64,000 bases of DNA from Prolixibacter sp. NT017 (lineage in GTDB: Bacteria > Bacteroidota > Bacteroidia > Bacteroidales > Prolixibacteraceae). The stretch lies in contig NZ_BLAV01000001.1 of assembly GCF_009617875.1 (NCBI RefSeq), positions 124,001 through 188,000 on the forward strand, written 5' to 3'. The notes beneath the pieces were generated by a model. It saw only the letters and a list, made by a program, of their open reading frames with translations, did not search any database and was not told the origin of the DNA. A program made the translations under genes and the position numbers. Numbering within the stretch: the first letter of the stretch is position 1; the number at the start of each line of letters is the position of its first letter. Positions 1 to 64,000 of the stretch are shown here, in pieces.

Positions 1-1005
1 TACCACGATTATTCCTTGCTGACCAGGAACACATTTGGAATCGACGTTAAAGCTAAATCTTTTCTCTCATTTTCTGATGCTCAAGGCCTGATCAAGTTTT
101 ATCAATCGAATCCGGAATACCGTGATATGGAATATTTGATCGTGGGGGGAGGAAGTAACATGTTATTTCTGCACGACGTGGATGAGCTGGTTTTGTCAGC
201 AGACGTTTCGGGTATTGAGATTTTGAAAGAAGATAAAGAATCGGTTTGGGTGGAAGCTGGTGCGGGCATCGATTGGGACGAGTTCGTTGCATTTTGTGTG
301 GGCAACCGTTGGGGAGGAGTTGAAAATCTTTCGCTGATTCCGGGGAAAGTTGGAGCGGCTCCTGTCCAGAACATTGGAGCGTACGGTGTTGAAGTCGGTT
401 CGGTCATCCTGGAGGTTCGCGGAGTGGATATGCAGACATTGCAACAAAAGAGTTTTACCCGCGAAATGTGTCAGTTTTCCTACCGGAATAGTATATTCAA
501 ACAGGAATGGAAGGGACGCTTTGTGGTCACTTCGGTGGTGTTCGAACTGAATAAAAAACCGGAATTCAAACTGGATTATGGCGATGTGGTAGCCGAAGCG
601 GAGCGTCTGGGAAACGTGTCTCACTCGACTATTCGACGAGCGGTTATCGCTATCCGGGAACGGAAATTACCCGACCCGGAAATTATTGGAAATGCCGGTA
701 GTTTTTTCAAGAATCCTGTGGTCGAGGAAGAAACAGCCAATGCATTAAAAGCAAAATATCCCGAAATCCCGCTATATCCGGCTGGTGTTGGAAAGGTGAA
801 AATCGCTGCCGCCTGGTTGATTGAAAAGGCAGGCTGGAAAGGAAAACGCGTTGGCCAGGCTGGCGTGCACGACCGCCAGGCACTGGTGCTGGTCAATCAT
901 GGTGGTGCCACCGGACAGGAAATCTTCGAACTGTCGGAACAGATCCGGATCGATGTTGAAAATAAATTTGCGATTCAACTCGAACGCGAGGTGAACGTCA
1001 TCTGA
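1..1005 (+). CDS. murB: UDP-N-acetylenolpyruvoylglucosamine reductase, 5' partial
   Basis: MurB is the FAD enzyme that reduces UDP-GlcNAc-enolpyruvate to UDP-MurNAc in peptidoglycan synthesis, in the cytoplasm. The FAD-binding motif GGGSNML, the block SLIPGKVGAAPVQNIGAYG and the NAGSFFKNP block with the catalytic serine are all visible. The reading frame is open to base 1, and the codons before the first possible start (TTG at 16) encode YHDYSLL, which reads as the conserved YSLL-x-NTFGID start of the enzyme. The true start is therefore probably just outside the window. The C-terminal LEREVNVI end is complete. It converges on mltG with 17 bp between stops. Confidence 0.95.
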   Translation, partial: YHDYSLLTRNTFGIDVKAKSFLSFSDAQGLIKFYQSNPEYRDMEYLIVGGGSNMLFLHDVDELVLSADVSGIEILKEDKESVWVEAGAGIDWDEFVAFCVGNRWGGVENLSLIPGKVGAAPVQNIGAYGVEVGSVILEVRGVDMQTLQQKSFTREMCQFSYRNSIFKQEWKGRFVVTSVVFELNKKPEFKLDYGDVVAEAERLGNVSHSTIRRAVIAIRERKLPDPEIIGNAGSFFKNPVVEEETANALKAKYPEIPLYPAGVGKVKIAAAWLIEKAGWKGKRVGQAGVHDRQALVLVNHGGATGQEIFELSEQIRIDVENKFAIQLEREVNVI

Positions 1006-1022
1006 TAAACTACTTTCCCGGA

Positions 1023-2084
1023 TTATTTAAAAATGCGGTTTTTGTTCAATGCCCGTTGGTAACGGGCCGCATTCCGGTTGTGTTCCCGCAAGGTTCTTGA
1101 GAAATTGTGGTACCCCGAAAAATCTTCCTTCGCACAGAAATAGAGATATTTACTTTTCTCGTAGTTCAGTACCGCCTCAATGCTTTTCGGATTCGGGAAA
1201 TTGATGGGGCCGGGAGGTAATCCTTTGTATTTGTATGTATTGTAAGGCGAATCAATTTCGAGGTGTTGATTGAGAACGCGTTTGATGCTAAAATCACCAA
1301 CAGCAAATTTTACAGTTGGATCGGCCTGCAACCGCCAGCCACGTTTCAACCGGTTGATGTAAACACCGGCAATTTTATGCATCTCATCCGGTTTCACGGT
1401 TTCTTCCTGGACGATTGACGCCAGCGTTGTTGCCTGAACAGGAGTCATTCCTGCCGCTTCAGCTTTCTTTTTCCGCTCGTCTGTCCAAAAACGATCATAT
1501 TCCTGATGCATGCGATCCACAAATTCCGCGGGTGTTGTTGTCCAGTACAATTCGTAGGTATTGGGAATAAACATGGCCGGGAAAGCAGCGTAAGTAAAGC
1601 CGTATTTCTTTGCTTCGGCGGTGTCGGTTAGCATTTTTAAAAAAGCAGTCGAATCTGCTTCCATGTAGTGAGCCAGTCGGCCCGCCAAATCTTTCCGGAA
1701 ACGGATATTGTTGAATGTCACTTTGATAGGCGTTTGAGCTCCTGAGCGTAACACGTCAACCAGTTTGTTGTTGCTCCAACCTTTTTCCAGTTTGTAGGCA
1801 CCGGGTTTGATTAAATCCGGATACTTTTTCTTGTTGGCTACCCATTTGATGGATTTGTAGTTGGCCAAGAAATCACCCGCCTTCAGCGAATCGATCACCT
1901 GGTCATAAGTTGCACCATCGGGAATGTATACAAAACCCGAGTGTTTTACATTATTCTCGAAAATGTATCCATACAACTGGAAAGCACGAATGCCAACCAC
2001 AATAAAACCGATGGCTACCAATATAATGACCCATTTTCCCACTTTTGGGAAAACCATTAGCCTGTTTCTGCGCTCAATTCCCAT
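1023..2084 (-). CDS. mltG: Endolytic transglycosylase MltG (YceG-like)
   Basis: MltG cleaves nascent glycan strands in peptidoglycan and is thought to release chains at the membrane. The 353-residue protein has a short basic N-terminus, one membrane segment at about residues 14-34, then a LysM-like region and the YceG fold. The catalytic glutamate lies in ASIVQEET, followed by the conserved AGVYINRL and LQADPTVKFAVG blocks. A start at Met10 is also possible. A -7-like TATTTTTACG lies just upstream. It is convergent with murB, another wall gene, but the two cannot share a transcript. Confidence 0.93.
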   Translation of the reverse strand: MGIERRNRLMVFPKVGKWVIILVAIGFIVVGIRAFQLYGYIFENNVKHSGFVYIPDGATYDQVIDSLKAGDFLANYKSIKWVANKKKYPDLIKPGAYKLEKGWSNNKLVDVLRSGAQTPIKVTFNNIRFRKDLAGRLAHYMEADSTAFLKMLTDTAEAKKYGFTYAAFPAMFIPNTYELYWTTTPAEFVDRMHQEYDRFWTDERKKKAEAAGMTPVQATTLASIVQEETVKPDEMHKIAGVYINRLKRGWRLQADPTVKFAVGDFSIKRVLNQHLEIDSPYNTYKYKGLPPGPINFPNPKSIEAVLNYEKSKYLYFCAKEDFSGYHNFSRTLREHNRNAARYQRALNKNRIFK

Positions 2085-2101
2085 ACTTAGTCTTTCTTGG
2101 T

Positions 2102-2111
2102 CGTAAAAATA
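2102..2111 (-). promoter_or_regulatory. Putative -7 box for mltG
   Basis: On the minus strand this reads TATTTTTACG, seven of eight matches to the Bacteroidota -7 consensus TAnnTTTG, 18 bp before the mltG start. The same decamer stands before transketolase. No clear TTTG -33 box was found, so this is a moderate call. Confidence 0.4.
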
Positions 2112-2261
2112 GTAAATTCAGTTTAACTCACCAGATGGAGTATCTTGCTCATCTATTTATGTTTTATTGACAATTATTCAACGGTTTACACCTAAATATT
2201 TTATATTTTCGTGCCTGAATTACAAAACCAAAAAATCGTTAACTGTTTGGAGGACAATTTT

Positions 2262-3449
2262 ATGCATCAGGTAAAACTTGCAGATGAAATTTTTTATGTA
2301 GGAGTAAACGACCGAAAAACCCATCTTTTTGAGAATTACTGGCCGCTGCCACACGGAATGGCTTACAACTCGTATTTAATTGTTGATGAGAAAGTAGCCT
2401 TGATGGACACGGTGGAGCGTGCGTTTATCGACGAGTATCTTTCGAATATTAAAAATATACTGGGCGACCGGAAGGTTGATTATTTGGTGATTAACCACAT
2501 GGAGCCCGATCATTCCGGCGCGATTCGCAGCATCGTGGCCGAATATCCGGACATTACCCTTGTCGGGAACAAGAAGACCTTCCCGATGCTGGAAAACTTT
2601 TACCAGATTAAGGAAAACACGCTGGAAGTTGGCGATGGTGATGAACTTCCGTTAGGAAAAAATACACTCGAGTTTTACACTATCCCGATGGTACACTGGC
2701 CCGAAACGATGGTTAGTTTCGAAAAGACAAACGGTGTTCTTTTCTCGGCTGATGCTTTCGGAACCTTTGGTACGTTGGACGGCGGTATTTTCGATGACGA
2801 ACTGAATCTTAGTTTTTACGAAGAGGAGATGATGCGCTACTTTACCAACATTGTTGGAAAGTATAGTCCGCATACGCAACGTGCCATGAAAAAGCTGAGT
2901 GGCCTGGACATTAAAATGATTGCCGCCCTGCACGGTCCGATTTGGCGTTCACACACTGATTTTGTGCTTTCGCGATACGATAAGTGGAGCCGCTACGAAA
3001 CCGAGGAAGGTGTAGTGATTGTGTACGGAAGTATGTACGGAAATACCGAGAAAATGGCGGATGTGATTGCCCGGCAACTGGCCGAACGCGGTGTGAAAAA
3101 CATTCGTGTTTATGATGCTTCCAAAACGCACCAGTCTTACATTATCAGCGATATTTTCAAATACAAAGGATTCATCGTTGGTAGCGCTGCCTACAACAAC
3201 GAGATGTTTCCGTCAGTGGAGGCGCTGGTTTCCAAAATTGAGCACATGGGCATCAAAGAGCACCTGCTGGGTGTTTTTGGTTCCTTTTCGTGGAATGGCG
3301 GCGGCGTGAAAAACCTCATGAAATTTGCTGAGAACATCAAGTGGGATTTGGTTTACGATCCGGTGGAAGAGAAAGGCGCGTTGAAAGCTGATAAATTCCA
3401 GATGTGCATCGAGCTGGCCAATGCCATGGCTGACAAGTTGAAAGAATAA
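2262..3449 (+). CDS. fprA: Flavodiiron protein (FprA-type, A-type flavoprotein)
   Basis: Flavodiiron proteins reduce O2 to water or NO to N2O with a diiron site and FMN, protecting anaerobes. Residues 1-245 form the metallo-beta-lactamase-like domain with the diiron motif HMEPDH (H79, E81, D83, H84); residues about 250-390 form a flavodoxin domain with GSMYGNTEKMA. I chose ATG 2262 because a strong GGAGGA Shine-Dalgarno sits 7 nt upstream (2249-2254). A GTG at 2211 would add 17 unconserved residues and overlaps a TATATTTTCG -7-like sequence. Length 395 aa is usual. No rubredoxin or rubredoxin reductase partner is seen beside it. Confidence 0.93.
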   Translation: MHQVKLADEIFYVGVNDRKTHLFENYWPLPHGMAYNSYLIVDEKVALMDTVERAFIDEYLSNIKNILGDRKVDYLVINHMEPDHSGAIRSIVAEYPDITLVGNKKTFPMLENFYQIKENTLEVGDGDELPLGKNTLEFYTIPMVHWPETMVSFEKTNGVLFSADAFGTFGTLDGGIFDDELNLSFYEEEMMRYFTNIVGKYSPHTQRAMKKLSGLDIKMIAALHGPIWRSHTDFVLSRYDKWSRYETEEGVVIVYGSMYGNTEKMADVIARQLAERGVKNIRVYDASKTHQSYIISDIFKYKGFIVGSAAYNNEMFPSVEALVSKIEHMGIKEHLLGVFGSFSWNGGGVKNLMKFAENIKWDLVYDPVEEKGALKADKFQMCIELANAMADKLKE

Positions 3450-3470
3450 TCTTTATTCAGATATAAACGA

Positions 3471-3505
3471 AAAGGCTGTCTTCGAATTGAGGACAGCCTT
3501 TCTTT
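3471..3505. terminator. Bidirectional terminator, fprA / uxaA
   Basis: A 10-bp perfect stem, AAAGGCTGTC paired with GACAGCCTTT, encloses an 11-nt loop and is followed by TCTTTT. It lies between two convergent genes and has A/T runs on both sides, so it can serve both. Confidence 0.85.
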
Positions 3506-3526
3506 TGCTCTTCAGATACGGTGTAC

Positions 3527-5014
3527 TTACAATGTTACGCCTGATTTGAATATGGCCATTTCGCGGAAACCGCTTTTTTCATGATTTAGCTTCTCGCCGC
3601 TGGCCACGTTGATGATATATTGTACAAAATCTTCCAGGAGTTCGTCCATTGGTTTCCCGTTGACCAGCTCACCTGCATTGAAGTCGATCCAATGCTTCTT
3701 TTTCTCGTAAATGGGTGTGTTGGTCGAGATTTTCATGGTCGGAATGAAACTCCCGAAAGGAGTTCCGCGTCCGGTGGTAAACAACACCATCTGGCATCCG
3801 CTGAAACCGAGTGCCGACGTTGCTACCAAATCGTTCCCAGGCGCGGATAACAGGTTGAGGCCTTTCTTGCTCAACGGTTCGCCGTATTTCAACACGTCTA
3901 CAATGGTTGCATTCCCACCTTTTTGGGTACACCCCAGCGATTTTTCTTCCAGTGTTGTAATCCCGCCGGCTTTATTCCCGGGAGAAGGATTTTCATAAAC
4001 AGGCTGATTATGCGATGTGAAGTAATCTTTGAAATCGTTGATTAAACTGACGGTTTTATCGAAGATGGCCTCGCTTTCAGTGCGTTCCATGAGTTGCTTC
4101 TCAGCACCAAACATTTCCGGTACTTCCGTGAGAATAGTAGTTCCGCCGGAAGCGGTCAGGAAATCGGAGAAAGCGCCCAACAACGGATTCGCGGTGATGC
4201 CGGAAAAACCATCGGAGCCGCCGCATTTCAGGCCGATGTTTAGTTCAGAAACGGGAACTTCTTCTCGTTGATCATGACGGATGATTTCATAGAGCTCCTT
4301 CAGTATTTTTACCCCTTCTTCGATTTCATCCTCGACCGCCTGTGCTTTCAGGAAACGAACACGCTCTTCATCGAAATCGCCCAGCGAGTCGCGGAAATCT
4401 TCCATTTGCAAATTTTCACAACCCAGGCTGAGAACCAGTACACCACCGGCATTCGGGTGTTTGGCCATATTCCCCAATACTTTCCTTGTATTGGCATGAT
4501 CATCGCCCAACTGCGAGCAACCGTAGTTGTGCTTGAAAACCTGAACCGCATCGATATCATCCGGCTGTACTTCCGATTTGAAGATGTCCAGAATCTGCTG
4601 AGCCTGCCCGTTCACACAGCCAACCGTCGGGATGATCCAGAGTTCATTCCGGATACCGGCTTTTCCGTTTTTCCGCAGGTAGCCTTTAAACGTGCGGGAC
4701 GCATCACTTTCAGCAACTTTCCTGAAGTTGGGATGGTACTGATATTCCAGGTTTCCCGAAAGATTGGTTTTCAGGTTGTGCGAGTGAATATGTTCGCCGG
4801 CTTCAATCGCAGTCGTGGCATGGCCAATGGGTTCGCCATACTTCAGAATCCATTCGTTGGGTTCAATTTTCCGGATAGCGATTTTGTGACCAGCCGGAAT
4901 TTCCTGCAAAGCAGTTATCAGCTGGCCGTCAATGTCCAGTTGCTCACCGGCGGTCAACGGATTCAGGCAAACAACAACATTGTCTTTGGGCGATATGCGA
5001 ATAAATTTTTCCAT
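3527..5014 (-). CDS. uxaA: Altronate dehydratase
   Basis: UxaA dehydrates D-altronate to 2-keto-3-deoxygluconate (KDG) in galacturonate breakdown. The N-terminal SAF domain (about 1-100) is followed by the UxaA catalytic domain with NYGCSQLGDDH, GCENLQMEDF, GLKCGGSDGFSGITANP and GRGTPFGSFIPTMKISTN. I prefer the Met at 5014 (MEKFIRISPKDN, 495 aa, the family's usual length) to one 16 codons upstream. It lies 68 bp behind uxaB on the same strand and is expected to be co-transcribed with it under the double operator at 6587-6638. Confidence 0.93.
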   Translation of the reverse strand: MEKFIRISPKDNVVVCLNPLTAGEQLDIDGQLITALQEIPAGHKIAIRKIEPNEWILKYGEPIGHATTAIEAGEHIHSHNLKTNLSGNLEYQYHPNFRKVAESDASRTFKGYLRKNGKAGIRNELWIIPTVGCVNGQAQQILDIFKSEVQPDDIDAVQVFKHNYGCSQLGDDHANTRKVLGNMAKHPNAGGVLVLSLGCENLQMEDFRDSLGDFDEERVRFLKAQAVEDEIEEGVKILKELYEIIRHDQREEVPVSELNIGLKCGGSDGFSGITANPLLGAFSDFLTASGGTTILTEVPEMFGAEKQLMERTESEAIFDKTVSLINDFKDYFTSHNQPVYENPSPGNKAGGITTLEEKSLGCTQKGGNATIVDVLKYGEPLSKKGLNLLSAPGNDLVATSALGFSGCQMVLFTTGRGTPFGSFIPTMKISTNTPIYEKKKHWIDFNAGELVNGKPMDELLEDFVQYIINVASGEKLNHEKSGFREMAIFKSGVTL

Positions 5015-5082
5015 CTCTCTTTTGGCTAAAGCCGGAATTGCTCCCGACCTTTCATTCATCACAATAAAATTCAGATGTATGC

Positions 5083-6564
5083 TTACGCAACTTTCTTTTT
5101 TGGATTTTTCTTTCCTAAAACCGATTTCACCGCCTGCTTCATGCCGGCCTCCTCAATCAAATAGAGGTAACCAGCCACGGCTTCGGTGAGGCCGGAAACC
5201 TGGTTCAAATCCTGTTTCCAGAGTTGTTTTAGATTGAGCACTTTGCTCGTTAGCTGGTGCATTCCTTCCGGAGTGCCGTCGTATGCTTCCCATACTTCGC
5301 GATAGAAATCCAGAATCCATTGGTCGTCGTTCAGCGTATAGGCAACACCATCGACACTGCCTTTGTAATAAGCGATGGAGGCTGCCAGCGAGAAAACCAG
5401 TTTTTGCGGCAAACGGCCCTCTTTTTCGAAGTAGTCGAGCAGTGAAGGCAGATTACGGGTTTCCAATTTCGACATGGCGTTGAGCGCAATGCTCTTCCAT
5501 TCGTGGCGGATATACGGATTGTAGAAACGTTCCAGAATTTTGGTGGCGAAAGCTTCCAGTTCATTACGGTTTCCCGGAATACCGGTGAGAATCTCCTCGT
5601 AGACCATTTCTTTCATGAATCGTCCGATTTCGAGGTTCTCGATGCTTTCGCGAACGGTTGGCAGTCCATACAGTAACGACGTTGCGAAACTTCCGGTGTG
5701 ACAGCCGTTCAGCACACGGACTTTTTGTTCACGGTAGCGGGTCATGTCTTTCACAAATTTCACTTCGAGACCAGCTTCCTGTGCCGGAAATTCTTTTTGC
5801 ACCCATTCCGGTCCCTCTATGACCCACAGGTGAAAATATTCGGCTTCGGTTACCAAATTATCTTCATAGCCCAGTTCTTGCTGAATTTCCTTGATGTTTT
5901 CCTTCGGAAATCCGGGAACGATGCGGTCGACCAGTGAATTGCAAAAAGCGCATGAAGTTTCCACCCAATCGATGAATTCGGTTTCGAGTTTCCAGTTTTC
6001 GGCGTGCTGTAGTACATATTTTTTCAGGAAATCGGCATTCCGGTCGATTAATTCACAGGCAATGATGATCAATCCTTTGGAGGGATCACCTTCGAATGTT
6101 TTAAAACGCTGGTAGAGCAGCGCTGTCATTTTTCCCGGGAAAGATTGCTGTGGCTGCATGTCTGCCCGGTCGTTTTTATCGAATACAATGCCCGCCTCGG
6201 TTGTGTTGGAAATAACGAAACGGAGTTCGGGATTGTCAATCACTTCCCGGTAGACATCGAAATCAGTATATGGATTGATGCCCCGGTTGATGCAGTCAAT
6301 TAGCTCGCCTTCTTTTACCGGTTGACCGTTTTTCATTCCTTTCAGGCAGACATGATACAGACCATCCTGGGCGTTCAGCATGTCAATCATGCCGCGCTCG
6401 ATGGGTTGAACAACTGTCACTCCGGAGTTGAAACCGACGGTTTTGTTCATCCGGTTCACCATCCAATCGGTGAAGGAGCGAAGGAAATTGCCTTCTCCAA
6501 ATTGTAAGATCCTTTCGGGATAAGCTGGAAGATTGGTTACATTACTGCGGTTCAGTGTCTTCAT
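5083..6564 (-). CDS. uxaB: Tagaturonate reductase (altronate oxidoreductase)
   Basis: UxaB reduces D-tagaturonate to D-altronate with NADH. The 493-residue protein belongs to the mannitol/polyol dehydrogenase family: an N-terminal Rossmann part beginning ILQFGEGNFLRSF and a C-terminal helical domain containing the KVRVLNGCHTGS substrate-binding block. It is the first gene of the uxaBA operon. Two near-identical operator-like sequences lie 23-74 bp upstream of the start, downstream of a TACTTTAG -7-like box (6645-6652, minus strand), a position suited to blocking transcription. The C-terminus is lysine-rich, which is common and not diagnostic. Confidence 0.92.
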   Translation of the reverse strand: MKTLNRSNVTNLPAYPERILQFGEGNFLRSFTDWMVNRMNKTVGFNSGVTVVQPIERGMIDMLNAQDGLYHVCLKGMKNGQPVKEGELIDCINRGINPYTDFDVYREVIDNPELRFVISNTTEAGIVFDKNDRADMQPQQSFPGKMTALLYQRFKTFEGDPSKGLIIIACELIDRNADFLKKYVLQHAENWKLETEFIDWVETSCAFCNSLVDRIVPGFPKENIKEIQQELGYEDNLVTEAEYFHLWVIEGPEWVQKEFPAQEAGLEVKFVKDMTRYREQKVRVLNGCHTGSFATSLLYGLPTVRESIENLEIGRFMKEMVYEEILTGIPGNRNELEAFATKILERFYNPYIRHEWKSIALNAMSKLETRNLPSLLDYFEKEGRLPQKLVFSLAASIAYYKGSVDGVAYTLNDDQWILDFYREVWEAYDGTPEGMHQLTSKVLNLKQLWKQDLNQVSGLTEAVAGYLYLIEEAGMKQAVKSVLGKKNPKKKVA

Positions 6565-6586
6565 TTTCTTCTTGATTTATTGGTTT

Positions 6587-6600
6587 CGTGTTCGTACACG
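6587..6600. promoter_or_regulatory. Hexuronate operator, uxaB proximal site
   Basis: CGTGTTCGTACACG is an imperfect 14-bp palindrome that fits CGTGTnCGnACACG, a LacI-family style site. The same core recurs 34 bp away and before the uxaE operon 18 kb away, next to the gene for a LacI-type regulator. Assignment to that regulator is inference. Confidence 0.75.
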
Positions 6601-6616
6601 GAATGTCGTTTTAAAA

Positions 6617-6638
6617 AATCCGTGTTCGTACACGGATT
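6617..6638. promoter_or_regulatory. Hexuronate operator, uxaB distal site
   Basis: A 22-bp palindrome-like block with flanking arms AATCC and GGATT around the core CGTGTTCGTACACG. Its core is identical to the proximal site. Centre-to-centre spacing is 34 bp, a little over three helical turns. Confidence 0.78.
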
Positions 6639-6825
6639 CAGCCGCTAAAGTATGAATTTATGTTATTGGTTCGTCATTAAAATTTTTTGAACGATTGTAT
6701 TTTTCTGTATGTCAATTGTTTATGTATGACAATTAATGATAAGTTAATCTAGTTGTGCCCGATAAAGGGCTAATTTGTTAAGCGGAAGCATATTATTTCT
6801 AAATTAGGAGTAGAAATCAGACGAA

Positions 6826-7365
6826 ATGGTTTATGTTTTGACAGGTGGTCCCGGATTTGGAAAAACCTTATTGGCAGAAAAGCTGGTAGAAAGAGGTTAC
6901 CGGATTGGGCACGAAACAGCGCGGGCATTGATTGAAGAAGAGCAAAAGCACAATGGAGAGATATTGCCCTGGCGGAATTCCAGGGAATTCGAACGCCGCG
7001 TGATGGAGGCACGCATTCAGTTCCTGGAAGAAACGCCGGAAGGAGAGATTGCTTTTGCCGACAGGGGATTGCCGGATCAGGCAGCTTTTTCGTATTACAA
7101 AGGAAAGCCGGTTTCCGACGCGTTGATGTTTGCCATTAAAAACCATCGGTATGCTACAACCGTTTTTATAACGCCTCCCTGGGAGGAGATTTATCAGACG
7201 GATACCGTTCGGAAAGAGACCTTTGACGAGGCTTGCCACATTCACGAATGTGTTGTAAAAGCCTACCGGGAAAACGACTATCGTCTGGTTGAACTTCCGA
7301 AAGTGGCGGTTGAGGAGCGGCTGAAATTTGTGTTGGATTATGTTGCTAAACGTTCTGAAAGGTGA
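6826..7365 (+). CDS. Small P-loop ATPase (AAA_28-like)
   Basis: A 179-residue cytoplasmic protein with Walker A GGPGFGKT at residues 6-13 and a FADRGLPDQAAF block near residue 80 that resembles the ADRG nucleotide/kinase motif of the AAA_28 family. Its substrate is unknown; kinase-like or nucleotide-dependent roles are both possible. It is divergent from uxaB and followed after 45 bp by the SGNH hydrolase on the same strand, but the two have no evident shared function. The 260-bp region before it holds the uxaB promoter and operators. Confidence 0.75.
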   Translation: MVYVLTGGPGFGKTLLAEKLVERGYRIGHETARALIEEEQKHNGEILPWRNSREFERRVMEARIQFLEETPEGEIAFADRGLPDQAAFSYYKGKPVSDALMFAIKNHRYATTVFITPPWEEIYQTDTVRKETFDEACHIHECVVKAYRENDYRLVELPKVAVEERLKFVLDYVAKRSER

Positions 7366-7410
7366 ATTCCTGTTACTATTCGATATAACTTAACGACAAA
7401 AATACAACGT

Positions 7411-8196
7411 ATGAAACGAACTGATCGCCGGGGATTTTTAAAGCAAACGGCTTTGAGTGCAGGAGCACTGGCAGCCATTCCGGGAATTATAGGGGCAACC
7501 GTCAAATCTGCAGATGCGCAGGTCGAAACTGAGATTTTATCGGAAGTTTTTCTGAAGAAGAATGATGTGATCGTCTTTCAAGGTGATTCGATTACGGATT
7601 TCTGGAGGGACAAAAAAGATCAACGCCCGAATGATCCGTTGGGATTTGGTCCGGGATATGTTTTCCTGGCCGCATCCACCCTGCTGGACCATTTTGCCGA
7701 AAAACACCTGACTATTTACAATCGGGGAATTAGCGGGAACAAAGTGTTTCAACTAGCTGACCGATGGGAAAAAGATTGCCTGGAACTGAATCCGAGGTTA
7801 CTTTCTATTCTCATCGGTGTGAACGATTACTGGCACATGCACGACGGAAAATACGACGGCACCATTGAAACTTACGAGAATGATTACCGTGCATTGCTGA
7901 AGCGAACCAAAGCTGCGCTACCGGATGTAAAACTGGTGATTGGTGAGCCTTTCGCTGTTTTGGGCGGCAGTGCCGTTGACGATAGCTGGTTCCCGGCTTT
8001 CGATGCGTACCGGAAAGTAGCCCGCAAACTGGCTAAAGAGTTCGACGCGATTTTCATTCCGTATCAATCGGTTTTCGATGAAGCATCGAAGCGGGTGGGG
8101 CCGAAGTACTGGACGGCTGACGGCGTTCATCCGTCGGTCGCTGGTTGTCATTTGATGGCTGCGGCCTGGCTGAAATCGGTATTTGGAATGGAATAA
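7411..8196 (+). CDS. Tat-exported SGNH/GDSL hydrolase
   Basis: Lipase/esterase of the SGNH fold, 261 aa. The N-terminus has a twin-arginine signal (RRGFLK at about residues 6-11, then a hydrophobic stretch and ADAQ), so it is probably folded before export to the periplasm. Block I GDSIT carries the nucleophile serine, block II GISGN the glycine, block III GVND the asparagine, and block V DGVHPS the Asp-His pair. Families of this type often remove acetyl groups from plant or algal polysaccharides; that use here is inference from the sugar-acid neighbourhood. Confidence 0.85.
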   Translation: MKRTDRRGFLKQTALSAGALAAIPGIIGATVKSADAQVETEILSEVFLKKNDVIVFQGDSITDFWRDKKDQRPNDPLGFGPGYVFLAASTLLDHFAEKHLTIYNRGISGNKVFQLADRWEKDCLELNPRLLSILIGVNDYWHMHDGKYDGTIETYENDYRALLKRTKAALPDVKLVIGEPFAVLGGSAVDDSWFPAFDAYRKVARKLAKEFDAIFIPYQSVFDEASKRVGPKYWTADGVHPSVAGCHLMAAAWLKSVFGME

Positions 8197-8223
8197 GGAT
8201 GATACAATAATTTCCTGAAATAA

Positions 8224-8253
8224 AAAATCCCCGGCCAAACGACCGGGGATTTT
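8224..8253. terminator. Bidirectional terminator, SGNH gene / tkt
   Basis: An 11-bp perfect stem, AAAATCCCCGG with CCGGGGATTTT, loop of 8 nt, between the convergent SGNH hydrolase and transketolase genes. Confidence 0.85.
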
Positions 8254-8272
8254 CATTGGTAACAAGTGCAAG

Positions 8273-10303
8273 TTATTTTTCCAGGAATGTTTTTACCTGT
8301 TTGTATACGTTTTCACCGTTGAAGCCTAACTCTTCGTCGAGTACGGTGTAAGGTGCCGAGAATCCAAACGAGTTGAGCCCCCAAACTGCACCGGCGTCTC
8401 CAACCAGTCCTTTCAGGGTAACCGGCAAACCGGCGGTCATACCGAATTTCGGTACATCAACCGGAAGTACTTCTTCCTGGTAAGCTTTCTCCTGGTTGCG
8501 GAAAAGACCTTCGGAAGGTACGGAAACCACACGAACTTTCAAACCATCGCGCTCACGCAGCAACGCAGCGCCGTCGACCAGTGTAGCTACTTCGGAACCT
8601 GAAGCCAGCAGGATGACATCGGGGTTGGCGTCGTTCTCAACAATGTATGCACCTTTTTCAGCCTGCAGCGCGTCTGTGTAACGGTCGCTGTTGGCCGGCA
8701 GATCTTTGATATTTTGGCGAGACAAAATCAATGCAGTAGGTGTTTCGGTATTTTCAATGGCCATCTTCCAAGCTACGGTTGTTTCGGTACCGTCTGCGGG
8801 ACGGAGAACCAGCATGGAGTTTTCGCCATGGTGATTTTTCAACTGCTCGAGCAGACGAATTTGCGCTTCCTGTTCAACCGGTTGGTGAGTAGGACCATCT
8901 TCTCCCACACGGAAAGCATCGTGTGTCCAGACATATTTTACCGGAAGTTCCATCAGCGCAGCCAAACGAACGGCGGGCTTCATGTAGTCGGAGAACACGA
9001 AGAAGGTTCCGCACACCGGAATCACACCACCGTGAAGTGCCAGACCGTTCATTACACAAGCCATGGTCAACTCTGATACACCTGCCTGCAGGAACGCTCC
9101 GGTGAAGTCGTTCTTGGCAAACGGATGGGTCTTTTTCAGGAAGCCATCGGTTTTGTCGGAGTTCGACAAGTCAGCCGAAGCCACAATCATGTTTTCAACC
9201 TGATCAGCGAAAGCGGCCAAAACAGTACCTGACGCAGCACGGGTTGCTGTGTTGGCTTTTTGTTCCAGCGCGGCAAAATCAAATTCAGGAATGTCACCGG
9301 AAAGGAAGTTTTCCAGTTTTTCAGCTAATTCCGGATTTGCTTTTTCCCATTTTTCTTTTTCTGCTTCGAACTCTTTTACCCATTGGCGCAATTCGTCCTG
9401 ACGCTTTTTGTAAAGCTCTTCTACTTCGGGGAAAATTTGGAATGGCTCCTTCGGATCGCCACCCAGGTTTTCGATGGTTTTGTCGAGCGAAGCACCGGCT
9501 GCCGAAAGCGGTTGCCCGTGAGTAGAAACTTTGCGCTCGAAACTATCGCCGCCATCGGTTACAGCACCTTTACCCATAATGGTTTTACCAATGATGAGCG
9601 TGGGCTTTTCTTTTTCTTCGGTGGCAATTTTCAATGCACCGCGGATGGCTTCTGTGTCGTTGCCTTCGATGGTCAGTACTTTCCATCCCCAGGCTTCGTA
9701 TTTTTTTGCTGTATCTTCAGTTGTTACTTCATCAGTTTCGGAAGAGAGCTGAATATCGTTCGAATCGTAGAACATAATCAGGTTGCTCAATCCGAGGAAA
9801 CCGGCCAGACGACCTGCTCCCTGCGAAACTTCTTCCTGGATACCACCATCAGAGATGAAAGAAAAAGTTTTATGTGACATCCATTCGCCAAACCTTGCGG
9901 AGAGGAATCGCTCGGCAATAGCAGCTCCAACGGCCATGGTGTGTCCCTGTCCCAGCGGTCCGGAAGTGTTTTCCACACCCCGCTCGGTATCCAGTTCCGG
10001 GTGACCCGGAGTAACTGAACCCCACTGACGGAAGTTCTTCAGATCTTCCATGGAGAATTTTCCCGAGAGGGCCAGAACGGAATAAAGCATGGGAGACATG
10101 TGACCGGGATCGAGGAAGAAACGATCGCGGAACGGCCAGCTCATGTCGTCCGGATTGTATTTTAAGAATTCAGAATACAAAATATTCGCATAATCAGCTC
10201 CGCCCATGGCACCGCCCGGGTGACCTGAATTTGCTTTGTCGACCATGGCGGCCGATAAAATCCGAATGTTGTCTGCTGCTTTATTGGTTAAATTGTTCTT
10301 CAT
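8273..10303 (-). CDS. tkt: Transketolase
   Basis: Thiamine-diphosphate enzyme of the non-oxidative pentose phosphate pathway, 676 aa. The N-terminal TPP domain carries DPGHMSPMLYSVL and GPLGQGHTMAVGAA; the TPP/Mg site is SDGGIQEEVSQGAG followed by YDSNDIQ. The middle domain includes THDAFRVGEDGPTHQPVEQ, and the C-terminal domain is complete. It is a single-chain enzyme, not split. A TATTTTTACG -7-like box lies 26 bp before the start. Confidence 0.96.
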   Translation of the reverse strand: MKNNLTNKAADNIRILSAAMVDKANSGHPGGAMGGADYANILYSEFLKYNPDDMSWPFRDRFFLDPGHMSPMLYSVLALSGKFSMEDLKNFRQWGSVTPGHPELDTERGVENTSGPLGQGHTMAVGAAIAERFLSARFGEWMSHKTFSFISDGGIQEEVSQGAGRLAGFLGLSNLIMFYDSNDIQLSSETDEVTTEDTAKKYEAWGWKVLTIEGNDTEAIRGALKIATEEKEKPTLIIGKTIMGKGAVTDGGDSFERKVSTHGQPLSAAGASLDKTIENLGGDPKEPFQIFPEVEELYKKRQDELRQWVKEFEAEKEKWEKANPELAEKLENFLSGDIPEFDFAALEQKANTATRAASGTVLAAFADQVENMIVASADLSNSDKTDGFLKKTHPFAKNDFTGAFLQAGVSELTMACVMNGLALHGGVIPVCGTFFVFSDYMKPAVRLAALMELPVKYVWTHDAFRVGEDGPTHQPVEQEAQIRLLEQLKNHHGENSMLVLRPADGTETTVAWKMAIENTETPTALILSRQNIKDLPANSDRYTDALQAEKGAYIVENDANPDVILLASGSEVATLVDGAALLRERDGLKVRVVSVPSEGLFRNQEKAYQEEVLPVDVPKFGMTAGLPVTLKGLVGDAGAVWGLNSFGFSAPYTVLDEELGFNGENVYKQVKTFLEK

Positions 10304-10328
10304 CTGGTTGTGATTAAAATATTTTCGA

Positions 10329-10338
10329 CGTAAAAATA
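10329..10338 (-). promoter_or_regulatory. Putative -7 box for tkt
   Basis: Minus-strand TATTTTTACG, seven of eight matches to TAnnTTTG, with a short leader of about 20 nt to the tkt start. Same sequence as before mltG. Confidence 0.4.
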
Positions 10339-10437
10339 GAAATTTTTGATTAGTAAAACGGCAATAATAGGTGTAAAAAATACACTTTCATTATTTGCCT
10401 TATACAAACTGATTTTCCTCCGAGTTTGTATAAAAAG

Positions 10438-10475
10438 AAACACCCCAGAACCAGTAAGGTTTGGAGTGTTTTTTT
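10438..10475. terminator. Terminator downstream of serA
   Basis: Stem AAACACCCCAgAACC / GGTTTGGAGTGTTT with one mismatch and one bulge, flanked by T-rich tracts on both strands. It lies beyond the serA stop. Confidence 0.7.
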
Positions 10476-10494
10476 ATCTAAACATTAAAGATTG

Positions 10495-11673
10495 TTATTT
10501 CTGTCCGGGAAGAACGCGAACCAGGAAGATGCCTTCAATCTCGCGAAGTTTGTCACTCACTTCAGGATCCAGCTCATTCCGGTCGATATCGATGATGTTG
10601 TAGGCAATGCCGTTGCGGTTGCGGTTCATCATATCGGCAATGTTCACGCCGTAACCTGCCAGCAATGTTGAGATCTGGCTCACCATATTCGGAACGTTCT
10701 TGTTGGCGATGAGAATGCGGGCGCCACCGTTGCGGTTCATGGCTACATCGGGGAAGTTCACCGAGTTGCGAATATTTCCGTTTTCGAGGTAATCGCGAAC
10801 TTCACGCACGGCCATTACCGCGCAGTTGGTTTCCGATTCCTGCGTAGAAGCACCCAGGTGAGGAATGGCAATTACATTCTTCATGTTCAGAACGTCGGCA
10901 TCCGGGAAGTCGGTTACATACCAACCTACTTTTCCGCTTTCGAGTGCCGGTTTCAGATCGGCGTTGGAAACCAGTCCGCCACGGGCGAAGTTCAGGATGC
11001 GTACACCGTCCTTCATCATGGCGATTTTTTCGGCATCAATGAAGTTCTTGGTTTTGTCCATCAACGGAATCTGCAGCGTTACGTAATCGGCCTGTGCCAG
11101 CAGCGCTTCGATACTTTCGGCACGTGCGATGTTCTGGTTCAGTTCCCAGGCATGCTCGACAGAGATATATGGGTCGAAACCAATCACGTTCATGTCCAGT
11201 GCTTCGGCAGCATTGGCTACCATAACACCAATTGCTCCCAATCCGATGATAGCGAGTGTCTTTCCTTTGATTTCGTTACCGGCGAAATTCGATTTCCCCT
11301 TTTCGATCAAAGGAGCTACACTATCACCTTCTCCTTTCAAGGTCTTGGCCCACTCAATGCCACCGGCAATGTTCCGGGACGAAAGCAACATACCGGCAAT
11401 TACCAGCTCTTTTACCGCGTTGGCGTTGGCACCGGGGGTATTGAATACAACAATGCCTTTGTCGGTGCATTTATCAATCGGGATGTTATTCACTCCGGCT
11501 CCGGCCCGGGCAACAGCTTTCAGGGATGATGGAAGTTCCATATCGTGCATCTTAAAACTGCGAAGCACGATGCCATCCGGTTCTGCTACTTCTCCGCCTA
11601 CTTCGTAAGCGTTTGCCGGAAAGAGTTTTAATCCTTCCTGGTCAATCTTGTTCAGTGTCTGAATTTTGTACAT
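10495..11673 (-). CDS. serA: D-3-phosphoglycerate dehydrogenase
   Basis: First step of serine synthesis: oxidation of 3-phosphoglycerate to 3-phosphohydroxypyruvate with NAD. The 392-residue protein has the 2-hydroxyacid dehydrogenase fold with GLGAIGVMVANAAE (NAD binding), the catalytic arginine in FARGGLV and the histidine in IPHLGAST. Residues about 320-392 form a C-terminal ACT-type domain, usual for serine feedback. No serC is adjacent. Confidence 0.93.
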   Translation of the reverse strand: MYKIQTLNKIDQEGLKLFPANAYEVGGEVAEPDGIVLRSFKMHDMELPSSLKAVARAGAGVNNIPIDKCTDKGIVVFNTPGANANAVKELVIAGMLLSSRNIAGGIEWAKTLKGEGDSVAPLIEKGKSNFAGNEIKGKTLAIIGLGAIGVMVANAAEALDMNVIGFDPYISVEHAWELNQNIARAESIEALLAQADYVTLQIPLMDKTKNFIDAEKIAMMKDGVRILNFARGGLVSNADLKPALESGKVGWYVTDFPDADVLNMKNVIAIPHLGASTQESETNCAVMAVREVRDYLENGNIRNSVNFPDVAMNRNGGARILIANKNVPNMVSQISTLLAGYGVNIADMMNRNRNGIAYNIIDIDRNELDPEVSDKLREIEGIFLVRVLPGQK

Positions 11674-11786
11674 GTTGCGTGGTGTTTGTGGGACGTATTT
11701 TACTGTGGAATGACAAAGGTCATAAAAAGAATGGAATCATTTAAGCGATTATTCGGATAATTATCCATCCTTAAGAATTTTTTTAC

Positions 11787-13142
11787 CTACACAAAGAAAC
11801 TCAATCCAAGGCTCAGAATTAATCCCGAAACCGAGATGATGGTTTCCATTACTGTCCACGACTGGAGTGTTTGTTTTTCACTAATGCCAAAGTATTTTCC
11901 CACTAACCAGAATCCACTGTCGTTGACATGGGAAAGGATGGTGGCTCCCGCTGCAATGGACAGCACAATGAGTGCCCGGTGTGGAGCGGAAAGGTCGAAC
12001 ACTTCCAGCACCGGCGCCATGATGCCGGCGGCTGTGATCATGGCAACGGTTGAACTTCCTTGTGTAACACGGACGACTGCTGCCAGCAACCAGGCCAACA
12101 GCAATGGCGGAAGTGCCGAGTTGGCGATGGAATGGGCCAGCATTTTTCCAATGCCGGAGTCTATGAGCACCTGTTTGAATACGCCACCGGCTCCAGTGAT
12201 CAGGATGATGATGCCAGCGGGGCCGAGCGCTTTGGTGCTGATGTCGAGCAACTCTTTTCCGGATACGCCTCTTTTCGTCCCCAGAAAATAGAGTGACAGC
12301 AATGTTGCCAGGGTTAATGCCGTGAAAGGATGTCCCAGGAAACTGATAATGTCCGTTGTTGTGCTGGCGGCGATGATTTTTTTGCTGACCAAAACGCCGG
12401 AAATGGTATTGACCAGAATGAGTAGCAGTGGAACGCCAATCAGTGCAGCAATGATGCTAAAATTAGGTAACTGACTGGTATCAGTATGCTTTTCATCTTC
12501 CTGCAGAAATGCAGGTGGAGAGGCAGTAATTCGTTTGCTGATGTATTTCCCAAACACCGGTCCGGCAATAATAGCGGTAGGTAACCCAACAATGAAACCA
12601 AGCAGGATGACCCAACCCAGATTGGCGCCGACAATTTCGGCTACAGCCACCGGTCCTGGAGTAGGAGGAATAAAGCTGTGCGTAACGGCCAGACCTGCCA
12701 AAAGAGGAATGCCGTAATACAACACGGGTCGCCCGGTATCCCGCGAAAGCGCGTACACGATGGGGACCAGAATGATGAACCCGACATCGAAGAAAACCGG
12801 GATGGCCACGATGAAGCCGGTGAGCACCATGGCCCACGAAGCGCGTTCGTATCCAAATTTCCCGACCAGGTAATGGGCCAGTGAACGGGCTCCTCCGCTG
12901 TGCTCGAGCAAGGCTCCGAAAATGGCGCCGAGGCCGACAACTGTTGCTACAAAACCAAGTGTTCCGCCCATCCCGTTCTGGATGCTCTCCAGCACCTTGT
13001 CGGGTTTCATGCCGGTGGCCAGACCGACATACATGCTCGTAACGATGAGCGCGATGAAGGCATTGATTTTGAATCGGAGGACAAGTAACAACAGCAAGGC
13101 AACCGCCGAAATGACAATCGCCAGAAGCATCAACTGGCTCAT
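11787..13142 (-). CDS. GntP-family gluconate/sugar-acid permease
   Basis: A 451-residue membrane protein with about 12 hydrophobic segments, matching the gluconate:H+ symporter (GntP) family: FVATVVGLGAIFGALLEHSGGA, the SFIPPTPGPVAVAE loop, GAGGVFKQVLIDSGIG and SHVNDSGFWLVGKYFG are typical. Substrate could be gluconate or another sugar acid; the window also holds gnd and hexuronate genes but no gluconate kinase was seen. It lies 35 bp behind a small membrane-protein gene on the same strand. Confidence 0.9.
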   Translation of the reverse strand: MSQLMLLAIVISAVALLLLLVLRFKINAFIALIVTSMYVGLATGMKPDKVLESIQNGMGGTLGFVATVVGLGAIFGALLEHSGGARSLAHYLVGKFGYERASWAMVLTGFIVAIPVFFDVGFIILVPIVYALSRDTGRPVLYYGIPLLAGLAVTHSFIPPTPGPVAVAEIVGANLGWVILLGFIVGLPTAIIAGPVFGKYISKRITASPPAFLQEDEKHTDTSQLPNFSIIAALIGVPLLLILVNTISGVLVSKKIIAASTTTDIISFLGHPFTALTLATLLSLYFLGTKRGVSGKELLDISTKALGPAGIIILITGAGGVFKQVLIDSGIGKMLAHSIANSALPPLLLAWLLAAVVRVTQGSSTVAMITAAGIMAPVLEVFDLSAPHRALIVLSIAAGATILSHVNDSGFWLVGKYFGISEKQTLQSWTVMETIISVSGLILSLGLSFFV

Positions 13143-13177
13143 AAAAATTGGTTTATCGGGTTGTGAATCGACTCCTG

Positions 13178-13465
13178 CTACCGCCGCCTGGAAAAGCGGC
13201 TGAACAGAAATACTCCTAAAAATAGGAAATATATCAACCCGCCCACAATGGCGAAGATGAATCCCAATTCATAAAGCGACGGGAGTGCTGCCATGCGCAC
13301 CAGACAAAACAGGGCGAAAAAGAACCAGGTAAGCGAATGGAACCAGCGCAGCACGAAGTTCATAAACCGGTCGACCCGTGTTTTGGGCGGCAACGGTCGC
13401 GGAGCGAAACGCAAATAAAGGATGGCAATCGCCATACATCCTACAAAGAGCCAGGTCCATTCCAT
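13178..13465 (-). CDS. Small membrane protein, unknown
   Basis: A 95-residue protein with three hydrophobic stretches (about 5-20, 40-57 and 66-88) separated by a basic loop, and a basic C-terminus (RFSRRR). It is upstream of the GntP-type permease in the same direction and probably in one transcript. I do not recognise a family. It may be a permease accessory protein or an unrelated small membrane protein. Shadow reading frames on both strands are shorter and less hydrophobic. Confidence 0.6.
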   Translation of the reverse strand: MEWTWLFVGCMAIAILYLRFAPRPLPPKTRVDRFMNFVLRWFHSLTWFFFALFCLVRMAALPSLYELGFIFAIVGGLIYFLFLGVFLFSRFSRRR

Positions 13466-13537
13466 AATGACAAGTTTTTCACCGCTAAGATAATGCTTTT
13501 GGAAAATCGGAACGTTGGAAAAGTTGAGAGAGGGTGA

Positions 13538-13882
13538 CTAGCCGAAAAAGCAGCTGTGTTTGTCGTCTTTAACAATCTCAAAGAATCCAACGATATCATT
13601 TACCTCCGGATTTGGGTCGTAGGATACCCATTTCCCATTTGCCCGCAGCCAATATATCTGCCAGATTCCGCGACTCTTAATAAATTTCGTTTTTGCAAAT
13701 GGGGAGTTGATTTTTTCATCCTTTTTGTCCCAGCGCGGTCTGATTTCAAAAAGCTCAAGCGTGTTATTCCGGAAGGAGTATCCAATGTCCAATTCGTCTC
13801 TCATGTGAACCGGCGGGCGCATTGTTTCAATGAGTTTCTGAATTCTTACTTCCAAAAGATTGATGTTCTTGTCGTGGTCCAT
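13538..13882 (-). CDS. DUF3024 family protein
   Basis: A small basic cytoplasmic protein of 114 aa. The pattern PPVHMRDELDIGY, LFEIRPRWDKKDEK, KSRGIWQIYWLRANGKW and the end HSCFFG matches the DUF3024 family. Function is unknown in the family. I prefer Met 13882 (MDHDKNINLLE) to an upstream Met that adds a hydrophobic 13-residue extension. It is separate from its neighbours and no operon is evident. Confidence 0.75.
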   Translation of the reverse strand: MDHDKNINLLEVRIQKLIETMRPPVHMRDELDIGYSFRNNTLELFEIRPRWDKKDEKINSPFAKTKFIKSRGIWQIYWLRANGKWVSYDPNPEVNDIVGFFEIVKDDKHSCFFG

Positions 13883-14014
13883 GTATTCAGTTTTAATAAC
13901 GATTTTAATAAATAGCGGCAAATTTGCTGTGTCCCTTATCAGTAAATTATGCCATTTGTGGCTAATCCAACAATCTCTCCCTGGTCATTGGTGAATTCTA
14001 TCTGTATATGCGGT

Positions 14015-14821
14015 TCATATTGTGTCCATTGAACGCAAGAATGACTTAACGACACTTACAAAGCGTTCTGGCTGGTCCATGTGAAGTGTGTGGCCGGCTT
14101 TATAGATTTGTTCGATCTGGATTTTCGAATTCTGACCCTGCAGCTCTTCGGCAACAACTGGCGAAACCACACCTCTATCTCCAAAAACGAGGAGGCTTGG
14201 AACGTCAATTGCTTTCACCAGTTGCGTATAATCGGGATTGGGTGGCGCAAGAACGTCGAAGGCAGCCATACTGGTTTGAAGTCTTGCCCGGGCAAATAGC
14301 TCAAGGGTTTCGGATGTTCGGTTCGGGTGTCTGCCACGCGCTTCCGCAATAACTTCTTCCAAAGGCATGTTCAGAACTTGTCGATGCCGGTCTGCCACAT
14401 CGCTATCGCGAACTTCGCGCTGAACTTTTGGACTCAGGAAAGTCGGATCGGCCAGGATGAGACCTCTGAGTAGCTTGGGATCTTGGCTGGCGACTACGGT
14501 TGCTGTCATCCCTCCCATGGAATGTCCGAGCAAAACCGGGGGGGAAAGGTTCAGTGCCTTTATTAAACCGACAACATCGTTTGCATGGTCTTCGTACCGG
14601 TAGCCAAAGTCAGGAGTGCTCGATTCTCCGTGCCCCCGGGCATCCGGCATGATGACATCATAATCGTTTTCAAAGGCACGGGCCAAATTTGTCCAGCAGA
14701 GCCCGTTCGTCATTAATCCGTGAAGCAAAATCAAAGAGGGCTTTTTCCCGCCGGTTCTCGTGTAGTGAATGTGAATTCCGTTTGTTTTACAGATGGTATC
14801 GCTCCAGTCAGTCGCTTTCAT
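14015..14821 (-). CDS. Alpha/beta-fold hydrolase
   Basis: A 268-residue serine hydrolase. The oxyanion region is LLHGLMTNG, the nucleophile elbow GHSMGG (Ser near residue 99), an aspartate in LVFGDRG and a histidine in KAGHTLHMDQP complete the triad. PDARGHGESS is typical of the family. No signal peptide is seen, so it is probably cytoplasmic; substrate is unknown. Its upstream region is occupied by the 41-bp-period array. Confidence 0.88.
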   Translation of the reverse strand: MKATDWSDTICKTNGIHIHYTRTGGKKPSLILLHGLMTNGLCWTNLARAFENDYDVIMPDARGHGESSTPDFGYRYEDHANDVVGLIKALNLSPPVLLGHSMGGMTATVVASQDPKLLRGLILADPTFLSPKVQREVRDSDVADRHRQVLNMPLEEVIAEARGRHPNRTSETLELFARARLQTSMAAFDVLAPPNPDYTQLVKAIDVPSLLVFGDRGVVSPVVAEELQGQNSKIQIEQIYKAGHTLHMDQPERFVSVVKSFLRSMDTI

Positions 14822-14902
14822 TTTGCCAAATTAGAAATTTTCTCCCGCATCACATGAACCGCAGTCAACGAATCGCCCCGAAGCATTCAGTTTATTCCAT
14901 TG

Positions 14903-15405
14903 GCATGTGAAGATGTGTCATCAGGTATTCATTCCATCCCGTTTGCATCTGACGAGGCATTTTTACCACTTGGATGGCTTCACTGGCATCTGGCGGAGCA
15001 CTCTGAATGATTAAGAGTCGTTCATCGGGTTGTGATGAGGCACCTTCAGCAACCGGGAGCACTTCATCACATGCTGATGAATTACTTCTCCAAACTCAGG
15101 CGCTTCATTTGAATCTGATGATGCACTTATATCGGTCCAGACTGTTTGCGCACAGTGCAAAGAGCCGCCTCAGTTTCGGGGAGATGTTCATGCATGCTGC
15201 ATGAAGTGTGTCAGTTTCGGGATGATGCTCATGACGCTGCAATAGGGTGCCTCAGTTCCGGGGAGATACTTGTCACGCTGCAACGGGTTGCGTCAGTTTC
15301 GGGGAGATGTTTTTCTCGCTGCAACGAGGTGCCTCCGTTCCGGGAAGATGTTCGTCACGCTGCAACGGATACCTCCCGGGAAGCCATGCGCTTCATCAGA
15401 TGCTG
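14903..15405. repeat. Degenerate tandem array, about 41-bp period (array A)
   Basis: Anchor pentamers of the form (G/T)(C/G)TG(A/C/G) occur at 14906, 14948, 14989, 15031, 15073, 15114, 15154 (AGTGC), 15196, 15236, 15277, 15318, 15359 and 15402, so spacings are 40-43 bp, mostly 41-42. The five copies starting at 15196-15359 are closest, sharing GCTGCAAC, TGCCTC, GTTTCGGGGAGATG. The earlier copies are more diverged but keep GAGG and GCAC after the anchor. Because 41 is not a multiple of three the repeat cannot encode a periodic protein. It fills the space between gnd and the hydrolase start. Confidence 0.85.
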
Positions 15406-15423
15406 GTTGAGTCCCACCGTGGG

Positions 15424-15464
15424 CTGTAAGGATGTCATCCCTCAGAGCGATGACATCCTTACAG
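15424..15464. repeat. Palindromic element, copy 1
   Basis: Perfect 16-bp arms, CTGTAAGGATGTCATC and GATGACATCCTTACAG, around a 9-nt loop. The first 20 bases, CTGTAAGGATGTCATCCCTC, are identical to 62703-62722. It abuts the end of array A. Confidence 0.88.
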
Positions 15465-15522
15465 ATGCTGAAACCTTATACCTTTCTAATGTCGCTCATC
15501 TAATAATCTAACATCTTCCTAC

Positions 15523-15555
15523 AAAAAAATCCCGGAAAGAAAGCTCTTCCCGGGA
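15523..15555 (-). terminator. Terminator of gnd
   Basis: Stem built from ATCCCGGAAAGA and TCTTCCCGGGAT, with a run of seven A on the plus strand, read as T7 downstream on the minus strand, 24 bp past the gnd stop. Confidence 0.8.
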
Positions 15556-15578
15556 TGGACTTATCTGAAAACTGTTCG

Positions 15579-17033
15579 TTACACGTTGTAACTCGACGAG
15601 GCGGTATCGCCACCGTGGCCGGTCCAGTTGGTGTGGAAAAACTCGCCACGCGGTTTGTCAACCCGCTCGTAGGTATGCGCTCCGAAATAGTCGCGCTGTG
15701 CCTGCAAGAGGTTGGCGGGCAAACGCTCGCTTCGGAAACCGTCGAAATAGTTCAGGGCGGTGGTCATAGCCGGAGCCGGTACGCCGTTCATCACAGCGGT
15801 TGCTACCACACGGCGCCATCCTTCCTGGGCGGCTTCAATTTTCCCTTTGAAGAAGTCGTCGAGCAGGAGGTTCTCCAAATCACCGTTCTTGTCGTAGGCT
15901 TTCTTGATGTCGCCGAGGAACTTCGAACGGATGATACATCCGCCGCGCCACATCAGGGCAATACCTCCGTAGTTGAGGTTCCAGTTGTGTTCTTTTGCTG
16001 CCTCGCGCATCAGGTCGTAACCTTGCGCATAGGAGATGATTTTTGCGCCGTACAGGGCATCTTTCAGATCTTTCAGGAACTGCTCGCGGTCGCCGTCAAA
16101 GTTAGCTTTCGGTCCGCTGAGCGCTTTTGATGCTGTTACACGCAAATCTTTTTGCGCAGAGAGGCAGCGGGCAAATACTGCCTCGCCAATCAGCGTCAGC
16201 GGAATGCCCAAATCGAGCGCTGAAATACCGGTCCATTTTCCGGTACCTTTCTGTCCGGCGGTATCGAGAATTTTTTCTACCAGTGGCTCACCGTTTTCAT
16301 CGCGGTAGCCGAGAATATCACGGGTAATTTCGATGAGGTAGCTGTCCAGATCGCCTTTGTTCCACTCGGCAAATACGTCGTGCATTTCGTCGTAGTTCAT
16401 GCCCAGCAGGTCCTTCATAATCTGGTAGGCTTCGGTGATGATCTGCATGTCACCATACTCGATACCGTTGTGTACCATTTTCACGAAGTGACCGGCACCG
16501 TTTTCGCCTACCCAGTCGCAGCATGGCGTTCCGTCTTCTACTTTGGCAGCAATCGACTGGAAAATATCTTTCACAAACGGCCATGCCTCGGGAGTTCCAC
16601 CTGGCATCATCGACGGGCCGTGCAGGGCGCCTTCTTCACCACCCGAAACACCGGTTCCGATGTAGCGCAGTCCTTTTCTTTCGACGTATTCGGTACGACG
16701 AATCGTATCCGGGAAGTGCGAGTTACCACCATCGATGATGATATCGCCTTCCTCGAGGTGCGGGATGATTTTTTCAATCAGATCGTCCACCGGTTGCCCG
16801 GCTTTCACCAGCATCATCACTTTGCGTGGGCGCTCCAGGTTGGCTGTCAACTCTTCGATGGTGTGGCAACCGATGAAATTTTTCCCGGCGCCGCGACCGT
16901 TGATGAATTTATCTACTTTTTCGGTGGTACGGTTATATACAGCAACAGTAAAACCTTTGCTTTCCATATTGAGCACGAGGTTTTCGCCCATTACTGCGAG
17001 GCCGATGAGGCCAATGTCTGCTTTTTGCTTCAT
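15579..17033 (-). CDS. gnd: 6-phosphogluconate dehydrogenase, decarboxylating
   Basis: Converts 6-phosphogluconate to ribulose-5-phosphate with CO2 and NAD(P)H, in the oxidative pentose phosphate pathway. At 484 aa it is the long form. It shows GLAVMGENLVLNMESKGF (Rossmann), GVSGGEEGALHGPSMMPGG, and the catalytic block GHFVKMVHNGIEYGDMQ. No zwf or pgl is next to it, although pdxB lies 200 bp upstream in the same direction. The intergenic region before it contains a nested inverted repeat. Confidence 0.96.
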   Translation of the reverse strand: MKQKADIGLIGLAVMGENLVLNMESKGFTVAVYNRTTEKVDKFINGRGAGKNFIGCHTIEELTANLERPRKVMMLVKAGQPVDDLIEKIIPHLEEGDIIIDGGNSHFPDTIRRTEYVERKGLRYIGTGVSGGEEGALHGPSMMPGGTPEAWPFVKDIFQSIAAKVEDGTPCCDWVGENGAGHFVKMVHNGIEYGDMQIITEAYQIMKDLLGMNYDEMHDVFAEWNKGDLDSYLIEITRDILGYRDENGEPLVEKILDTAGQKGTGKWTGISALDLGIPLTLIGEAVFARCLSAQKDLRVTASKALSGPKANFDGDREQFLKDLKDALYGAKIISYAQGYDLMREAAKEHNWNLNYGGIALMWRGGCIIRSKFLGDIKKAYDKNGDLENLLLDDFFKGKIEAAQEGWRRVVATAVMNGVPAPAMTTALNYFDGFRSERLPANLLQAQRDYFGAHTYERVDKPRGEFFHTNWTGHGGDTASSSYNV

Positions 17034-17074
17034 TTGTTTTTATGTTTTGAATACGATTAATGTGCTTTTCCGTT

Positions 17075-17213
17075 GTGTGAAATTTAGTCTCACGAAGATT
17101 TTTCAGTCTTTTTTACCCCAGCGCTAAAGGGTGAATCCTGAAAAATCAAAGTTTCCCTTTAGGGATTAAGGGTTAAAATATTTGATTTTTCTTCATTACA
17201 GATAATTTCACAC
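17075..17213. repeat. Nested inverted repeat before gnd (MITE-like or structured leader)
   Basis: Outer arms GTGTGAAATT (17075-17084) and AATTTCACAC (17204-17213) are perfect complements. Inside, CTAAAGGG (17124-17131) pairs with CCCTTTAG (17155-17162), and GAAAAATCAAA (17140-17150) pairs with TTTGATTTTTC (17181-17191). The last two pairings cross and so exclude each other. Weaker matches such as GAAGA and ACCC lie in the same order on both arms. It could be a small mobile element of about 139 bp or an alternative-fold leader of gnd. Confidence 0.65.
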
Positions 17214-17233
17214 CATGGGTTTTTACTTTTTAT

Positions 17234-18358
17234 TTATGTCGTTTTAAAACCGAACGTTTTAAGTTGTTTCATTGTTTCCGGCGAACTGTTAAGAAGCGTT
17301 ATATGGTACACCGGGAATTCGCGCCGCACCGGGTAATCGCCCCGTTGTTTCTCGAAGCTTTCCGGCGAAAGCCGTAACCGTTCATCATCTTCCCGGATGT
17401 CATACGTTTCCAGAACTGCTTCTTTTAAAATTTCTTCGGTGCTTTTTTCTATTTCGTCTATGGTAATTTCTGTCGAGGCCGGAAGTTCCACATTTTTGCA
17501 GGTCCAGTTGTCGATGCCCAGTCCGAAAAACCGACTGATGGCCTGTACACTCATCGATGTTCCATTGGCTTTCCCGTCTTTGGAGTAGCCGGCAATGTGT
17601 GGTGTGGCGATGTCGACCATCTCCAGCAATTCGCGATCGATATCGGGTTCGTTTTCCCAGCAATCGATTACGGCACCGGCAATTTGATTGGTGTTTAATG
17701 CGTTTTTCAGCGCTTCGGTCTCCACCACTTCGCCACGGCACGAGTTAATAACGAACGGTTTTTTTCCCGCTTTCGCGAAGAAGGCGTCATTGGCCAGGTG
17801 GAAGGTTTTGTCTTCACCGGTCATGTTCAGCGGTACATGCAGTGTGATAATATCGCTTTGCTCCAGAATCTCAGACAGCGAAACAAATGCTCCTTTTCCT
17901 TCAGCCCGTTCGCGGGGCGGGTCGTTCAGCAGAACTTTCATGCCGTAAGCTTTGGCAATCCGGGCTACTTTCTTACCGACATTTCCGACGCCAACAATGC
18001 CGATGGTTTTTCCGCTGAGCGCGAAATGATGTTTTTCACTGAGCACTGCCAGTGCTGATGCAATGTATTGTTCCACGGAACCCGAGTTGCATCCCGGTGC
18101 ATTGGTCCATTCAATCCCGGCCTCGCGGCAGTATTCGGTATCGATGTGATCGAAACCGATGGTGGCGGTGGCAATGAATTTTACGTTGGAACCTTCCAGC
18201 AGTTGCCGGTTACATTTGGTCCGCGTGCGGGTAATCAGCGCATCGGCATCTTTCACCACTTCGGATGTTGTCTGGCTTCCCGGTAGGTTAACCACTTCTG
18301 CAAACGGTTCCAGAGCCCCTTTGATGTAGGGTATTTTGTCGTCGATAATAATTTTCAT
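17234..18358 (-). CDS. pdxB: Erythronate-4-phosphate dehydrogenase
   Basis: PdxB oxidises 4-phosphoerythronate in pyridoxal phosphate synthesis. The 374-residue protein has the 2-hydroxyacid dehydrogenase core (GVGNVGKKVARIAKAYGM; Arg in INSCRGEVV; Glu in CWENEPDID; His in ATPHIAGYS) plus the C-terminal extension of about 90 residues that separates PdxB from SerA-like enzymes. It follows the Gfo/Idh gene by 53 bp on the same strand. Confidence 0.92.
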   Translation of the reverse strand: MKIIIDDKIPYIKGALEPFAEVVNLPGSQTTSEVVKDADALITRTRTKCNRQLLEGSNVKFIATATIGFDHIDTEYCREAGIEWTNAPGCNSGSVEQYIASALAVLSEKHHFALSGKTIGIVGVGNVGKKVARIAKAYGMKVLLNDPPRERAEGKGAFVSLSEILEQSDIITLHVPLNMTGEDKTFHLANDAFFAKAGKKPFVINSCRGEVVETEALKNALNTNQIAGAVIDCWENEPDIDRELLEMVDIATPHIAGYSKDGKANGTSMSVQAISRFFGLGIDNWTCKNVELPASTEITIDEIEKSTEEILKEAVLETYDIREDDERLRLSPESFEKQRGDYPVRREFPVYHITLLNSSPETMKQLKTFGFKTT

Positions 18359-18411
18359 CTTTGCTACACTTTCGTGTGAATAACAGGTTAATCGGGTTAC
18401 GGGTTCGCTGG

Positions 18412-19404
18412 CTATTTTCCGGAATAAAAGTTACTGACCATTTCGTCCATTACACGGCTGGTGCGGGCAGCACTTTCGCCTGTGGATGCTGCTTTTCCAT
18501 TACCGCGAAGTTCATCGACAATGGTTTGCAGCAAGTTTTGCTGAACGTGATCCGGAGCGGGGAAAGGGAATTCCTGTTTCCCGGCTGCCGTTTCGAGAAT
18601 GACAGGCGTAAACTCGAACGTCGAAAGCCGGATGTTTCCGGTACTGCCGATGATCTCGATTTCATCGAGATTCTTCTGTTCCGAAGTGGTGAAACACCAG
18701 GTGCCGCTTCCGGCTACGCCTGATTCGTGCAACCAGTTGCCCAGCACCATATCTTCAGCAGGGTACGCTCCGGCCTGGTTGAGGGCTTGTCCACGCACAT
18801 CGCGGATGGGACCAAACCAGTCGTCGAGGATATCCAATTGATGCGCTGCTAAATCGAAGAACAAACCACCGCCGGCCATCTCCGGGATGACACGCCAGGG
18901 CAGAACGCCATCTTTATATTCATCTTCATAAAACGGACGGTAAAAACGAATGTTGACCAACCGGACTTTACCAATCGCATTAGCTTCCAGCAACTCTTTC
19001 ACTTTCAAAAATCCGGGTAAACGGCGACGATAATACGCTACAAACAGTGGCATGCCGGTTTCCTTCGAAACACGGTTCATCTCTTCACATTCCTGGTGAT
19101 TGAGTGCCATGGGCTTCTCCACGTACACCGGTTTGCCGGCTTTCATGGCCTGAATGGCGTATCGGGCGTGTGTTTCGGGCGGTGTCGCCACATAAATGGC
19201 ATTCACTTCCGGATCGTTGATGAGTTGGTCGGCATCGCTATACCACTTGGACACATTATGTCGCTTCGCATAATCTTCCGCCTTTTCGGCCGAACGGCGC
19301 ATCACCGCCACCAACTTCGAGTGTTCAATTTTTTGTAGCGCCGGACCGCTTTTTACTTCCGTCACTTTTCCGCATCCAATGATTCCCCACCTGATATCTT
19401 CCAT
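18412..19404 (-). CDS. Gfo/Idh/MocA family oxidoreductase
   Basis: A 330-residue NAD(P)-dependent sugar or sugar-acid dehydrogenase. The Rossmann start is WGIIGCGKVTEVKSGPA, the family's EKPMALN motif (lysine in the active site) is near residue 96, and AGGGLFFDLAAHQLDIL holds the second catalytic region. No secretion signal. It sits between pdxB and the LarA-like gene, all on the minus strand with short gaps. Substrate cannot be read from sequence. Confidence 0.88.
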   Translation of the reverse strand: MEDIRWGIIGCGKVTEVKSGPALQKIEHSKLVAVMRRSAEKAEDYAKRHNVSKWYSDADQLINDPEVNAIYVATPPETHARYAIQAMKAGKPVYVEKPMALNHQECEEMNRVSKETGMPLFVAYYRRRLPGFLKVKELLEANAIGKVRLVNIRFYRPFYEDEYKDGVLPWRVIPEMAGGGLFFDLAAHQLDILDDWFGPIRDVRGQALNQAGAYPAEDMVLGNWLHESGVAGSGTWCFTTSEQKNLDEIEIIGSTGNIRLSTFEFTPVILETAAGKQEFPFPAPDHVQQNLLQTIVDELRGNGKAASTGESAARTSRVMDEMVSNFYSGK

Positions 19405-19437
19405 GAAAATGAAAAATTTTAGTCTGGCAATTTATGA

Positions 19438-20724
19438 TTAATCCCTGAACCGGTCTTTGTGAGCCCACAGGCCCAGCGCCGGATTGGGGACGTAAAATAT
19501 CTCTTCGCCGTTAGGCAATTGGTTCCACCCGTCTTTTAACTGATGCGGATCATAAACCTGCATCACTTCGTCGAGGGCTTTGTATTGAAATCCTACGCTT
19601 TCAATCTCTTCCTGTGTCAGGTTTTCTTCATTAGTGCCCGGGCAGTAAGTTATCGTGAAGCGTCCTTCTGAGCTACCGTGAATGAGGTGCGCTGCAGCGC
19701 TCAGATTATTCTTCAGTTCAGCGTTTTTCTCCACCATTTCCAACGTGTGTGGCGTTCCGTGATAGCCGTATTTCCGGATCAGTTTGTCGATTTCCGGATC
19801 TTCACCGAACTCCTTCAAGGCCGGAGCCAGAATAATCAACTCTGCATCGTCGGCCAGTGCCATCCGGGTACGGTAAATGGCTTTGTTACCCAGCCAGGTC
19901 GATTTGAACTCGGTGGGATCGAGATAAACGACCGCCTTTTTTATGGGCTTCTCCACCATTTCAAAATTCACCTTCACCGAAAGGGCAGCCGCCTTGTCGA
20001 ATGCTTCAAAGTCGTCGCCGATAAACAGGCCTCGAACTTTCAATTTGCCATCACCGCCGGCTTCCACCACAGTCAGAACGTAAAGGATGGGCAATTCGGA
20101 TGCGACTTTTTCGCTGGCGTAATTAAACACACGGCGTACCGGCGTGTCGGAGCGGCCCATCATTTTTTCCATGCCGTACACCGCACCGAGGAAGTGGCTT
20201 TTGTTAATGCCTTCCGAACCGCCTGTTCCAACGAAGATGTTCTTATTGTAGTTGGCCATGCCCACCACTTCGTGCGGAACAACCTGCCCGATGGAGAGAA
20301 TCAAATCGTGGCCGCCGTCGCGCAATAGTTTGTTGACTTGCACCGGCCATGGATAGTCGATGGCCCCTTTGGAAACTTCTTTCACATATTCACCAGGGAC
20401 TTCGCCCAAGGTAACCACGTCGTTCCGCCAGTCGTGCTCGCGAAATAGTTTCATTGGTGTCTGCCCGAACATGTGATGTATCTGTTCTTCCGTCATGGGA
20501 CTATGTGTTCCCAAAGCCGGAAGTATATCAGTGAGTTTGTCGCCATAATATTGCCAGGCAAATTCGGTCAACTCACCGGCGTGCGAAGGGTATCGGGTAT
20601 AGTCCGGCGGAATAGCCAGCACTTTGCTGACGTCCCCCAGTTTATCGAGGGCCGTAAACAGGCCTTCCTGCAGGTCGACTGCACTTAACTCCTGTTCGGG
20701 CGATCCTGTTTCGTAGTAAATCAT
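19438..20724 (-). CDS. LarA-family nickel-dependent hydroxyacid racemase/epimerase, divergent
   Basis: The 428-residue protein matches the LarA superfamily (DUF2088 N-terminal domain): PPDYTRYP at 39-46, ALGTHSPMT with H74, VVPHEV with H151, NYNKNIFVG with K161, and NKSHF with H177. These correspond to the histidines and the lysine that hold the nickel-pincer cofactor in lactate racemase. The family is known to include epimerases of other 2-hydroxy acids, including aldonates. Setting among sugar-acid genes suggests such a role here, by inference. LarB, LarC and LarE, which make the cofactor, are not in the window. Confidence 0.82.
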   Translation of the reverse strand: MIYYETGSPEQELSAVDLQEGLFTALDKLGDVSKVLAIPPDYTRYPSHAGELTEFAWQYYGDKLTDILPALGTHSPMTEEQIHHMFGQTPMKLFREHDWRNDVVTLGEVPGEYVKEVSKGAIDYPWPVQVNKLLRDGGHDLILSIGQVVPHEVVGMANYNKNIFVGTGGSEGINKSHFLGAVYGMEKMMGRSDTPVRRVFNYASEKVASELPILYVLTVVEAGGDGKLKVRGLFIGDDFEAFDKAAALSVKVNFEMVEKPIKKAVVYLDPTEFKSTWLGNKAIYRTRMALADDAELIILAPALKEFGEDPEIDKLIRKYGYHGTPHTLEMVEKNAELKNNLSAAAHLIHGSSEGRFTITYCPGTNEENLTQEEIESVGFQYKALDEVMQVYDPHQLKDGWNQLPNGEEIFYVPNPALGLWAHKDRFRD

Positions 20725-20735
20725 GTTTTTTGTTT

Positions 20736-20767
20736 AAGGCTCAGGCGGAGGCAAAGGCAAAAGAAAA
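20736..20767 (+). repeat. Left inverted repeat of S23 cassette
   Basis: A 32-bp purine-rich sequence built on AGGC steps and ending AAGGCAAAAGAAAA. It matches the reverse complement of 21198-21229 at 27 of 32 positions. It begins 11 bp before the larA-like start codon. Confidence 0.82.
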
Positions 20768-20789
20768 AGCAATGCCGGGCCGGAGTAAA

Positions 20790-21164
20790 TTATTTTTCCA
20801 AGGAAAAAATCAAAGCATTAATTTCTTCGATTGCTTCTTTGTAACGTTTAACCAAATTTTCTGATATTTCGGAATTCAGATATTGCTGAGATTCAGCTAC
20901 CAGAATCTGACTCATCGATTCGTAGGCACTTCCTCTGGCAATCTTGTAAAAACGGGTTTTATCTTTGGGTTCGTAACGTCCGTAACCTTCAGCTAAATTG
21001 TGAACCACAGAATTGGCGGCCCGTTTTAAATCATCTGTCAAAGCAAATCGCTCATCTGCCGGGAAATGTTTGATTGTTTGGTAAACTTCGACTAACAAGG
21101 CAAAGGCTTTCTGCCAAACGGGCATGTCTCTGAAATCGTTGTATTTCTTTTCTCTATAGCTCAT
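20790..21164 (-). CDS. Four-helix-bundle protein (S23 / 23S rRNA intervening-sequence protein family)
   Basis: A 124-residue helical protein with the family's conserved FPADERFALTDDLKRAA, SVVHNLAEGYGR and KIARGSAYES blocks. Homologues occur inside 23S rRNA intervening sequences and as free genes, and the fold is shared with the Avd accessory protein of diversity-generating retroelements. Its function is not known. Here it is not in an rRNA gene: with its two flanking inverted repeats it fills almost all of the 512-bp gap between the sugar kinase and the larA-like gene. No reverse transcriptase or variable repeat is nearby. Confidence 0.88.
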   Translation of the reverse strand: MSYREKKYNDFRDMPVWQKAFALLVEVYQTIKHFPADERFALTDDLKRAANSVVHNLAEGYGRYEPKDKTRFYKIARGSAYESMSQILVAESQQYLNSEISENLVKRYKEAIEEINALIFSLEK

Positions 21165-21197
21165 CTCATATTTGGTAAAATCGATTTGCCATGATTC

Positions 21198-21229
21198 TTT
21201 TCTTTTGCCTTCGCCTGTGCCTTCGCCTT
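21198..21229 (-). repeat. Right inverted repeat of S23 cassette
   Basis: On the minus strand it reads AAGGCGAAGGC, then CAGGCGAAGGC and AAAAGAAAA. It is 27/32 identical to the left repeat in inverted orientation and ends 7 bp before the stop of the kinase gene. Confidence 0.82.
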
Positions 21230-21236
21230 TTTTATC

Positions 21237-22316
21237 TTATCTCTTTACTCTTGCATTTCCTTCCCAGATGCTCCAAACCATTTCCTCATCGGCGGGTTGA
21301 GCATAATCTGTCAGGAACGTAGTGGCCAGCGCACCGGTAGCCCAACCAAATTGTGGCCATTTTTCAGCTTCCCAGCCTTTCAGGATACCATACAACAAAC
21401 CACCAACAAAACCGTCACCACCACCGATGCGGTCGAGTACGTTGATTTTTCGAGGCTCGATGACTTGCCATTCTGCTCCGGCCAGCATGACAGCTCCCCA
21501 CAAGTGCTCGTTCGTACTGACGACCTGGCGCAATGTTGTGGCAAATACTGATGCATTAGGGAATGATTTCTTCACGTTCGTGATGAGGCCTTTGAAACCT
21601 TCAATCTCGGCTTCGATGCCTTTTCCACCGGCTTCCGGACCTTCAATCCCAAAACACAACTGAAAATCTTCTTCATTCCCGATAAGGATATCGGCAACTG
21701 ATGCTATTTCGGTAAAGTTCTTGCGCAACTCTTCGGCACGGCCTTTCCAGAATGAAGCACGGTAGTTCAGGTCGAAGGAGATGCGGGTTCCGTGTTTTTT
21801 TGCGGTGCGGGCAATCTCAAGACAAAACGTACTTGTTTCAGGCGAAAGGGCTGCTATCAATCCCGATAGGTGAACGATTTGGACGCCTTCTTCACCGAAA
21901 ATACGTTCCAAATCAAAATCTTTTACGTTGAGAGTCCGGCCAACTTCACCGGCACGGTCGTTTTGAACGCGTGGTCCGCGGGAGCCAAAGCCACTGTCGG
22001 CAATATTGAACTGGTGACGGTAACCCCATGGATCGCCTTGCGGAACTTCCGGTCCTTCGTAATCCATGTGGCGGCTTTTCAGATTGCTTTTGATGAATTT
22101 CGCAACCGGACTTCCCTTCACGAAAGTGGTCAGCACTTTGACCGGCATTCCAAGATAGGAAGCAATACTGGCCACATTGGTTTCGGCACTGGTCGCCTGC
22201 ATCTCGAAAAGATTACTGCTGTGGACAGGCTGTCCGTTTACCGGCGTAATGCGTACGCCCATGCTGGTGGGCACCAACAACGAATATTGACAATTTTGTT
22301 TGAGTTGAAGATCCAT
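21237..22316 (-). CDS. PfkB-family sugar kinase, probable 2-keto-3-deoxygluconate kinase
   Basis: A 359-residue ribokinase-family kinase. The signature DRIGGGDGFVGGLLYG near the C-terminus carries the catalytic aspartate and anion hole; SFDLNYRASFWKG and NEEDFQLCFGIEG match KdgK-type kinases. A second KdgK-like kinase is encoded at 27246-28283, so the two may differ in substrate or regulation. It is the third gene of the minus-strand lacI-uxuB-kinase operon. Which sugar acid it phosphorylates cannot be settled from sequence. Confidence 0.8.
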   Translation of the reverse strand: MDLQLKQNCQYSLLVPTSMGVRITPVNGQPVHSSNLFEMQATSAETNVASIASYLGMPVKVLTTFVKGSPVAKFIKSNLKSRHMDYEGPEVPQGDPWGYRHQFNIADSGFGSRGPRVQNDRAGEVGRTLNVKDFDLERIFGEEGVQIVHLSGLIAALSPETSTFCLEIARTAKKHGTRISFDLNYRASFWKGRAEELRKNFTEIASVADILIGNEEDFQLCFGIEGPEAGGKGIEAEIEGFKGLITNVKKSFPNASVFATTLRQVVSTNEHLWGAVMLAGAEWQVIEPRKINVLDRIGGGDGFVGGLLYGILKGWEAEKWPQFGWATGALATTFLTDYAQPADEEMVWSIWEGNARVKR

Positions 22317-22367
22317 TTTACTATTTCTTTTTTACTGATTTTCCTGAATAGGTGAGTTCAATTTTTC

Positions 22368-23219
22368 TTAAACTCCGCTGTAGGCGTTGAAACCTCCGTC
22401 AACCGGGATAACGACACCCGTAACAAATGATGAGAGGTTAGAAAGAAGCATCAGAACGGTTCCTTGCAAATCTTCCGGTTCACCGAATTTACCCATCGGA
22501 GTGTTGTCAACGATTTTCTGTCCTCGCTTGGAGTAATTGCCGGTTTTTTCGTCCAACACCAGGAAGCGGTTTTGCTCAGTGATAAAAAAGCCGGGTGCAA
22601 CGGCATTAACCCGGATACCGACTTTGGCCATGTGCACTGCCAGCCATTCGGTGAAATTATTAATCGAAGCTTTAGCTGCCGAATAGGCCGGTATCTTCGT
22701 TAATGGATGGTAGGCATTCATGGAAGAAACGTTCAGCACTACACCGGTTTTCTTATCCAACATGTCGCGGGTAAAAACCATGGTTGGTAACACTGTCCCT
22801 TTGAAGTTGAGGTCGAAAACATTGTCGAATCCTTCCATTTCCAATCCGTAGAAAGTCGATTGAAGGTCGTCCAGATCGGACTCCTGCATTTGTTCTACGC
22901 CGGTCGTCGCTTTCGGCGAGTTTCCTCCTGCATTATTGACGAGAATATCGATGGGGCCGAGTTGCTCGTAAATCGCTTGATGGGCTTGTTCCAACTGGGC
23001 TTTGTCCAGCACGTCGCCTTTGATCCAGATGACCGTTCCTCCGGTTTCCCGGGAAATCTCTTCAGCAACCTGTTTTCCTTTTTCTTCACCACGTGAAACA
23101 ATCGCAACCTTTGCCCCAACAGTTGCCAGGGCTGATACAATTGCTTTTCCAATAACTCCGGCTCCACCAGTTACAACACATACTTTCCCGTTAAGGTCGT
23201 CGAACGTAAAGTTTTTCAT
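22368..23219 (-). CDS. uxuB: SDR-family D-mannonate (fructuronate) oxidoreductase
   Basis: Short-chain dehydrogenase, 283 aa. The cofactor motif TGGAGVIG, NNAGGNSPKAT, catalytic Ser in VSSMNAYH and YSAAK (Tyr-Lys) are present. The long NNAGG insertion with two acidic runs and the end VDGGFNAYSGV match the SDR type of fructuronate/mannonate oxidoreductase rather than the E. coli long-chain UxuB. It would reduce fructuronate to mannonate. No mannonate dehydratase (uxuA) is in the window. It follows lacI by 39 bp and precedes the kinase by 51 bp. Confidence 0.85.
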   Translation of the reverse strand: MKNFTFDDLNGKVCVVTGGAGVIGKAIVSALATVGAKVAIVSRGEEKGKQVAEEISRETGGTVIWIKGDVLDKAQLEQAHQAIYEQLGPIDILVNNAGGNSPKATTGVEQMQESDLDDLQSTFYGLEMEGFDNVFDLNFKGTVLPTMVFTRDMLDKKTGVVLNVSSMNAYHPLTKIPAYSAAKASINNFTEWLAVHMAKVGIRVNAVAPGFFITEQNRFLVLDEKTGNYSKRGQKIVDNTPMGKFGEPEDLQGTVLMLLSNLSSFVTGVVIPVDGGFNAYSGV

Positions 23220-23258
23220 GGATCAAATATCTTGTAGATTTAGTTTTTCTATTTCAGA

Positions 23259-24299
23259 TTATTTGGCACTGTAGTAGTCCAGATTTTCTCTTGTAATAAT
23301 ATCGATGGACGTGAAATGCTCTTTCTCCACCGGCTGTTTTCTCAACACGTGATCGAACAGCGCATTCAGTGCGTTGTAGCCCTGTTCCTCCGGGTTCTGG
23401 CAAATAAGAAAATCGATGGCGTCTTTCTTCAGCATTTTCACGTTGGGCGGAATCAGGTCGTAGCCTAAAATTCGGGGATGAAGCCCCCGTTTTGAAAAAT
23501 ACTCAGCCACAATGTGAACCCGTGAATTGGTTACATAAACACAATCGATTTTTTCGGGAGCCAATCCTTTGGTAGCTATCTGCTGTTTCAGTTCGGCTTC
23601 GCTTTCCTGAATTTCCATCTTAATGATTTTCTGCTGAATGGATTTCTCTTTGAAATAGTCAAAGAATCCTTGTTCGCGCTGATGGAGGTGGTTTTGATTA
23701 TCCAGTTCACGACCGATATGAATCAACAGAAACACGCGTCCTTCCGGCAAACCGTAATTTAATAGCTTAGCCGCCAGGTATCCGCTCTGGAAAGAGTTCT
23801 GTCCGATGTAACTTATCGGATGCGTCTCTTTCAGATTGGAATCGATATAAACATAAGGAATGTCTAATGCATCCAATGTTGAGGTGAATAATTTTGCCTC
23901 CCGGCTGATCCAAGGAGCCAGTAAAACACCGGCCGGCGGATTCTCCAAAATATCGACCGTCTTTTCATTAAATGAAGCGGAACCATCGGTATCAAACAGG
24001 TATAAATCCAATTTTACACCAAATTGGGCCAGCTCTTCTGCTGCCCGGTCAATTCCGGAAAGCGGACGGGTCCAATAGGATTCTTTGGTTGGTGCTTTGG
24101 GGAGCAGCACGGCGAATGAGGTTTCTTTTTTGGAAGCTAATGAACTGGCCAAAAAATTGGGGCGGTAGTCCAGATCATTAATGATGGACAGTATTTTTTC
24201 TTTGGTCGCGGCCGAAACTTCACCACGGTTGTGTAACACCCGGTCAACTGTACCGATCGATACACCTGCTTTTTCCGCGATGTCTTTTATACGGATTAT
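23259..24299 (-). CDS. LacI-family regulator, probable hexuronate repressor, non-standard start
   Basis: The DNA-binding helix-turn-helix IRIKDIAEKAGVSIGTVDRV is followed by LHNRGEVSAATKEKI, the hinge and a periplasmic-binding-like effector domain. The first standard start codon is a GTG at 24239, which would cut away the helix-turn-helix. The frame is open back to a TAA at 24330-24332 and contains no ATG, GTG or TTG before that GTG. ATA at 24297-24299 has an AGGA seven bases upstream and gives the family's normal N-terminus (346 aa), so I place the start there. It heads a minus-strand operon and stands between operator sites. Confidence 0.75.
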   Translation of the reverse strand: MIRIKDIAEKAGVSIGTVDRVLHNRGEVSAATKEKILSIINDLDYRPNFLASSLASKKETSFAVLLPKAPTKESYWTRPLSGIDRAAEELAQFGVKLDLYLFDTDGSASFNEKTVDILENPPAGVLLAPWISREAKLFTSTLDALDIPYVYIDSNLKETHPISYIGQNSFQSGYLAAKLLNYGLPEGRVFLLIHIGRELDNQNHLHQREQGFFDYFKEKSIQQKIIKMEIQESEAELKQQIATKGLAPEKIDCVYVTNSRVHIVAEYFSKRGLHPRILGYDLIPPNVKMLKKDAIDFLICQNPEEQGYNALNALFDHVLRKQPVEKEHFTSIDIITRENLDYYSAK

Positions 24300-24381
24300 T
24301 TTTCGTTCCTGTTTGATAAGGCAAAATTTTTAAGGTTCAATGTTCAGTTCAACAAACAAATCTATGAAAAAAAAGATTTGT

Positions 24382-24395
24382 CGTGTACGATAACG
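24382..24395. promoter_or_regulatory. Weak hexuronate operator upstream of lacI
   Basis: CGTGTACGATAACG matches CGTGTnCGnACACG at the fixed positions except two adjacent ones. A -7-like TAGATTTG (minus strand, 24357-24364) lies just downstream, so it may mediate autoregulation. Confidence 0.5.
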
Positions 24396-24445
24396 GCAAA
24401 AAACTATTTTAAAACATAAAAGAGCGATCTATTGGGTTTTTAAGT

Positions 24446-24475
24446 TTTGTGTTCAGGAAAAAGTTACTACTTTCG
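24446..24475 (+). promoter_or_regulatory. Promoter of the uxaE operon
   Basis: TTTG at 24446-24449, an 18-bp spacer and TACTTTCG at 24468-24475 (seven of eight to TAnnTTTG). The operator at 24474 overlaps its -7 box. Confidence 0.6.
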
Positions 24476-24487
24476 TGAACGAACACG
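24474..24487. promoter_or_regulatory. Hexuronate operator, uxaE operon
   Basis: CGTGAACGAACACG fits the CGTGTnCGnACACG pattern with one fixed-position change. It overlaps the -7 box and the expected transcription start of the uxaE operon, a position where binding would block initiation. Confidence 0.72.
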
Positions 24488-24528
24488 GAAAACATGTGTG
24501 AGTAAATTCTGTTGAAAATAAGCTGATT

Positions 24529-25776
24529 ATGAAACTTGGAAAATATAGCTTTGGTATCGGTGATCGGTTCGCCAGAGAAGGTGAGGCACAGCTTCGGGCC
24601 ATCATGAAAGCTCAAAAAGCAGGCATCGATATCAGTCCGGTTTGGAACAAGTCCAACCGCGAACATACCATCGTTCATTCGAAACCGGAAGATACCCGGA
24701 ACGAAGCTGATGCAGCTGTGGCAGCTTTGGGGTATCAGGGAGCCTATTTTGTCGATGCCGACCATATTGGCCTGGGAAACGTTGAGGGATTTCTTGAATC
24801 GTCCAACTTTTTCACACTGGATGTGGCTGCTTTTATTGGCAAGGCCTCTTCCGCTGATGATGTGGATGATTTTCTGGATGCCTGCGAAAAGTATAAAGGT
24901 GAATGGCAAATTCCCGGCATTGATTCTCCGTTCAAAGTGGACGAAGAGTTTTTGAGGGAAATGGCCGACCGTTTCCTGGCAGCTATAGCTGAAGCAGGAA
25001 ATATTTATCGGTTCATCAAAGCACGGAAAAAGGATCACGACTTCATTACCGAAGTTTCGATGGATGAGGTGGAAGCTCCGCAGACACCTATCGAGATGTT
25101 TTTCATCCTGAAAATGATTGCTGACGAGGGTATCCCCGTGCAAACGATTGCCCCGAAGTTCACCGGGCGTTTTAATAAAGGTGTCGATTATGTCGGCGAT
25201 GTGAAGCAGTTTGCCCGCGAGTTTGAAGAAGACATTCTGGTTATCGACTTTTCCGTGAAGGAGTTCGGTCTTCCGGAAACGTTGAAATTGAGCGTGCATT
25301 CCGGATCGGATAAGTTTTCCATTTATCCGGTGATGGCCGAAATTATTCGTAAATATGATAAAGGTCTTCACGTAAAAACGGCTGGTACTACCTGGCTTGA
25401 GGAAGTGATTGGCCTGGCGCTGGCTGGCGGTGAAGCACTGGAACTGGCCAGGAATATTTATAAAAAGGCGCTGAAGCGGAAAGACGAACTGTGTGCGCCA
25501 TATGCCGATGTAATTGATATTGACGATCAACTGCTGCCATCGGTTTCCGATGTGGATAGCTGGACGAGCGAGCAGTATGCGAATGCGTTACGTCATATTC
25601 CCGGTCATCCGGAATACAATCCTGGTTTCCGTCAGTTAATTCATGTTGGGTACAAGATTGCCGCTGAATATGGCGAAACGTATACTTCGCTGATTGAAAG
25701 GAATAAAGAGCTGGTTGGAAGTTGTGTGGAGGAAAACCTGTTTGACCGCCACCTGAAGAGACTGTTTAATTTGTAA
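24529..25776 (+). CDS. uxaE: Tagaturonate/fructuronate epimerase family protein
   Basis: A 415-residue cytoplasmic protein of the UxaE family, known from Thermotoga to interconvert D-tagaturonate and D-fructuronate. Conserved blocks seen include KYSFGIGDRF at the start, VDADHIGL with Asp/His residues suitable for metal binding, APKFTGRFNKGVDYVGD, SVHSGSDKFSIYP and KTAGTTWLEE. It is the first gene of the seven-gene operon and would join the galacturonate and glucuronate branches, so either substrate could be routed via UxaB/UxaA. The downstream uxaC start is 12 bp away. Confidence 0.85.
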   Translation: MKLGKYSFGIGDRFAREGEAQLRAIMKAQKAGIDISPVWNKSNREHTIVHSKPEDTRNEADAAVAALGYQGAYFVDADHIGLGNVEGFLESSNFFTLDVAAFIGKASSADDVDDFLDACEKYKGEWQIPGIDSPFKVDEEFLREMADRFLAAIAEAGNIYRFIKARKKDHDFITEVSMDEVEAPQTPIEMFFILKMIADEGIPVQTIAPKFTGRFNKGVDYVGDVKQFAREFEEDILVIDFSVKEFGLPETLKLSVHSGSDKFSIYPVMAEIIRKYDKGLHVKTAGTTWLEEVIGLALAGGEALELARNIYKKALKRKDELCAPYADVIDIDDQLLPSVSDVDSWTSEQYANALRHIPGHPEYNPGFRQLIHVGYKIAAEYGETYTSLIERNKELVGSCVEENLFDRHLKRLFNL

Positions 25777-25788
25777 AAGGATAGATAG

Positions 25789-27189
25789 ATGAAACCTTTT
25801 TTGGGAGAAGATTTTTTGTTGGAAACCGATACGGCGCGTCAATTATACCACGAACATGCGGCTAAAATGCCCATCTTTGACTATCACTGTCACATCTCTC
25901 CGAAAGAAATTGCCGAGAACAAATCATTCCGTAACCTGACGGAGATTTGGCTTTACGGCGATCACTACAAATGGAGAGCGATGCGCACCAATGGCGTGGA
26001 CGAACGCTATTGTACCGGTGATGCCACGGATGAGGAAAAGTTCATGAAGTGGGCGGAAACCGTGCCCTATACATTGCGGAACCCGTTGTATCACTGGACT
26101 CATCTGGAACTGAAAAAGCCTTTTGGAATCAATAAGATTCTGAATGAAAAAACGGCGAAGGAAATTTGGGAAGAGGCGAATGAAAAACTGAATACGCCCG
26201 ACTTCTCCTGTCGCGGTATTATCAGGAAAGCCAATGTGCATACCATTTGTACAACGGACGATCCGGTTGATTCGCTGGAATATCACCGGCAAATTAAAGA
26301 AGATGGTTTCGAAGTGAATGTGTTGCCGGCATGGCGCCCTGACAAGGCCATGGCAATCGAAAATACAGAAGCTTTTAATGCTTATATCGATCAACTTTCG
26401 GCTGTTGCTGGAATGGACATTTCAACCTTCGACCAGCTGATGGAAGCGCTGGATAAGCGTCATGCTTTCTTTCATGAAAATGGATGTCGTTTGTCTGACC
26501 ATGGACTGGAAACGCTCTACGCTGAACCGTACACGAACGCAGAAATTGCTGCAATTTTCAGCAAAGTACGTGGAGGTGGAAAGATTAATCAGGAAGAGTT
26601 GCTGAAATTCCGTTCGGCCATGTTATATGAGTTCTCCGTTATGGATCACAAGCGGGGCTGGACGCAGCAGTACCACCTGGGAGCCATGCGAAACAATAAC
26701 CGTCGTTTGTTCGAAACGTTGGGACCGGATACCGGCTTCGATTCCATTGGCGATTATTCGCAGGCTACTGCTATGTCGCGTTTCTTCGACCGTCTCGATT
26801 ATGAAGAAAAACTGACACAAACCATTCTGTATAACCTGAACCCGAGCGACAACGAGGTGATAGCTACCATGCTCGGAAACTTTCAGGACGGTTCCGTACC
26901 CGGAAAATTCCAGTTTGGTTCGGGCTGGTGGTTTCTTGACCAAAAAGACGGCATGACCAAACAAATGAATGCCCTGTCGAATCTCGGATTGCTAAGCCGT
27001 TTCGTTGGTATGCTGACCGATTCCAGAAGCTTTTTGTCGTATAGCCGTCACGAATATTTCCGTCGCATCTTGTGCAACCTCCTCGGGAATGACGTCGAAA
27101 ACGGTGAAATGCCGGCTGACATGGAACTGCTGGGACAGATGGTTGAGAACATCAGTTTCAACAACGCGGAGAATTATTTCCGCTTTTAG
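25789..27189 (+). CDS. uxaC: Uronate isomerase (glucuronate/galacturonate isomerase)
   Basis: UxaC converts D-glucuronate to fructuronate and D-galacturonate to tagaturonate. The 466-residue protein belongs to the amidohydrolase fold; the metal-binding HCH lies in FDYHCHISPKE near residue 26. WTHLELKKPFGI, CTTDDPVDSLEYH and GSGWWFLDQKDGM are typical. Translation is probably coupled to uxaE (12-bp gap). Confidence 0.95.
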   Translation: MKPFLGEDFLLETDTARQLYHEHAAKMPIFDYHCHISPKEIAENKSFRNLTEIWLYGDHYKWRAMRTNGVDERYCTGDATDEEKFMKWAETVPYTLRNPLYHWTHLELKKPFGINKILNEKTAKEIWEEANEKLNTPDFSCRGIIRKANVHTICTTDDPVDSLEYHRQIKEDGFEVNVLPAWRPDKAMAIENTEAFNAYIDQLSAVAGMDISTFDQLMEALDKRHAFFHENGCRLSDHGLETLYAEPYTNAEIAAIFSKVRGGGKINQEELLKFRSAMLYEFSVMDHKRGWTQQYHLGAMRNNNRRLFETLGPDTGFDSIGDYSQATAMSRFFDRLDYEEKLTQTILYNLNPSDNEVIATMLGNFQDGSVPGKFQFGSGWWFLDQKDGMTKQMNALSNLGLLSRFVGMLTDSRSFLSYSRHEYFRRILCNLLGNDVENGEMPADMELLGQMVENISFNNAENYFRF

Positions 27190-27245
27190 AAAGAAGAAAC
27201 AAACCAAAGAATATTAACCAATACAAGAATAAAAGTTGCTTAACG

Positions 27246-28283
27246 ATGGATAAAAAAGTGGTCACTTTTGGTGAGATCATGTTGAGATTGGCTACTCCCG
27301 GATATCAGCGGTTTAGCCAGGCGAAGGAGTTTACGGCCACCTTTGGAGGGGGCGAGGCAAACGTAGCTGTTTCGCTGGCAAACTATGGCATCTCGGTTGA
27401 TTTTGTCAGCCGGTTGCCCAAAAATGATATCGGGAAATCGTGCCTGATGGATTTGCAGAAATATGGTGTCGGTGTCGATAAGATGATTTGGGGCGGAGAG
27501 CGTCTGGGAATTTACTTCCTGGAAACAGGTGCCGTCAGCCGTGCGTCGAAGGTGGTTTATGACCGGGCACATTCGGCCATTTCCGAAATTCAACCGGGAA
27601 TGATCGACTGGAAGGAAGTACTGAAAGATGCGCAATGGTTTCACTGGACCGGAATTACACCGGCTATTTCGCAGGGAGCTGCCGATGTGTTGGCCGAAGG
27701 AATTGCGAAAGCCAACGAAATGGGTGTAACCGTTTCGTGCGATTTGAACTACCGGAAAAATCTCTGGAAATACGGAAAAACAGCTGGAGAAGTGATGCCG
27801 GACTTAGTGGCAGGTACCGATGTTGTTCTCGGAAATGAAGAGGATGCCGAAATGGTTTTGGGTATCAAACCCGAAGGAGTAGACGTAACCGGAGGCCATG
27901 TTTCCGGAGCTGCTTACGAATCGGTATCCAAGCAAATCATGGCACAATTCCCGCGCGTGAAGAAAGTGATTACAACGCTTCGGGGCTCTGTCAGTGCTAA
28001 CCACAATAGTTGGTCGGGCGTACTGTGGAACGGAAAAGAGCTTTTTGAAGCGCCTACCTATCAGATTACGCACATTGTCGACCGTGTTGGCGGCGGTGAT
28101 TCGTTCATGGGCGGATTGATTTATGGTCTGCTGACGTGGCCGGAAGACGAGCAAAAAGCATTGAACTTCGCAGTAGCTGCTTCTTGCCTGAAGCATACGA
28201 TTTATGGCGATTACAACCAGGTGACCGTCGAGGAAGTGATGAAGCTGATGTCGGGTGATGCTTCAGGTCGTGTATCCCGGTAG
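27246..28283 (+). CDS. kdgK: 2-keto-3-deoxygluconate kinase
   Basis: PfkB-family kinase of 345 aa giving KDPG from KDG. N-terminal TFGEIMLRLATPGYQRF, FGGGEANVAVSLANYG and the C-terminal signature DRVGGGDSFMGGLIYG with catalytic Asp are seen. Placement between uxaC and kdgA supports the KDG assignment better than for the paralogue at 21237-22316. Confidence 0.93.
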   Translation: MDKKVVTFGEIMLRLATPGYQRFSQAKEFTATFGGGEANVAVSLANYGISVDFVSRLPKNDIGKSCLMDLQKYGVGVDKMIWGGERLGIYFLETGAVSRASKVVYDRAHSAISEIQPGMIDWKEVLKDAQWFHWTGITPAISQGAADVLAEGIAKANEMGVTVSCDLNYRKNLWKYGKTAGEVMPDLVAGTDVVLGNEEDAEMVLGIKPEGVDVTGGHVSGAAYESVSKQIMAQFPRVKKVITTLRGSVSANHNSWSGVLWNGKELFEAPTYQITHIVDRVGGGDSFMGGLIYGLLTWPEDEQKALNFAVAASCLKHTIYGDYNQVTVEEVMKLMSGDASGRVSR

Positions 28284-28316
28284 GAATTCGAAATACAAGG
28301 AAACTAAAAAATAGAA

Positions 28317-28988
28317 ATGGCTAGATTTTCAAGGATTGAAGTGGCACTGAAGATGAAGGAAACTGGAATTATTCCGGTTTTCTTCCATTCGGATGCAGGC
28401 GTGTGTAAACATGTATTGAAGGCTTGTTATGACGGTGGCGTACGGGTTTTTGAATTTACCAACCGCGGTGATTTTGCACACGAAGTTTTTGCAGAACTGA
28501 ATCACTGGGCTGCTGCCGAGATGCCCGATATGATGCTTGGGGTAGGCTCTGTAGTGGATGCGGGTACGGCTTCGTTATACATCCAACTGGGAGCTAACTT
28601 TATTGTTTCTCCGATTCTGAACCCGGATATGGCGAAGGTTTGTAACCGCCGGAAAATTCTTTGGTCGCCGGGTTGCGGTTCGTTAACCGAAATTAATCAG
28701 GCCGAAGAGTACGGAGCTGAAATCTGTAAGATCTTCCCGGGTGCACAGGTGGGCGGACCATCGTTTGTGAAGGCGATAAAAGGCCCGTGCCCGTGGACTA
28801 GTCTAATGCCGACAGGTGGAGTTGAGCCGACAGAAGAAAGCCTGAAAGCCTGGTTTGGTGCCGGTGTCACTTGCGTGGGAATGGGCTCGCAGTTGATAAC
28901 AAAAGAGATTATTCATAAAGGAAATTATTCGGATTTAACGAATAAGGTAAAGCAGGTATTTGAAATACTGGAAGAAATCAGAGGGTGA
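28317..28988 (+). CDS. kdgA: KDPG aldolase (bifunctional 4-hydroxy-2-oxoglutarate aldolase type)
   Basis: Class I aldolase, 223 aa, splitting KDPG into pyruvate and glyceraldehyde-3-phosphate. The Schiff-base lysine is in EICKIFPGAQ, the general-base glutamate in VFEFTNRG, and the phosphate site in MPTGGVEPT. It ends the catabolic part of the operon; the TRAP genes begin 35 bp later. Confidence 0.93.
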   Translation: MARFSRIEVALKMKETGIIPVFFHSDAGVCKHVLKACYDGGVRVFEFTNRGDFAHEVFAELNHWAAAEMPDMMLGVGSVVDAGTASLYIQLGANFIVSPILNPDMAKVCNRRKILWSPGCGSLTEINQAEEYGAEICKIFPGAQVGGPSFVKAIKGPCPWTSLMPTGGVEPTEESLKAWFGAGVTCVGMGSQLITKEIIHKGNYSDLTNKVKQVFEILEEIRG

Positions 28989-29023
28989 GGAACCAGCTTT
29001 TTTCTTTTTGAAAGCCAAAAAAC

Positions 29024-30043
29024 ATGATAAAATCCAAACCGATGATGTCCTTTCTGCTGCTGATGGGATTTTTCATTTTTTCGTCCTGCCAGCAACATCA
29101 GAAAGTGACGGTACTGAAACTGGGCCACAGCCTGGCGCCGACGAATTCGGTGCATAAAGCCATGGTTTACATGGGTAAGCGGCTGGAGAAGTTGTCCGGT
29201 GGTACCATGAAACTCGAAATTTATCCTTCCAGTCAGCTGGGCGGTGAGAGTCAATGCCTGGAGCTGCTCCAAATCGGTTCGCTGGCGATGACAAAAGTTT
29301 CGGCTGCCGCACTCGAAGGTTTTGCACCGGAATTTCAGGTACTTAGTCTTCCTTATATTTTTAAAGATAAAGCACACGCCTTCAAAGTGCTTGACGGCCC
29401 TATCGGACAGGGAATGCTAAAGCAAGCTCAGAAATTCTGGTTGCGCGGACTCTGTTACTACGATGCCGGAAGCCGCTCCTTCTACACAAAAGATACTCCG
29501 ATTTATACTCCTGATGATTTGAAGGGATTAAAAATCAGGGTGATGAAGAGTAATACGGCGGTGGAAATGGTGAAACTGCTGGGAGGTTCTCCTACACCAA
29601 TTTCATTTGGAGAATTGTACACAGCTTTGCAAGGCGGTGTAGTTGACGGTGCGGAAAATAATCCGCCTAGTTTCTATCTGTCTCATCACTACGAAGTTTG
29701 TAAATACTATTCGTTGGATGAGCATACGATGGTTCCCGATGTGTTGCTCATCAGTACCATTGTATGGAATAAGCTGACCCCGCAGCAGCAGAAATGGCTT
29801 CAGGAAGCAGCTAACGAATCGGTTCCCGTTCAGCGTAAGCTATGGGCGGAATCGGAAAAAGAAAGTCTGGCAGCTGTGAAGAAAGCCGGAGTGAAAATTA
29901 TCCATCCTGACAAGGAGCCTTTCAGAGAGAAGGTGAAAGGAATGTATGAGCAGTATAAAGACGATTCGACCATGTATTCGCTGATCAAACGAATTCAGGC
30001 GGTCGATACACTCGCTCTTCCAGGAGACAAGGGGGAAAATTGA
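29024..30043 (+). CDS. TRAP transporter substrate-binding lipoprotein (DctP type)
   Basis: A 339-residue periplasmic binding protein. The N-terminus is a lipoprotein signal with the lipobox FSSCQ (Cys about residue 23), so the protein is membrane-anchored. The carboxylate-binding arginine is in LKGLKIRVMKS and GGVVDGAENNPPSF is typical. Setting directly behind uxaE-uxaC-kdgK-kdgA suggests hexuronates as substrate, by inference. Confidence 0.92.
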   Translation: MIKSKPMMSFLLLMGFFIFSSCQQHQKVTVLKLGHSLAPTNSVHKAMVYMGKRLEKLSGGTMKLEIYPSSQLGGESQCLELLQIGSLAMTKVSAAALEGFAPEFQVLSLPYIFKDKAHAFKVLDGPIGQGMLKQAQKFWLRGLCYYDAGSRSFYTKDTPIYTPDDLKGLKIRVMKSNTAVEMVKLLGGSPTPISFGELYTALQGGVVDGAENNPPSFYLSHHYEVCKYYSLDEHTMVPDVLLISTIVWNKLTPQQQKWLQEAANESVPVQRKLWAESEKESLAAVKKAGVKIIHPDKEPFREKVKGMYEQYKDDSTMYSLIKRIQAVDTLALPGDKGEN

Positions 30044-30085
30044 TTTCTCCGGGCAACCGATAATTCATGACTAAACGTGTTTTAA

Positions 30086-30571
30086 ATGAAACTCCGAAAC
30101 ATTGTAGATAAAATACTGGAGCGGGCAGTGGTCATTCTGATGGGCGCGCTGGTTCTTGATGTGCTCTGGCAGGTAGCCAGCCGCTATATCTTCCAGGACC
30201 CAAGCTCTTTTACTGATGAGTTGGCCGGATTCCTCCTGATTTGGGTAGGATTGCTGGGAGCAGCCTGGGCAGCAGGAATGAAACAGCACCTCGCTATCGA
30301 TTTGCTATCGCAGAAATTGTCACCTGAGCGTCGGAAATACCTCGATATTCTGGTCAATATTTTAGTGATGTTGTTCGCTCTTGCGGTGATGGTAATTGGA
30401 GGAATATGGCTGGTATACACCCGTTTTTATCTCGGACAAATATCTGCCGCCATGCAGATTCCTCTCGGCTATGTATACCTTGTTGTTCCGCTAAGCGGCT
30501 TTCTCATCATGTATTATAGTATCGACGAGATTGCCCGGTTGACTAAAAATCCAAACGCTGAAAAGATTTGA
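30086..30571 (+). CDS. TRAP transporter small permease (DctQ type)
   Basis: A 161-residue membrane protein with four hydrophobic segments, including LILMGALVLDVLWQVASRY and the FTDELAGFLLIWVGLLGAA helix with the family's E-W pattern. The C-terminus is short and cytoplasmic. It is followed by the large permease with a 3-bp gap, so the two are translated together. Confidence 0.9.
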   Translation: MKLRNIVDKILERAVVILMGALVLDVLWQVASRYIFQDPSSFTDELAGFLLIWVGLLGAAWAAGMKQHLAIDLLSQKLSPERRKYLDILVNILVMLFALAVMVIGGIWLVYTRFYLGQISAAMQIPLGYVYLVVPLSGFLIMYYSIDEIARLTKNPNAEKI

Positions 30572-30574
30572 TTC

Positions 30575-31873
30575 ATGGAAACATTAGGAATATTTGTTCT
30601 GGTTATTTCGTTCATCATTTTTCTGGCCATTGGTGTGCCCATTGCCTTCAGCATTGGATTGGCAGCCTTGCTTACGCTTCTTTTAAGTGTAGGAATGTTG
30701 CCGGCATTTACTACGCTGGCTCAGCAGATGGCTACCGGACTTGATAGTTTTGCGCTACTCGCCATACCCTTTTTCATATTAGCGGGGCAACTCATGAACC
30801 GGGGCGGAATCGCCATCCGGTTGATCTCGTTTGCGAAAGTATTGGTCGGACGACTTCCCGGCGGACTGGCATTTGTGAACGTACTTGCCAACATGCTTTT
30901 TGGTGCCATTTCCGGTTCTGCGGCTGCTTCGGCTTCGGCTATTGGCAGTATCATGGGACCTGAAATGGAGAAATCGGGCTATAACAAAAATTTTAGCGCG
31001 GCCATTAACATTACCAGTGCAACGACCGGATTGAGCATCCCGCCAAGCAATATATTGATTGTATACTCACTGGCCTCGGGAGGTGCCTCTATTGCGGCGC
31101 TTTTCCTTGCCGGATATATCCCCGGAATTCTTACCGGCTTATCACTGATGATTGTTGGTGCTGTTTTCGCCGTAAGGAAGAAATATCCGCTTTGTGAGAA
31201 ATATACACTTCGACAGAGCGTGAAGATTTTTATCCAGGCTATTCCCAGTTTATTATTGCTGTTAGTAGTGATTGGCGGAATTATCGCCGGAATTTTTACC
31301 GCAACGGAAGCTTCGGCTGTGGCTGTTTTGTACTGTTTTGTTCTGGCGATGGCTTACAAGGAAATTAAGCTGAGCGATTTGCCCGGAATTCTTCTGAAAT
31401 CGGTTGGAACTACCGCCATTGTGCTTTTGCTGGTGGCAACGTCGATGGGACTTTCGTGGGTAATGTCGTATCAGAACATCCCTCAGGGAGTGAGTGACGC
31501 ATTGTTGAGCGTATCCGGCAATCCGGTTATTGTTTTGCTAATCATCAACTTTATACTGTTGTTCGTGGGTGTGTTCATGGATATGACGCCGGCTGTGCTG
31601 ATTTTCACGCCAATTTTCCTTCCGGTGGTTACCTCGCAGTTGGGAATGGACCCGATTCATTTTGGTATCATCATGGTAATGAACCTTTCGGTAGGACTTT
31701 GTACGCCGCCTGTGGGCTCGGTTCTGTTTATCGGCTGTAGTGTGGCGAACACGAAAATACAACACGTAATCAAACCACTGTTACCTATGTTCGTGGTGAT
31801 GATTATCACGTTATTACTTGTTACTTATGTTCCGGAACTGAGCTTGTGGTTACCTCACGTTTTTGGATACTAG
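30575..31873 (+). CDS. TRAP transporter large permease (DctM type)
   Basis: A 432-residue integral membrane protein with about 12 hydrophobic segments. AIPFFILAGQLMNRGGIA, the GAISGSAAASASAIGSIM loop, TGLSIPPSN and the NLSVGLCTPPVGSVLF block are characteristic of DctM, where the last two carry sodium- and substrate-binding positions. It is the last gene of the operon. Confidence 0.94.
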   Translation: METLGIFVLVISFIIFLAIGVPIAFSIGLAALLTLLLSVGMLPAFTTLAQQMATGLDSFALLAIPFFILAGQLMNRGGIAIRLISFAKVLVGRLPGGLAFVNVLANMLFGAISGSAAASASAIGSIMGPEMEKSGYNKNFSAAINITSATTGLSIPPSNILIVYSLASGGASIAALFLAGYIPGILTGLSLMIVGAVFAVRKKYPLCEKYTLRQSVKIFIQAIPSLLLLLVVIGGIIAGIFTATEASAVAVLYCFVLAMAYKEIKLSDLPGILLKSVGTTAIVLLLVATSMGLSWVMSYQNIPQGVSDALLSVSGNPVIVLLIINFILLFVGVFMDMTPAVLIFTPIFLPVVTSQLGMDPIHFGIIMVMNLSVGLCTPPVGSVLFIGCSVANTKIQHVIKPLLPMFVVMIITLLLVTYVPELSLWLPHVFGY

Positions 31874-31907
31874 CAAACAGATGACAGATTGATTCATAGA
31901 AGTAGTG

Positions 31908-31938
31908 AGAGGAGTTCAGAAATGGAGTCCTCTTTTTT
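31908..31938. terminator. Terminator at end of TRAP operon
   Basis: A short stem AGAGGA / TCCTCT with an imperfect extension and a run of T, between the convergent dctM and galU genes. Confidence 0.5.
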
Positions 31939-31962
31939 CTTTACAGGAAAATGGAAGCGTCT

Positions 31963-32829
31963 TTAGAGTTTCTGGGCTAATTCTTTTAACCAGTTTTTCA
32001 GGCTTTCGCCGATGTCTTCCCGTTCCATTCCAAACAGGATATTGGTTTTTATAAACTCCAGCTTGTCACCAATGTCGAAGAGTTTTCCTTTCAACTTTAC
32101 ACCGTATATTTTTTCGTTTTGCAGAAGGGCCTGCATCGCATCGGTGATTTGAATCTCGTTGTTTTTCCCGGGAGGCGTTTTTTCCAGGTAACTGAAAATT
32201 TCCGGCGTGAAGACATACCGGCTGGCAATGGACAGGTTCGACGGAGCTTCGTGAATAGTCGGCTTTTCAACCAGTCTTTTGGCTTGAAGAATGTTATCGT
32301 ACAAAAGAGTGCCGTCGAAAATGCCGTAGCGATTTACCATGTCTTTCGGGACTTCCTCGAGTCCAACCACCGAACTGTTGTATTTTTCGGCCACTTCAAC
32401 AAGTTGTCGGGTAACCGGAATTTCACTTCTGAAAATGGTGTCGCCCAACAATACGGCAAACGGTTCGTTACCAACATGATCACGAGCATGTAAAATGGCG
32501 TCACCCAAACCGTTCATTTCTTTCTGCCACACGAAATGAATATTGGCCATGTCGGTAACGCGACGAATGGTGTCCAGTTCCCTGAATTTTCTCTTTTGTT
32601 TCAGCAGGTATTCCAGCTCAAAAGAGCGATCGAAATATTCCTCCACAGCTCGTTTCCCACGACCGATAATCATCAGAATGTCGGTTATTCCGGAGGCAAC
32701 GGCTTCTTCCACCACATATTGAATGACCGGCGTGTCGACTATGGGAATCATCTCTTTAGGCTGCGCTTTGGTGATGGGGAGGAAGCGTGTTCCAAATCCG
32801 GCTGCAGGTATAACGGCTTTTCGTATCAT
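31963..32829 (-). CDS. galU: UTP-glucose-1-phosphate uridylyltransferase
   Basis: Makes UDP-glucose for cell-surface polysaccharides and galactose use. The 288-residue protein has the nucleotidyltransferase start KAVIPAAGFGTRFLPITKA, PKEMIPIVDTPVIQYVVEEA, GLGDAILHARDHVG and VEKPTIHEAPSNL. It is transcribed toward the TRAP operon, and the acyl-CoA synthetase upstream is separated by 90 bp on the same strand. Confidence 0.94.
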   Translation of the reverse strand: MIRKAVIPAAGFGTRFLPITKAQPKEMIPIVDTPVIQYVVEEAVASGITDILMIIGRGKRAVEEYFDRSFELEYLLKQKRKFRELDTIRRVTDMANIHFVWQKEMNGLGDAILHARDHVGNEPFAVLLGDTIFRSEIPVTRQLVEVAEKYNSSVVGLEEVPKDMVNRYGIFDGTLLYDNILQAKRLVEKPTIHEAPSNLSIASRYVFTPEIFSYLEKTPPGKNNEIQITDAMQALLQNEKIYGVKLKGKLFDIGDKLEFIKTNILFGMEREDIGESLKNWLKELAQKL

Positions 32830-32919
32830 GATTCTAATCGCAGTTTCCGGTTCATTTTACAAAAAATATCCGAAATAGTTCACTCATACGTTGACATATT
32901 CCGGATACAAATTAGCTGT

Positions 32920-34836
32920 TTAGAGCGTTTCGTTCCATTTGGCGATAGCCTCCATGTTCATCGGATTGGTGATGTTACGGGCTTCGGCTGTATAGAGAAA
33001 CTCCAGTTCTTTGGCAAAGTATTCGGTAATTTTTCCACGAACCATTTTCATGGTACTGTTCATCAGGTGGTTTTGTTCCGTAAAGGCTTCGGGAAGTACG
33101 ACAATGGTCGTAGGCAGCCAGCGCTCGGGAAACATACCCTCGTATTTTCCGCCTTTGCGGTAAGCATCGACTTCTTGTTTGAGAATTTCCAGCGATTTTT
33201 CGTTGCCTTCTTCGGTTCCCGGATCGACGCCCATCTTCTGCAATTTCCGGTTAATGGCTCCAATATTGGGAACCAGCATTCCGGAAGTATAAGGATTCTG
33301 GTTATTGTAGAGCATGGCCTGATCAATGAACTCTGACTGGTCGACCAACGCTTCCTCGATGCCTTCCGGACTGAATTTTTCGCCATCGTTTCCAATCAGC
33401 AGGCTCTTGAAGCGACCCAGAACGTACAAAAATCCGTCGGGGCCCATGTAGCCCATATCGCCGGTGTGCAGCCAGCCATCTTTCAGTGTTTCGGCGGTGG
33501 CTTTCGGGTTTTTCCAGTAACCGACCATCACGTTGTCGCCTTTGATGACGATTTCACCTTTTTCGCCAACTGGCAAATCTTTTCCGTCCTCGTCGCAAAT
33601 TCTCAAATCAAGGTCTTTCACTAAACGTCCCGATGAACCGAATTTGATGGCGTGGAGTGCGTTGGAAGAAATGACGGGCGATGCTTCGGAAAGTCCATAT
33701 CCCTGGCAAACCGGAACTCCGATGGCTGCAAAAAAGCGCTGCAGCTCGATGTCGAGCAGGGCACCTCCGCCCACGAAGAATTTCAGTTCGCCACCAAACG
33801 CTTCCCTGATTTTGGAGAACAGAATTTTATCGTAGAAAGCAACCGCGGGCCTCATCAACGCACGCCAGCCTTTGCCCTTGTTCCAACCATTGCCGTTATA
33901 GGCGTAGCCGACTTTTAGTCCTTGTTTGAAAAGTCTCTCCGCGGTTTTTCCTTTGGCCTGGATATTTTTCTCGATGTTTTTCCGGAAGTTCTTCGAAAGA
34001 GCCGGCACACTCATCAAAATGTTTGGCTTCAGCTCTTTGATGTTGTTCGGGACATTGCGCAATGTTTCCATCGGTGAACGACCAATTTGCACCGAACCAA
34101 TGCTGGCACCATTGACCATGAAGCTGTATAAGCAGGCAGTATGGGCAAATGAGTGATCCCAGGGTAGAATTGCCAGCGTCCGGAAGCTTTCGTCGATCTC
34201 CATGAGAGAGTTGGACTGAGCCACGTTGGCGGCATAGTTCAAGTGCGAGAGCATAATTCCCTTCGGATCGGCTGTGGTTCCTGATGTATAGGAGATGTTA
34301 GCCAAATCGTCGGGTTGAATGCCTTGCCAGATGGCATCGAAAGTGGCTTTCTTTTCGGGATCTGCCAGGAAGGTCTTGCCTTGCTCAATCAGGTCCGAGA
34401 AATTGAGGTCATTCGTTCCCGGATTTTCCTTTCTGTCGATATAAATCACTTTTTTGAGCTCGGGCAGTTCCTTGCGGATACTTTCAATCTTTTCGGCTTG
34501 CTGTCCGGATACGATGAGCATTTTTGCCCCGGAATGTTCCAACCTGAATTTAAGTTCGTAGGGTTCAAGTTTCACCGACAGAGGAACATTAATAGCCTCG
34601 CAGTATAAAATTCCCAATTCGCTAATTAACCATGCGTTGCGGCCTTCGGATAGCAAACCAACACGGTCTCCCATTTCCAGCCCGGCTGATAACAAACCAG
34701 CGCCAAACTGATGGACTTGTTCGTGAATTTCACGATAAGTGGATGGTTCGTATTGGTCTTTTGTTTTTTCCCAAAGAAGAGGATTGTCAGGAAATTTAGC
34801 GACGCTTTGTTCAAAAAGCTCAATAAGTGTCTTCAT
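32920..34836 (-). CDS. Long-chain acyl-CoA synthetase (AMP-forming)
   Basis: Activates fatty acids to acyl-CoA through an acyl-AMP intermediate. The 638-residue protein has the AMP-binding motif ISYTSGTTADPKGI, the GYGLSEASP block, GDMGYMGPDGFLYVLGR with the ribose-binding aspartate, and a C-terminal lysine-rich segment. I chose Met 34836 (MKTLIELFEQS); the upstream Met at 34890 adds 18 unconserved residues. No secretion signal; probably membrane-associated. Confidence 0.9.
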   Translation of the reverse strand: MKTLIELFEQSVAKFPDNPLLWEKTKDQYEPSTYREIHEQVHQFGAGLLSAGLEMGDRVGLLSEGRNAWLISELGILYCEAINVPLSVKLEPYELKFRLEHSGAKMLIVSGQQAEKIESIRKELPELKKVIYIDRKENPGTNDLNFSDLIEQGKTFLADPEKKATFDAIWQGIQPDDLANISYTSGTTADPKGIMLSHLNYAANVAQSNSLMEIDESFRTLAILPWDHSFAHTACLYSFMVNGASIGSVQIGRSPMETLRNVPNNIKELKPNILMSVPALSKNFRKNIEKNIQAKGKTAERLFKQGLKVGYAYNGNGWNKGKGWRALMRPAVAFYDKILFSKIREAFGGELKFFVGGGALLDIELQRFFAAIGVPVCQGYGLSEASPVISSNALHAIKFGSSGRLVKDLDLRICDEDGKDLPVGEKGEIVIKGDNVMVGYWKNPKATAETLKDGWLHTGDMGYMGPDGFLYVLGRFKSLLIGNDGEKFSPEGIEEALVDQSEFIDQAMLYNNQNPYTSGMLVPNIGAINRKLQKMGVDPGTEEGNEKSLEILKQEVDAYRKGGKYEGMFPERWLPTTIVVLPEAFTEQNHLMNSTMKMVRGKITEYFAKELEFLYTAEARNITNPMNMEAIAKWNETL

Positions 34837-34950
34837 AGATGTCTCTTTTTCCGTCGGCGAATACCGTAGTTTAGGATTTTTGTTAAGCAAGATTCAAAAC
34901 TATGGAAATTTCCGTTAATCAGAAAAATGTTTTAAAGCCTGAAAAAGGCA

Positions 34951-34983
34951 TAAAAATACCCGAACAGAATCTGTTCAGGTATT
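34951..34983 (-). terminator. Terminator of galM
   Basis: A 13-position stem, AATACCcGAACAG with CTGTTCaGGTATT, with a single C/A mismatch and a 3-nt AAT loop. On the minus strand it is followed by five T. It lies 19 bp beyond the galM stop. Confidence 0.85.
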
Positions 34984-35001
34984 TATTGATGAGTGTGTTA
35001 T

Positions 35002-36051
35002 CTATTTTAATCCGAAGCGGTAAACCGTTTTTGAGTGGAACTGATCTCCGGGTTGCAATCTCGTCGAAGGAAAATCGGGGTGATTGGGAGAGTCGGGATA
35101 GTGCTGCGTTTCGAGCGCGACACCAGCGTAACGCCCCAATTGTTTGCCGTTACTCCCTGTCATCTCCGGAATGTAGTACCCCGTGTACAACTGAATTCCA
35201 GGTTCGGTGGTCAGAACTTCAATTGTTCTGCCTGATGAATCTTCTGAAAGGACCGCTGCCTTTTTCAACTTGTCTATATCATCACCCAAAACAAAATTCA
35301 AATCGTATCCGTCTTTCAACTCGTTGATTTTCGCTCCCAATTCATGTTCTTCGGTAAAGTCGAATGGTGTTCCTGCTACTTTATTGATTTTCCCGGTAGG
35401 AATAAGCGTTGCATCAGTTTCGGTATACCGGTCCGAGTAAAGTTTCAGACTGTGGTGCAGAATGTTTTCACGGTTTCCCGTTAGGTTGAAGTAGGTATGA
35501 TTGGTGAGGTTAACGACCGTTGTGTGGTCGGTTTCAGCTTTGTACTCAATTCCGAGCTCGTTTTTGTGGTTGAGCGTATAGGTAACGGTCACATCCAGGT
35601 TGCCCGGATAACCTTCTTCCATGTGAATGCTCCGGTATTTCAATTCAACGCCAACCATGTCTGGTTTTTCGATTTTGTGGGGAGCCCACAGTACTTTATC
35701 GAAGCCGGTTAATCCTCCGTGCAGGTGATTGGGGCCATTATTGACCGCGAGTTTGTATTCCTGTCCGTCAAGGGTGAATTTTCCGTTGGCGATGCGGTTG
35801 GCGTAACGACCAGCAATGCAACCAAAATATGGACATCCGGCCAGGTATTCCTCGCTGACGTAATCTTCCAACTCCGAAAAGCCCAGCGCTATGTTATCGG
35901 TTTTGCCGGTTTTGTCGGGCGTTTCAATTGAGGTAATAATGCCGCCGTAATTGGTGATTTTAACGGTGACACCATTGTCATTTCTTAACTTGTATAGAAA
36001 GACTTTTTCTCCTTTGGGAGTTGTTCCAAATACTTCTCTTCTTAGTTCCAT
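35002..36051 (-). CDS. galM: Aldose 1-epimerase (galactose mutarotase)
   Basis: Interconverts alpha- and beta-galactose before GalK acts. The 349-residue protein shows VKITNYGGIITSIETPDK, GRYANRIANGKF (Arg/Asn substrate site), NGPNHLHGG, VNLTNHTYFNLTG with the catalytic histidine, and the C-terminal ALETQHYPDSPNHPDFPS with the catalytic glutamate. It is divergent from the GntR gene, and both promoters share one operator. Confidence 0.93.
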   Translation of the reverse strand: MELRREVFGTTPKGEKVFLYKLRNDNGVTVKITNYGGIITSIETPDKTGKTDNIALGFSELEDYVSEEYLAGCPYFGCIAGRYANRIANGKFTLDGQEYKLAVNNGPNHLHGGLTGFDKVLWAPHKIEKPDMVGVELKYRSIHMEEGYPGNLDVTVTYTLNHKNELGIEYKAETDHTTVVNLTNHTYFNLTGNRENILHHSLKLYSDRYTETDATLIPTGKINKVAGTPFDFTEEHELGAKINELKDGYDLNFVLGDDIDKLKKAAVLSEDSSGRTIEVLTTEPGIQLYTGYYIPEMTGSNGKQLGRYAGVALETQHYPDSPNHPDFPSTRLQPGDQFHSKTVYRFGLK

Positions 36052-36080
36052 AGATATTCCGGATTTTTTGAAATTCTATA

Positions 36081-36119
36081 TAAAAATAAACATACCAGTA
36101 GGGACTGGTAGTATTTTTG
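36081..36119. promoter_or_regulatory. Divergent galM / gntR promoters around one operator
   Basis: The inverted repeat TACCAGT-AGGG-ACTGGTA occupies 36093-36110. A minus-strand -7-like TATTTTTA at 36081-36088 (galM) is 4 bp to its left and a perfect plus-strand -7 box TATTTTTG at 36112-36119 (gntR) is 1 bp to its right. The operator therefore sits between the two -7 boxes, in the spacer of each promoter. Clear TTTG -33 boxes were not found for either direction. Confidence 0.75.
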
Positions 36120-36165
36120 GTGATTTTTTTCAACTTTGTAATTTATAAATTTATCAGTTTACTCC

Positions 36166-37182
36166 ATGAATCAAGTGAAATTGAACCACATATTTCAGAT
36201 TGACGAAACAGCTGGAATTCCCAAATACAGACAAATCATCAGTTCGGTTTATAAAGCGATTGAGCAAGGGAACCTGAAAAAAGGCGACAAGATTCCATCA
36301 CTGAATGAGATTTGTCAGTCATTCGACTTATCGCGTGATACCGTGATGGTGGCATTGAATGAGTTGAAAGCGAGGGGAGTGGTTTCTTCCGTACCCGGAA
36401 AAGGTTACTACATCGATAGCACCGTGCTTGATTATGAGAAGCGGATATTTGTTCTGTTCGATGAGCTGAATGTGTTCAAAGAAGACTTGTACAACGCGTT
36501 TACGAGCCAGTTGGACAATAAAACCAGTGTTGATATTTACTTTCACCACTTCAATTTCAATTTGTTTGAAAAGTTGGTTACCGAAGCCGTTGGAAAATAC
36601 AGCGCCTATGTAATTATGCCTGCTACTTTCGACAATACCAGCCAGGTGATCCGTCATCTCCCAAACGATAAGGTTTATATTCTCGACCGTGAAAAAGCCG
36701 ATTTAGAAGACTATCCGGTCATTTTCCAGGATTTTGAGCAGGATGTTATCGATGCGCTGACTGACGGAAGAGACTTGCTGGAGAAGTACGACAAGCTGGT
36801 GATGCATTTCCCGGGAGGAAAAGAGCCGGAAGGACGAGTCGAAGGCTTCAAACGTTTCTGTGAAGAAAATGGGATTGAGCACGAGGTCATTTACTCGCTC
36901 AGCAGCCGGAAAGTGAAAAAAGGTGAAGCTTACTTCGTCATGTCGGACCGGAACCTGGTAAGAATGGTGAAAAAAGCTGCAGAGGAAAATCTTACGTTGG
37001 GAAAAGACTTGGGACTGGTTTCGTTTAACGATACGGTTTTGAAAGAAGTCGTAGCCGGAGGAATTACTACCATTTCAACCGATTTTAAACTGATGGGGGA
37101 AACGTTGGCTGAACTCGTTGAACGAAAGACATCAGGAAAACTGCGCAATCCGTCGGCTCTCATTCGGCGGAATTCTTTGTAA
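36166..37182 (+). CDS. GntR-family repressor with sugar-binding domain, probable galactose regulator
   Basis: Residues about 10-75 form a winged helix of the GntR type (RQIISSVYKAIEQG, PSLNEICQSFDLSRDTVMVALNEL, GKGYYID). Residues about 85-330 resemble the LacI/periplasmic-binding effector fold, as in AraR. It lies between galM and galK, and TACCAGT half-sites are found on both sides of it, which supports control of the gal genes. The effector is probably galactose or a derivative, by inference. 338 aa is the usual length. Confidence 0.88.
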   Translation: MNQVKLNHIFQIDETAGIPKYRQIISSVYKAIEQGNLKKGDKIPSLNEICQSFDLSRDTVMVALNELKARGVVSSVPGKGYYIDSTVLDYEKRIFVLFDELNVFKEDLYNAFTSQLDNKTSVDIYFHHFNFNLFEKLVTEAVGKYSAYVIMPATFDNTSQVIRHLPNDKVYILDREKADLEDYPVIFQDFEQDVIDALTDGRDLLEKYDKLVMHFPGGKEPEGRVEGFKRFCEENGIEHEVIYSLSSRKVKKGEAYFVMSDRNLVRMVKKAAEENLTLGKDLGLVSFNDTVLKEVVAGGITTISTDFKLMGETLAELVERKTSGKLRNPSALIRRNSL

Positions 37183-37215
37183 AATATTTCAGAAGGGAAT
37201 CTCAGGTGAAAACAT

Positions 37216-37246
37216 TTTGCCAATTGAGGAATATTGGATATTTTTA
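37216..37246 (+). promoter_or_regulatory. galK promoter, Bacteroidota type
   Basis: TTTG at 37216-37219, exactly 19 bp, then TATTTTTA at 37239-37246 (seven of eight to TAnnTTTG). It lies in the 107-bp gap between the GntR gene and galK. Confidence 0.7.
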
Positions 37247-37249
37247 CCA

Positions 37250-37266
37250 ACCAGTACCTACCAGTA
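37250..37266. promoter_or_regulatory. Tandem TACCAGT-type half-sites before galK
   Basis: ACCAGTA occurs at 37250-37256 and again at 37260-37266, so the two copies are direct and spaced by 10 bp, one helical turn. They lie just past the -7 box. The half-site is the same as in the inverted operator before the GntR gene. Confidence 0.65.
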
Positions 37267-37289
37267 TGAATTAAAGAAATCGAACTCGA

Positions 37290-38450
37290 ATGAATATTGA
37301 AGAATTAAAGCAGCAGTTTGTCAATAAATACGGTGAAGGTGAAGTATCTGTGTATTTCTCGCCGGGGCGTGTTAACCTGATTGGAGAGCATACCGACTAT
37401 AATGGCGGATTCGTGTTTCCCTGTGCACTTACGTTTGGTACCTATTGCCTTATCAGGAAAAACGACAAAAAAAACTTTCACTTTGCTTCGTTGAATGTGG
37501 AAAACGAAGCGGATATTACTTTTGATCAATTAACTGAACCAGTTGGAAACGAGTGGTTCAATTATCCGTTGGGCGTGATTGCCCAGTTTGTGAAAAAAGG
37601 AAAGACTCCCGATATCGGAGCTGACCTTCTTTTTTGGGGAAATGTGCCTAATGGTGCCGGACTTTCGTCGTCTGCGGCCCTGGAAATGGTAACCGGAGTG
37701 GCGATTAATGATATATACGGATACGCTGAGGAGCGGGTTGAGCTGGTGAAAATGGGACAGATGGCCGAGCACGAGTTTGCCGGTGTTCATTGTGGAATTA
37801 TGGATCAGTTTGCTTCCGGAATGGCTCATAAAGATCATGCTCTTTTTCTGAATTGCGATACGCTGGACTACGAGCAGGTTCCGGTTAAACTGGATGGAGT
37901 AAAGATTGTCATCGGCAACACCAATAGCCCGCACAAGCTCGATTCAGGTATGTACAACCAGCGCGTGGCAGAATGCAAGGCTGCCGTAGAAGCGATTCAA
38001 CCTTTCAAATCCATTAAACAACTCGGAGAATTGTCCTGGGAAGATTTTCTCGGACTTCAGGATAAAATCGAAGACAAAACGGTTCGTAAACGTGCCCGCC
38101 ACGTAGTTTCCGAAATCAAGCGTACCCGCGATGCGGTGGATGCACTTAAAGCCGGAGAGCTGGAAAAGTTCGGACAGTTGATGAACGGCTCGCACGACTC
38201 GCTCCGGGATGACTATGAAGTAACCGGCAACGAGTTGGATACTATGGTGGAAGAAGCCCGGAAAATTGATGGTGTGATTGGTTCCCGCATGACTGGCGGC
38301 GGATTTGGTGGTAGCACCGTTTCGCTGGTGAAAGATGAAGCAGTTGATATGTTCATCGAACAGGTGGGCCGGAATTATGAAGCTCGCACCGGGCTGAAGC
38401 CGGAATTCTACGTAGCCGAAGTTGGAGAGGGAAGTCACAAGGTTTGCTAA
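37290..38450 (+). CDS. galK: Galactokinase
   Basis: Phosphorylates galactose at C1 in the Leloir pathway. GHMP-kinase family, 386 aa. The signature [22 protein letters not shown] at residues about 24-45 carries substrate contacts, [11 protein letters not shown] binds ATP, and [16 protein letters not shown] is the third conserved motif. galT follows with its start 18 bp after the stop. Confidence 0.96.
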
Positions 38451-38467
38451 TCGTAAAAGACCAAATT

Positions 38468-39514
38468 ATGTCTGATTTTAATTTGACCGATCACCCGCAC
38501 CGGCGATATAATGCGCTGACGGGTGAGTGGGTTTTGGTTTCACCGCATCGAGCGAAAAGGCCATGGCAGGGACAGGTTGAGAAGATTCAGGAAGAGACCC
38601 GCCCGCCATATGATCCAACCTGTTATTTGTGTGCGGGTAACGAGCGTGCCGGCGGTGAAAAAAATCCGGATTATCAATCCACTTATGTATTCCGAAACGA
38701 TTTCAGTGCACTGCTGGAAGATACGTCGGAAGGACTCGTGGAAGAGGGAGAACTCTTCCGGGCCGAAAGTGAGCGTGGAGTCTGCAAAGTAATCTGTTTT
38801 AGCCCGCGGCACGATTTGACGATTCCCGAGATGGAGGTAGAAGAAATTGCCAAAGTGGTCGATGTTTGGCAAAGTGAATATAAAGAGCTGGGGGCAAAGG
38901 ATTTTGTTAACTATGTGCAGATTTTTGAGAACAAGGGAAGTGTGATGGGATGTTCCAATCCGCATCCGCATGGACAAATCTGGTCGTCAAGTTCCATTCC
39001 GAATGAACCCGCTAAAGAACAGATGGCGCAGCTTCAGTATTACAATAATCACCGGCGGACATTGCTGGGCGATTACCTGGAAAGTGAACTGGAGAAGAAA
39101 GAGCGCATTCTGGTTGAGAATGAACATTTCGTTGCGTTGGTACCCTATTGGGCAGTGTGGCCGTTCGAAAGTATGATTATCAGCAGACGGGCTATCCAAC
39201 ATCTGGGACAGTTTACCGGCGAAGAGAAACTGGCTTTGGCCGATATATACAAACGTTTGACGGTGATGTACGATAACCTGTTTGAGGTTTCCTTTCCTTA
39301 TTCGGCAGGTATTCATCAAAGTCCGACCGATGATGAACCGCATCCGGAATGGCATTTCCATATGCATTTTTACCCGCCGCTATTACGCTCAGCTACCGTG
39401 AAGAAATTCATGGTGGGTTATGAAATGCTGGCGACTCCGCAGCGCGATATTACGGCGGAAACAAGTGCAGAGCGTTTACGGGCGTTGTCAACCGTTCACT
39501 ATAAACAGAGATAA
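38468..39514 (+). CDS. galT: Galactose-1-phosphate uridylyltransferase
   Basis: Leloir enzyme transferring UMP from UDP-glucose to galactose-1-phosphate. HIT-like fold, 348 aa. The active-site HPHPHGQIW (catalytic histidine) and the [11 protein letters not shown] zinc region are seen, with [10 protein letters not shown] near the C-terminus. I chose ATG 38468 ([13 protein letters not shown]); an earlier in-frame start would overlap the galK stop codon. Confidence 0.95.
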
Positions 39515-39546
39515 GAAATCATAAATCGATACTAAATCCAATTCAT

Positions 39547-41169
39547 ATGTTTACATTTTGGGATTATATGGCTTTCATACTCTATGCTGTCGTGATTTTG
39601 GGCGTAGGGCTATGGGTTTCGAGAGAAAAGAAAGGCCATAAAAAGAATGCTGAGGACTACTTCCTGGCAAGTAAAGGATTACCCTGGTGGGCCATTGGTG
39701 CATCGGTGATTGCAGCCAATATTTCAGCTGAGCAATTCATCGGTATGTCCGGTTCCGGTTTTGCCATTGGTCTGGGAATTGCCTCCTACGAGTGGATGGG
39801 CGCCGCTACGCTGATCATCGTCGGTAAATACTTCCTGCCTATCTTCCTCGACAAGGGCATTTACACCATGCCGCAGTTCCTCGAAGTTCGTTACGACGGA
39901 CGCGTGCGACTGGCGTTGGCCATTTTCTGGTTGCTGGTGTATGTGTTCGTTAACCTTACTTCTGTGATGTACCTTGGAGCGTTGGCTTTGGAGACGATTA
40001 TGGGAGTGCCGTTACTCTACGGTATTATTGCACTGGCGCTCTTTGCTGCCCTTTATTCAATATATGGTGGATTGAAAGCAGTTGCCTGGACGGATGTTAT
40101 TCAGGTGGTTTTCCTGGTCGCCGGTGGTCTGATTACTACCTGGCTGGCACTGGATGCTGTGGCTGATAAGTTTGGCGTGAATGGACCGCTCAATGGCTTT
40201 GTTGAATTGATGAAGCAGGCACCGGAAAAGTTTAATATGATTATTCATAAAGGTGAGTTGCTGGTTCCCAATGGAACGAACGGTGGTACGCGTGATGCAT
40301 TTCAGGATCTACCCGGAATTTCTGTGTTAGTTGGTGGATTGTGGGTAGCGAACCTGGCTTACTTCGGTTTTAACCAATACATCATTCAGCGTGGTTTGGC
40401 AGCCAAGAGTGTCGATGAAGCTCAGAAAGGAATGATCTTCGCTGGTTTCCTCAAGATTTTAACACCGCTTATCGTGGTTCTTCCGGGTATTGCCGCTTTT
40501 GTGCTCACGCGCAATACCGATGTGGTTATCGATCCATCTGACAAAGCTTATCCGTGGTTGTTGCATACGTTTATTCCCACCGGGGTGAAGGGATTGACCT
40601 TCGCTGCATTGGCGGCTGCGATAGTTTCGTCGCTGGCTTCCATGCTGAATTCCACTTCCACGATTTTTACGATGGATATTTACAAAAAACATATCCGGCC
40701 TGAAGCTTCGCAAACGCACCTGGTAACCATTGGTCGTCTGACTTCGTTCACGGCGTTGGTGATTGCTGTTTTCGTTGCACGTCCACTGTTGGGTGGACTC
40801 GACCAGGCATTCCAGTTTATTCAGGATTTTACCGGAATGATTACGCCGGGAGTTCTGGCCATTTTCGGACTGGGAATGTTCTGGAAGAAAGCGCATGCTA
40901 ACGGCGCTTTGCTTACCGCCATCCTGACCATCCCGCTGGGGTTTGCCTTCAAGGCTTTGATGCCGAATCTGCCTTTCATGAACCGGATGGGAATTGTCTT
41001 CCTGATCCTGGCAACTATTTTAATTGTGGTGAGTCTGCTGGAATCAAAAGCAGACGATCCGAATGGCTTGATCATGAAGAAAGATTATTTCAGAACATCG
41101 AAAGGATTTAATATTGGGGCAATCATTATTAGTCTCATTCTGATAGTCTTTTACACCGTTTGGTGGTAG
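39547..41169 (+). CDS. Sodium/galactose-type symporter (SSS family)
   Basis: A 540-residue membrane protein with about 14 hydrophobic segments. Blocks typical of the SGLT branch include SLKG-type ASKGLPWWAIGASVIAANISAEQFIGMSGSG, YGGLKAVAWTDVIQVVFL and SSLASMLNSTSTIFTMDIYKK, where the last serines help bind sodium. Position behind galK-galT makes galactose the likely substrate. It is the last gene of the operon, followed by a strong terminator. Confidence 0.92.
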   Translation: MFTFWDYMAFILYAVVILGVGLWVSREKKGHKKNAEDYFLASKGLPWWAIGASVIAANISAEQFIGMSGSGFAIGLGIASYEWMGAATLIIVGKYFLPIFLDKGIYTMPQFLEVRYDGRVRLALAIFWLLVYVFVNLTSVMYLGALALETIMGVPLLYGIIALALFAALYSIYGGLKAVAWTDVIQVVFLVAGGLITTWLALDAVADKFGVNGPLNGFVELMKQAPEKFNMIIHKGELLVPNGTNGGTRDAFQDLPGISVLVGGLWVANLAYFGFNQYIIQRGLAAKSVDEAQKGMIFAGFLKILTPLIVVLPGIAAFVLTRNTDVVIDPSDKAYPWLLHTFIPTGVKGLTFAALAAAIVSSLASMLNSTSTIFTMDIYKKHIRPEASQTHLVTIGRLTSFTALVIAVFVARPLLGGLDQAFQFIQDFTGMITPGVLAIFGLGMFWKKAHANGALLTAILTIPLGFAFKALMPNLPFMNRMGIVFLILATILIVVSLLESKADDPNGLIMKKDYFRTSKGFNIGAIIISLILIVFYTVWW

Positions 41170-41193
41170 TAAATCAAATGACAGAATAAATGT

Positions 41194-41227
41194 AAGCAGC
41201 CTCGTATTTCGGGGCTGCTTTTTTTAT
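41194..41227 (+). terminator. Terminator of gal operon
   Basis: Stem AAGCAGCC / GGCTGCTT with an 11-nt loop followed by T7, 24 bp past the symporter stop. Confidence 0.88.
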
Positions 41228-41260
41228 TTCCGACTTCAATAATTTTTAAATTTACTGCCC

Positions 41261-42196
41261 ATGAAGGAAAATACTCTATTCTACGATATCATTGGCGATG
41301 TGCATGGCCACGCGGAATTGCTGAAGAAACTGCTCAAAAAGCTCAACTATGAACTGAAAGACGGGGTTTGGCAGCATAAGAAGCGGAAAGCTGTTTTTGT
41401 AGGTGACTTCATTAACCGGGGGCCCCAAATCAGGGAAACCCTGGAAATTGTGAGGGGAATGGTGGAAGCCGGAACCGCGTATGCTATTCTGGGAAACCAT
41501 GAGTACGCTGCCATTTTATATCACATCAAAGATTCGGGAGGAACCTACCTCGGCAGACACATTTCAGGTAACCGGAACCAAATCAGCAAGACCTTGAGCC
41601 AGTTTAAAAACGAAAAAGAGCTTTGGAAAGATTATCTCCGGTGGTTACGAACGCTGCCGCTTTTTCTCGATTTGGGCGAAATACGCGTGGCTCACGCCTA
41701 TTGGAACGATGCAGAGATTGATTATCTGAAGGAAATCCTTCCTGCTGATAAACTGAAGAAGCGTTTTCTTCGCGAAATACATGAGAACGGACATCCTGCT
41801 TCTGAAGTGGTATATCACCTGTTAAAAGGGCTGGAATACCGCACACCGGCCGATTTGATTGTAAAAGACACCAGGGGAATGACGCGGAGAACCTTCCGGA
41901 TGAACTGGTGGGAATCACCTTCCGGGAAAACATTCCGAAGCCTTTCGTTCGGAAACAAGTTTGTGTTACCCGATTATTCCGTTCCGCAGGAAATCGTTCC
42001 GCGATTCGAACCGTATTCCGAAGACCAACCGCCTGTATTTTTCGGGCACTACTGCCTCTCTGGATGTTGTGCTATACCGCAGTCGAATTTGTGCTGCGTG
42101 GATAGTTGCGTGGCAACGACCGGAAAATTGATGGCCTATCGCTGGAAAGGGGAGAAAATATTAACCGAGGAACATCTGATTTCCGTAAAGGATTGA
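41261..42196 (+). CDS. PPP-type metallophosphatase
   Basis: A 311-residue calcineurin-like phosphoesterase. The three metal blocks are DIIGDVHGHAELL, GDFINRGPQ and LGNHEYAAI, and VFFGHYCLSG supplies the late histidine. It resembles bacterial serine/threonine or diadenosine-tetraphosphate phosphatases; substrate is unknown. It stands alone between a terminator and the tRNA cluster. C-terminal CCXX cysteines in SGCCAIPQSNLCCVD are part of the family core, not obvious metal ligands. Confidence 0.85.
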   Translation: MKENTLFYDIIGDVHGHAELLKKLLKKLNYELKDGVWQHKKRKAVFVGDFINRGPQIRETLEIVRGMVEAGTAYAILGNHEYAAILYHIKDSGGTYLGRHISGNRNQISKTLSQFKNEKELWKDYLRWLRTLPLFLDLGEIRVAHAYWNDAEIDYLKEILPADKLKKRFLREIHENGHPASEVVYHLLKGLEYRTPADLIVKDTRGMTRRTFRMNWWESPSGKTFRSLSFGNKFVLPDYSVPQEIVPRFEPYSEDQPPVFFGHYCLSGCCAIPQSNLCCVDSCVATTGKLMAYRWKGEKILTEEHLISVKD

Positions 42197-42270
42197 TGCT
42201 TCGCGTAAGCTGCTTTCCGTTATTCCCCTCAAAAGATTTTTGATTTTATATATCGACCTGTTAAAACACA

Positions 42271-42297
42271 AAAGCCCCGGAATAACTCCGAGGCTTT
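42271..42297 (-). terminator. Terminator of tRNA-Asp cluster
   Basis: Stem AAAGCCcCGGA / TCCGaGGCTTT directly after the last tRNA in the minus direction, with a T-rich tail on that strand. Confidence 0.75.
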
Positions 42298-42299
42298 CG

Positions 42300-42373
42300 C
42301 GGTCTGGACGGGACTCGAACCCGCGACCCCATGCGTGACAGGCATGTATTCTAACCAACTGAACTACCAGACC
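42300..42373 (-). tRNA. tRNA-Asp (GTC), copy 3 in transcript order
   Basis: Acceptor stem GGTCTGG / CCAGACC, anticodon loop CTGTCAC with anticodon GTC at a 5-bp stem CATGC/GCATG, T-loop TTCGAGT, discriminator G. The CCA end is not encoded. D-loop has the normal G18-G19. Separated from the next copy by 26 bp. Confidence 0.95.
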
Positions 42374-42399
42374 AAAATGGTTCTTCAATATTTTATTGG

Positions 42400-42473
42400 C
42401 GGTCCGGACGGGACTCGAACCCGCGACCCCATGCGTGACAGGCATGTATTCTAACCAACTGAACTACCGGACC
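42400..42473 (-). tRNA. tRNA-Asp (GTC), middle copy
   Basis: As the first copy but with acceptor stem GGTCCGG / CCGGACC, a compensated base-pair change (C-G for T-A). Anticodon GTC. CCA not encoded. Confidence 0.95.
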
Positions 42474-42501
42474 AAAATCGTTTTCCTTAATATTTTATTG
42501 G

Positions 42502-42575
42502 CGGTCTGGACGGGACTCGAACCCGCGACCCCATGCGTGACAGGCATGTATTCTAATCAACTGAACTACCAGACC
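42502..42575 (-). tRNA. tRNA-Asp (GTC), first copy in transcript order, with D-loop change
   Basis: Same acceptor and anticodon as 42300-42373, but the D-loop reads AGTTGATTA rather than AGTTGGTTA, so position 19 is A. G19 normally pairs with C56 of the T-loop, which is kept as C here. This copy may fold less well. The three copies are probably one transcript. Confidence 0.93.
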
Positions 42576-42747
42576 ATGTGTTTTTCAGGAAAACGTTCAC
42601 AAAATATGAAAGAACCGGGCCTTGCGCCCTGCCTTATTTTTAAAGGCGATGCAAATATATAGCTTGTTTCTTTAACTGCAAATCTATACCCCAATTTTTT
42701 TACCAATTTTTCAGTAAACGAAACCGGAAACGCTTTCGTGAATATAC

Positions 42748-43293
42748 TTAATCTTTTTCTTGTGAGAAGATGGAAAAATGAACACTTCCGTATTTGCGCA
42801 ATTCGCTGAAACGGGGGTGCGAGCTAAAATTGTTTGTTTTTCCGTGCTCGAGGATGAAAATGCCGCCCGGATTTAACAAGTTGTGTTGAAAGATAAGCTC
42901 TGGCAAGGTTTCCAGATTGGGGAGGTCATACGGCGGATCGGCGAATACCAAGTCGTATTTTCCTGCACTTTTTTCGATAAATCGGAAAACATCACCTTTA
43001 ATCAGGTGAACTGCTTTCTCAACTCCGAGCTTTTTTATCGTTTCCTGAATAAACGAAAAGTGGCGGTAGTTTTTTTCCACACAAGTGACCTTTTCGCATC
43101 CGCGTGAAACAAATTCCAGCGTAATGCTTCCGGTTCCCCCGAATAGGTCGAGCACGGATATTTCGTCCAAATCAATCCGGTGAATCAGAATATTGAAAAG
43201 ATTTTCCCTGGCAAAGTCGGTCGTGGGTCTTGCTTTGAAGCTGTTGCCCGGACTAAAATGCCTTCCTTTGAATTCTCCGCCGATTATTCGCAT
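42748..43293 (-). CDS. rsmD: 16S rRNA (guanine-966-N2)-methyltransferase
   Basis: SAM-dependent enzyme of 181 aa that modifies the 30S subunit. MRIIGGEFKGRHF at the start, RPTTDFARENLFNIL, the SAM-binding VLDLFGGTGSITLEFVSRG and the catalytic DLVFADPPYDLP (DPPY type) are all present. It overlaps the end of the DUF3822 gene by 10 bp, so they are co-translated. Confidence 0.95.
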   Translation of the reverse strand: MRIIGGEFKGRHFSPGNSFKARPTTDFARENLFNILIHRIDLDEISVLDLFGGTGSITLEFVSRGCEKVTCVEKNYRHFSFIQETIKKLGVEKAVHLIKGDVFRFIEKSAGKYDLVFADPPYDLPNLETLPELIFQHNLLNPGGIFILEHGKTNNFSSHPRFSELRKYGSVHFSIFSQEKD

Positions 43294-44135
43294 CGATATA
43301 AACTTAACAGGGGTGCGTAGTAGTGTTCGGGAATTTCGTTAAAGGTGTAGCTGTATTGGTACGTTTTATCGAGTTTGGCAAACGAAACTTTCCGGATGTA
43401 TTTTTTCAGGAGGTAATAGTGTGGTGCCATCCGGGAAATCGATCCTGAAATAATCACATTTACTTTTTCAGGATTGAGTTTTAGTTGCTCGAAAATGTAC
43501 ATCACATAATACAGCACATCATTTTCGTCCCGGTAGGTAAAGTTGTTGTATAATTTGAGTTTTGGGCCTTCGATGGCAATCAAATCAAAATTGTGCCGGA
43601 AGAAATTTAAATGTACCTCTACCCGTTCCGTCTGCGATTTGTTGCGTTTCAATGAGCTTTCAACAATCGGGTATATATGGTGCCGTAGCGTTGCTTTTGG
43701 AAATTTGGCGAGAAGAAACTCGCGGAAATTGACCGGAATTTCATAAAGCGACCAGGCTTCAGCTTTGGTTAGGTGCGTTTTTTCGATGGTGAAATTCTTT
43801 TCCAGCGGATGGTTGAAAGCGAAAAACTTTTCGGCTGTTCCTCTAGAGTACATGGCTTCCGGTACCAGCGTCGATTTCCGTGTGGAGTAGATAATGTCGA
43901 CGCTTTTGTATTCGAGGTTGAAAAGCTCCTCTTCATCAATTACATCTCTCAGCCGGTTGAGCAACAGGCGGGGCCTTTTCAGAAAAACAGGGTGGTTCCG
44001 CAGCAGGACGTATTTTCCCTTGGGAATATCGAGTATACAAAAAGAAAATCCATCCAGACTAATCTGGATGGATAAATGATATAGTAAAGATTGGGTACTA
44101 TCAAATGTTTTGTCAATAAAACGAATATCTCGCAT
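43284..44135 (-). CDS. DUF3822 family protein
   Basis: A 283-residue cytoplasmic protein of unknown function, found widely in Bacteroidota and often next to rsmD. The blocks SFCILDIPKGKYVLL, GTAEKFFAFNHPLEK, KLYNNFTYRDENDVLYYVMYIFEQL and VIISGSISRMA suggest an actin-like or ribonuclease-H-like fold (inference). It ends inside rsmD. The overlap suggests it may act with ribosome or tRNA modification, but nothing in the sequence proves it. Confidence 0.78.
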   Translation of the reverse strand: MRDIRFIDKTFDSTQSLLYHLSIQISLDGFSFCILDIPKGKYVLLRNHPVFLKRPRLLLNRLRDVIDEEELFNLEYKSVDIIYSTRKSTLVPEAMYSRGTAEKFFAFNHPLEKNFTIEKTHLTKAEAWSLYEIPVNFREFLLAKFPKATLRHHIYPIVESSLKRNKSQTERVEVHLNFFRHNFDLIAIEGPKLKLYNNFTYRDENDVLYYVMYIFEQLKLNPEKVNVIISGSISRMAPHYYLLKKYIRKVSFAKLDKTYQYSYTFNEIPEHYYAPLLSLYRCE

Positions 44136-44145
44136 TAGCTAAACA

Positions 44146-44787
44146 TTATTCCCAGTTTCCTGCATTGTTATTTGCTTCGGTAAGTGAACCAACTTTCAAG
44201 CCGGGATATTTTCCGTCAACCCTGCTTTTTTCATTCAGATTAATAATTTCCTGTCCGTACTCATCTTCCAACTGACTTAGAATAATGTTATTGTGTGCAC
44301 GTGCTTCGAATACAGCAACGTCAACACCTGAACCAGTCTTCACACGGGCAGCACCCAGGAAAAATTTCTTGCCACCGGAGTAAGGGATGATCGGCAATTT
44401 GTTGATCGGATAATTCTTGCCGAAAACCGAGTCCAATACAGCAACCTTGATCGTGTCACGGATGATCTTACCTTCTCTCAGCGCTTTCTCTTCTGTCCAG
44501 CCAGCGTCAATCATCGAGTCAGTCACTGAACCAATTTTACGCACCAACGGTAACGAGTCAGTCTTTACAAAGGTGAGCAGTGTATCCCAACTACCAGTGA
44601 ATTTTCCATTCACATCCTTGTAAGCCAGCTCTGCCTTACGAATATCTTTCAGTTTATTCACGACCGCGTCGTAGCGTACTTTTTTCTCTTTCTGAAAATC
44701 GATCGGCCTCCGAACAGTGTCGTATATCTCATATGTCAGCACGACTGCTGCGATGATAAGAACAACTTGTAGTAATATTTTCTTCAT
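44146..44787 (-). CDS. Membrane-anchored protein, unknown
   Basis: A 213-residue protein with one N-terminal membrane segment (residues 3-20) and a mostly charged periplasmic part. Residues 37-75 (YDAVVNKLKDIRKAELAYKD, then GKFTGSWDTLLTF) resemble the start of pilin-like or secretin-associated anchored proteins with an NGKFTGSWDTL pattern common in Bacteroidota. I do not recognise a function. It is upstream of DUF3822 with a 10-bp gap, so the two and rsmD form one transcript. Confidence 0.7.
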   Translation of the reverse strand: MKKILLQVVLIIAAVVLTYEIYDTVRRPIDFQKEKKVRYDAVVNKLKDIRKAELAYKDVNGKFTGSWDTLLTFVKTDSLPLVRKIGSVTDSMIDAGWTEEKALREGKIIRDTIKVAVLDSVFGKNYPINKLPIIPYSGGKKFFLGAARVKTGSGVDVAVFEARAHNNIILSQLEDEYGQEIINLNEKSRVDGKYPGLKVGSLTEANNNAGNWE

Positions 44788-44875
44788 TTTTTTTCTGAAT
44801 GAATTTGTTGGTTTGCCTGCAAATTTAAAAAAAAAAATAAATCTTGGGCTGCGGAACTCGCTTAATTTCTGTGAT

Positions 44876-46297
44876 ATGTTAAAAAACCACGTTAAGAATT
44901 CAATATACGAAGTATTGGGTTTTGAACCAACTGAAAGTCAGAAAGAAATGATTGACTTACTCGCTGGTTACATCACCTCGCCCCACGCCGATTTGGTTTT
45001 CCTGTTGAAGGGATATGCGGGTACTGGAAAGACTTCCGTAGTGAGTTCTTTGGTGAAGGTTTTGGCCGGAATGAAGATCCGGACAGTTTTGCTTGCCCCT
45101 ACCGGAAGGGCTGCCAAAGTACTGTCGCATTACGCTCAAACAACTGCATTAACGATTCACAAGAAAATTTATCGGCAAAAATCCACAGCCGATGGTACCG
45201 GCCGGTTTTCACTGGATCGAAATCTGCACAAGGACACCGTTTTTATTGTCGACGAAGCATCCATGATTTCGAACCTGGGGCAGGAGAGTTCCATCTTTGG
45301 TTCCGGGCATTTGCTCGACGATTTGATCGAATACGTTTATACCGGGAAAAACTGCCGGCTAATCCTGGTCGGCGACGTGGCTCAGTTGCCTCCTGTTGGA
45401 CTGGATATCAGTCCGGCGCTCTATCCACAAGAGCTCGAATATTACAACCTCGAAGTGCTGATGAGCGAACTTTCCGATGTGGTGAGACAGGAGGCTAATT
45501 CCGGCATCCTGCACAACGCTACGCAAATCAGAACGATGTTGGAAGAGGAAGCTTCGTTTGGCTACTGGCCGATTGAAACAGAAGAGTTTGATGATATTAT
45601 CCGCTTGAGCGGAGAAGAGTTGATCGAGGAAATTTCTTCCTGTTACAGTAAATACGGGATGGAGGAGACCATGATTGTTACGCGCTCCAATAAACGGGCT
45701 AACAAGTTTAATGAAGGTATTCGCCGAACCGTTCTCTATCGCGAAGAAGAACTCTCCACCGGCGACTTGTTGATGGTGGTGAAGAATAATTATTACTGGC
45801 CTAAGGAAATAGAAGAACTGGATTTTATTGCCAATGGCGACATTGCGGAAGTCATCCGGATACGAAAATATGAAGAAATGTACGGTTTCCGCTTTGCGAA
45901 TGTCTCTTTACGGTTTATCGATTATAAAGACGTGGAGATCGATTGTAAAATCTTTTTGGATACGCTGATGCACGATGGCGCCTCCTTCACATCGGCCGAA
46001 AATAAGCGCTTGTTTGAAGCGGTTTCGGAAGATTATCTTGATATCCGGAATAAACGGCAACGCTGGGAAAAGATTCGGGAGAATGAGTATTTCAATGCAC
46101 TGCAGGTAAAGTTTGCTTATGCGGTGACCTGTCATAAAGCACAGGGCGGTCAGTGGAAGGCTGTTTTTGTCGATCATGGCTACCTGACCGAGGAGATGAT
46201 TGACCGTGAATACCTGCGTTGGATGTATACCGCTTTTACACGCCCAACCGAACGACTTTACCTGGTAAACTTCCGGAAAGAATTTTTTGGAGAATAA
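44876..46297 (+). CDS. RecD-like DNA helicase (UvrD/AAA superfamily 1)
   Basis: A 473-residue superfamily 1 helicase. Walker A LLKGYAGTGKTSVVSSL is near residue 45, motif II VFIVDEASMIS, motif III LVGDVAQLPPVG, and the C-terminal UvrD-like motif ends in VTCHKAQGGQWKAVFVDHG and YTAFTRPTERLYLV. RecB and RecC partners are not present, so it is a stand-alone RecD2-type protein without the long N-terminal domain. I used ATG 44876 (MLKNHVKNSIYE); an upstream extension has no similarity. Confidence 0.9.
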   Translation: MLKNHVKNSIYEVLGFEPTESQKEMIDLLAGYITSPHADLVFLLKGYAGTGKTSVVSSLVKVLAGMKIRTVLLAPTGRAAKVLSHYAQTTALTIHKKIYRQKSTADGTGRFSLDRNLHKDTVFIVDEASMISNLGQESSIFGSGHLLDDLIEYVYTGKNCRLILVGDVAQLPPVGLDISPALYPQELEYYNLEVLMSELSDVVRQEANSGILHNATQIRTMLEEEASFGYWPIETEEFDDIIRLSGEELIEEISSCYSKYGMEETMIVTRSNKRANKFNEGIRRTVLYREEELSTGDLLMVVKNNYYWPKEIEELDFIANGDIAEVIRIRKYEEMYGFRFANVSLRFIDYKDVEIDCKIFLDTLMHDGASFTSAENKRLFEAVSEDYLDIRNKRQRWEKIRENEYFNALQVKFAYAVTCHKAQGGQWKAVFVDHGYLTEEMIDREYLRWMYTAFTRPTERLYLVNFRKEFFGE

Positions 46298-46357
46298 AAC
46301 AGCGGATTTTCTTCCTTGTATTCCTGTTTAAGGATTTTTCGTGTGGAATTTAACCCT

Positions 46358-46630
46358 GAACGAATATGTTTTGGGGTTTTTCTAAATAGAATATTGCTGA
46401 GCAAAAATGTTTGGGCGTCTTTCAAAATAGAATATTGCTGAGCAAACGTGTTTCGACTTCGTTTTATTTAGGAGAAAGCTGAGCAAAAATGTTTGGGAGT
46501 ATTTCTAAACAGAATGAGACTGAGCAAATGTGTTTCGGCTTTATTCTATTTAGGAGGGCGGTGAGCAAACGTGTTTAGGGTTATTTTGAGTTAAATTGAA
46601 TGCCAAACAAAAATGTTTAGCCATAATCGG
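46358..46630. repeat. Tandem array, 41-bp period (array B)
   Basis: Units start at 46358, 46399, 46440, 46481, 46522, 46563 and 46604, all exactly 41 bp apart. Units 2-6 start GAGCAAA and carry TGTTT at offset 10. Units 2 and 4 share GAGCAAAAATGTTTGGG; units 3 and 5 share TGTTTCG and TATTTAGGAG, so a double unit of 82 bp alternates. It occupies the gap between two convergent genes and has no coding capacity. The first and last units are partial matches. Confidence 0.88.
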
Positions 46631-46715
46631 GACAAATCCGGGGCTTTACAAATTGGTTTGGGGATTTCCGGTAGCAGAGGAGGTTCCAACCGGAGTTGTT
46701 TTCCAGGAAAAGAAA

Positions 46716-46741
46716 AACGGGAACTTAAAAAAGCTCCCGTT
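46716..46741. terminator. Bidirectional terminator after array B
   Basis: Stem AACGGGA / TCCCGTT with inner AACTT and AAGC pairing, and an A-rich left flank and T-rich right flank. Confidence 0.75.
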
Positions 46742-46748
46742 CCTTGTT

Positions 46749-48008
46749 TTATTTTTTGTCGTCGAATTTCTTCAGAATATCTTTTACCGCAGCACGGTTG
46801 ATGGTGAAGCCCATCATTTTCAGCTTCACATAATCCTGGCTGAAGAAGTAGTAGCCAAATTCCGGTGCATTCGGATCGTTGTTGCGTGAGCCCGAGCTGG
46901 AATCTTTAATCAGGTACCAGTCTTTGCCATCACCATTAAAATTAGCGAGATAACCTACCAGGTGCATACCGTGATCGTCGGTGGTGCTTTCATTAGCAAA
47001 ACGGAATTCACGGGCATCGTCGTTAATGTATGCCGACGGAATATCGAAATCGGGTACAATCGCACATTGTGTTTCACGTGAGAATCCTGCCTCCGAAACA
47101 TCGCCGCCAATACTCATGGTATAACCTTCGCGAATCGCGTCGTGGATGATTTTCATGAAGACATCGAGCGGAACATTGTAGTAATCTTTGTTGTGCCACC
47201 AGTTGTCCGGTACTTCGTATTCTACTTTCTGCCAGTAAGGCTTTTGCTTGTATGAAAGAATTTCCACGAAATCATTCGGATCGAATTTCAGGTAGTCCTT
47301 CATGTATGCCATTGGGGTCATATCTTTTCCATCGACCATGAAATGTGTGGGAGGAACGCCCATATAGTGGTTCATGATGTCTTTGATGGTTGCCAGCACC
47401 TGTTTCTCATTCCAGGCATTGTTCTTTTTCACCGATTCGAGGTAGTTTTTCATCTCGGCAAACATTTTGGCGTGCGAATGAAATTTGTGACCGTCAATCA
47501 GGCCGGTGTAAGCTGCTTCAGGCATCAAACCGTACTGTTTGGCCAAACGGGCATCGGCGTTTCCTTCCGAACCTTCGTCGAACAGAGAGTTGCCCCGTTT
47601 CTCGACATAGCGGCGGGCTTTTGCAACATATTCCCAATAAACCATGTACATTTCCGACAACTTCACTTTTTTGCCGGTCATGCGGTAAATTTCCGATTCG
47701 TAAAACGAAAGCGTAGAGAAATCCCAGCAGGTACCGGTGTTCCCTTGCGAAATAGGCGGATTGGCCCAATAACGTTTGTAAAGGTCTACTTTGTTGGGAA
47801 GCTTCATTCCCGATTGGTCCATCTGGAAACGATAGTAAGACGGTTCCTTAGCGAGTGAGTCGTTTACCGCGTTTACATCTTTCATGATGGTTTGGTAGTA
47901 GTACCCTTTCCCTTGCGGGATTTCAACCATTTTGCCTTTGTCGCGGTCCTGGGCGAACAAATTAGCCGAGGCCAGCAAAACAGCTGCCAAAAGAATAATT
48001 CTTTTCAT
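46749..48008 (-). CDS. Secreted C1-family (bleomycin-hydrolase-like) peptidase
   Basis: A cysteine peptidase of the papain/aminopeptidase C branch. It has a signal peptide (MKRIILLAAVLLASANLFAQ) and so is periplasmic or exported. The catalytic cysteine is in QGNTGTCWDFS (about residue 100) and the histidine in TDDHGMHLVGY. The third position, usually Asn in an NSWG motif, reads KDSSSGS, an Asp in its place, as I recall for many Bacteroidota homologues. I chose Met 48008; an earlier Met adds a charged, unlikely stretch. 419 aa. Confidence 0.87.
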   Translation of the reverse strand: MKRIILLAAVLLASANLFAQDRDKGKMVEIPQGKGYYYQTIMKDVNAVNDSLAKEPSYYRFQMDQSGMKLPNKVDLYKRYWANPPISQGNTGTCWDFSTLSFYESEIYRMTGKKVKLSEMYMVYWEYVAKARRYVEKRGNSLFDEGSEGNADARLAKQYGLMPEAAYTGLIDGHKFHSHAKMFAEMKNYLESVKKNNAWNEKQVLATIKDIMNHYMGVPPTHFMVDGKDMTPMAYMKDYLKFDPNDFVEILSYKQKPYWQKVEYEVPDNWWHNKDYYNVPLDVFMKIIHDAIREGYTMSIGGDVSEAGFSRETQCAIVPDFDIPSAYINDDAREFRFANESTTDDHGMHLVGYLANFNGDGKDWYLIKDSSSGSRNNDPNAPEFGYYFFSQDYVKLKMMGFTINRAAVKDILKKFDDKK

Positions 48009-48142
48009 GCAAGTTTGTATTTGATTATCGTTTTTCTGCAACAGGTCAGAATGAGCCGCTAAGAGCGAAACATTATGACTTGTTCGACAGAGCTTTATTT
48101 TTAAAGGTTCTAAAAATAGAGATTTCTGACGAAAGAAAATGC

Positions 48143-49060
48143 TCAGAGTATTTCAAATGTTGCCCCGTCTTCAGCGGGATAACTCTCCGGGAAAATGCTT
48201 CGGGCGTCATCTAGGAGAGGCTGAATGTCGTTGTAGCGGGCGGAAAAGTGTCCAAGAATCAGTTTCCTGGCGTTGGCTTGTTGGGCCATGGTAGCTGCTT
48301 CGCCGGCCGTGGAGTGATACGTTTTGTGAGCCCAATCTTCGAGATCGTTGGCGAAGGTGGCCTCGTGGTAAAGCAAATCGACTCCGCTGATCGATTTCAG
48401 GGCTGGTTCGTGGTAGATAGTGTCGGTGCAAAAGGCGTAGGAACGCGGTTTTTCGGCCGGCAGGGTCAACTCGGCATTCGGAATCACCCGTCCATCGGGA
48501 AGCATAAAATCGCTGCCTTCTTTAATCTTTACCCGCTCTCTCAGCGGAATATCAAATTCCTCCAGCTTATCCTTCCGGAGATGCGGAAGTTTCGGTTGTT
48601 CGCTAAAGCGGAATCCGCAACAGGGAACCCGGTGTTTCAGCGGGAACGATTCGACTTTTATTTTCTTGTTCTCGAAAATTACCTGCGGGCGCTTGAAGTT
48701 GAGCGGATGAAAGACAACGCGGAAATCCATTTCGCTGCGGAAGAAAGCGGTATGACAATCGAGAATATCTTGTAGAGGTGAATGCGCATAGATGTGCAAG
48801 TCGTTTTTCCGGCCGAGCAACGACAGGGTGGAAAGTAAACCGGGTAACCCGAAAATGTGATCGCCATGAAGGTGTGAAATGAAAATGTGGTTAAGCTTTC
48901 CGATTCTGGCTTTGTATTTCCGGAGTTGAATTTGAGTGCCTTCGCCGCAGTCGATCAAATAGGGCTGGTTGTTGAGGGAAACAACCTGGGAGGTAGGGAA
49001 GCGTTGGGAGGTCGGCAGCGCCGAACTGCTTCCGAGAATGGTAACCGTAAACGGGATCAT
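48143..49060 (-). CDS. rnz: Ribonuclease Z
   Basis: tRNA 3'-end processing endonuclease of the metallo-beta-lactamase fold, 305 aa. The zinc motif HLHGDHIFGLPGL, the exosite region and FCTDTIYH, LYHEATF and KLILGHFSARY are present. I use Met 49060 (MIPFTVTILGSSSALP), because upstream codons would run through the STAS terminator hairpin. It lies downstream of the STAS gene on the same strand, but after its terminator. Confidence 0.93.
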   Translation of the reverse strand: MIPFTVTILGSSSALPTSQRFPTSQVVSLNNQPYLIDCGEGTQIQLRKYKARIGKLNHIFISHLHGDHIFGLPGLLSTLSLLGRKNDLHIYAHSPLQDILDCHTAFFRSEMDFRVVFHPLNFKRPQVIFENKKIKVESFPLKHRVPCCGFRFSEQPKLPHLRKDKLEEFDIPLRERVKIKEGSDFMLPDGRVIPNAELTLPAEKPRSYAFCTDTIYHEPALKSISGVDLLYHEATFANDLEDWAHKTYHSTAGEAATMAQQANARKLILGHFSARYNDIQPLLDDARSIFPESYPAEDGATFEIL

Positions 49061-49087
49061 ACATTGGTTTTGACCAAATATAAAAAG

Positions 49088-49115
49088 AAAGCCCGGCTTG
49101 TTCAAACCGGGCTTT
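49088..49115 (-). terminator. Terminator between STAS gene and rnz
   Basis: A 9-bp perfect stem AAAGCCCGG / CCGGGCTTT with a 10-nt loop and A/T runs on both sides. Confidence 0.85.
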
Positions 49116-49135
49116 TTCTTTATATCTGAAAAGAC

Positions 49136-49483
49136 TTATGCATCTTTATTGAGCAGTTTACTGGCTTCCTTTTCATCGGTTGTGATGGTCAAAACCGTGT
49201 CGAGCATTGCCAGTTTTATCAGCTTGTCAACCATCGGTGTCAATCCGCACAAGACGAATTGTCCCGAAACATTTTCACAAAGCCGATTGCCTACCAACAG
49301 GGCGCTCAGACCCGAAGAGTCACAATATGTACACTCACTGATATCGAGGACAATGTTCTTCTGTCCATTTTCCGTTGCCAATACCAGCTCCGATTTCAAA
49401 TCGGGTGCGATAAGACTATCGAGCCTTTCGTTGTGCACCTGAATGACGGCGTAGCCTTCTTTATTCTGCGTACCAAAGTTCAT
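49136..49483 (-). CDS. STAS-domain anti-sigma-factor antagonist-like protein
   Basis: A 115-residue cytoplasmic protein. The STAS phosphorylation region reads CTYCDSSGLSALL, with the serine in DSSG that anti-sigma kinases modify in the SpoIIAA family. No anti-sigma kinase or phosphatase gene is next to it. It lies between rnz and rpsA; the rpsA gene is 38 bp upstream, so co-expression with translation genes is possible. Confidence 0.82.
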   Translation of the reverse strand: MNFGTQNKEGYAVIQVHNERLDSLIAPDLKSELVLATENGQKNIVLDISECTYCDSSGLSALLVGNRLCENVSGQFVLCGLTPMVDKLIKLAMLDTVLTITTDEKEASKLLNKDA

Positions 49484-49520
49484 AGATGCAAGATAAGAAA
49501 TTATGATGAATTACAATTTC

Positions 49521-51401
49521 TTATTCATTGTCTTTTTTTTCGTCTTTCTCCATCTTGGATTTCAGAGCAGCCAAATCGCTGATATCACCAAGAGTGGTTT
49601 TCTCCAGGTTATCCTTAACGGTTTTCATACCTTTTTGAGTCTGCTTGGTAGCAGTTCTCTTCTTGGCATTGTCTTCAGCTTTCTTCACATCTTCGAATAC
49701 ACGTGAGTGTGACAGGATGATGCGTTTAGCTGATTTGGAGAACTCGATTACTTTGAATTCCAGTTTTTCGTCGAGTTTCACCTGTGAACCGTCTTCTTTA
49801 ACCAGGTGACGAGGAGTAGCGAAACCTTCAACACCGTAAGGCAGTGAAATTACCGCTCCTTTATCGAAGATGTCGATAACGGTACCTTCGTGGATAGAAT
49901 CAACCGTAAAGATGGTTTCGAATACATCCCATGGGTTTTCTTCCAGTTGCTTGTGACCAAGGCTCAAACGACGATTGTCTTTGTCGATGTCGAGAACGAC
50001 TACTTCGATGTCAGCACCGATAGAAGTGAATTCTGACGGGTGTTTGATTTTCTTGGTCCAGCTCAGGTCGCTGATGTGGATCAGGCCGTCAACACCTTCT
50101 TCGATTTCAACAAATACACCGAAATTGGTGAAGTTGCGAACGCGTGCGGTGTGTTTTGAACCAACGGAATATTTCTCGTCGATTTTCTCCCATGGATCCG
50201 GTTTCAGCTGCTTGATACCGAGAGACATTTTGCGATCTTCACGATCAAGAGTCAAAATCATGGCTTCCACTTCGTCACCTACCTTCAGGAAGTCCTGAGC
50301 AGAGCGCAGGTGCTGTGACCAGCTCATTTCTGATACGTGAATCAGACCTTCAACGCCGGCAGCGATTTCAACAAATGCTCCGTAATCAGCCAGAACAACT
50401 ACTTTACCTTTTACGATGTCGCCAACTTTCAGCTCGGCGCTCAGGTTATCCCACGGATGCGGAGTCAGCTGTTTCAGACCAAGTGCAATACGTTTCTTGT
50501 CATCATCGAAGTCGAGAATAACCACGTTGATTTTCTGATCGAGCTGCACGATTTCGCTCGGATGCGAAACACGGCCCCAGCTCAGGTCGGTAATGTGAAT
50601 CAAACCGTCTACGCCACCCAGGTCGATGAATACACCGTAAGAGGTAATGTTTTTGACAGTTCCTTCGAGAACCTGACCTTTTTCGAGTTTCGAGATAATT
50701 TCTTTCTTCTGCTGCTCGAGTTCAGCTTCGATAAGTGCCTTGTGTGAAACAACCACGTTACGGAATTCCTGGTTGATTTTAACCACTTTGAATTCCATGG
50801 TTTTTCCAACATAAATGTCGTAGTCACGGATGGGCTTCACGTCGATTTGCGAACCGGGAAGGAAGGCTTCGATACCGAATACGTCGACAATCATACCGCC
50901 TTTGGTGCGGCACTTGATGTAACCGGTGATTACTTCGTCTTTTTCCAATGCGGCATTTACGCGATCCCAGCTGCGCAGTGCGCGGGCTTTTTTGTGAGAG
51001 AGGACTAACTGACCTTTTTGATCTTCGAGGCTTTCAACATATACCTCTACAGTGTCGCCCACTTTCAGGTCAGGGTTGTAGCGGAATTCGTTCAGTGAAA
51101 CGATACCATCCGATTTGTAGCCGATGTCAACTACTACTTCACGTTTGTTCAGTGAAATTACTTTTCCGTCAACAACTTCTTTTTCCTGCAATACAGAAAG
51201 AGTATCGTTGTACAGAGCGGTCATTTCATCTTTTTTCTCGCCAGTGGCTTCCAGGGAAGTACCTTCAAAGGCATCCCAGTCAAAATCTTCGTCAGCCTCT
51301 TTCGAGGTAACTTTTTTTGCTTCCACCTTCTCGGCTTTAGCTTCTTCAGCAGTCTGGTTTACTGCTTCTGTTTGTTCGAGATTTTCTTTGTTTTCGCTCA
51401 T
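49521..51401 (-). CDS. rpsA: 30S ribosomal protein S1
   Basis: A 626-residue protein with an acidic N-terminal region (residues 1-60, rich in E and K), then six S1 RNA-binding repeats, seen from recurring G-x-V blocks such as GTVKNITSYGVFIDLGGVDGLIHITDLSW, GKVVVLADYGAFVEIAAGVEGLIHVSEMSW and RVRNFTNFGVFVEIEEGVDGLIHISDLSW. It binds mRNA in translation initiation. The C-terminal region is charged. Its promoter is one of the clearest in the window. Confidence 0.96.
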   Translation of the reverse strand: MSENKENLEQTEAVNQTAEEAKAEKVEAKKVTSKEADEDFDWDAFEGTSLEATGEKKDEMTALYNDTLSVLQEKEVVDGKVISLNKREVVVDIGYKSDGIVSLNEFRYNPDLKVGDTVEVYVESLEDQKGQLVLSHKKARALRSWDRVNAALEKDEVITGYIKCRTKGGMIVDVFGIEAFLPGSQIDVKPIRDYDIYVGKTMEFKVVKINQEFRNVVVSHKALIEAELEQQKKEIISKLEKGQVLEGTVKNITSYGVFIDLGGVDGLIHITDLSWGRVSHPSEIVQLDQKINVVILDFDDDKKRIALGLKQLTPHPWDNLSAELKVGDIVKGKVVVLADYGAFVEIAAGVEGLIHVSEMSWSQHLRSAQDFLKVGDEVEAMILTLDREDRKMSLGIKQLKPDPWEKIDEKYSVGSKHTARVRNFTNFGVFVEIEEGVDGLIHISDLSWTKKIKHPSEFTSIGADIEVVVLDIDKDNRRLSLGHKQLEENPWDVFETIFTVDSIHEGTVIDIFDKGAVISLPYGVEGFATPRHLVKEDGSQVKLDEKLEFKVIEFSKSAKRIILSHSRVFEDVKKAEDNAKKRTATKQTQKGMKTVKDNLEKTTLGDISDLAALKSKMEKDEKKDNE

Positions 51402-51454
51402 GTAATGTTAAGCTTGTAACTTTTTATAAATTAGACATTATTTTGAATGCGCCG

Positions 51455-51485
51455 CAAAATTAGAACATAAACCCAATAAATCAAA
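51455..51485 (-). promoter_or_regulatory. rpsA promoter
   Basis: On the minus strand TTTG (51482-51485), 19 bp, then TAATTTTG (51455-51462), a perfect TAnnTTTG match. The leader to the rpsA start is about 45 nt. Confidence 0.82.
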
Positions 51486-51607
51486 TCTTTGGGTTTCTTT
51501 TTTGCTGAAAGTCGGAGGTTTGCAGAGATATTTAAGAGATTGTCGTGCGGTAGTCTTCCTTTCGTGTCCTGGTCATGCGTCGCTTTACGTAATGTATCTT
51601 TATTTTG

Positions 51608-51615
51608 TAACTTTG
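51608..51615 (+). promoter_or_regulatory. -7 box for the UDP-xylose synthase gene
   Basis: TAACTTTG matches TAnnTTTG perfectly; TTTA at 51584-51587 is about 20 bp upstream as a poor -33. The leader is about 85 nt. Confidence 0.55.
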
Positions 51616-51699
51616 CTACTCCGCGACTGCCTTGGCTAAATCCCTTTATTGCATGCAACAAGGTGGTAGTCGCGATGGTTTACTAAAACAGTTGGTTTT

Positions 51700-52656
51700 G
51701 TGAAAAAAATTCTGGTAACCGGAGGAGCCGGATTTCTCGGTTCGCACTTGTGCAGCAGGCTGCTCGATGAAGGCAACGAGGTGATTTGTCTCGATAACTA
51801 CTTCACCGGCTCGAAGCGAAATGTACTTCCCTTGCTCGATAATCCATACTTTGAACTGGTTCGCCACGATGTGACGATGCCTTATTTTATCGAAGTGGAT
51901 GAGATATACAACCTGGCTTGTCCGGCGTCGCCTATCCATTACCAGGTCAATCCCATTAAAACAATCAAGACCTCGGTGATGGGCGCCATTAACATGTGTG
52001 GTTTGGCCAAACGGATTAAAGCGAAGATTTTACAGGCTTCCACGAGCGAAGTGTACGGCGATCCACAAATTCATCCGCAAACAGAAGATTACTGGGGGCA
52101 TGTCAATCCCATCGGACCGCGCTCGTGTTACGACGAGGGAAAGCGGTGTGCCGAATCGTTGATGATGAATTACAACTTGCAAAATGATGTTCGCATCAAA
52201 ATCATTCGCATTTTCAATACTTACGGCCCGCACATGAATCCGCTCGACGGGCGGGTGGTCTCTAATTTTATCGTTCAGGCGTTGACTGGAAAAGACATAA
52301 CCGTTTATGGCAATGGTCTTCAAACAAGAAGTTTCCAGTATGTAGATGACCTGATTGAAGCAATGATTCGGATGATGAATACGCCGGATGATTTCATGGG
52401 GCCGGTGAATGTTGGAAATCCCAACCAGTTTTCGATGCTGGAATTGGCGAGCGAAGTTTTGGATATTACCGGTTCGTCTTCCAAAATTGTTCATCTTCCC
52501 GCCCCGCAGGATGACCCGGAGCAACGTCAACCCGATATTTCTTTGGCAAAAGAGAACCTGAATGGCTGGGAACCCAAAGTTCAGCTCAGGGAAGGATTGG
52601 AAAAAACGGTAGCTTATTTTGACAATATGCTTCAACGCGGAGAATTGAAGCTTTGA
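51700..52656 (+). CDS. uxs: UDP-glucuronate decarboxylase (UDP-xylose synthase)
   Basis: Extended SDR enzyme, 318 aa, converting UDP-glucuronate to UDP-xylose for surface polysaccharide. The cofactor motif is [44 protein letters not shown] (Tyr-Lys) and [22 protein letters not shown] are diagnostic. It starts with GTG. It stands where an rfbB (dTDP-glucose 4,6-dehydratase) is expected, ahead of rfbA, rfbC and rfbD. Confidence 0.92.
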
Positions 52657-52823
52657 TTATTTATACTGAAATGACATGTTTCAGAATACTCTTTCTGTGA
52701 TCTTTTTCAAATACTCGTACCTTTAGCCTGTCGAAACCGCTTGGTTGTGCCGGATATTCTGGTATTTAACTGTTGCTGAAAACAATCTGGTGGGTTTCAC
52801 CTGACCAAAAACATAGAAAGTAT

Positions 52824-53705
52824 ATGAAGGGAATTATCCTGGCCGGTGGTTCAGGCACACGTCTGTACCCAATTACCAAAAGTATTTCGAAACAGTTGTT
52901 GCCCATCTACGATAAGCCGATGGTGTATTATCCTTTGTCAGTGTTAATGCTCGCGGGCATCAGGGAGGTGCTGATCATTACTACTCCATCCGACAAAAAT
53001 TATTTCCAGAACCTGTTGGAAGACGGCAGCCAGTTGGGCTTGCAGATTTCATATGCCGAACAGCCATCGCCCGATGGACTGGCGCAGGCCTTTATTATTG
53101 GTGAGGAATTTATCGGGAACGATGATGTTTGCCTGATTCTGGGGGACAATATTTTTCACGGTTACGGTTTTAGTCAAATGCTGGAAGACGCTGCAGCCTA
53201 TCGGGCAGGTGCCGTTGTTTTTGGCTACTACGTGAACGATCCGGAGCGTTATGGTGTCGTGGAATTTGCTGAGAATGGTAAGGTGCTCAGCCTGGAAGAA
53301 AAACCATCCGAACCCAAATCGAATTATGCGGTTACCGGTTTGTATTTCTATCCGAACGACGTGGTGAAAAAAGCAAAAACATTGAAACCATCGGCGCGGG
53401 GTGAGTTGGAAATTACCGATTTGAACCGTCTCTATCTCGAAGAGGGGAAATTGCGCGTCAAGTTGTTGGGGCGCGGCATGGCCTGGCTCGATACCGGAAC
53501 CCACGAGAGTTTGATTGAGGCGTCGAATTTTATTGCGACCATTGAGCACCGCCAGGGATTGAAAGTGGCCTGCCTTGAAGAGATTGCCTATAACAAAGGC
53601 TGGATTGGCCGGGAGCAATTGCTCACGCTGGCTGAACCGCTGAAGAAAAACCAATACGGCCAGTATTTAATACAGTTGGCTAATCAAAAGAAAGCAACTT
53701 TTTAG
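52824..53705 (+). CDS. rfbA: Glucose-1-phosphate thymidylyltransferase
   Basis: First enzyme of dTDP-rhamnose synthesis. The 293-residue protein has [36 protein letters not shown], the catalytic GDNIFHG, and the [11 protein letters not shown] block. I chose Met 52824 because it begins the conserved motif; an upstream frame adds 17 residues without similarity. A TACCTTTA -7-like sequence at 52718-52725 may drive it. It is followed by rfbC with a 6-bp gap. Confidence 0.95.
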
Positions 53706-53711
53706 AAGAGT

Positions 53712-54281
53712 ATGGAGATAGAGAAGACAGATCTGCCGGGATTGCTGATTGTTCACCCGAGGATTTTCCGCGACGAGCGTGGTTATTTCTACGAAAGTTA
53801 CAATGAGCAGAAGTATAAAGAGGCAGGAATCGATACGGTTTTTGTTCAGGATAATGAATCGCGTTCGGTACGGGGCGTGGTTCGTGGGTTGCATTATCAG
53901 TTGAGGCCTCATGCACAGGCGAAACTGGTTCGCGTGCTCGAGGGAACTGTTTTTGACGTTGCAGTAGATATCCGAAAAGATTCACCCACTTTCGGAAAAT
54001 GGTTTGGTGCAGAGCTTTCCGCTGAAAACAAAAAACAGTTGTATATCCCGGAAGGATTTGCTCATGGTTTTTCGGTGCTGAGCGAAACTGCTGTGCTGGC
54101 TTATAAATGCAACGAATTGTATCATCCGGAGTCGGAAAGAGGAATTGCACTGGACGATCCGGAGCTTCAAATCGACTGGAAAATCTCTCACGAGGAGTTC
54201 ATCGTTTCGGATAAAGACAAAAAAAGTCCGCGTTTCCACGATGCCGAAATGAATTTTATCTTTGCTGAAAATCAAATCTGA
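53712..54281 (+). CDS. rfbC: dTDP-4-dehydrorhamnose 3,5-epimerase
   Basis: A 189-residue cupin-like epimerase. FRDERGYFYESYNEQKYKEAG, RGVVRGLHYQLRPHAQAKLVRVLEG with catalytic His and PEGFAHGFSVLSETA match the family. Spacing from rfbA shows co-transcription. Confidence 0.94.
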   Translation: MEIEKTDLPGLLIVHPRIFRDERGYFYESYNEQKYKEAGIDTVFVQDNESRSVRGVVRGLHYQLRPHAQAKLVRVLEGTVFDVAVDIRKDSPTFGKWFGAELSAENKKQLYIPEGFAHGFSVLSETAVLAYKCNELYHPESERGIALDDPELQIDWKISHEEFIVSDKDKKSPRFHDAEMNFIFAENQI

Positions 54282-54377
54282 AATATAATAGCCAATCGTT
54301 CCGAAAGATTTGTGCAGAGCGGATTGTAAAACGTTTCGCTGTGACGGTTTTCTGTCGGAAAAGAAGTAATTATCGTT

Positions 54378-55247
54378 ATGAAGATTCTTATAACAGGGGC
54401 CTCCGGTCAGTTGGGAAGTGAGTTCAAGGAGTTGGATAAGGAAACGCCGCAACATCAGTTTCTGTTTACTGATGTAGATGAACTGGATATTACCAATCCG
54501 GATGCTTTAGCAGAATATTTTTCCAAAGAAAATCCGGGGCTGGTGGTAAACTGTGCGGCCTACACTGCTGTTGATAAAGCAGAGGACGAACCGGAGAAAG
54601 CGGGTCTCATTAACCGCGATGCTGTTCGAAATCTGGCGTATGCCTGTCACGCGTCAGGTTCGCGTTTCATTCATATTTCAACCGATTACGTTTTCGACGG
54701 AAAAAATTTCCGACCTTACGTAGAGAATGACCCGGTGAACCCGGTTTCGGTTTACGGTCGGACAAAGATGGAAGGTGAAGGGGAACTGCTGCTGGCCGGA
54801 ATCAAAGGTATTGTGATTCGGACCTCGTGGTTGTATTCATCGTTTGGAAACAATTTCGTGAAAACGATGATCAAGCTGGGCAAAGAGCGGGACGAACTGA
54901 ATGTGGTTTTCGATCAGATTGGAACGCCTACATACGCCCGCGATCTGGCAAAAGCAGTCATCGCGATAGCGGATAAATTGATGAACGATCCCGCTGATTT
55001 TAAGCGAGGTATTTATCATTTTTCTAACGAAGGAGTGGCCAGCTGGTACGATTTCACCCTGGCGATTCACGAAATGTATGGTGGCCTCGATTGTCAGGTC
55101 TTCCCGGTAGGTTCGGAAGAATTCCCGACCAAAGCACCGCGTCCTCATTATTCTGTTCTGAACAAAACGAAAATAAAATCAACCTTCGGCCTGTCAATTC
55201 CCTATTGGCGGGAGAGCCTGAAGGAGTGTATAACAAAACTTAAATAA
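54378..55247 (+). CDS. rfbD: dTDP-4-dehydrorhamnose reductase
   Basis: Reductive last step of dTDP-rhamnose synthesis, 289 aa. TGASGQLGSEF (cofactor), NCAAYTAVDKAEDEP, STDYVFDG, YGRTKMEGE (Tyr-Lys) and TSWLYSSFGNNFVKTM are diagnostic. It is separated from rfbC by 96 bp and from the phosphohexomutase by 7 bp. Confidence 0.94.
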   Translation: MKILITGASGQLGSEFKELDKETPQHQFLFTDVDELDITNPDALAEYFSKENPGLVVNCAAYTAVDKAEDEPEKAGLINRDAVRNLAYACHASGSRFIHISTDYVFDGKNFRPYVENDPVNPVSVYGRTKMEGEGELLLAGIKGIVIRTSWLYSSFGNNFVKTMIKLGKERDELNVVFDQIGTPTYARDLAKAVIAIADKLMNDPADFKRGIYHFSNEGVASWYDFTLAIHEMYGGLDCQVFPVGSEEFPTKAPRPHYSVLNKTKIKSTFGLSIPYWRESLKECITKLK

Positions 55248-55254
55248 TATCCGG

Positions 55255-57000
55255 ATGAAGCAAAATGACGTTCTGGAGATGGTCAAAGCCAAAGCAAATG
55301 AATGGCTGACCGGGAATTACGACGAAGAGACCAAAGCGGAAATAAAGCGCTTGCTCGAAAATGACGATACCACCGAGTTAATCGATGCTTTTTACAAAGA
55401 CCTGGAGTTTGGTACCGGCGGATTGCGCGGTGTCATGGGAGCTGGTTCGAACCGCATGAACATTTATACGGTGGGAGCTGCCACTCAGGGACTGAGCAAT
55501 TACCTGAAAATCGCTTTCGCGGATTTGGAGCAAATTAAAGTGGCGATTGGCCACGATTGCCGCAATAACAGTCGCCTGTTTGCTGAAACAGCGGCAAAGA
55601 TTTTCTCGGCGAACGGTTTCAAAGTCTATCTCTTCGAAGATTTGCGTCCGACTCCGGAACTCTCGTATGCCATTCGTGAACTGGGTTGCCAGAGCGGAAT
55701 TATCCTGACTGCTTCGCACAACCCGAAAGAATACAATGGTTACAAAGCATACTGGGATGATGGTTCGCAGGTTGTAGCTCCGCACGACGTCAATATCATT
55801 AAGGAAGTTGAGAAAGTGAAAGTCGACGATATTCGTTTTGACGGAAGTGAAGAGAATATTACCATCATGGGCGCTGATATCGATGAGAAATTCCTCAGTA
55901 AAGTGGTGACGGTTTCGCTTTCGCCGGATGCGGTGGAAAGGCAGAAAGATTTGAAGATTGTTTATACGCCCATCCACGGAACCGGTGTGAAATTGGTTCC
56001 AATGGCACTTAATCGCATGGGCTTTACCAACGTAATTCATATTCCGGAACAGGATGTGGTGAGCGGCGATTTCCCAACGGTGGTTTCTCCGAACCCGGAG
56101 GAGCCGGCTGCCATGAAACTGGCTATGGAGAAAGCGGCAGAAGTAGACGCTGACATCGTGATGGCTACCGACCCGGATGCCGACCGCATTGGAGTGGCAG
56201 TGAAAAACGATAAGGGTGAGTTTTTCATCGTGAACGGTAACCAAACCGTTTTGCTCTTCCTTTATTACATCATCACCAAACGGAAAGAAAAGGGAGACCT
56301 TGTCGGGAATGAGTTCGTGGTAAAAACCATTGTAACGTCCGAACTGGTGGCCGAAATCGCTCGTCGTAACGATGTGGAGTATTACGATTGCTACACCGGT
56401 TTCAAATACATTGCCGACGTCATTCGTGAAAACGAAGGAGTGAAGAAATACATAGGTGGAGGAGAAGAAAGTTTCGGTTTCCTTCCGGCCGACTTTGTTC
56501 GTGATAAAGATGCGGTTTCGTCGTGTGCGCTGATGGCCGAGGTTGCTGCCTGGGCAAAAGACAACGGCAAATCGCTGTACGAACTGTTGCAGGATATTTA
56601 CCTTGAGTATGGTTTCTCGAAAGAGCGCATGAAATATGTGGTACGGAAAGGAAAAGCCGGTGCTGAGGAAATCCAGCAGATGATGGTCAACTTCCGTGAA
56701 AATCCGCCGAAAGAACTGGCCGGTTCCAAAGTGGCTGTTGTGAAAGATTACAGTACCCTGAAGGTGAAAAACCTGCTGGATGGCTCGGAAACTGATATCG
56801 ACCAGAAAGAAACCTCGAACGTGCTGCAGTTCTTCACCGAAGATGGTTCGAAAGTTTCGGTTCGTCCTTCCGGTACCGAGCCGAAGATTAAATTCTACAT
56901 CGAAGTAAAAGGTGATTTGAAATCTCGCGAGCAATTCGATCAATTGGATGCCGAAGCGAATGAAAAAGTCGATAAAGTGATGGCCGATATGGGCTTGTAA
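55255..57000 (+). CDS. Phosphoglucomutase/phosphomannomutase family protein
   Basis: A 581-residue hexose-phosphate mutase. The phosphoserine loop is ILTASHNPKEYNGYKAYWDDG, the magnesium loop ATDPDADRIGVA, the sugar-binding GGGEESFGFLP and the C-terminal phosphate site RPSGTEPKIKFY are present. It would supply glucose-1-phosphate to galU, rfbA and the galactose pathway. Long insertions compared with the 460-residue PMM type are usual in the longer Bacteroidota branch. It ends the nucleotide-sugar run. Confidence 0.92.
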   Translation: MKQNDVLEMVKAKANEWLTGNYDEETKAEIKRLLENDDTTELIDAFYKDLEFGTGGLRGVMGAGSNRMNIYTVGAATQGLSNYLKIAFADLEQIKVAIGHDCRNNSRLFAETAAKIFSANGFKVYLFEDLRPTPELSYAIRELGCQSGIILTASHNPKEYNGYKAYWDDGSQVVAPHDVNIIKEVEKVKVDDIRFDGSEENITIMGADIDEKFLSKVVTVSLSPDAVERQKDLKIVYTPIHGTGVKLVPMALNRMGFTNVIHIPEQDVVSGDFPTVVSPNPEEPAAMKLAMEKAAEVDADIVMATDPDADRIGVAVKNDKGEFFIVNGNQTVLLFLYYIITKRKEKGDLVGNEFVVKTIVTSELVAEIARRNDVEYYDCYTGFKYIADVIRENEGVKKYIGGGEESFGFLPADFVRDKDAVSSCALMAEVAAWAKDNGKSLYELLQDIYLEYGFSKERMKYVVRKGKAGAEEIQQMMVNFRENPPKELAGSKVAVVKDYSTLKVKNLLDGSETDIDQKETSNVLQFFTEDGSKVSVRPSGTEPKIKFYIEVKGDLKSREQFDQLDAEANEKVDKVMADMGL

Positions 57001-57024
57001 TCATTGAATCGAATAGAAAAATAA

Positions 57025-57055
57025 AAACGGCCTTCCAATGACGGGAGGCCGTTTT
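57025..57055. terminator. Bidirectional terminator after phosphohexomutase gene
   Basis: Stem AAAACGGCCTtCC / GGgAGGCCGTTTT between two convergent genes, with A/T runs on both sides. Confidence 0.85.
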
Positions 57056-57073
57056 CTTATGGGTAAAATGGGC

Positions 57074-59359
57074 TTACTCTTTTATCCAAACCCGTTCGGA
57101 TCGCATCAGCAACATTGCCAGAAAATACGCAAAAGCACCGGTTACCAAGGCGACTCGGTATCCATAATTAAATGCTACCAACATGATCGCCGTAGAGCCA
57201 AGTACCGATGCTGCGCCATTGACCGCAAAGCCCCAGTCGACCAACGAACCCACGCGCAATGTCCCTTTCGGGAAAGGCATTCCCATGAAAAACCCTAGTG
57301 GCAGTATTAACACCATTGTGACTAATATTCTACCTGAAATGGGAAGAAGAACCAGTTTCTCAGTCAGGAATCCGAATAAAAGGACGTCTAAAACAATCCA
57401 GACAATAATCCCCAGAAATGGGGTGGTTGACGTGAATCGTGATGAGAAGAAACTGCCGATTCCCGATGCCAGCAATAATGAGAAAAGAATGGTCATAAAG
57501 GCGTAAGAGCTGGAGCCGATAAACAGTGTGTATTTCTGGATTAGAATCACTTCGACTGTCATAAACGCTATCCCGATAAGGAAAAAATAAAGCCAACCAC
57601 GCACATTCAGTTTTTCTCCTTTTTTCAGGAATGGAATCAGGTTGATCGGGATAATCAGCAAACCGATGACCAACAGGATGATGGTGATGAGTAGCTTCGC
57701 CAGTGGAAATCCTTTGAACTCCCAAGGTTGGACAGTTTCCAACTCCGAAACATGGAAATTCTTCCACATGCCCATCTGTGCCGCAAACGGACGGTTATCG
57801 GTTGATGGCGACAGGTCGGTGGCGCTGTTTTCCTGGGCGGATGTCCAGCCGTTTTCCACAATTTGGTTAATGAGATTGTTTTTGATGGAATCGGGACTCG
57901 GATAAACAATCCGGAACTGCGGATAATTTTCAGCCGAAAGATCATACAGCGCATTTTCCCAGACTTCTTTTTTCATCGGTTGTTTACTCATCAGCATTAC
58001 CATTCTGCCTCTTCCGGGAAAATCATAAACCGCCAGGTGACTGGCAGGATTGGGAACATTCAGCTTCTTCATGGCGTCGATGGCGTCGTTCACCAGGCGG
58101 GGAATATAAAATTGATGGTCGAGTAGCATGACGCCGCTGTCGCTCATGGCGCGGTAGTAATCTTCGAACGCTTCGCGGGTGAACAGGTAATTCTCGGCCA
58201 GGGCAAACGAACCGGAAGCCAGTGCAGCAAAGGTATTGGTGCTTCCGGAATAGATAATATCGAACTTGTTGCGGAATTGTCGCACATACGCACGTCCATC
58301 TTCAGTGACCACTGTTACCCGTTTGTTGTGGTACATATTTCCCGTAAAATCTTTCAGAAAACCATCGGTCATCATGTAGTTCAGGTAAGGAACTACTTCA
58401 ACGGCGTGAATTTCTGTCGCACCTTCGTAAAGTGCATTCAGCACATCGGCGCCGCCGCCGGCACCCAGCGATAGGAACGTGCACGAGTCGGTTCTGCCAA
58501 TCAGGTATTTCAGCGGATAACCCGACACTTGTTTCAGTGAATCCGGCTTATCGATAACGCCATCGAACTGAAAGGTGGGAGCGTGCGCTGCATTGTCGAT
58601 GATACAATAGTAAAAATCGTCGCCGGCCTTTGCCACTTTGATGTTCGCCATCGCATCCCAATGCGAAAAGATGACCGGGAAACGCTCTTTTCGTTCCTTG
58701 TGAATCAAGGTTTCTGCTTGCGGGAGAAGAAAAAGAGCGACCAGAGAGAGTACAGCCGGAGCGGTTCGCCACCATTTGGGAGCTTGTATGAGTGCGGCCA
58801 ATAAAACCGGAAGGCATATCAGCAGTGTCGTTCGCTGTGTCTGGATAGTATTCATTAACACAACTGCGATAACCACTCCAAGACCGGCACCGATCAAATC
58901 GGCCATGTACAGCGTTGATATTTTCTTGTTTTCAAGTTTGAAGAGTAGCGTTAACGCCATTCCTCCCCAGAAAAATGAAGAACTGAGAATGACGATGGTC
59001 AGAATAAATTTCATCAGCATCCAGCCACTTGAAAACAGGTGCGTGAAATTTAAATCGAGTCGCAGAACCAGCGCAGGGCCAACCAACGCGAGTATTCCCG
59101 ATAGGGTGAGATAAAGCCAGATAAGCGAAGGATTGTTTAATTTCCGGAAAAACCGAATGCTTAAACCGCCGAGTCCCAGACCGAGGATGGCCAGCGAGAG
59201 AATAAGAAAAGCGAACGTGTAGAAGAATTCGGCGGAGAAGATGCGTGTCCATAAAATCTCCAGTGCAATAAATGTTACCGACATGAGCAAAATACTCAGC
59301 CCGTGTTTCCAAATACCGGATGGGTGGGACGGTGAAGATTGATCTGTATGCATGTTCAA
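57074..59359 (-). CDS. Membrane protein with spermidine-synthase-like domain
   Basis: A 761-residue protein. The N-terminal half contains about eight hydrophobic segments, residues about 270-480 hold a spermidine-synthase-like Rossmann domain (FLSLGAGGGADVLNALYEG, VVTEDGRAYVRQF, DIIYSGSTNTFAALA), and the C-terminal third is again membrane-spanning. Such fusions are seen in bacteria, with unclear substrates. Whether the enzyme domain is active cannot be judged here. It is convergent with the phosphohexomutase gene and divergent from the DUF1080 gene. Confidence 0.78.
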   Translation of the reverse strand: MNMHTDQSSPSHPSGIWKHGLSILLMSVTFIALEILWTRIFSAEFFYTFAFLILSLAILGLGLGGLSIRFFRKLNNPSLIWLYLTLSGILALVGPALVLRLDLNFTHLFSSGWMLMKFILTIVILSSSFFWGGMALTLLFKLENKKISTLYMADLIGAGLGVVIAVVLMNTIQTQRTTLLICLPVLLAALIQAPKWWRTAPAVLSLVALFLLPQAETLIHKERKERFPVIFSHWDAMANIKVAKAGDDFYYCIIDNAAHAPTFQFDGVIDKPDSLKQVSGYPLKYLIGRTDSCTFLSLGAGGGADVLNALYEGATEIHAVEVVPYLNYMMTDGFLKDFTGNMYHNKRVTVVTEDGRAYVRQFRNKFDIIYSGSTNTFAALASGSFALAENYLFTREAFEDYYRAMSDSGVMLLDHQFYIPRLVNDAIDAMKKLNVPNPASHLAVYDFPGRGRMVMLMSKQPMKKEVWENALYDLSAENYPQFRIVYPSPDSIKNNLINQIVENGWTSAQENSATDLSPSTDNRPFAAQMGMWKNFHVSELETVQPWEFKGFPLAKLLITIILLVIGLLIIPINLIPFLKKGEKLNVRGWLYFFLIGIAFMTVEVILIQKYTLFIGSSSYAFMTILFSLLLASGIGSFFSSRFTSTTPFLGIIVWIVLDVLLFGFLTEKLVLLPISGRILVTMVLILPLGFFMGMPFPKGTLRVGSLVDWGFAVNGAASVLGSTAIMLVAFNYGYRVALVTGAFAYFLAMLLMRSERVWIKE

Positions 59360-59615
59360 AGGTTTGTGGGTTTGATAGTTGATTGATTATTTGGTTATTT
59401 AATAGTATCCCGAAAAAGGTTTTCATTACATGCCGGAGCGAAAAAGTATAAATGTTGAGGCACTTATTTAGAAAGCTAGGTCGCAATCGATTTGCGCGAT
59501 ATTTTTTTACTTTTACGTTAAGTAAATTCTATTTTTAAGCGCAAGAACCTAATCAAAATGCATCTTTCCGTATGGCGGAGAGAGCAAAATCGTTAATAAA
59601 CTAAATAATCAACTC
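59360..59615. other. Divergent intergenic region
   Basis: About 256 bp. It holds a TACTTTTACG -7-like box (59508-59517) toward the DUF1080 gene and a short inverted repeat CGCAA-TCGAT-TTGCG (59482-59496) that could be a regulator site. No gene, RNA or repeat was seen. Confidence 0.5.
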
Positions 59616-60371
59616 ATGAAAACAACTAACCTGATAGCGCTGACTGTGGGCATTTTCTGTGTGTCGCAGGTAATGGCCCAGGAGCCAATGAAGATGAAAC
59701 CGGAAATGACTGAATTCTGGGATCCGGAAGTAACCGTGGTAACTCCGGGTGACCAACCTTCCGATGCGCCTTCCGATGCTACTGTTTTATTTGATGGAAC
59801 GCCCGGTAGTTTAGCTGCCAACTGGGTCGGACAGGATGGAAACGCTCCGAAATGGAATGTGGCTGATGGTTGTGTGACGGTGGTTCGCGGAACCGGCGTT
59901 ATTCAAACCAAAGAAAAATTTGGTGACGTTCAGTTACACATCGAATGGCGAACGCCGGCTGAAGTAGTAGGCAAAAGCCAGGGCCGTGGAAACTCGGGCA
60001 TCTTTCTGCAGGAGCGTTATGAACTTCAGGTGCTCGATAATTATAAAAACCGCACCTATCGCAACGGACAGGCGGGTTCCATCTACAAGCAATATGCGCC
60101 GCTGGTGAACGTTTGCAAGAAGCCGGGCGAGTGGCAAACTTATGACATTATTTACACGGCTCCGCGCTTTAAAGAAGACGGAACATTATTCACGCCGGCA
60201 CGTTTTACCGTTTTGCAAAATGGTGTGTTGGTACAGAACAATGTTCAGTTGCTTGGACCGACTGAATACATTGGCATTCCGCAATACAAAGCACACGGGA
60301 ATGGTTCGGTGATTTTGCAGGATCATGGCAACCCGGTGAGCTACCGGAATATCTGGATACGAAAATTATAA
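59616..60371 (+). CDS. Secreted DUF1080 (3-keto-disaccharide hydrolase-like) protein
   Basis: A 251-residue exported protein with a signal peptide ending VMAQ. The concanavalin-like fold of DUF1080 is shown by GRGNSGIFLQERYELQVLD, AGSIYKQYAPLVNVCKKPGEWQTYDIIY and the C-terminal GNPVSYRNIWIRKL. The family includes hydrolases of 3-keto-disaccharides. The exact substrate is not evident. A small membrane-protein gene follows 35 bp later. Confidence 0.85.
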   Translation: MKTTNLIALTVGIFCVSQVMAQEPMKMKPEMTEFWDPEVTVVTPGDQPSDAPSDATVLFDGTPGSLAANWVGQDGNAPKWNVADGCVTVVRGTGVIQTKEKFGDVQLHIEWRTPAEVVGKSQGRGNSGIFLQERYELQVLDNYKNRTYRNGQAGSIYKQYAPLVNVCKKPGEWQTYDIIYTAPRFKEDGTLFTPARFTVLQNGVLVQNNVQLLGPTEYIGIPQYKAHGNGSVILQDHGNPVSYRNIWIRKL

Positions 60372-60406
60372 ACATCAATATTGTTTAACCTCAATCAATT
60401 AGTTCT

Positions 60407-60859
60407 ATGGAATTGATAGAAAACAAGGGCATTACTTTGTCTGACGATGCTCTCCGTCAGATTAGCCAGACGGCAAAATGGGCACAGTTTCTGGCCATTA
60501 TTGGTTTTGTGCTTACGGCATTGATTGTCGTAGCCGGATTGTTTATGGGCTCGTTTATGTCCATCTTCAAAGAGATGAGCGGAAACACACAGATGCCGCA
60601 CATGCCGTTCGCGGTGCTTTCGGTTGTGTACGTCATCATGGGAGGAGTTTACTTTATTCCCAGCTGGTTTCTTTACAAGTTTTCGACGGAAACCCGCAAA
60701 GCGTTGTTCGGAAACGATGAAGAAATTCTGACGCAGGCATTTGCGAATCTTCGGCGAACGTTCAAATTTCTCGGCATCATGACCATCATAATTGTTGGCC
60801 TGTATGTATTGGTGCTTGTTGCGGCGATGATTGGCGCTGCAGTAGGAGCTGCTTTTTAA
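60407..60859 (+). CDS. Small membrane protein, DUF5362-like
   Basis: A 150-residue protein with about four hydrophobic segments (22-48, 66-88, 122-148) and a short acidic N-terminus, LSDDALRQISQTAKWAQFLA. The sequence resembles the DUF5362 family, an assignment made from memory. Function unknown. It probably shares a transcript with the DUF1080 gene and has its own terminator. Confidence 0.65.
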   Translation: MELIENKGITLSDDALRQISQTAKWAQFLAIIGFVLTALIVVAGLFMGSFMSIFKEMSGNTQMPHMPFAVLSVVYVIMGGVYFIPSWFLYKFSTETRKALFGNDEEILTQAFANLRRTFKFLGIMTIIIVGLYVLVLVAAMIGAAVGAAF

Positions 60860-60886
60860 TTGAGTTATTTTACATAGATTTTTGTG

Positions 60887-60922
60887 AAAGGTCTTTCGGT
60901 TACTGCTGAAGGGCCTTTTTTT
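60887..60922 (+). terminator. Terminator after small membrane protein gene
   Basis: An 11-bp stem with two GU pairs, AAAGGTCTTTC / GAAGGGCCTTT, then a run of T. Confidence 0.82.
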
Positions 60923-61060
60923 CTTTTTGTTCACTTTCGTGAAGATTTGAAAATGGCAGGTATTCAGGCTGAAGTAATTTCAAAATGGCAGACCGTGTGA
61001 AGAAATTGCAAAGATTTTTTCGGGTGCACCCCCTCTTTTTCAGCATCAGTAAAATATCCA

Positions 61061-61068
61061 TATCTTTG
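61061..61068 (+). promoter_or_regulatory. -7 box of guaA promoter
   Basis: TATCTTTG is a perfect TAnnTTTG, followed by CGGC as commonly seen in Bacteroidota transcripts. A T-rich stretch lies about 20 bp upstream (61035-61040). The leader to guaA is about 33 nt. Confidence 0.7.
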
Positions 61069-61101
61069 CGGCAAAATTCACAACCCTCTTAATTCCACAC
61101 C

Positions 61102-62631
61102 ATGCAGGAGAAAATTTTGATTCTCGACTTTGGTTCCCAATACACTCAGCTGATCGGGCGGCGTGTTCGCGAACTGAACGTCTATTGTGAAATTCATCCC
61201 TTTAACCATTTTCCGGAAATCGATGAGTCTGTGAAAGGTGTCATCCTTTCGGGAAGCCCATTCTCTGTTCGCGATGAACTGGCACCGCGCATCGATTTGG
61301 AGGAGATAAAAGGAAAAATGCCGCTTCTCGGCGTTTGCTACGGCGCGCAGTACATGGCGCATTTCTTTGGTGGCGAAGTCGCTCCATCGGACAGTCGCGA
61401 GTATGGCCGGGCCAACCTGAAGTACATCGACCAGAGCAACGAACTGTTTAAAGGTATCAATCTGGATACGCAGGTTTGGATGTCGCATGGCGATACCATC
61501 GTTCGAATGCCGGAGAATTACCAGGTGATTGCCTCCACTTCGGATGTGGAGAATGCCGCTTACAAAATTGAAGGCGAAACAACGTACGCGATTCAGTTTC
61601 ATCCGGAAGTGTATCACACCACCGAGGGACGTGAGTTGTTGAAGAATTATGTGGTGGACATCTGTGGCTGTAAACAGGATTGGACGCCTGCATCGTTCAT
61701 CGAAACCACGGTGAAGGAGTTGCGCGACCAGCTCGGCAACGACAAAGTGGTGCTGGGATTATCCGGCGGTGTCGATTCGAGTGTGGCTGGGGTGCTCCTG
61801 CACAAAGCCATCGGGAAAAACCTGACCTGCATTTTCGTGGATAACGGGTTGTTACGGAAAAATGAGTTCGAAGATGTGCTCGAATCCTACAAGGACATGG
61901 GGCTGAATGTAATTGGTGTCGATGCGAAGGAGAAGTTCTGGAATGATCTCAAAGGCATTACGGAACCGGAGCAGAAACGCAAGATCATCGGTCGCGATTT
62001 TATCGAAGTGTTCGATGTGGAAGCACACAAAATACAGGATGTGAAATGGCTGGCGCAGGGAACGATTTACCCCGACGTCATCGAGTCGGTGTCGGTGAAC
62101 GGACCTTCAGCTACCATCAAATCACACCATAACGTGGGCGGACTGCCCGAGAAGATGCACCTGAAGGTGGTGGAGCCGCTGAAGCTGCTTTTCAAAGACG
62201 AAGTACGCCGCGTAGGAAAAGCGCTCGACATCAAAGCTTCGTTGCTGGGACGTCATCCGTTCCCGGGACCGGGATTGGGTATTCGAATCCTCAGCGATAT
62301 TACTCCTGAGAAAGTGCGTATCCTGCAGGAAGCCGATGCCATTTTCATCAATACCATGAAAGAGTGGGGCCTTTACGACGATGTATGGCAGGCTGGCGTG
62401 ATGCTGTTGCCGGTACAATCAGTCGGTGTGATGGGCGATGAGCGGACGTACGAAAATGTGGTTGCGCTCCGTGCGGTAGCTTCTACTGACGGTATGACCG
62501 CCGACTGGGTACATCTTCCGTACGATTTCCTGGCCAAAGTTTCCAACGACATCATTAACAAAGTGCGTGGCATTAACCGCGTGGTTTACGACATCAGTTC
62601 CAAACCGCCGGCCACCATCGAATGGGAATAA
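61102..62631 (+). CDS. guaA: GMP synthase (glutamine-hydrolysing)
   Basis: Makes GMP from XMP. The 509-residue protein has the glutamine amidotransferase domain first (catalytic Cys in [10 protein letters not shown], His in QFHPEVYHT), the ATP pyrophosphatase domain ([11 protein letters not shown]) and the C-terminal dimerisation region ending [20 protein letters not shown], which is fully conserved. Not split. guaB is not next to it. Confidence 0.97.
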
Positions 62632-62654
62632 TCACCTTGTGAATATATTGTCAG

Positions 62655-62684
62655 CGGGCTGTCCACTTTGGATGGCCCGTTTTT
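62655..62684 (+). terminator. Terminator of guaA
   Basis: An 11-bp stem with two GU pairs, CGGGCTGTCCA / TGGATGGCCCG, three-base loop, then TTTTT. Confidence 0.85.
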
Positions 62685-62702
62685 GTTGCGAAAATAAAAG
62701 GA

Positions 62703-62739
62703 CTGTAAGGATGTCATCCCTCGAAAGGATGACATCCTT
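62703..62739. repeat. Palindromic element, copy 2
   Basis: Arms AAGGATGTCATCC and GGATGACATCCTT (13 bp each) with a 7-nt loop. It starts with the same 20 bases as 15424-15443. It lies just past the guaA terminator. Confidence 0.85.
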
Positions 62740-62779
62740 CAATCATTACGCTAAACTGAAACCAGCGAGGAAAGCTCTT

Positions 62780-63036
62780 AGAATATTTTTTTTCCGGCAA
62801 CGCCGGATAGATATTCTTCACCCTCAAAGAAATTGGGGGTAGGGAGATCCACTCTTTCAATCAACCCCGGAGTGGGTTGAATATTTTATTTTTTAGAGAT
62901 TAGTCAATGGCTTTCATTTGACACCCGTTGAAATTTATGTTCTCAGATATTCAACTCCTGGCGGAGTTGTTTTTCTATTGGGTGAGTCCATCCTCCGGTT
63001 TCACCGGAGGTGATGAATATGTATCCCTGACGGGAT
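62780..63036. repeat. String of five short palindromes
   Basis: In order: AGAATAT/ATATTCT around TCCGGC-AAC-GCCGGA (62780-62817); TCAACCC-cggagt-GGGTTGA (62861-62880); CAACTCC-TGGC-GGAGTTG (62952-62969); CCTCCGGT-TTC-ACCGGAGG (62992-63010); ATCCC-TGAC-GGGAT (63023-63036). They occupy the intergenic space between guaA and the DUF5686 gene and no gene is seen there. They look like REP-type intergenic repeats, but a full repeat family was not recognised. Confidence 0.72.
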
Positions 63037-63071
63037 GTGTTATGCCAACCACAGAATCTGAAACCATCCTT

Positions 63072-64000
63072 CTACAATGAGAACTGCAGCGAGAAGAATA
63101 TCCCCAGGTTCGTCACATCCGGGTTGTGGTAATTCAACCGCCAAACGGCGTCCACGCGCAGGAGTTTTAAGATATTCTCGATTCCCACTGATGTTTCCAT
63201 GTACGGTTTTTTACCCAGACCGGTCATGCCCGGAAGCAACTGCATTTCGTTTTGGGTGTCACTGTTGAGGCGACCTTCCAGCACCTTTAATCCGGCTACT
63301 GTACGCCACTTTAACTTCCGCATCAGCGGTATTTTGTTCAGGAAGAATCCGTTAAAATGCTGCTCCAGCGACAAACTGGCCCACTGGTCACTGGCAAACT
63401 CCTGGTAGTTCATCAGGTTGTAGGCGTAAATGTCGTATGCGTACGTTTCGTTTCCTTCATGGATTTTCAGCAACGGAAATGGTACGGTTCCCCATGTTTT
63501 TCCGGCACGCAACAAGTAAGTGGTGTACCCGAACGGACTAATGGGAAGCTTATCGTACATGTCGAAATAAGCTTTGTAATAGTTGTAATCGCCGCCCAGT
63601 TCTTTCCGGCCAACGGTCAGGTTCAGATTGAAGATGGGGTTTTTTGTATCGAGATAAATCTTCTCAAAATCATCCTGCATGTAATGTTGTCCAGGTGCAT
63701 ATCGCGTTTTCAGCGTAAGCTCTCCGTATTCGATATGGTCGATGGTGTTTCCGTTCGGGGCGATAAAAGGCACGTATGGCCCCGTATACATCTTGTTGTA
63801 GCTGTATTGCAACTGGTTTTTCCATCCGCCGAGCCACTCTTTAGTGACGGTGAAATTGAACTGGTTCATCATGTTCAGCTGCGTAGTAGGTGTTTTACTC
63901 AGCAGCGACGTCATGATGTTGTCCTCCATAAACGCGTTGCTGCTTTTTCCCAACAACTGGTAGTCGTGCTCATACTGGGCATTCAGCGAAAGCTCTGGAT
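63072..64000 (-). CDS. DUF5686-family outer-membrane protein, C-terminal part
   Basis: The 3' end of a gene that runs off the window, about 309 residues visible. Beta-strand-rich with many aromatic residues and the closing VDAVWRLNYHNPDVTNLGIFFSLQFSL, ending in an outer-membrane C-terminal phenylalanine pattern. The sequence matches the C-terminal barrel of DUF5686 proteins, which begin with a carboxypeptidase-regulatory-like domain. The frame is open to base 64000 and shows PELSLNAQYEHDYQLLGKSS at its start. Function is unknown. Confidence 0.8.
   Translation of the reverse strand, partial: PELSLNAQYEHDYQLLGKSSNAFMEDNIMTSLLSKTPTTQLNMMNQFNFTVTKEWLGGWKNQLQYSYNKMYTGPYVPFIAPNGNTIDHIEYGELTLKTRYAPGQHYMQDDFEKIYLDTKNPIFNLNLTVGRKELGGDYNYYKAYFDMYDKLPISPFGYTTYLLRAGKTWGTVPFPLLKIHEGNETYAYDIYAYNLMNYQEFASDQWASLSLEQHFNGFFLNKIPLMRKLKWRTVAGLKVLEGRLNSDTQNEMQLLPGMTGLGKKPYMETSVGIENILKLLRVDAVWRLNYHNPDVTNLGIFFSLQFSL

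Follow-up and report, generated by a model that had tools for sequence, protein, structure and literature searches.

A dispersed family of 41-bp tandem arrays in Prolixibacter sp. NT017, and arrays of quantised period on the 5' side of Y1 transposase genes

Intergenic tandem arrays are known from cyanobacteria, in which the LTRR and STRR repeats have periods of 37 and 7, respectively. Slippage, the usual account of short tandem repeats, has no preferred unit length. Within the Bacteroidales, Porphyromonas gingivalis is described as carrying repeats of 22, 23, and 41 nt, of which the 23- and 41-nt units are unrelated to each other (PMC4596501). Tandem arrays of REP sequences have been described in P. 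fluorescens SBW25 (PMC3116915). Enzymes of the HUH superfamily bind single-stranded hairpins, cut, and rejoin, the described cases including IS608, ISDra2, and TnpA-REP of E. coli (PMC6006769). The TnpA-Y1 transposases of subclass 1.2 are found mostly in Bacteroidetes and Cyanobacteria; Table 1 of the same paper enters "no" for REP, and the class is characterised there as generally without insertion sequence ends (PMC6006769).

The DNA analysed here, referred to as the window, is a stretch of 64,000 nucleotides from Prolixibacter sp. NT017 (contig NZ_BLAV01000001.1, positions 124,001 to 188,000). As originally predicted, its array B lies in a gap between convergent genes, namely a helicase-like ORF upstream (AAA_30, UvrD_C_2; 44717-46297, plus strand) and a C1-type peptidase ORF downstream (Peptidase_C1_2; 46749-48041, minus strand); the peptidase gene has a terminator-like hairpin at 46713-46744, adjoining the array. 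Six units start at 46357, 46398, 46439, 46480, 46521, and 46562, in steps of exactly 41 bp. The motif TGAGCAAANNTGTTT opens each of the five exact units from 46398 to 46562 without mismatch (46398-46602, plus strand), and the degenerate first unit (46357-46397, plus strand) with two. Seven starts spaced by 41 bp had been claimed, of which six are exact; the seventh unit, at the end of the array (46603-46643, plus strand), is degenerate, and its motif CAAACAAAAATGTTT, near 46604, is placed 42 bp past the sixth and hence 1 bp out of register. On the minus strand, a weak terminator-like hairpin at 46602-46621 extends into this end unit.

Among the five good units, the mean pairwise identity is 0.91 in the 15-bp motif and 0.52 in the other 26 columns, and with an overall unit identity of 0.66 the array is degenerate. 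The 26 less conserved bases contain an imperfect dyad whose loop has 4 bases (unit columns 22-37; for example 46419-46434, plus strand). Tandem Repeats Finder scored the array at 160 for period 41 and at 231 for period 82. Alternating inverted units, suspected from the 82-bp row, were rejected because what looked inverted is the same dyad with a different loop. A coding origin of the 41-bp arrays was rejected as well, since 41 is not a multiple of three. In place of the identical repeats and unrelated, even-length spacers of a CRISPR array, B has 26-bp spacers that resemble one another. No Rfam match was obtained for array B; in the window, the gathering score was reached by three tRNAs and nothing else. 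Three tandem tRNA genes at window positions 42299-42576 produce a 102-bp repeat.

In the whole 5.14-Mb genome, the exact B motif was found at 21 places and its reversed control pattern at none; a search at up to two mismatches loses specificity (238 places versus 174 for the reversed control). Twenty of the exact places fall into four tandem arrays, all of period 41, at genome positions ~170357 (array B), 1133670, 2933705, and 4172334, and the remaining one is a single copy. Array B belongs to a family of 41-bp tandem repeats that is dispersed over the genome. In blastn at E 1e-3, no similarity appeared among the four arrays in their 350-bp flanks. Across 100 genomes, NT017 included, the paired B motif with up to three mismatches occurred in five, four of them Prolixibacter and the other, weakly, of another genus. 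The unrelated 41-bp unit of array A (15156-15378, plus strand), which fell under "coding" in ORF calling because an overlapping ORF is predicted there, also belongs to a dispersed family, with more 41-bp arrays near 2050188, 3052696, and 3741484. That both arrays have family members of period 41 elsewhere in the genome goes beyond the original prediction. Its claim of an equal period without sequence match was borne out, as the A and B consensus units, aligned circularly without gaps, matched at best at fewer than 20 of 41 places, within the shuffled range (mean 17.3, maximum 24). A palindrome, AAGGATGTCATC-N9-GATGACATCCTT, was also recorded, at 13 places in the genome (eight exact, five with one to three mismatches) and in the related genomes G001-G003; in the window it lies at 15426-15462 and 62707-62739, and three copies are less than 4 kb from the transposase gene at 2932852, which is linked to a B-family array.

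Twenty-one consensus units of 41 bp, hand-chosen from the arrays found and some of them from targeted stretches, were compared with one another. Pairs exceeded the shuffled maximum only within families B, A, and E, and D and the pair C-F reached it. At this resolution, at least six families of exactly 41 bp are unrelated; one of these, family H, belongs to another genus of the same taxonomic family (G016). Three adjoining 41-bp arrays at genome positions 2607305-2608145 (L076) have differing units that are partly alike (26/41 and 21/41), 26/41 being the agreement of the first two. Kinship of these arrays with the 41-bp array beside the gene at 3595507 was considered and rejected, since the ~15 common bases are non-significant over the whole unit. 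A hairpin was likewise rejected as a feature common to all 41-bp units, as five of 24 consensus units out-fold their shuffles at p<0.05.

Periods were surveyed in 51 roughly evenly spaced 20-kb stretches together with the window itself, whose arrays had prompted the question, covering 1.08 Mb or 21% of the genome. In the lag spectrum of intergenic six-letter matches, given as multiples of the median, lag 41 stood at 6.4x, lag 42 at 4.4x, and lag 21 at 3.8x, and both 40 and 43 at 1.0x, so the 41/42 peak is sharp. Further peaks appeared at 63, 82, 84, 105, 123, 124, and 126, and peaks outside both classes at 98 (6.2x) and at 137, 110, and 102 (2.1-2.3x). Lag 98 comes from one long array with that period; at 4919301-4920000 (L061), a 98-bp unit in at least seven copies reaches the edge of the sampled stretch. 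A sharp peak at 41 had been proposed as the sign of a common cause, and it is there, but so are peaks at 42 and 21, and the tabulation revealed a second class, of ~21 bp, whose doubles fall at 42-46. Tandem Repeats Finder returned 33 distinct intergenic arrays with a period of at least 15 from the sample, counting once an array that lies in both overlapping contig ends (5119346 and 357). Rather than the broad range named beforehand as speaking against a common cause, 26 of the 33 fall in bands of 20-23 or 40-47, with base periods of 20-23, 41, 42, or 46; the other seven have periods of 16, 16, 17, 24, and 363 or are tRNA-like sets (102 and 110). Gene calling was crude, and 13 more arrays overlap predicted ORFs, eight of these, array A included, being within the bands. 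The contig ends at ~1-22400 and 5119000-5141405 apparently overlap, near identical with small indels where compared, and some loci may therefore be doubled in the assembly.

An ungapped detector found 35 arrays against a shuffle mean of 1.0. Their wide spread of lags runs counter to a two-class reading, with one array at 15-19, five at 20-23, one at 24-39, nine at 40-44, three at 45-61, three at 65-80, two at 81-85, and 11 at 86-130, this detector taking the best lag, which is often a multiple of the base period. In the pooled sets, no base period of 28-40 or 48-63 occurs among 99 intergenic arrays. Of 66 arrays outside the NT017 genome, 28 are in the bands: four of 15 in G003, where nine of the other 11 are CRISPR-like, 1/5, 2/2, 1/4, 1/5, and 3/3 in other relatives, and 16 of 32 at 80 named Bacteroidota loci. 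Period quantisation is thus strong only in the NT017 genome. A small E. coli control (200 kb) yielded three tandem loci, with periods of 101, 26, and 47/100. G003 also carries a long CRISPR-like array with a ~30-bp repeat and a period of 64-67 (L193; G003:C1:1900332-1910097). The possibility that 41 is a decayed 20+21 dimer was rejected, as 19 arrays of period 41 showed no 20/21 sub-period. In plain counts, two of 25 arrays lie between divergent genes, versus 99 of 404 intergenic regions of at least 100 bp.

The profile Y1_Tnp (PF01797), an IS200-like HUH transposase domain, exceeded its cut-off at nine places in the NT017 genome, at one of them barely (23 bits). Four of the nine have a quantised array no more than 1.5 kb away, in each case on the 5' side and ~400-700 bp upstream. 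These are an array of 41 x 6.1 beside the gene at 3595507, a 21/42 array beside the gene at 1761469, which has an in-frame stop, an array of 42 x 5.8 beside the gene at 4630276, and a B-family array of 41 x 6.8 beside the gene at 2932762-2933205 (2932852). Equal-sized intervals taken in 100-bp steps through the sample contained an array in 7.6, 5.2, and 2.5% of cases at score cut-offs of 60, 100, and 150, and the corresponding binomial tails for four of nine are 0.003, 0.0008, and 0.00005, the cut-off of 150 having been picked after the scores were known. The association is based on one genome and one ortholog: in G003, the orthologous gene has a B array 5' of it, the motif strand being opposite to the gene, as in NT017, and this ortholog is shortened by a stop past the catalytic tyrosine. 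At the 2933 locus of P. denitrificans, a three-unit remnant was found and no transposase was detected within the 12 kb examined. A profile of the B-linked gene gave best scores of 180 bits in G001 and 206 bits in G002 versus 254-257 bits in G003 and NT017, the proteins of the latter two having been used to build it, which biases the scores toward both.

No array was found within 1.5 kb of L273, L277, or L278 (0/3), three further NT017 genes of other than plain IS200 type, or of six relatives outside the genus (0/6; G016, G033, two from Bernardetia, one from Persicobacter, and one on a viral contig), of which the viral-contig relative is 26% identical and the 5' side in G016 is covered over 0.7 kb only. 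In G016, a 21/42 array lies 4.5 kb off on the other side of the gene. Among phages, one distant hit to the enzyme was obtained. The sampled arrays and array B are all at least 20 kb from each of the nine Y1 genes. For the remaining three gene-linked arrays, no match above chance was detected among the arrays collected, and only the B family is shown to be both linked and dispersed. Compared with shuffles, the 600-bp sides, one or both, are rich in hairpins at five of eight NT017 genes tested and at the G003 ortholog. At L275, L276, L279, and the G003 ortholog, the 600-bp upstream side has 5-6 small hairpins versus 0.7-1.2 expected, and no such excess was present upstream of L272, L273, L274, L277, and L278; the Persicobacter gene, which has no array, is also crowded with hairpins. 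One hairpin that is single in the 5' leader of NT017 forms tandem arrays of ~20 bp in the G003 leader, as if, judged from the sequence, the ~21 class were arising here next to the enzyme. In G003, the B-linked transposase gene is flanked on either side by tandem hairpin repeats of 19-20 bp (L251; 1261-1354, 2079-2145, and 2225-2337).

Both HUH histidines are present in all eight aligned proteins and the tyrosine in seven; the exception, L278 (genome position 4332765), is a Y1_Tnp-like protein with a phenylalanine at the catalytic tyrosine position. The motif Y---Q--HH reads YVKNQKEHH in L279, YVLNQPEHH in L274, YVMNQQEHH in L276, YILNQQEHH in L277, and YIKHQEEHH in L273, and is absent from L272 (IS200 type) and L278 (FIQNHQQHH); this reading leaves out L275, which has a stop, and L280 is partial. 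The three intact array-linked genes all carry Y---Q--HH, which is the motif of TnpA-Y1 subclass 1.2, and NCBIfam places their proteins in IS200/IS605 (55.7-64.1 bits, cut-off 55). Against the REP-transposase family NF047646, seven proteins scored 24-33 bits, with a cut-off of 80, or did not match. Quantised arrays on the 5' side of genes with the subclass 1.2 motif, a class published as repeat-less, are a new observation. Titles and abstract openings among the literature matches listed contained no such arrays in Prolixibacter and no tie between subclass 1.2 and tandem arrays.

Array B has a counterpart at the same locus in P. denitrificans, where 2.8 kb align at 93.6% identity, and in P. bellariivorans (85.7%), and in both species its units are less alike than in NT017. 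Substitutions relative to P. denitrificans affect 2/75 motif and 13/130 spacer positions (p 0.056). The arrays at 4172 and 1133 have orthologs in G003; in P. denitrificans and P. bellariivorans, the same gaps hold other sequence without repeats. At 1133, the flanks of NT017 are nearest to those of P. denitrificans (94-96%, versus 83-85% and 82-83%). The intergenic sequence at 4172 is common to NT017 and G003 and absent in P. denitrificans, and exchange between Prolixibacter lineages at this locus is therefore possible. At 4172, unit identity is 0.91 within NT017, 0.96 within G003, and 0.76 between them, and at 2933 it is 0.91, 0.91, and 0.67, respectively; at 1133, the consensus units of the two genomes match at 21 of 41 places. 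The period is 41 in all of these orthologous arrays, which have been homogenised to different letters with the period kept. B arrays in G001 and G002, as far as found, are decayed only (unit identity 0.55-0.63), with none at 1133 or 4172; the arrays of NT017 and G003 at these two loci are more homogeneous (0.78-0.96). The B dyad differs on both of its sides, being ATTCT/AGAAT in NT017 and TTCGCC/GGCGAA in G003, and over 42 distinct units its helix shows two-sided changes in four of six pairs. For both helices together, 80.2% of cells pair, versus 77.7% after shuffling (seven of 500 shuffles came as high) and no more than 58.1% on sliding, these counts being inflated by relatedness of the sequences. 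RNAalifold favours another, weak stem over the dyad. The dyad is backed by partner changes but is itself weak.

From these comparisons we infer that the arrays owe their formation or upkeep to the enzyme, whose geometry may set their length. The arrays would then be REP-like substrates, copied and homogenised by solitary Y1 (HUH) transposases of the subclass 1.2 type, a proposal to which we give slightly less than an even chance. Enzymes of the HUH superfamily cut at a set distance from a hairpin. The transposase would act on single-stranded DNA at a small hairpin, cutting and rejoining at a fixed distance; repeated cutting and joining beside an existing copy would lengthen the array by one fixed unit, and replacement of units by one another regardless of their letters would homogenise it at a fixed length. 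A founder array would lie directly 5' of the enzyme gene, new arrays would occasionally be seeded elsewhere, and remote arrays, B included, would be acted on in trans or simply decay. Fixed length, fast homogenisation, gene-side placement, and decay once the gene is gone would all follow from such a mechanism. The degeneracy of array B (0.66) despite a gene in the same genome runs counter to it, and array B is most likely a quiet, ageing member of its 41-bp family.

A shared process rather than sequence had been suggested as the source of the equal periods, and the Y1 transposase is a candidate for it, but common descent with fast turnover would also give equal periods. For the 41-bp class, such descent is a serious rival, even if clearly less probable: a single old 41-bp repeat would have spread, unequal recombination and slippage would have kept the units of each array alike through concerted evolution while their letters drifted fast, and register would have held the period with no enzyme involved. 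It draws strength from the orthologous B arrays of NT017 and G003, which keep 41 while the consensus identity drops to 21/41, and from the partial likeness (26/41, 21/41) of the three adjoining arrays at 2607305-2608145. It leaves unexplained why a 20-23 class exists apart, why other periods are scarce, and why arrays lie beside Y1 genes; the similarity of A and B is not above that of shuffles, and the lack of a 20/21 sub-period in the 19 arrays of 41 means that neither class is simply the other doubled.

Two further readings appear unlikely, the second more so than the first. Gyrase has been proposed as the binder of BIMEs in E. coli. If the arrays bound a protein or served topology, sites spaced by two or four helical turns would be kept, together with the 15-bp motif, by selection; identity of 0.91 in motif columns versus 0.52 in the spacer of array B agrees with this, as do the few arrays between divergent genes (2/25 versus 99/404) and the convergent setting of B. 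However, the letters differ wholly between families, which argues against any single sequence-specific protein, and the difference between motif and spacer substitutions since P. denitrificans (2/75 versus 13/130) came with p 0.056. Protein on one face of the DNA, as suggested in the original prediction, also fits less well, in that 41 bp makes 3.9 helical turns of 10.5 bp, not an integral number, and the three- and five-turn periods of 31-32 and 52 were not seen (0/99 in 28-40 or 48-63). Miniature transposons with minisatellites, like BrickBuilt or MITE464/PgRS, would instead have carried arrays along as elements with terminal inverted repeats jumped. P. gingivalis sets a precedent, with unrelated 23- and 41-nt tandem repeats described inside MITE-like elements (PMC4596501), the B family is dispersed, and two of its sites are empty in two relatives; yet nothing that could be a common leader, tail, or terminal inverted repeat recurs in the 350-bp flanks of the four B arrays, and the 1133 locus, judged by eye, has no target duplication. 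With regard to the preferred reading, in which the transposase sets the length, a genome whose unrelated arrays mostly share two lengths, some of them next to a single-strand cutter, makes repeat origin testable: one enzyme, one substrate, one predicted length. If true, it would give a role to the subclass 1.2 transposases, enzymes of no known role. A far bolder extension, which we regard as improbable, is a phylum-wide rule by which subclass 1.2 and its kin would write minisatellites of ~21 or 41 bases regardless of sequence, these being the missing partner of the class, and the 22-, 23-, and 41-nt repeats of Porphyromonas would stem from the same or a like process.

Compared with described systems, the NT017 enzymes agree with TnpA-Y1 subclass 1.2, as described by Quentin et al. 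(2018; PMC6006769), in the HUH and Y---Q--HH motifs, a conserved W, and a length of ~150 aa, as well as in low copy number, low identity between copies, and occurrence in Bacteroidetes. Unlike the subclass as it is presented there (PMC6006769), NT017 has tandem arrays on the 5' side at four of nine Y1 loci (three with an intact motif, one with a stop), and some of these loci also have hairpin clusters. The BrickBuilt and MITE464/PgRS elements of P. gingivalis are similar in their Bacteroidales host, intergenic position, and unrelated 23- and 41-nt tandem repeats, but these repeats are described inside elements with IS5-type terminal inverted repeats (PMC4596501); the four B arrays have neither such ends nor a shared leader or tail. 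With REPs, REPtrons, and REPINs and their RAYT enzymes (PMC6006769, PMC3116915, PMC3733652), the arrays have in common, as far as those descriptions go, a dispersed and intergenic distribution, a group beside the transposase gene, and small hairpins. The B family both flanks its cognate gene and is dispersed, as REP repeats are; the 5' GT[AG]G foot of REPs is not conserved on either strand of the 42-unit B consensus, and a few individual units contain GTGG. In contrast to REP systems, the NT017 arrays are head-to-tail, have a single period and a fast turnover of letters, and accompany enzymes without the REP class 2 motif. Finally, the LTRR and STRR repeats differ from the NT017 arrays in their periods and resemble them in being intergenic tandem arrays in a phylum that has subclass 1.2.
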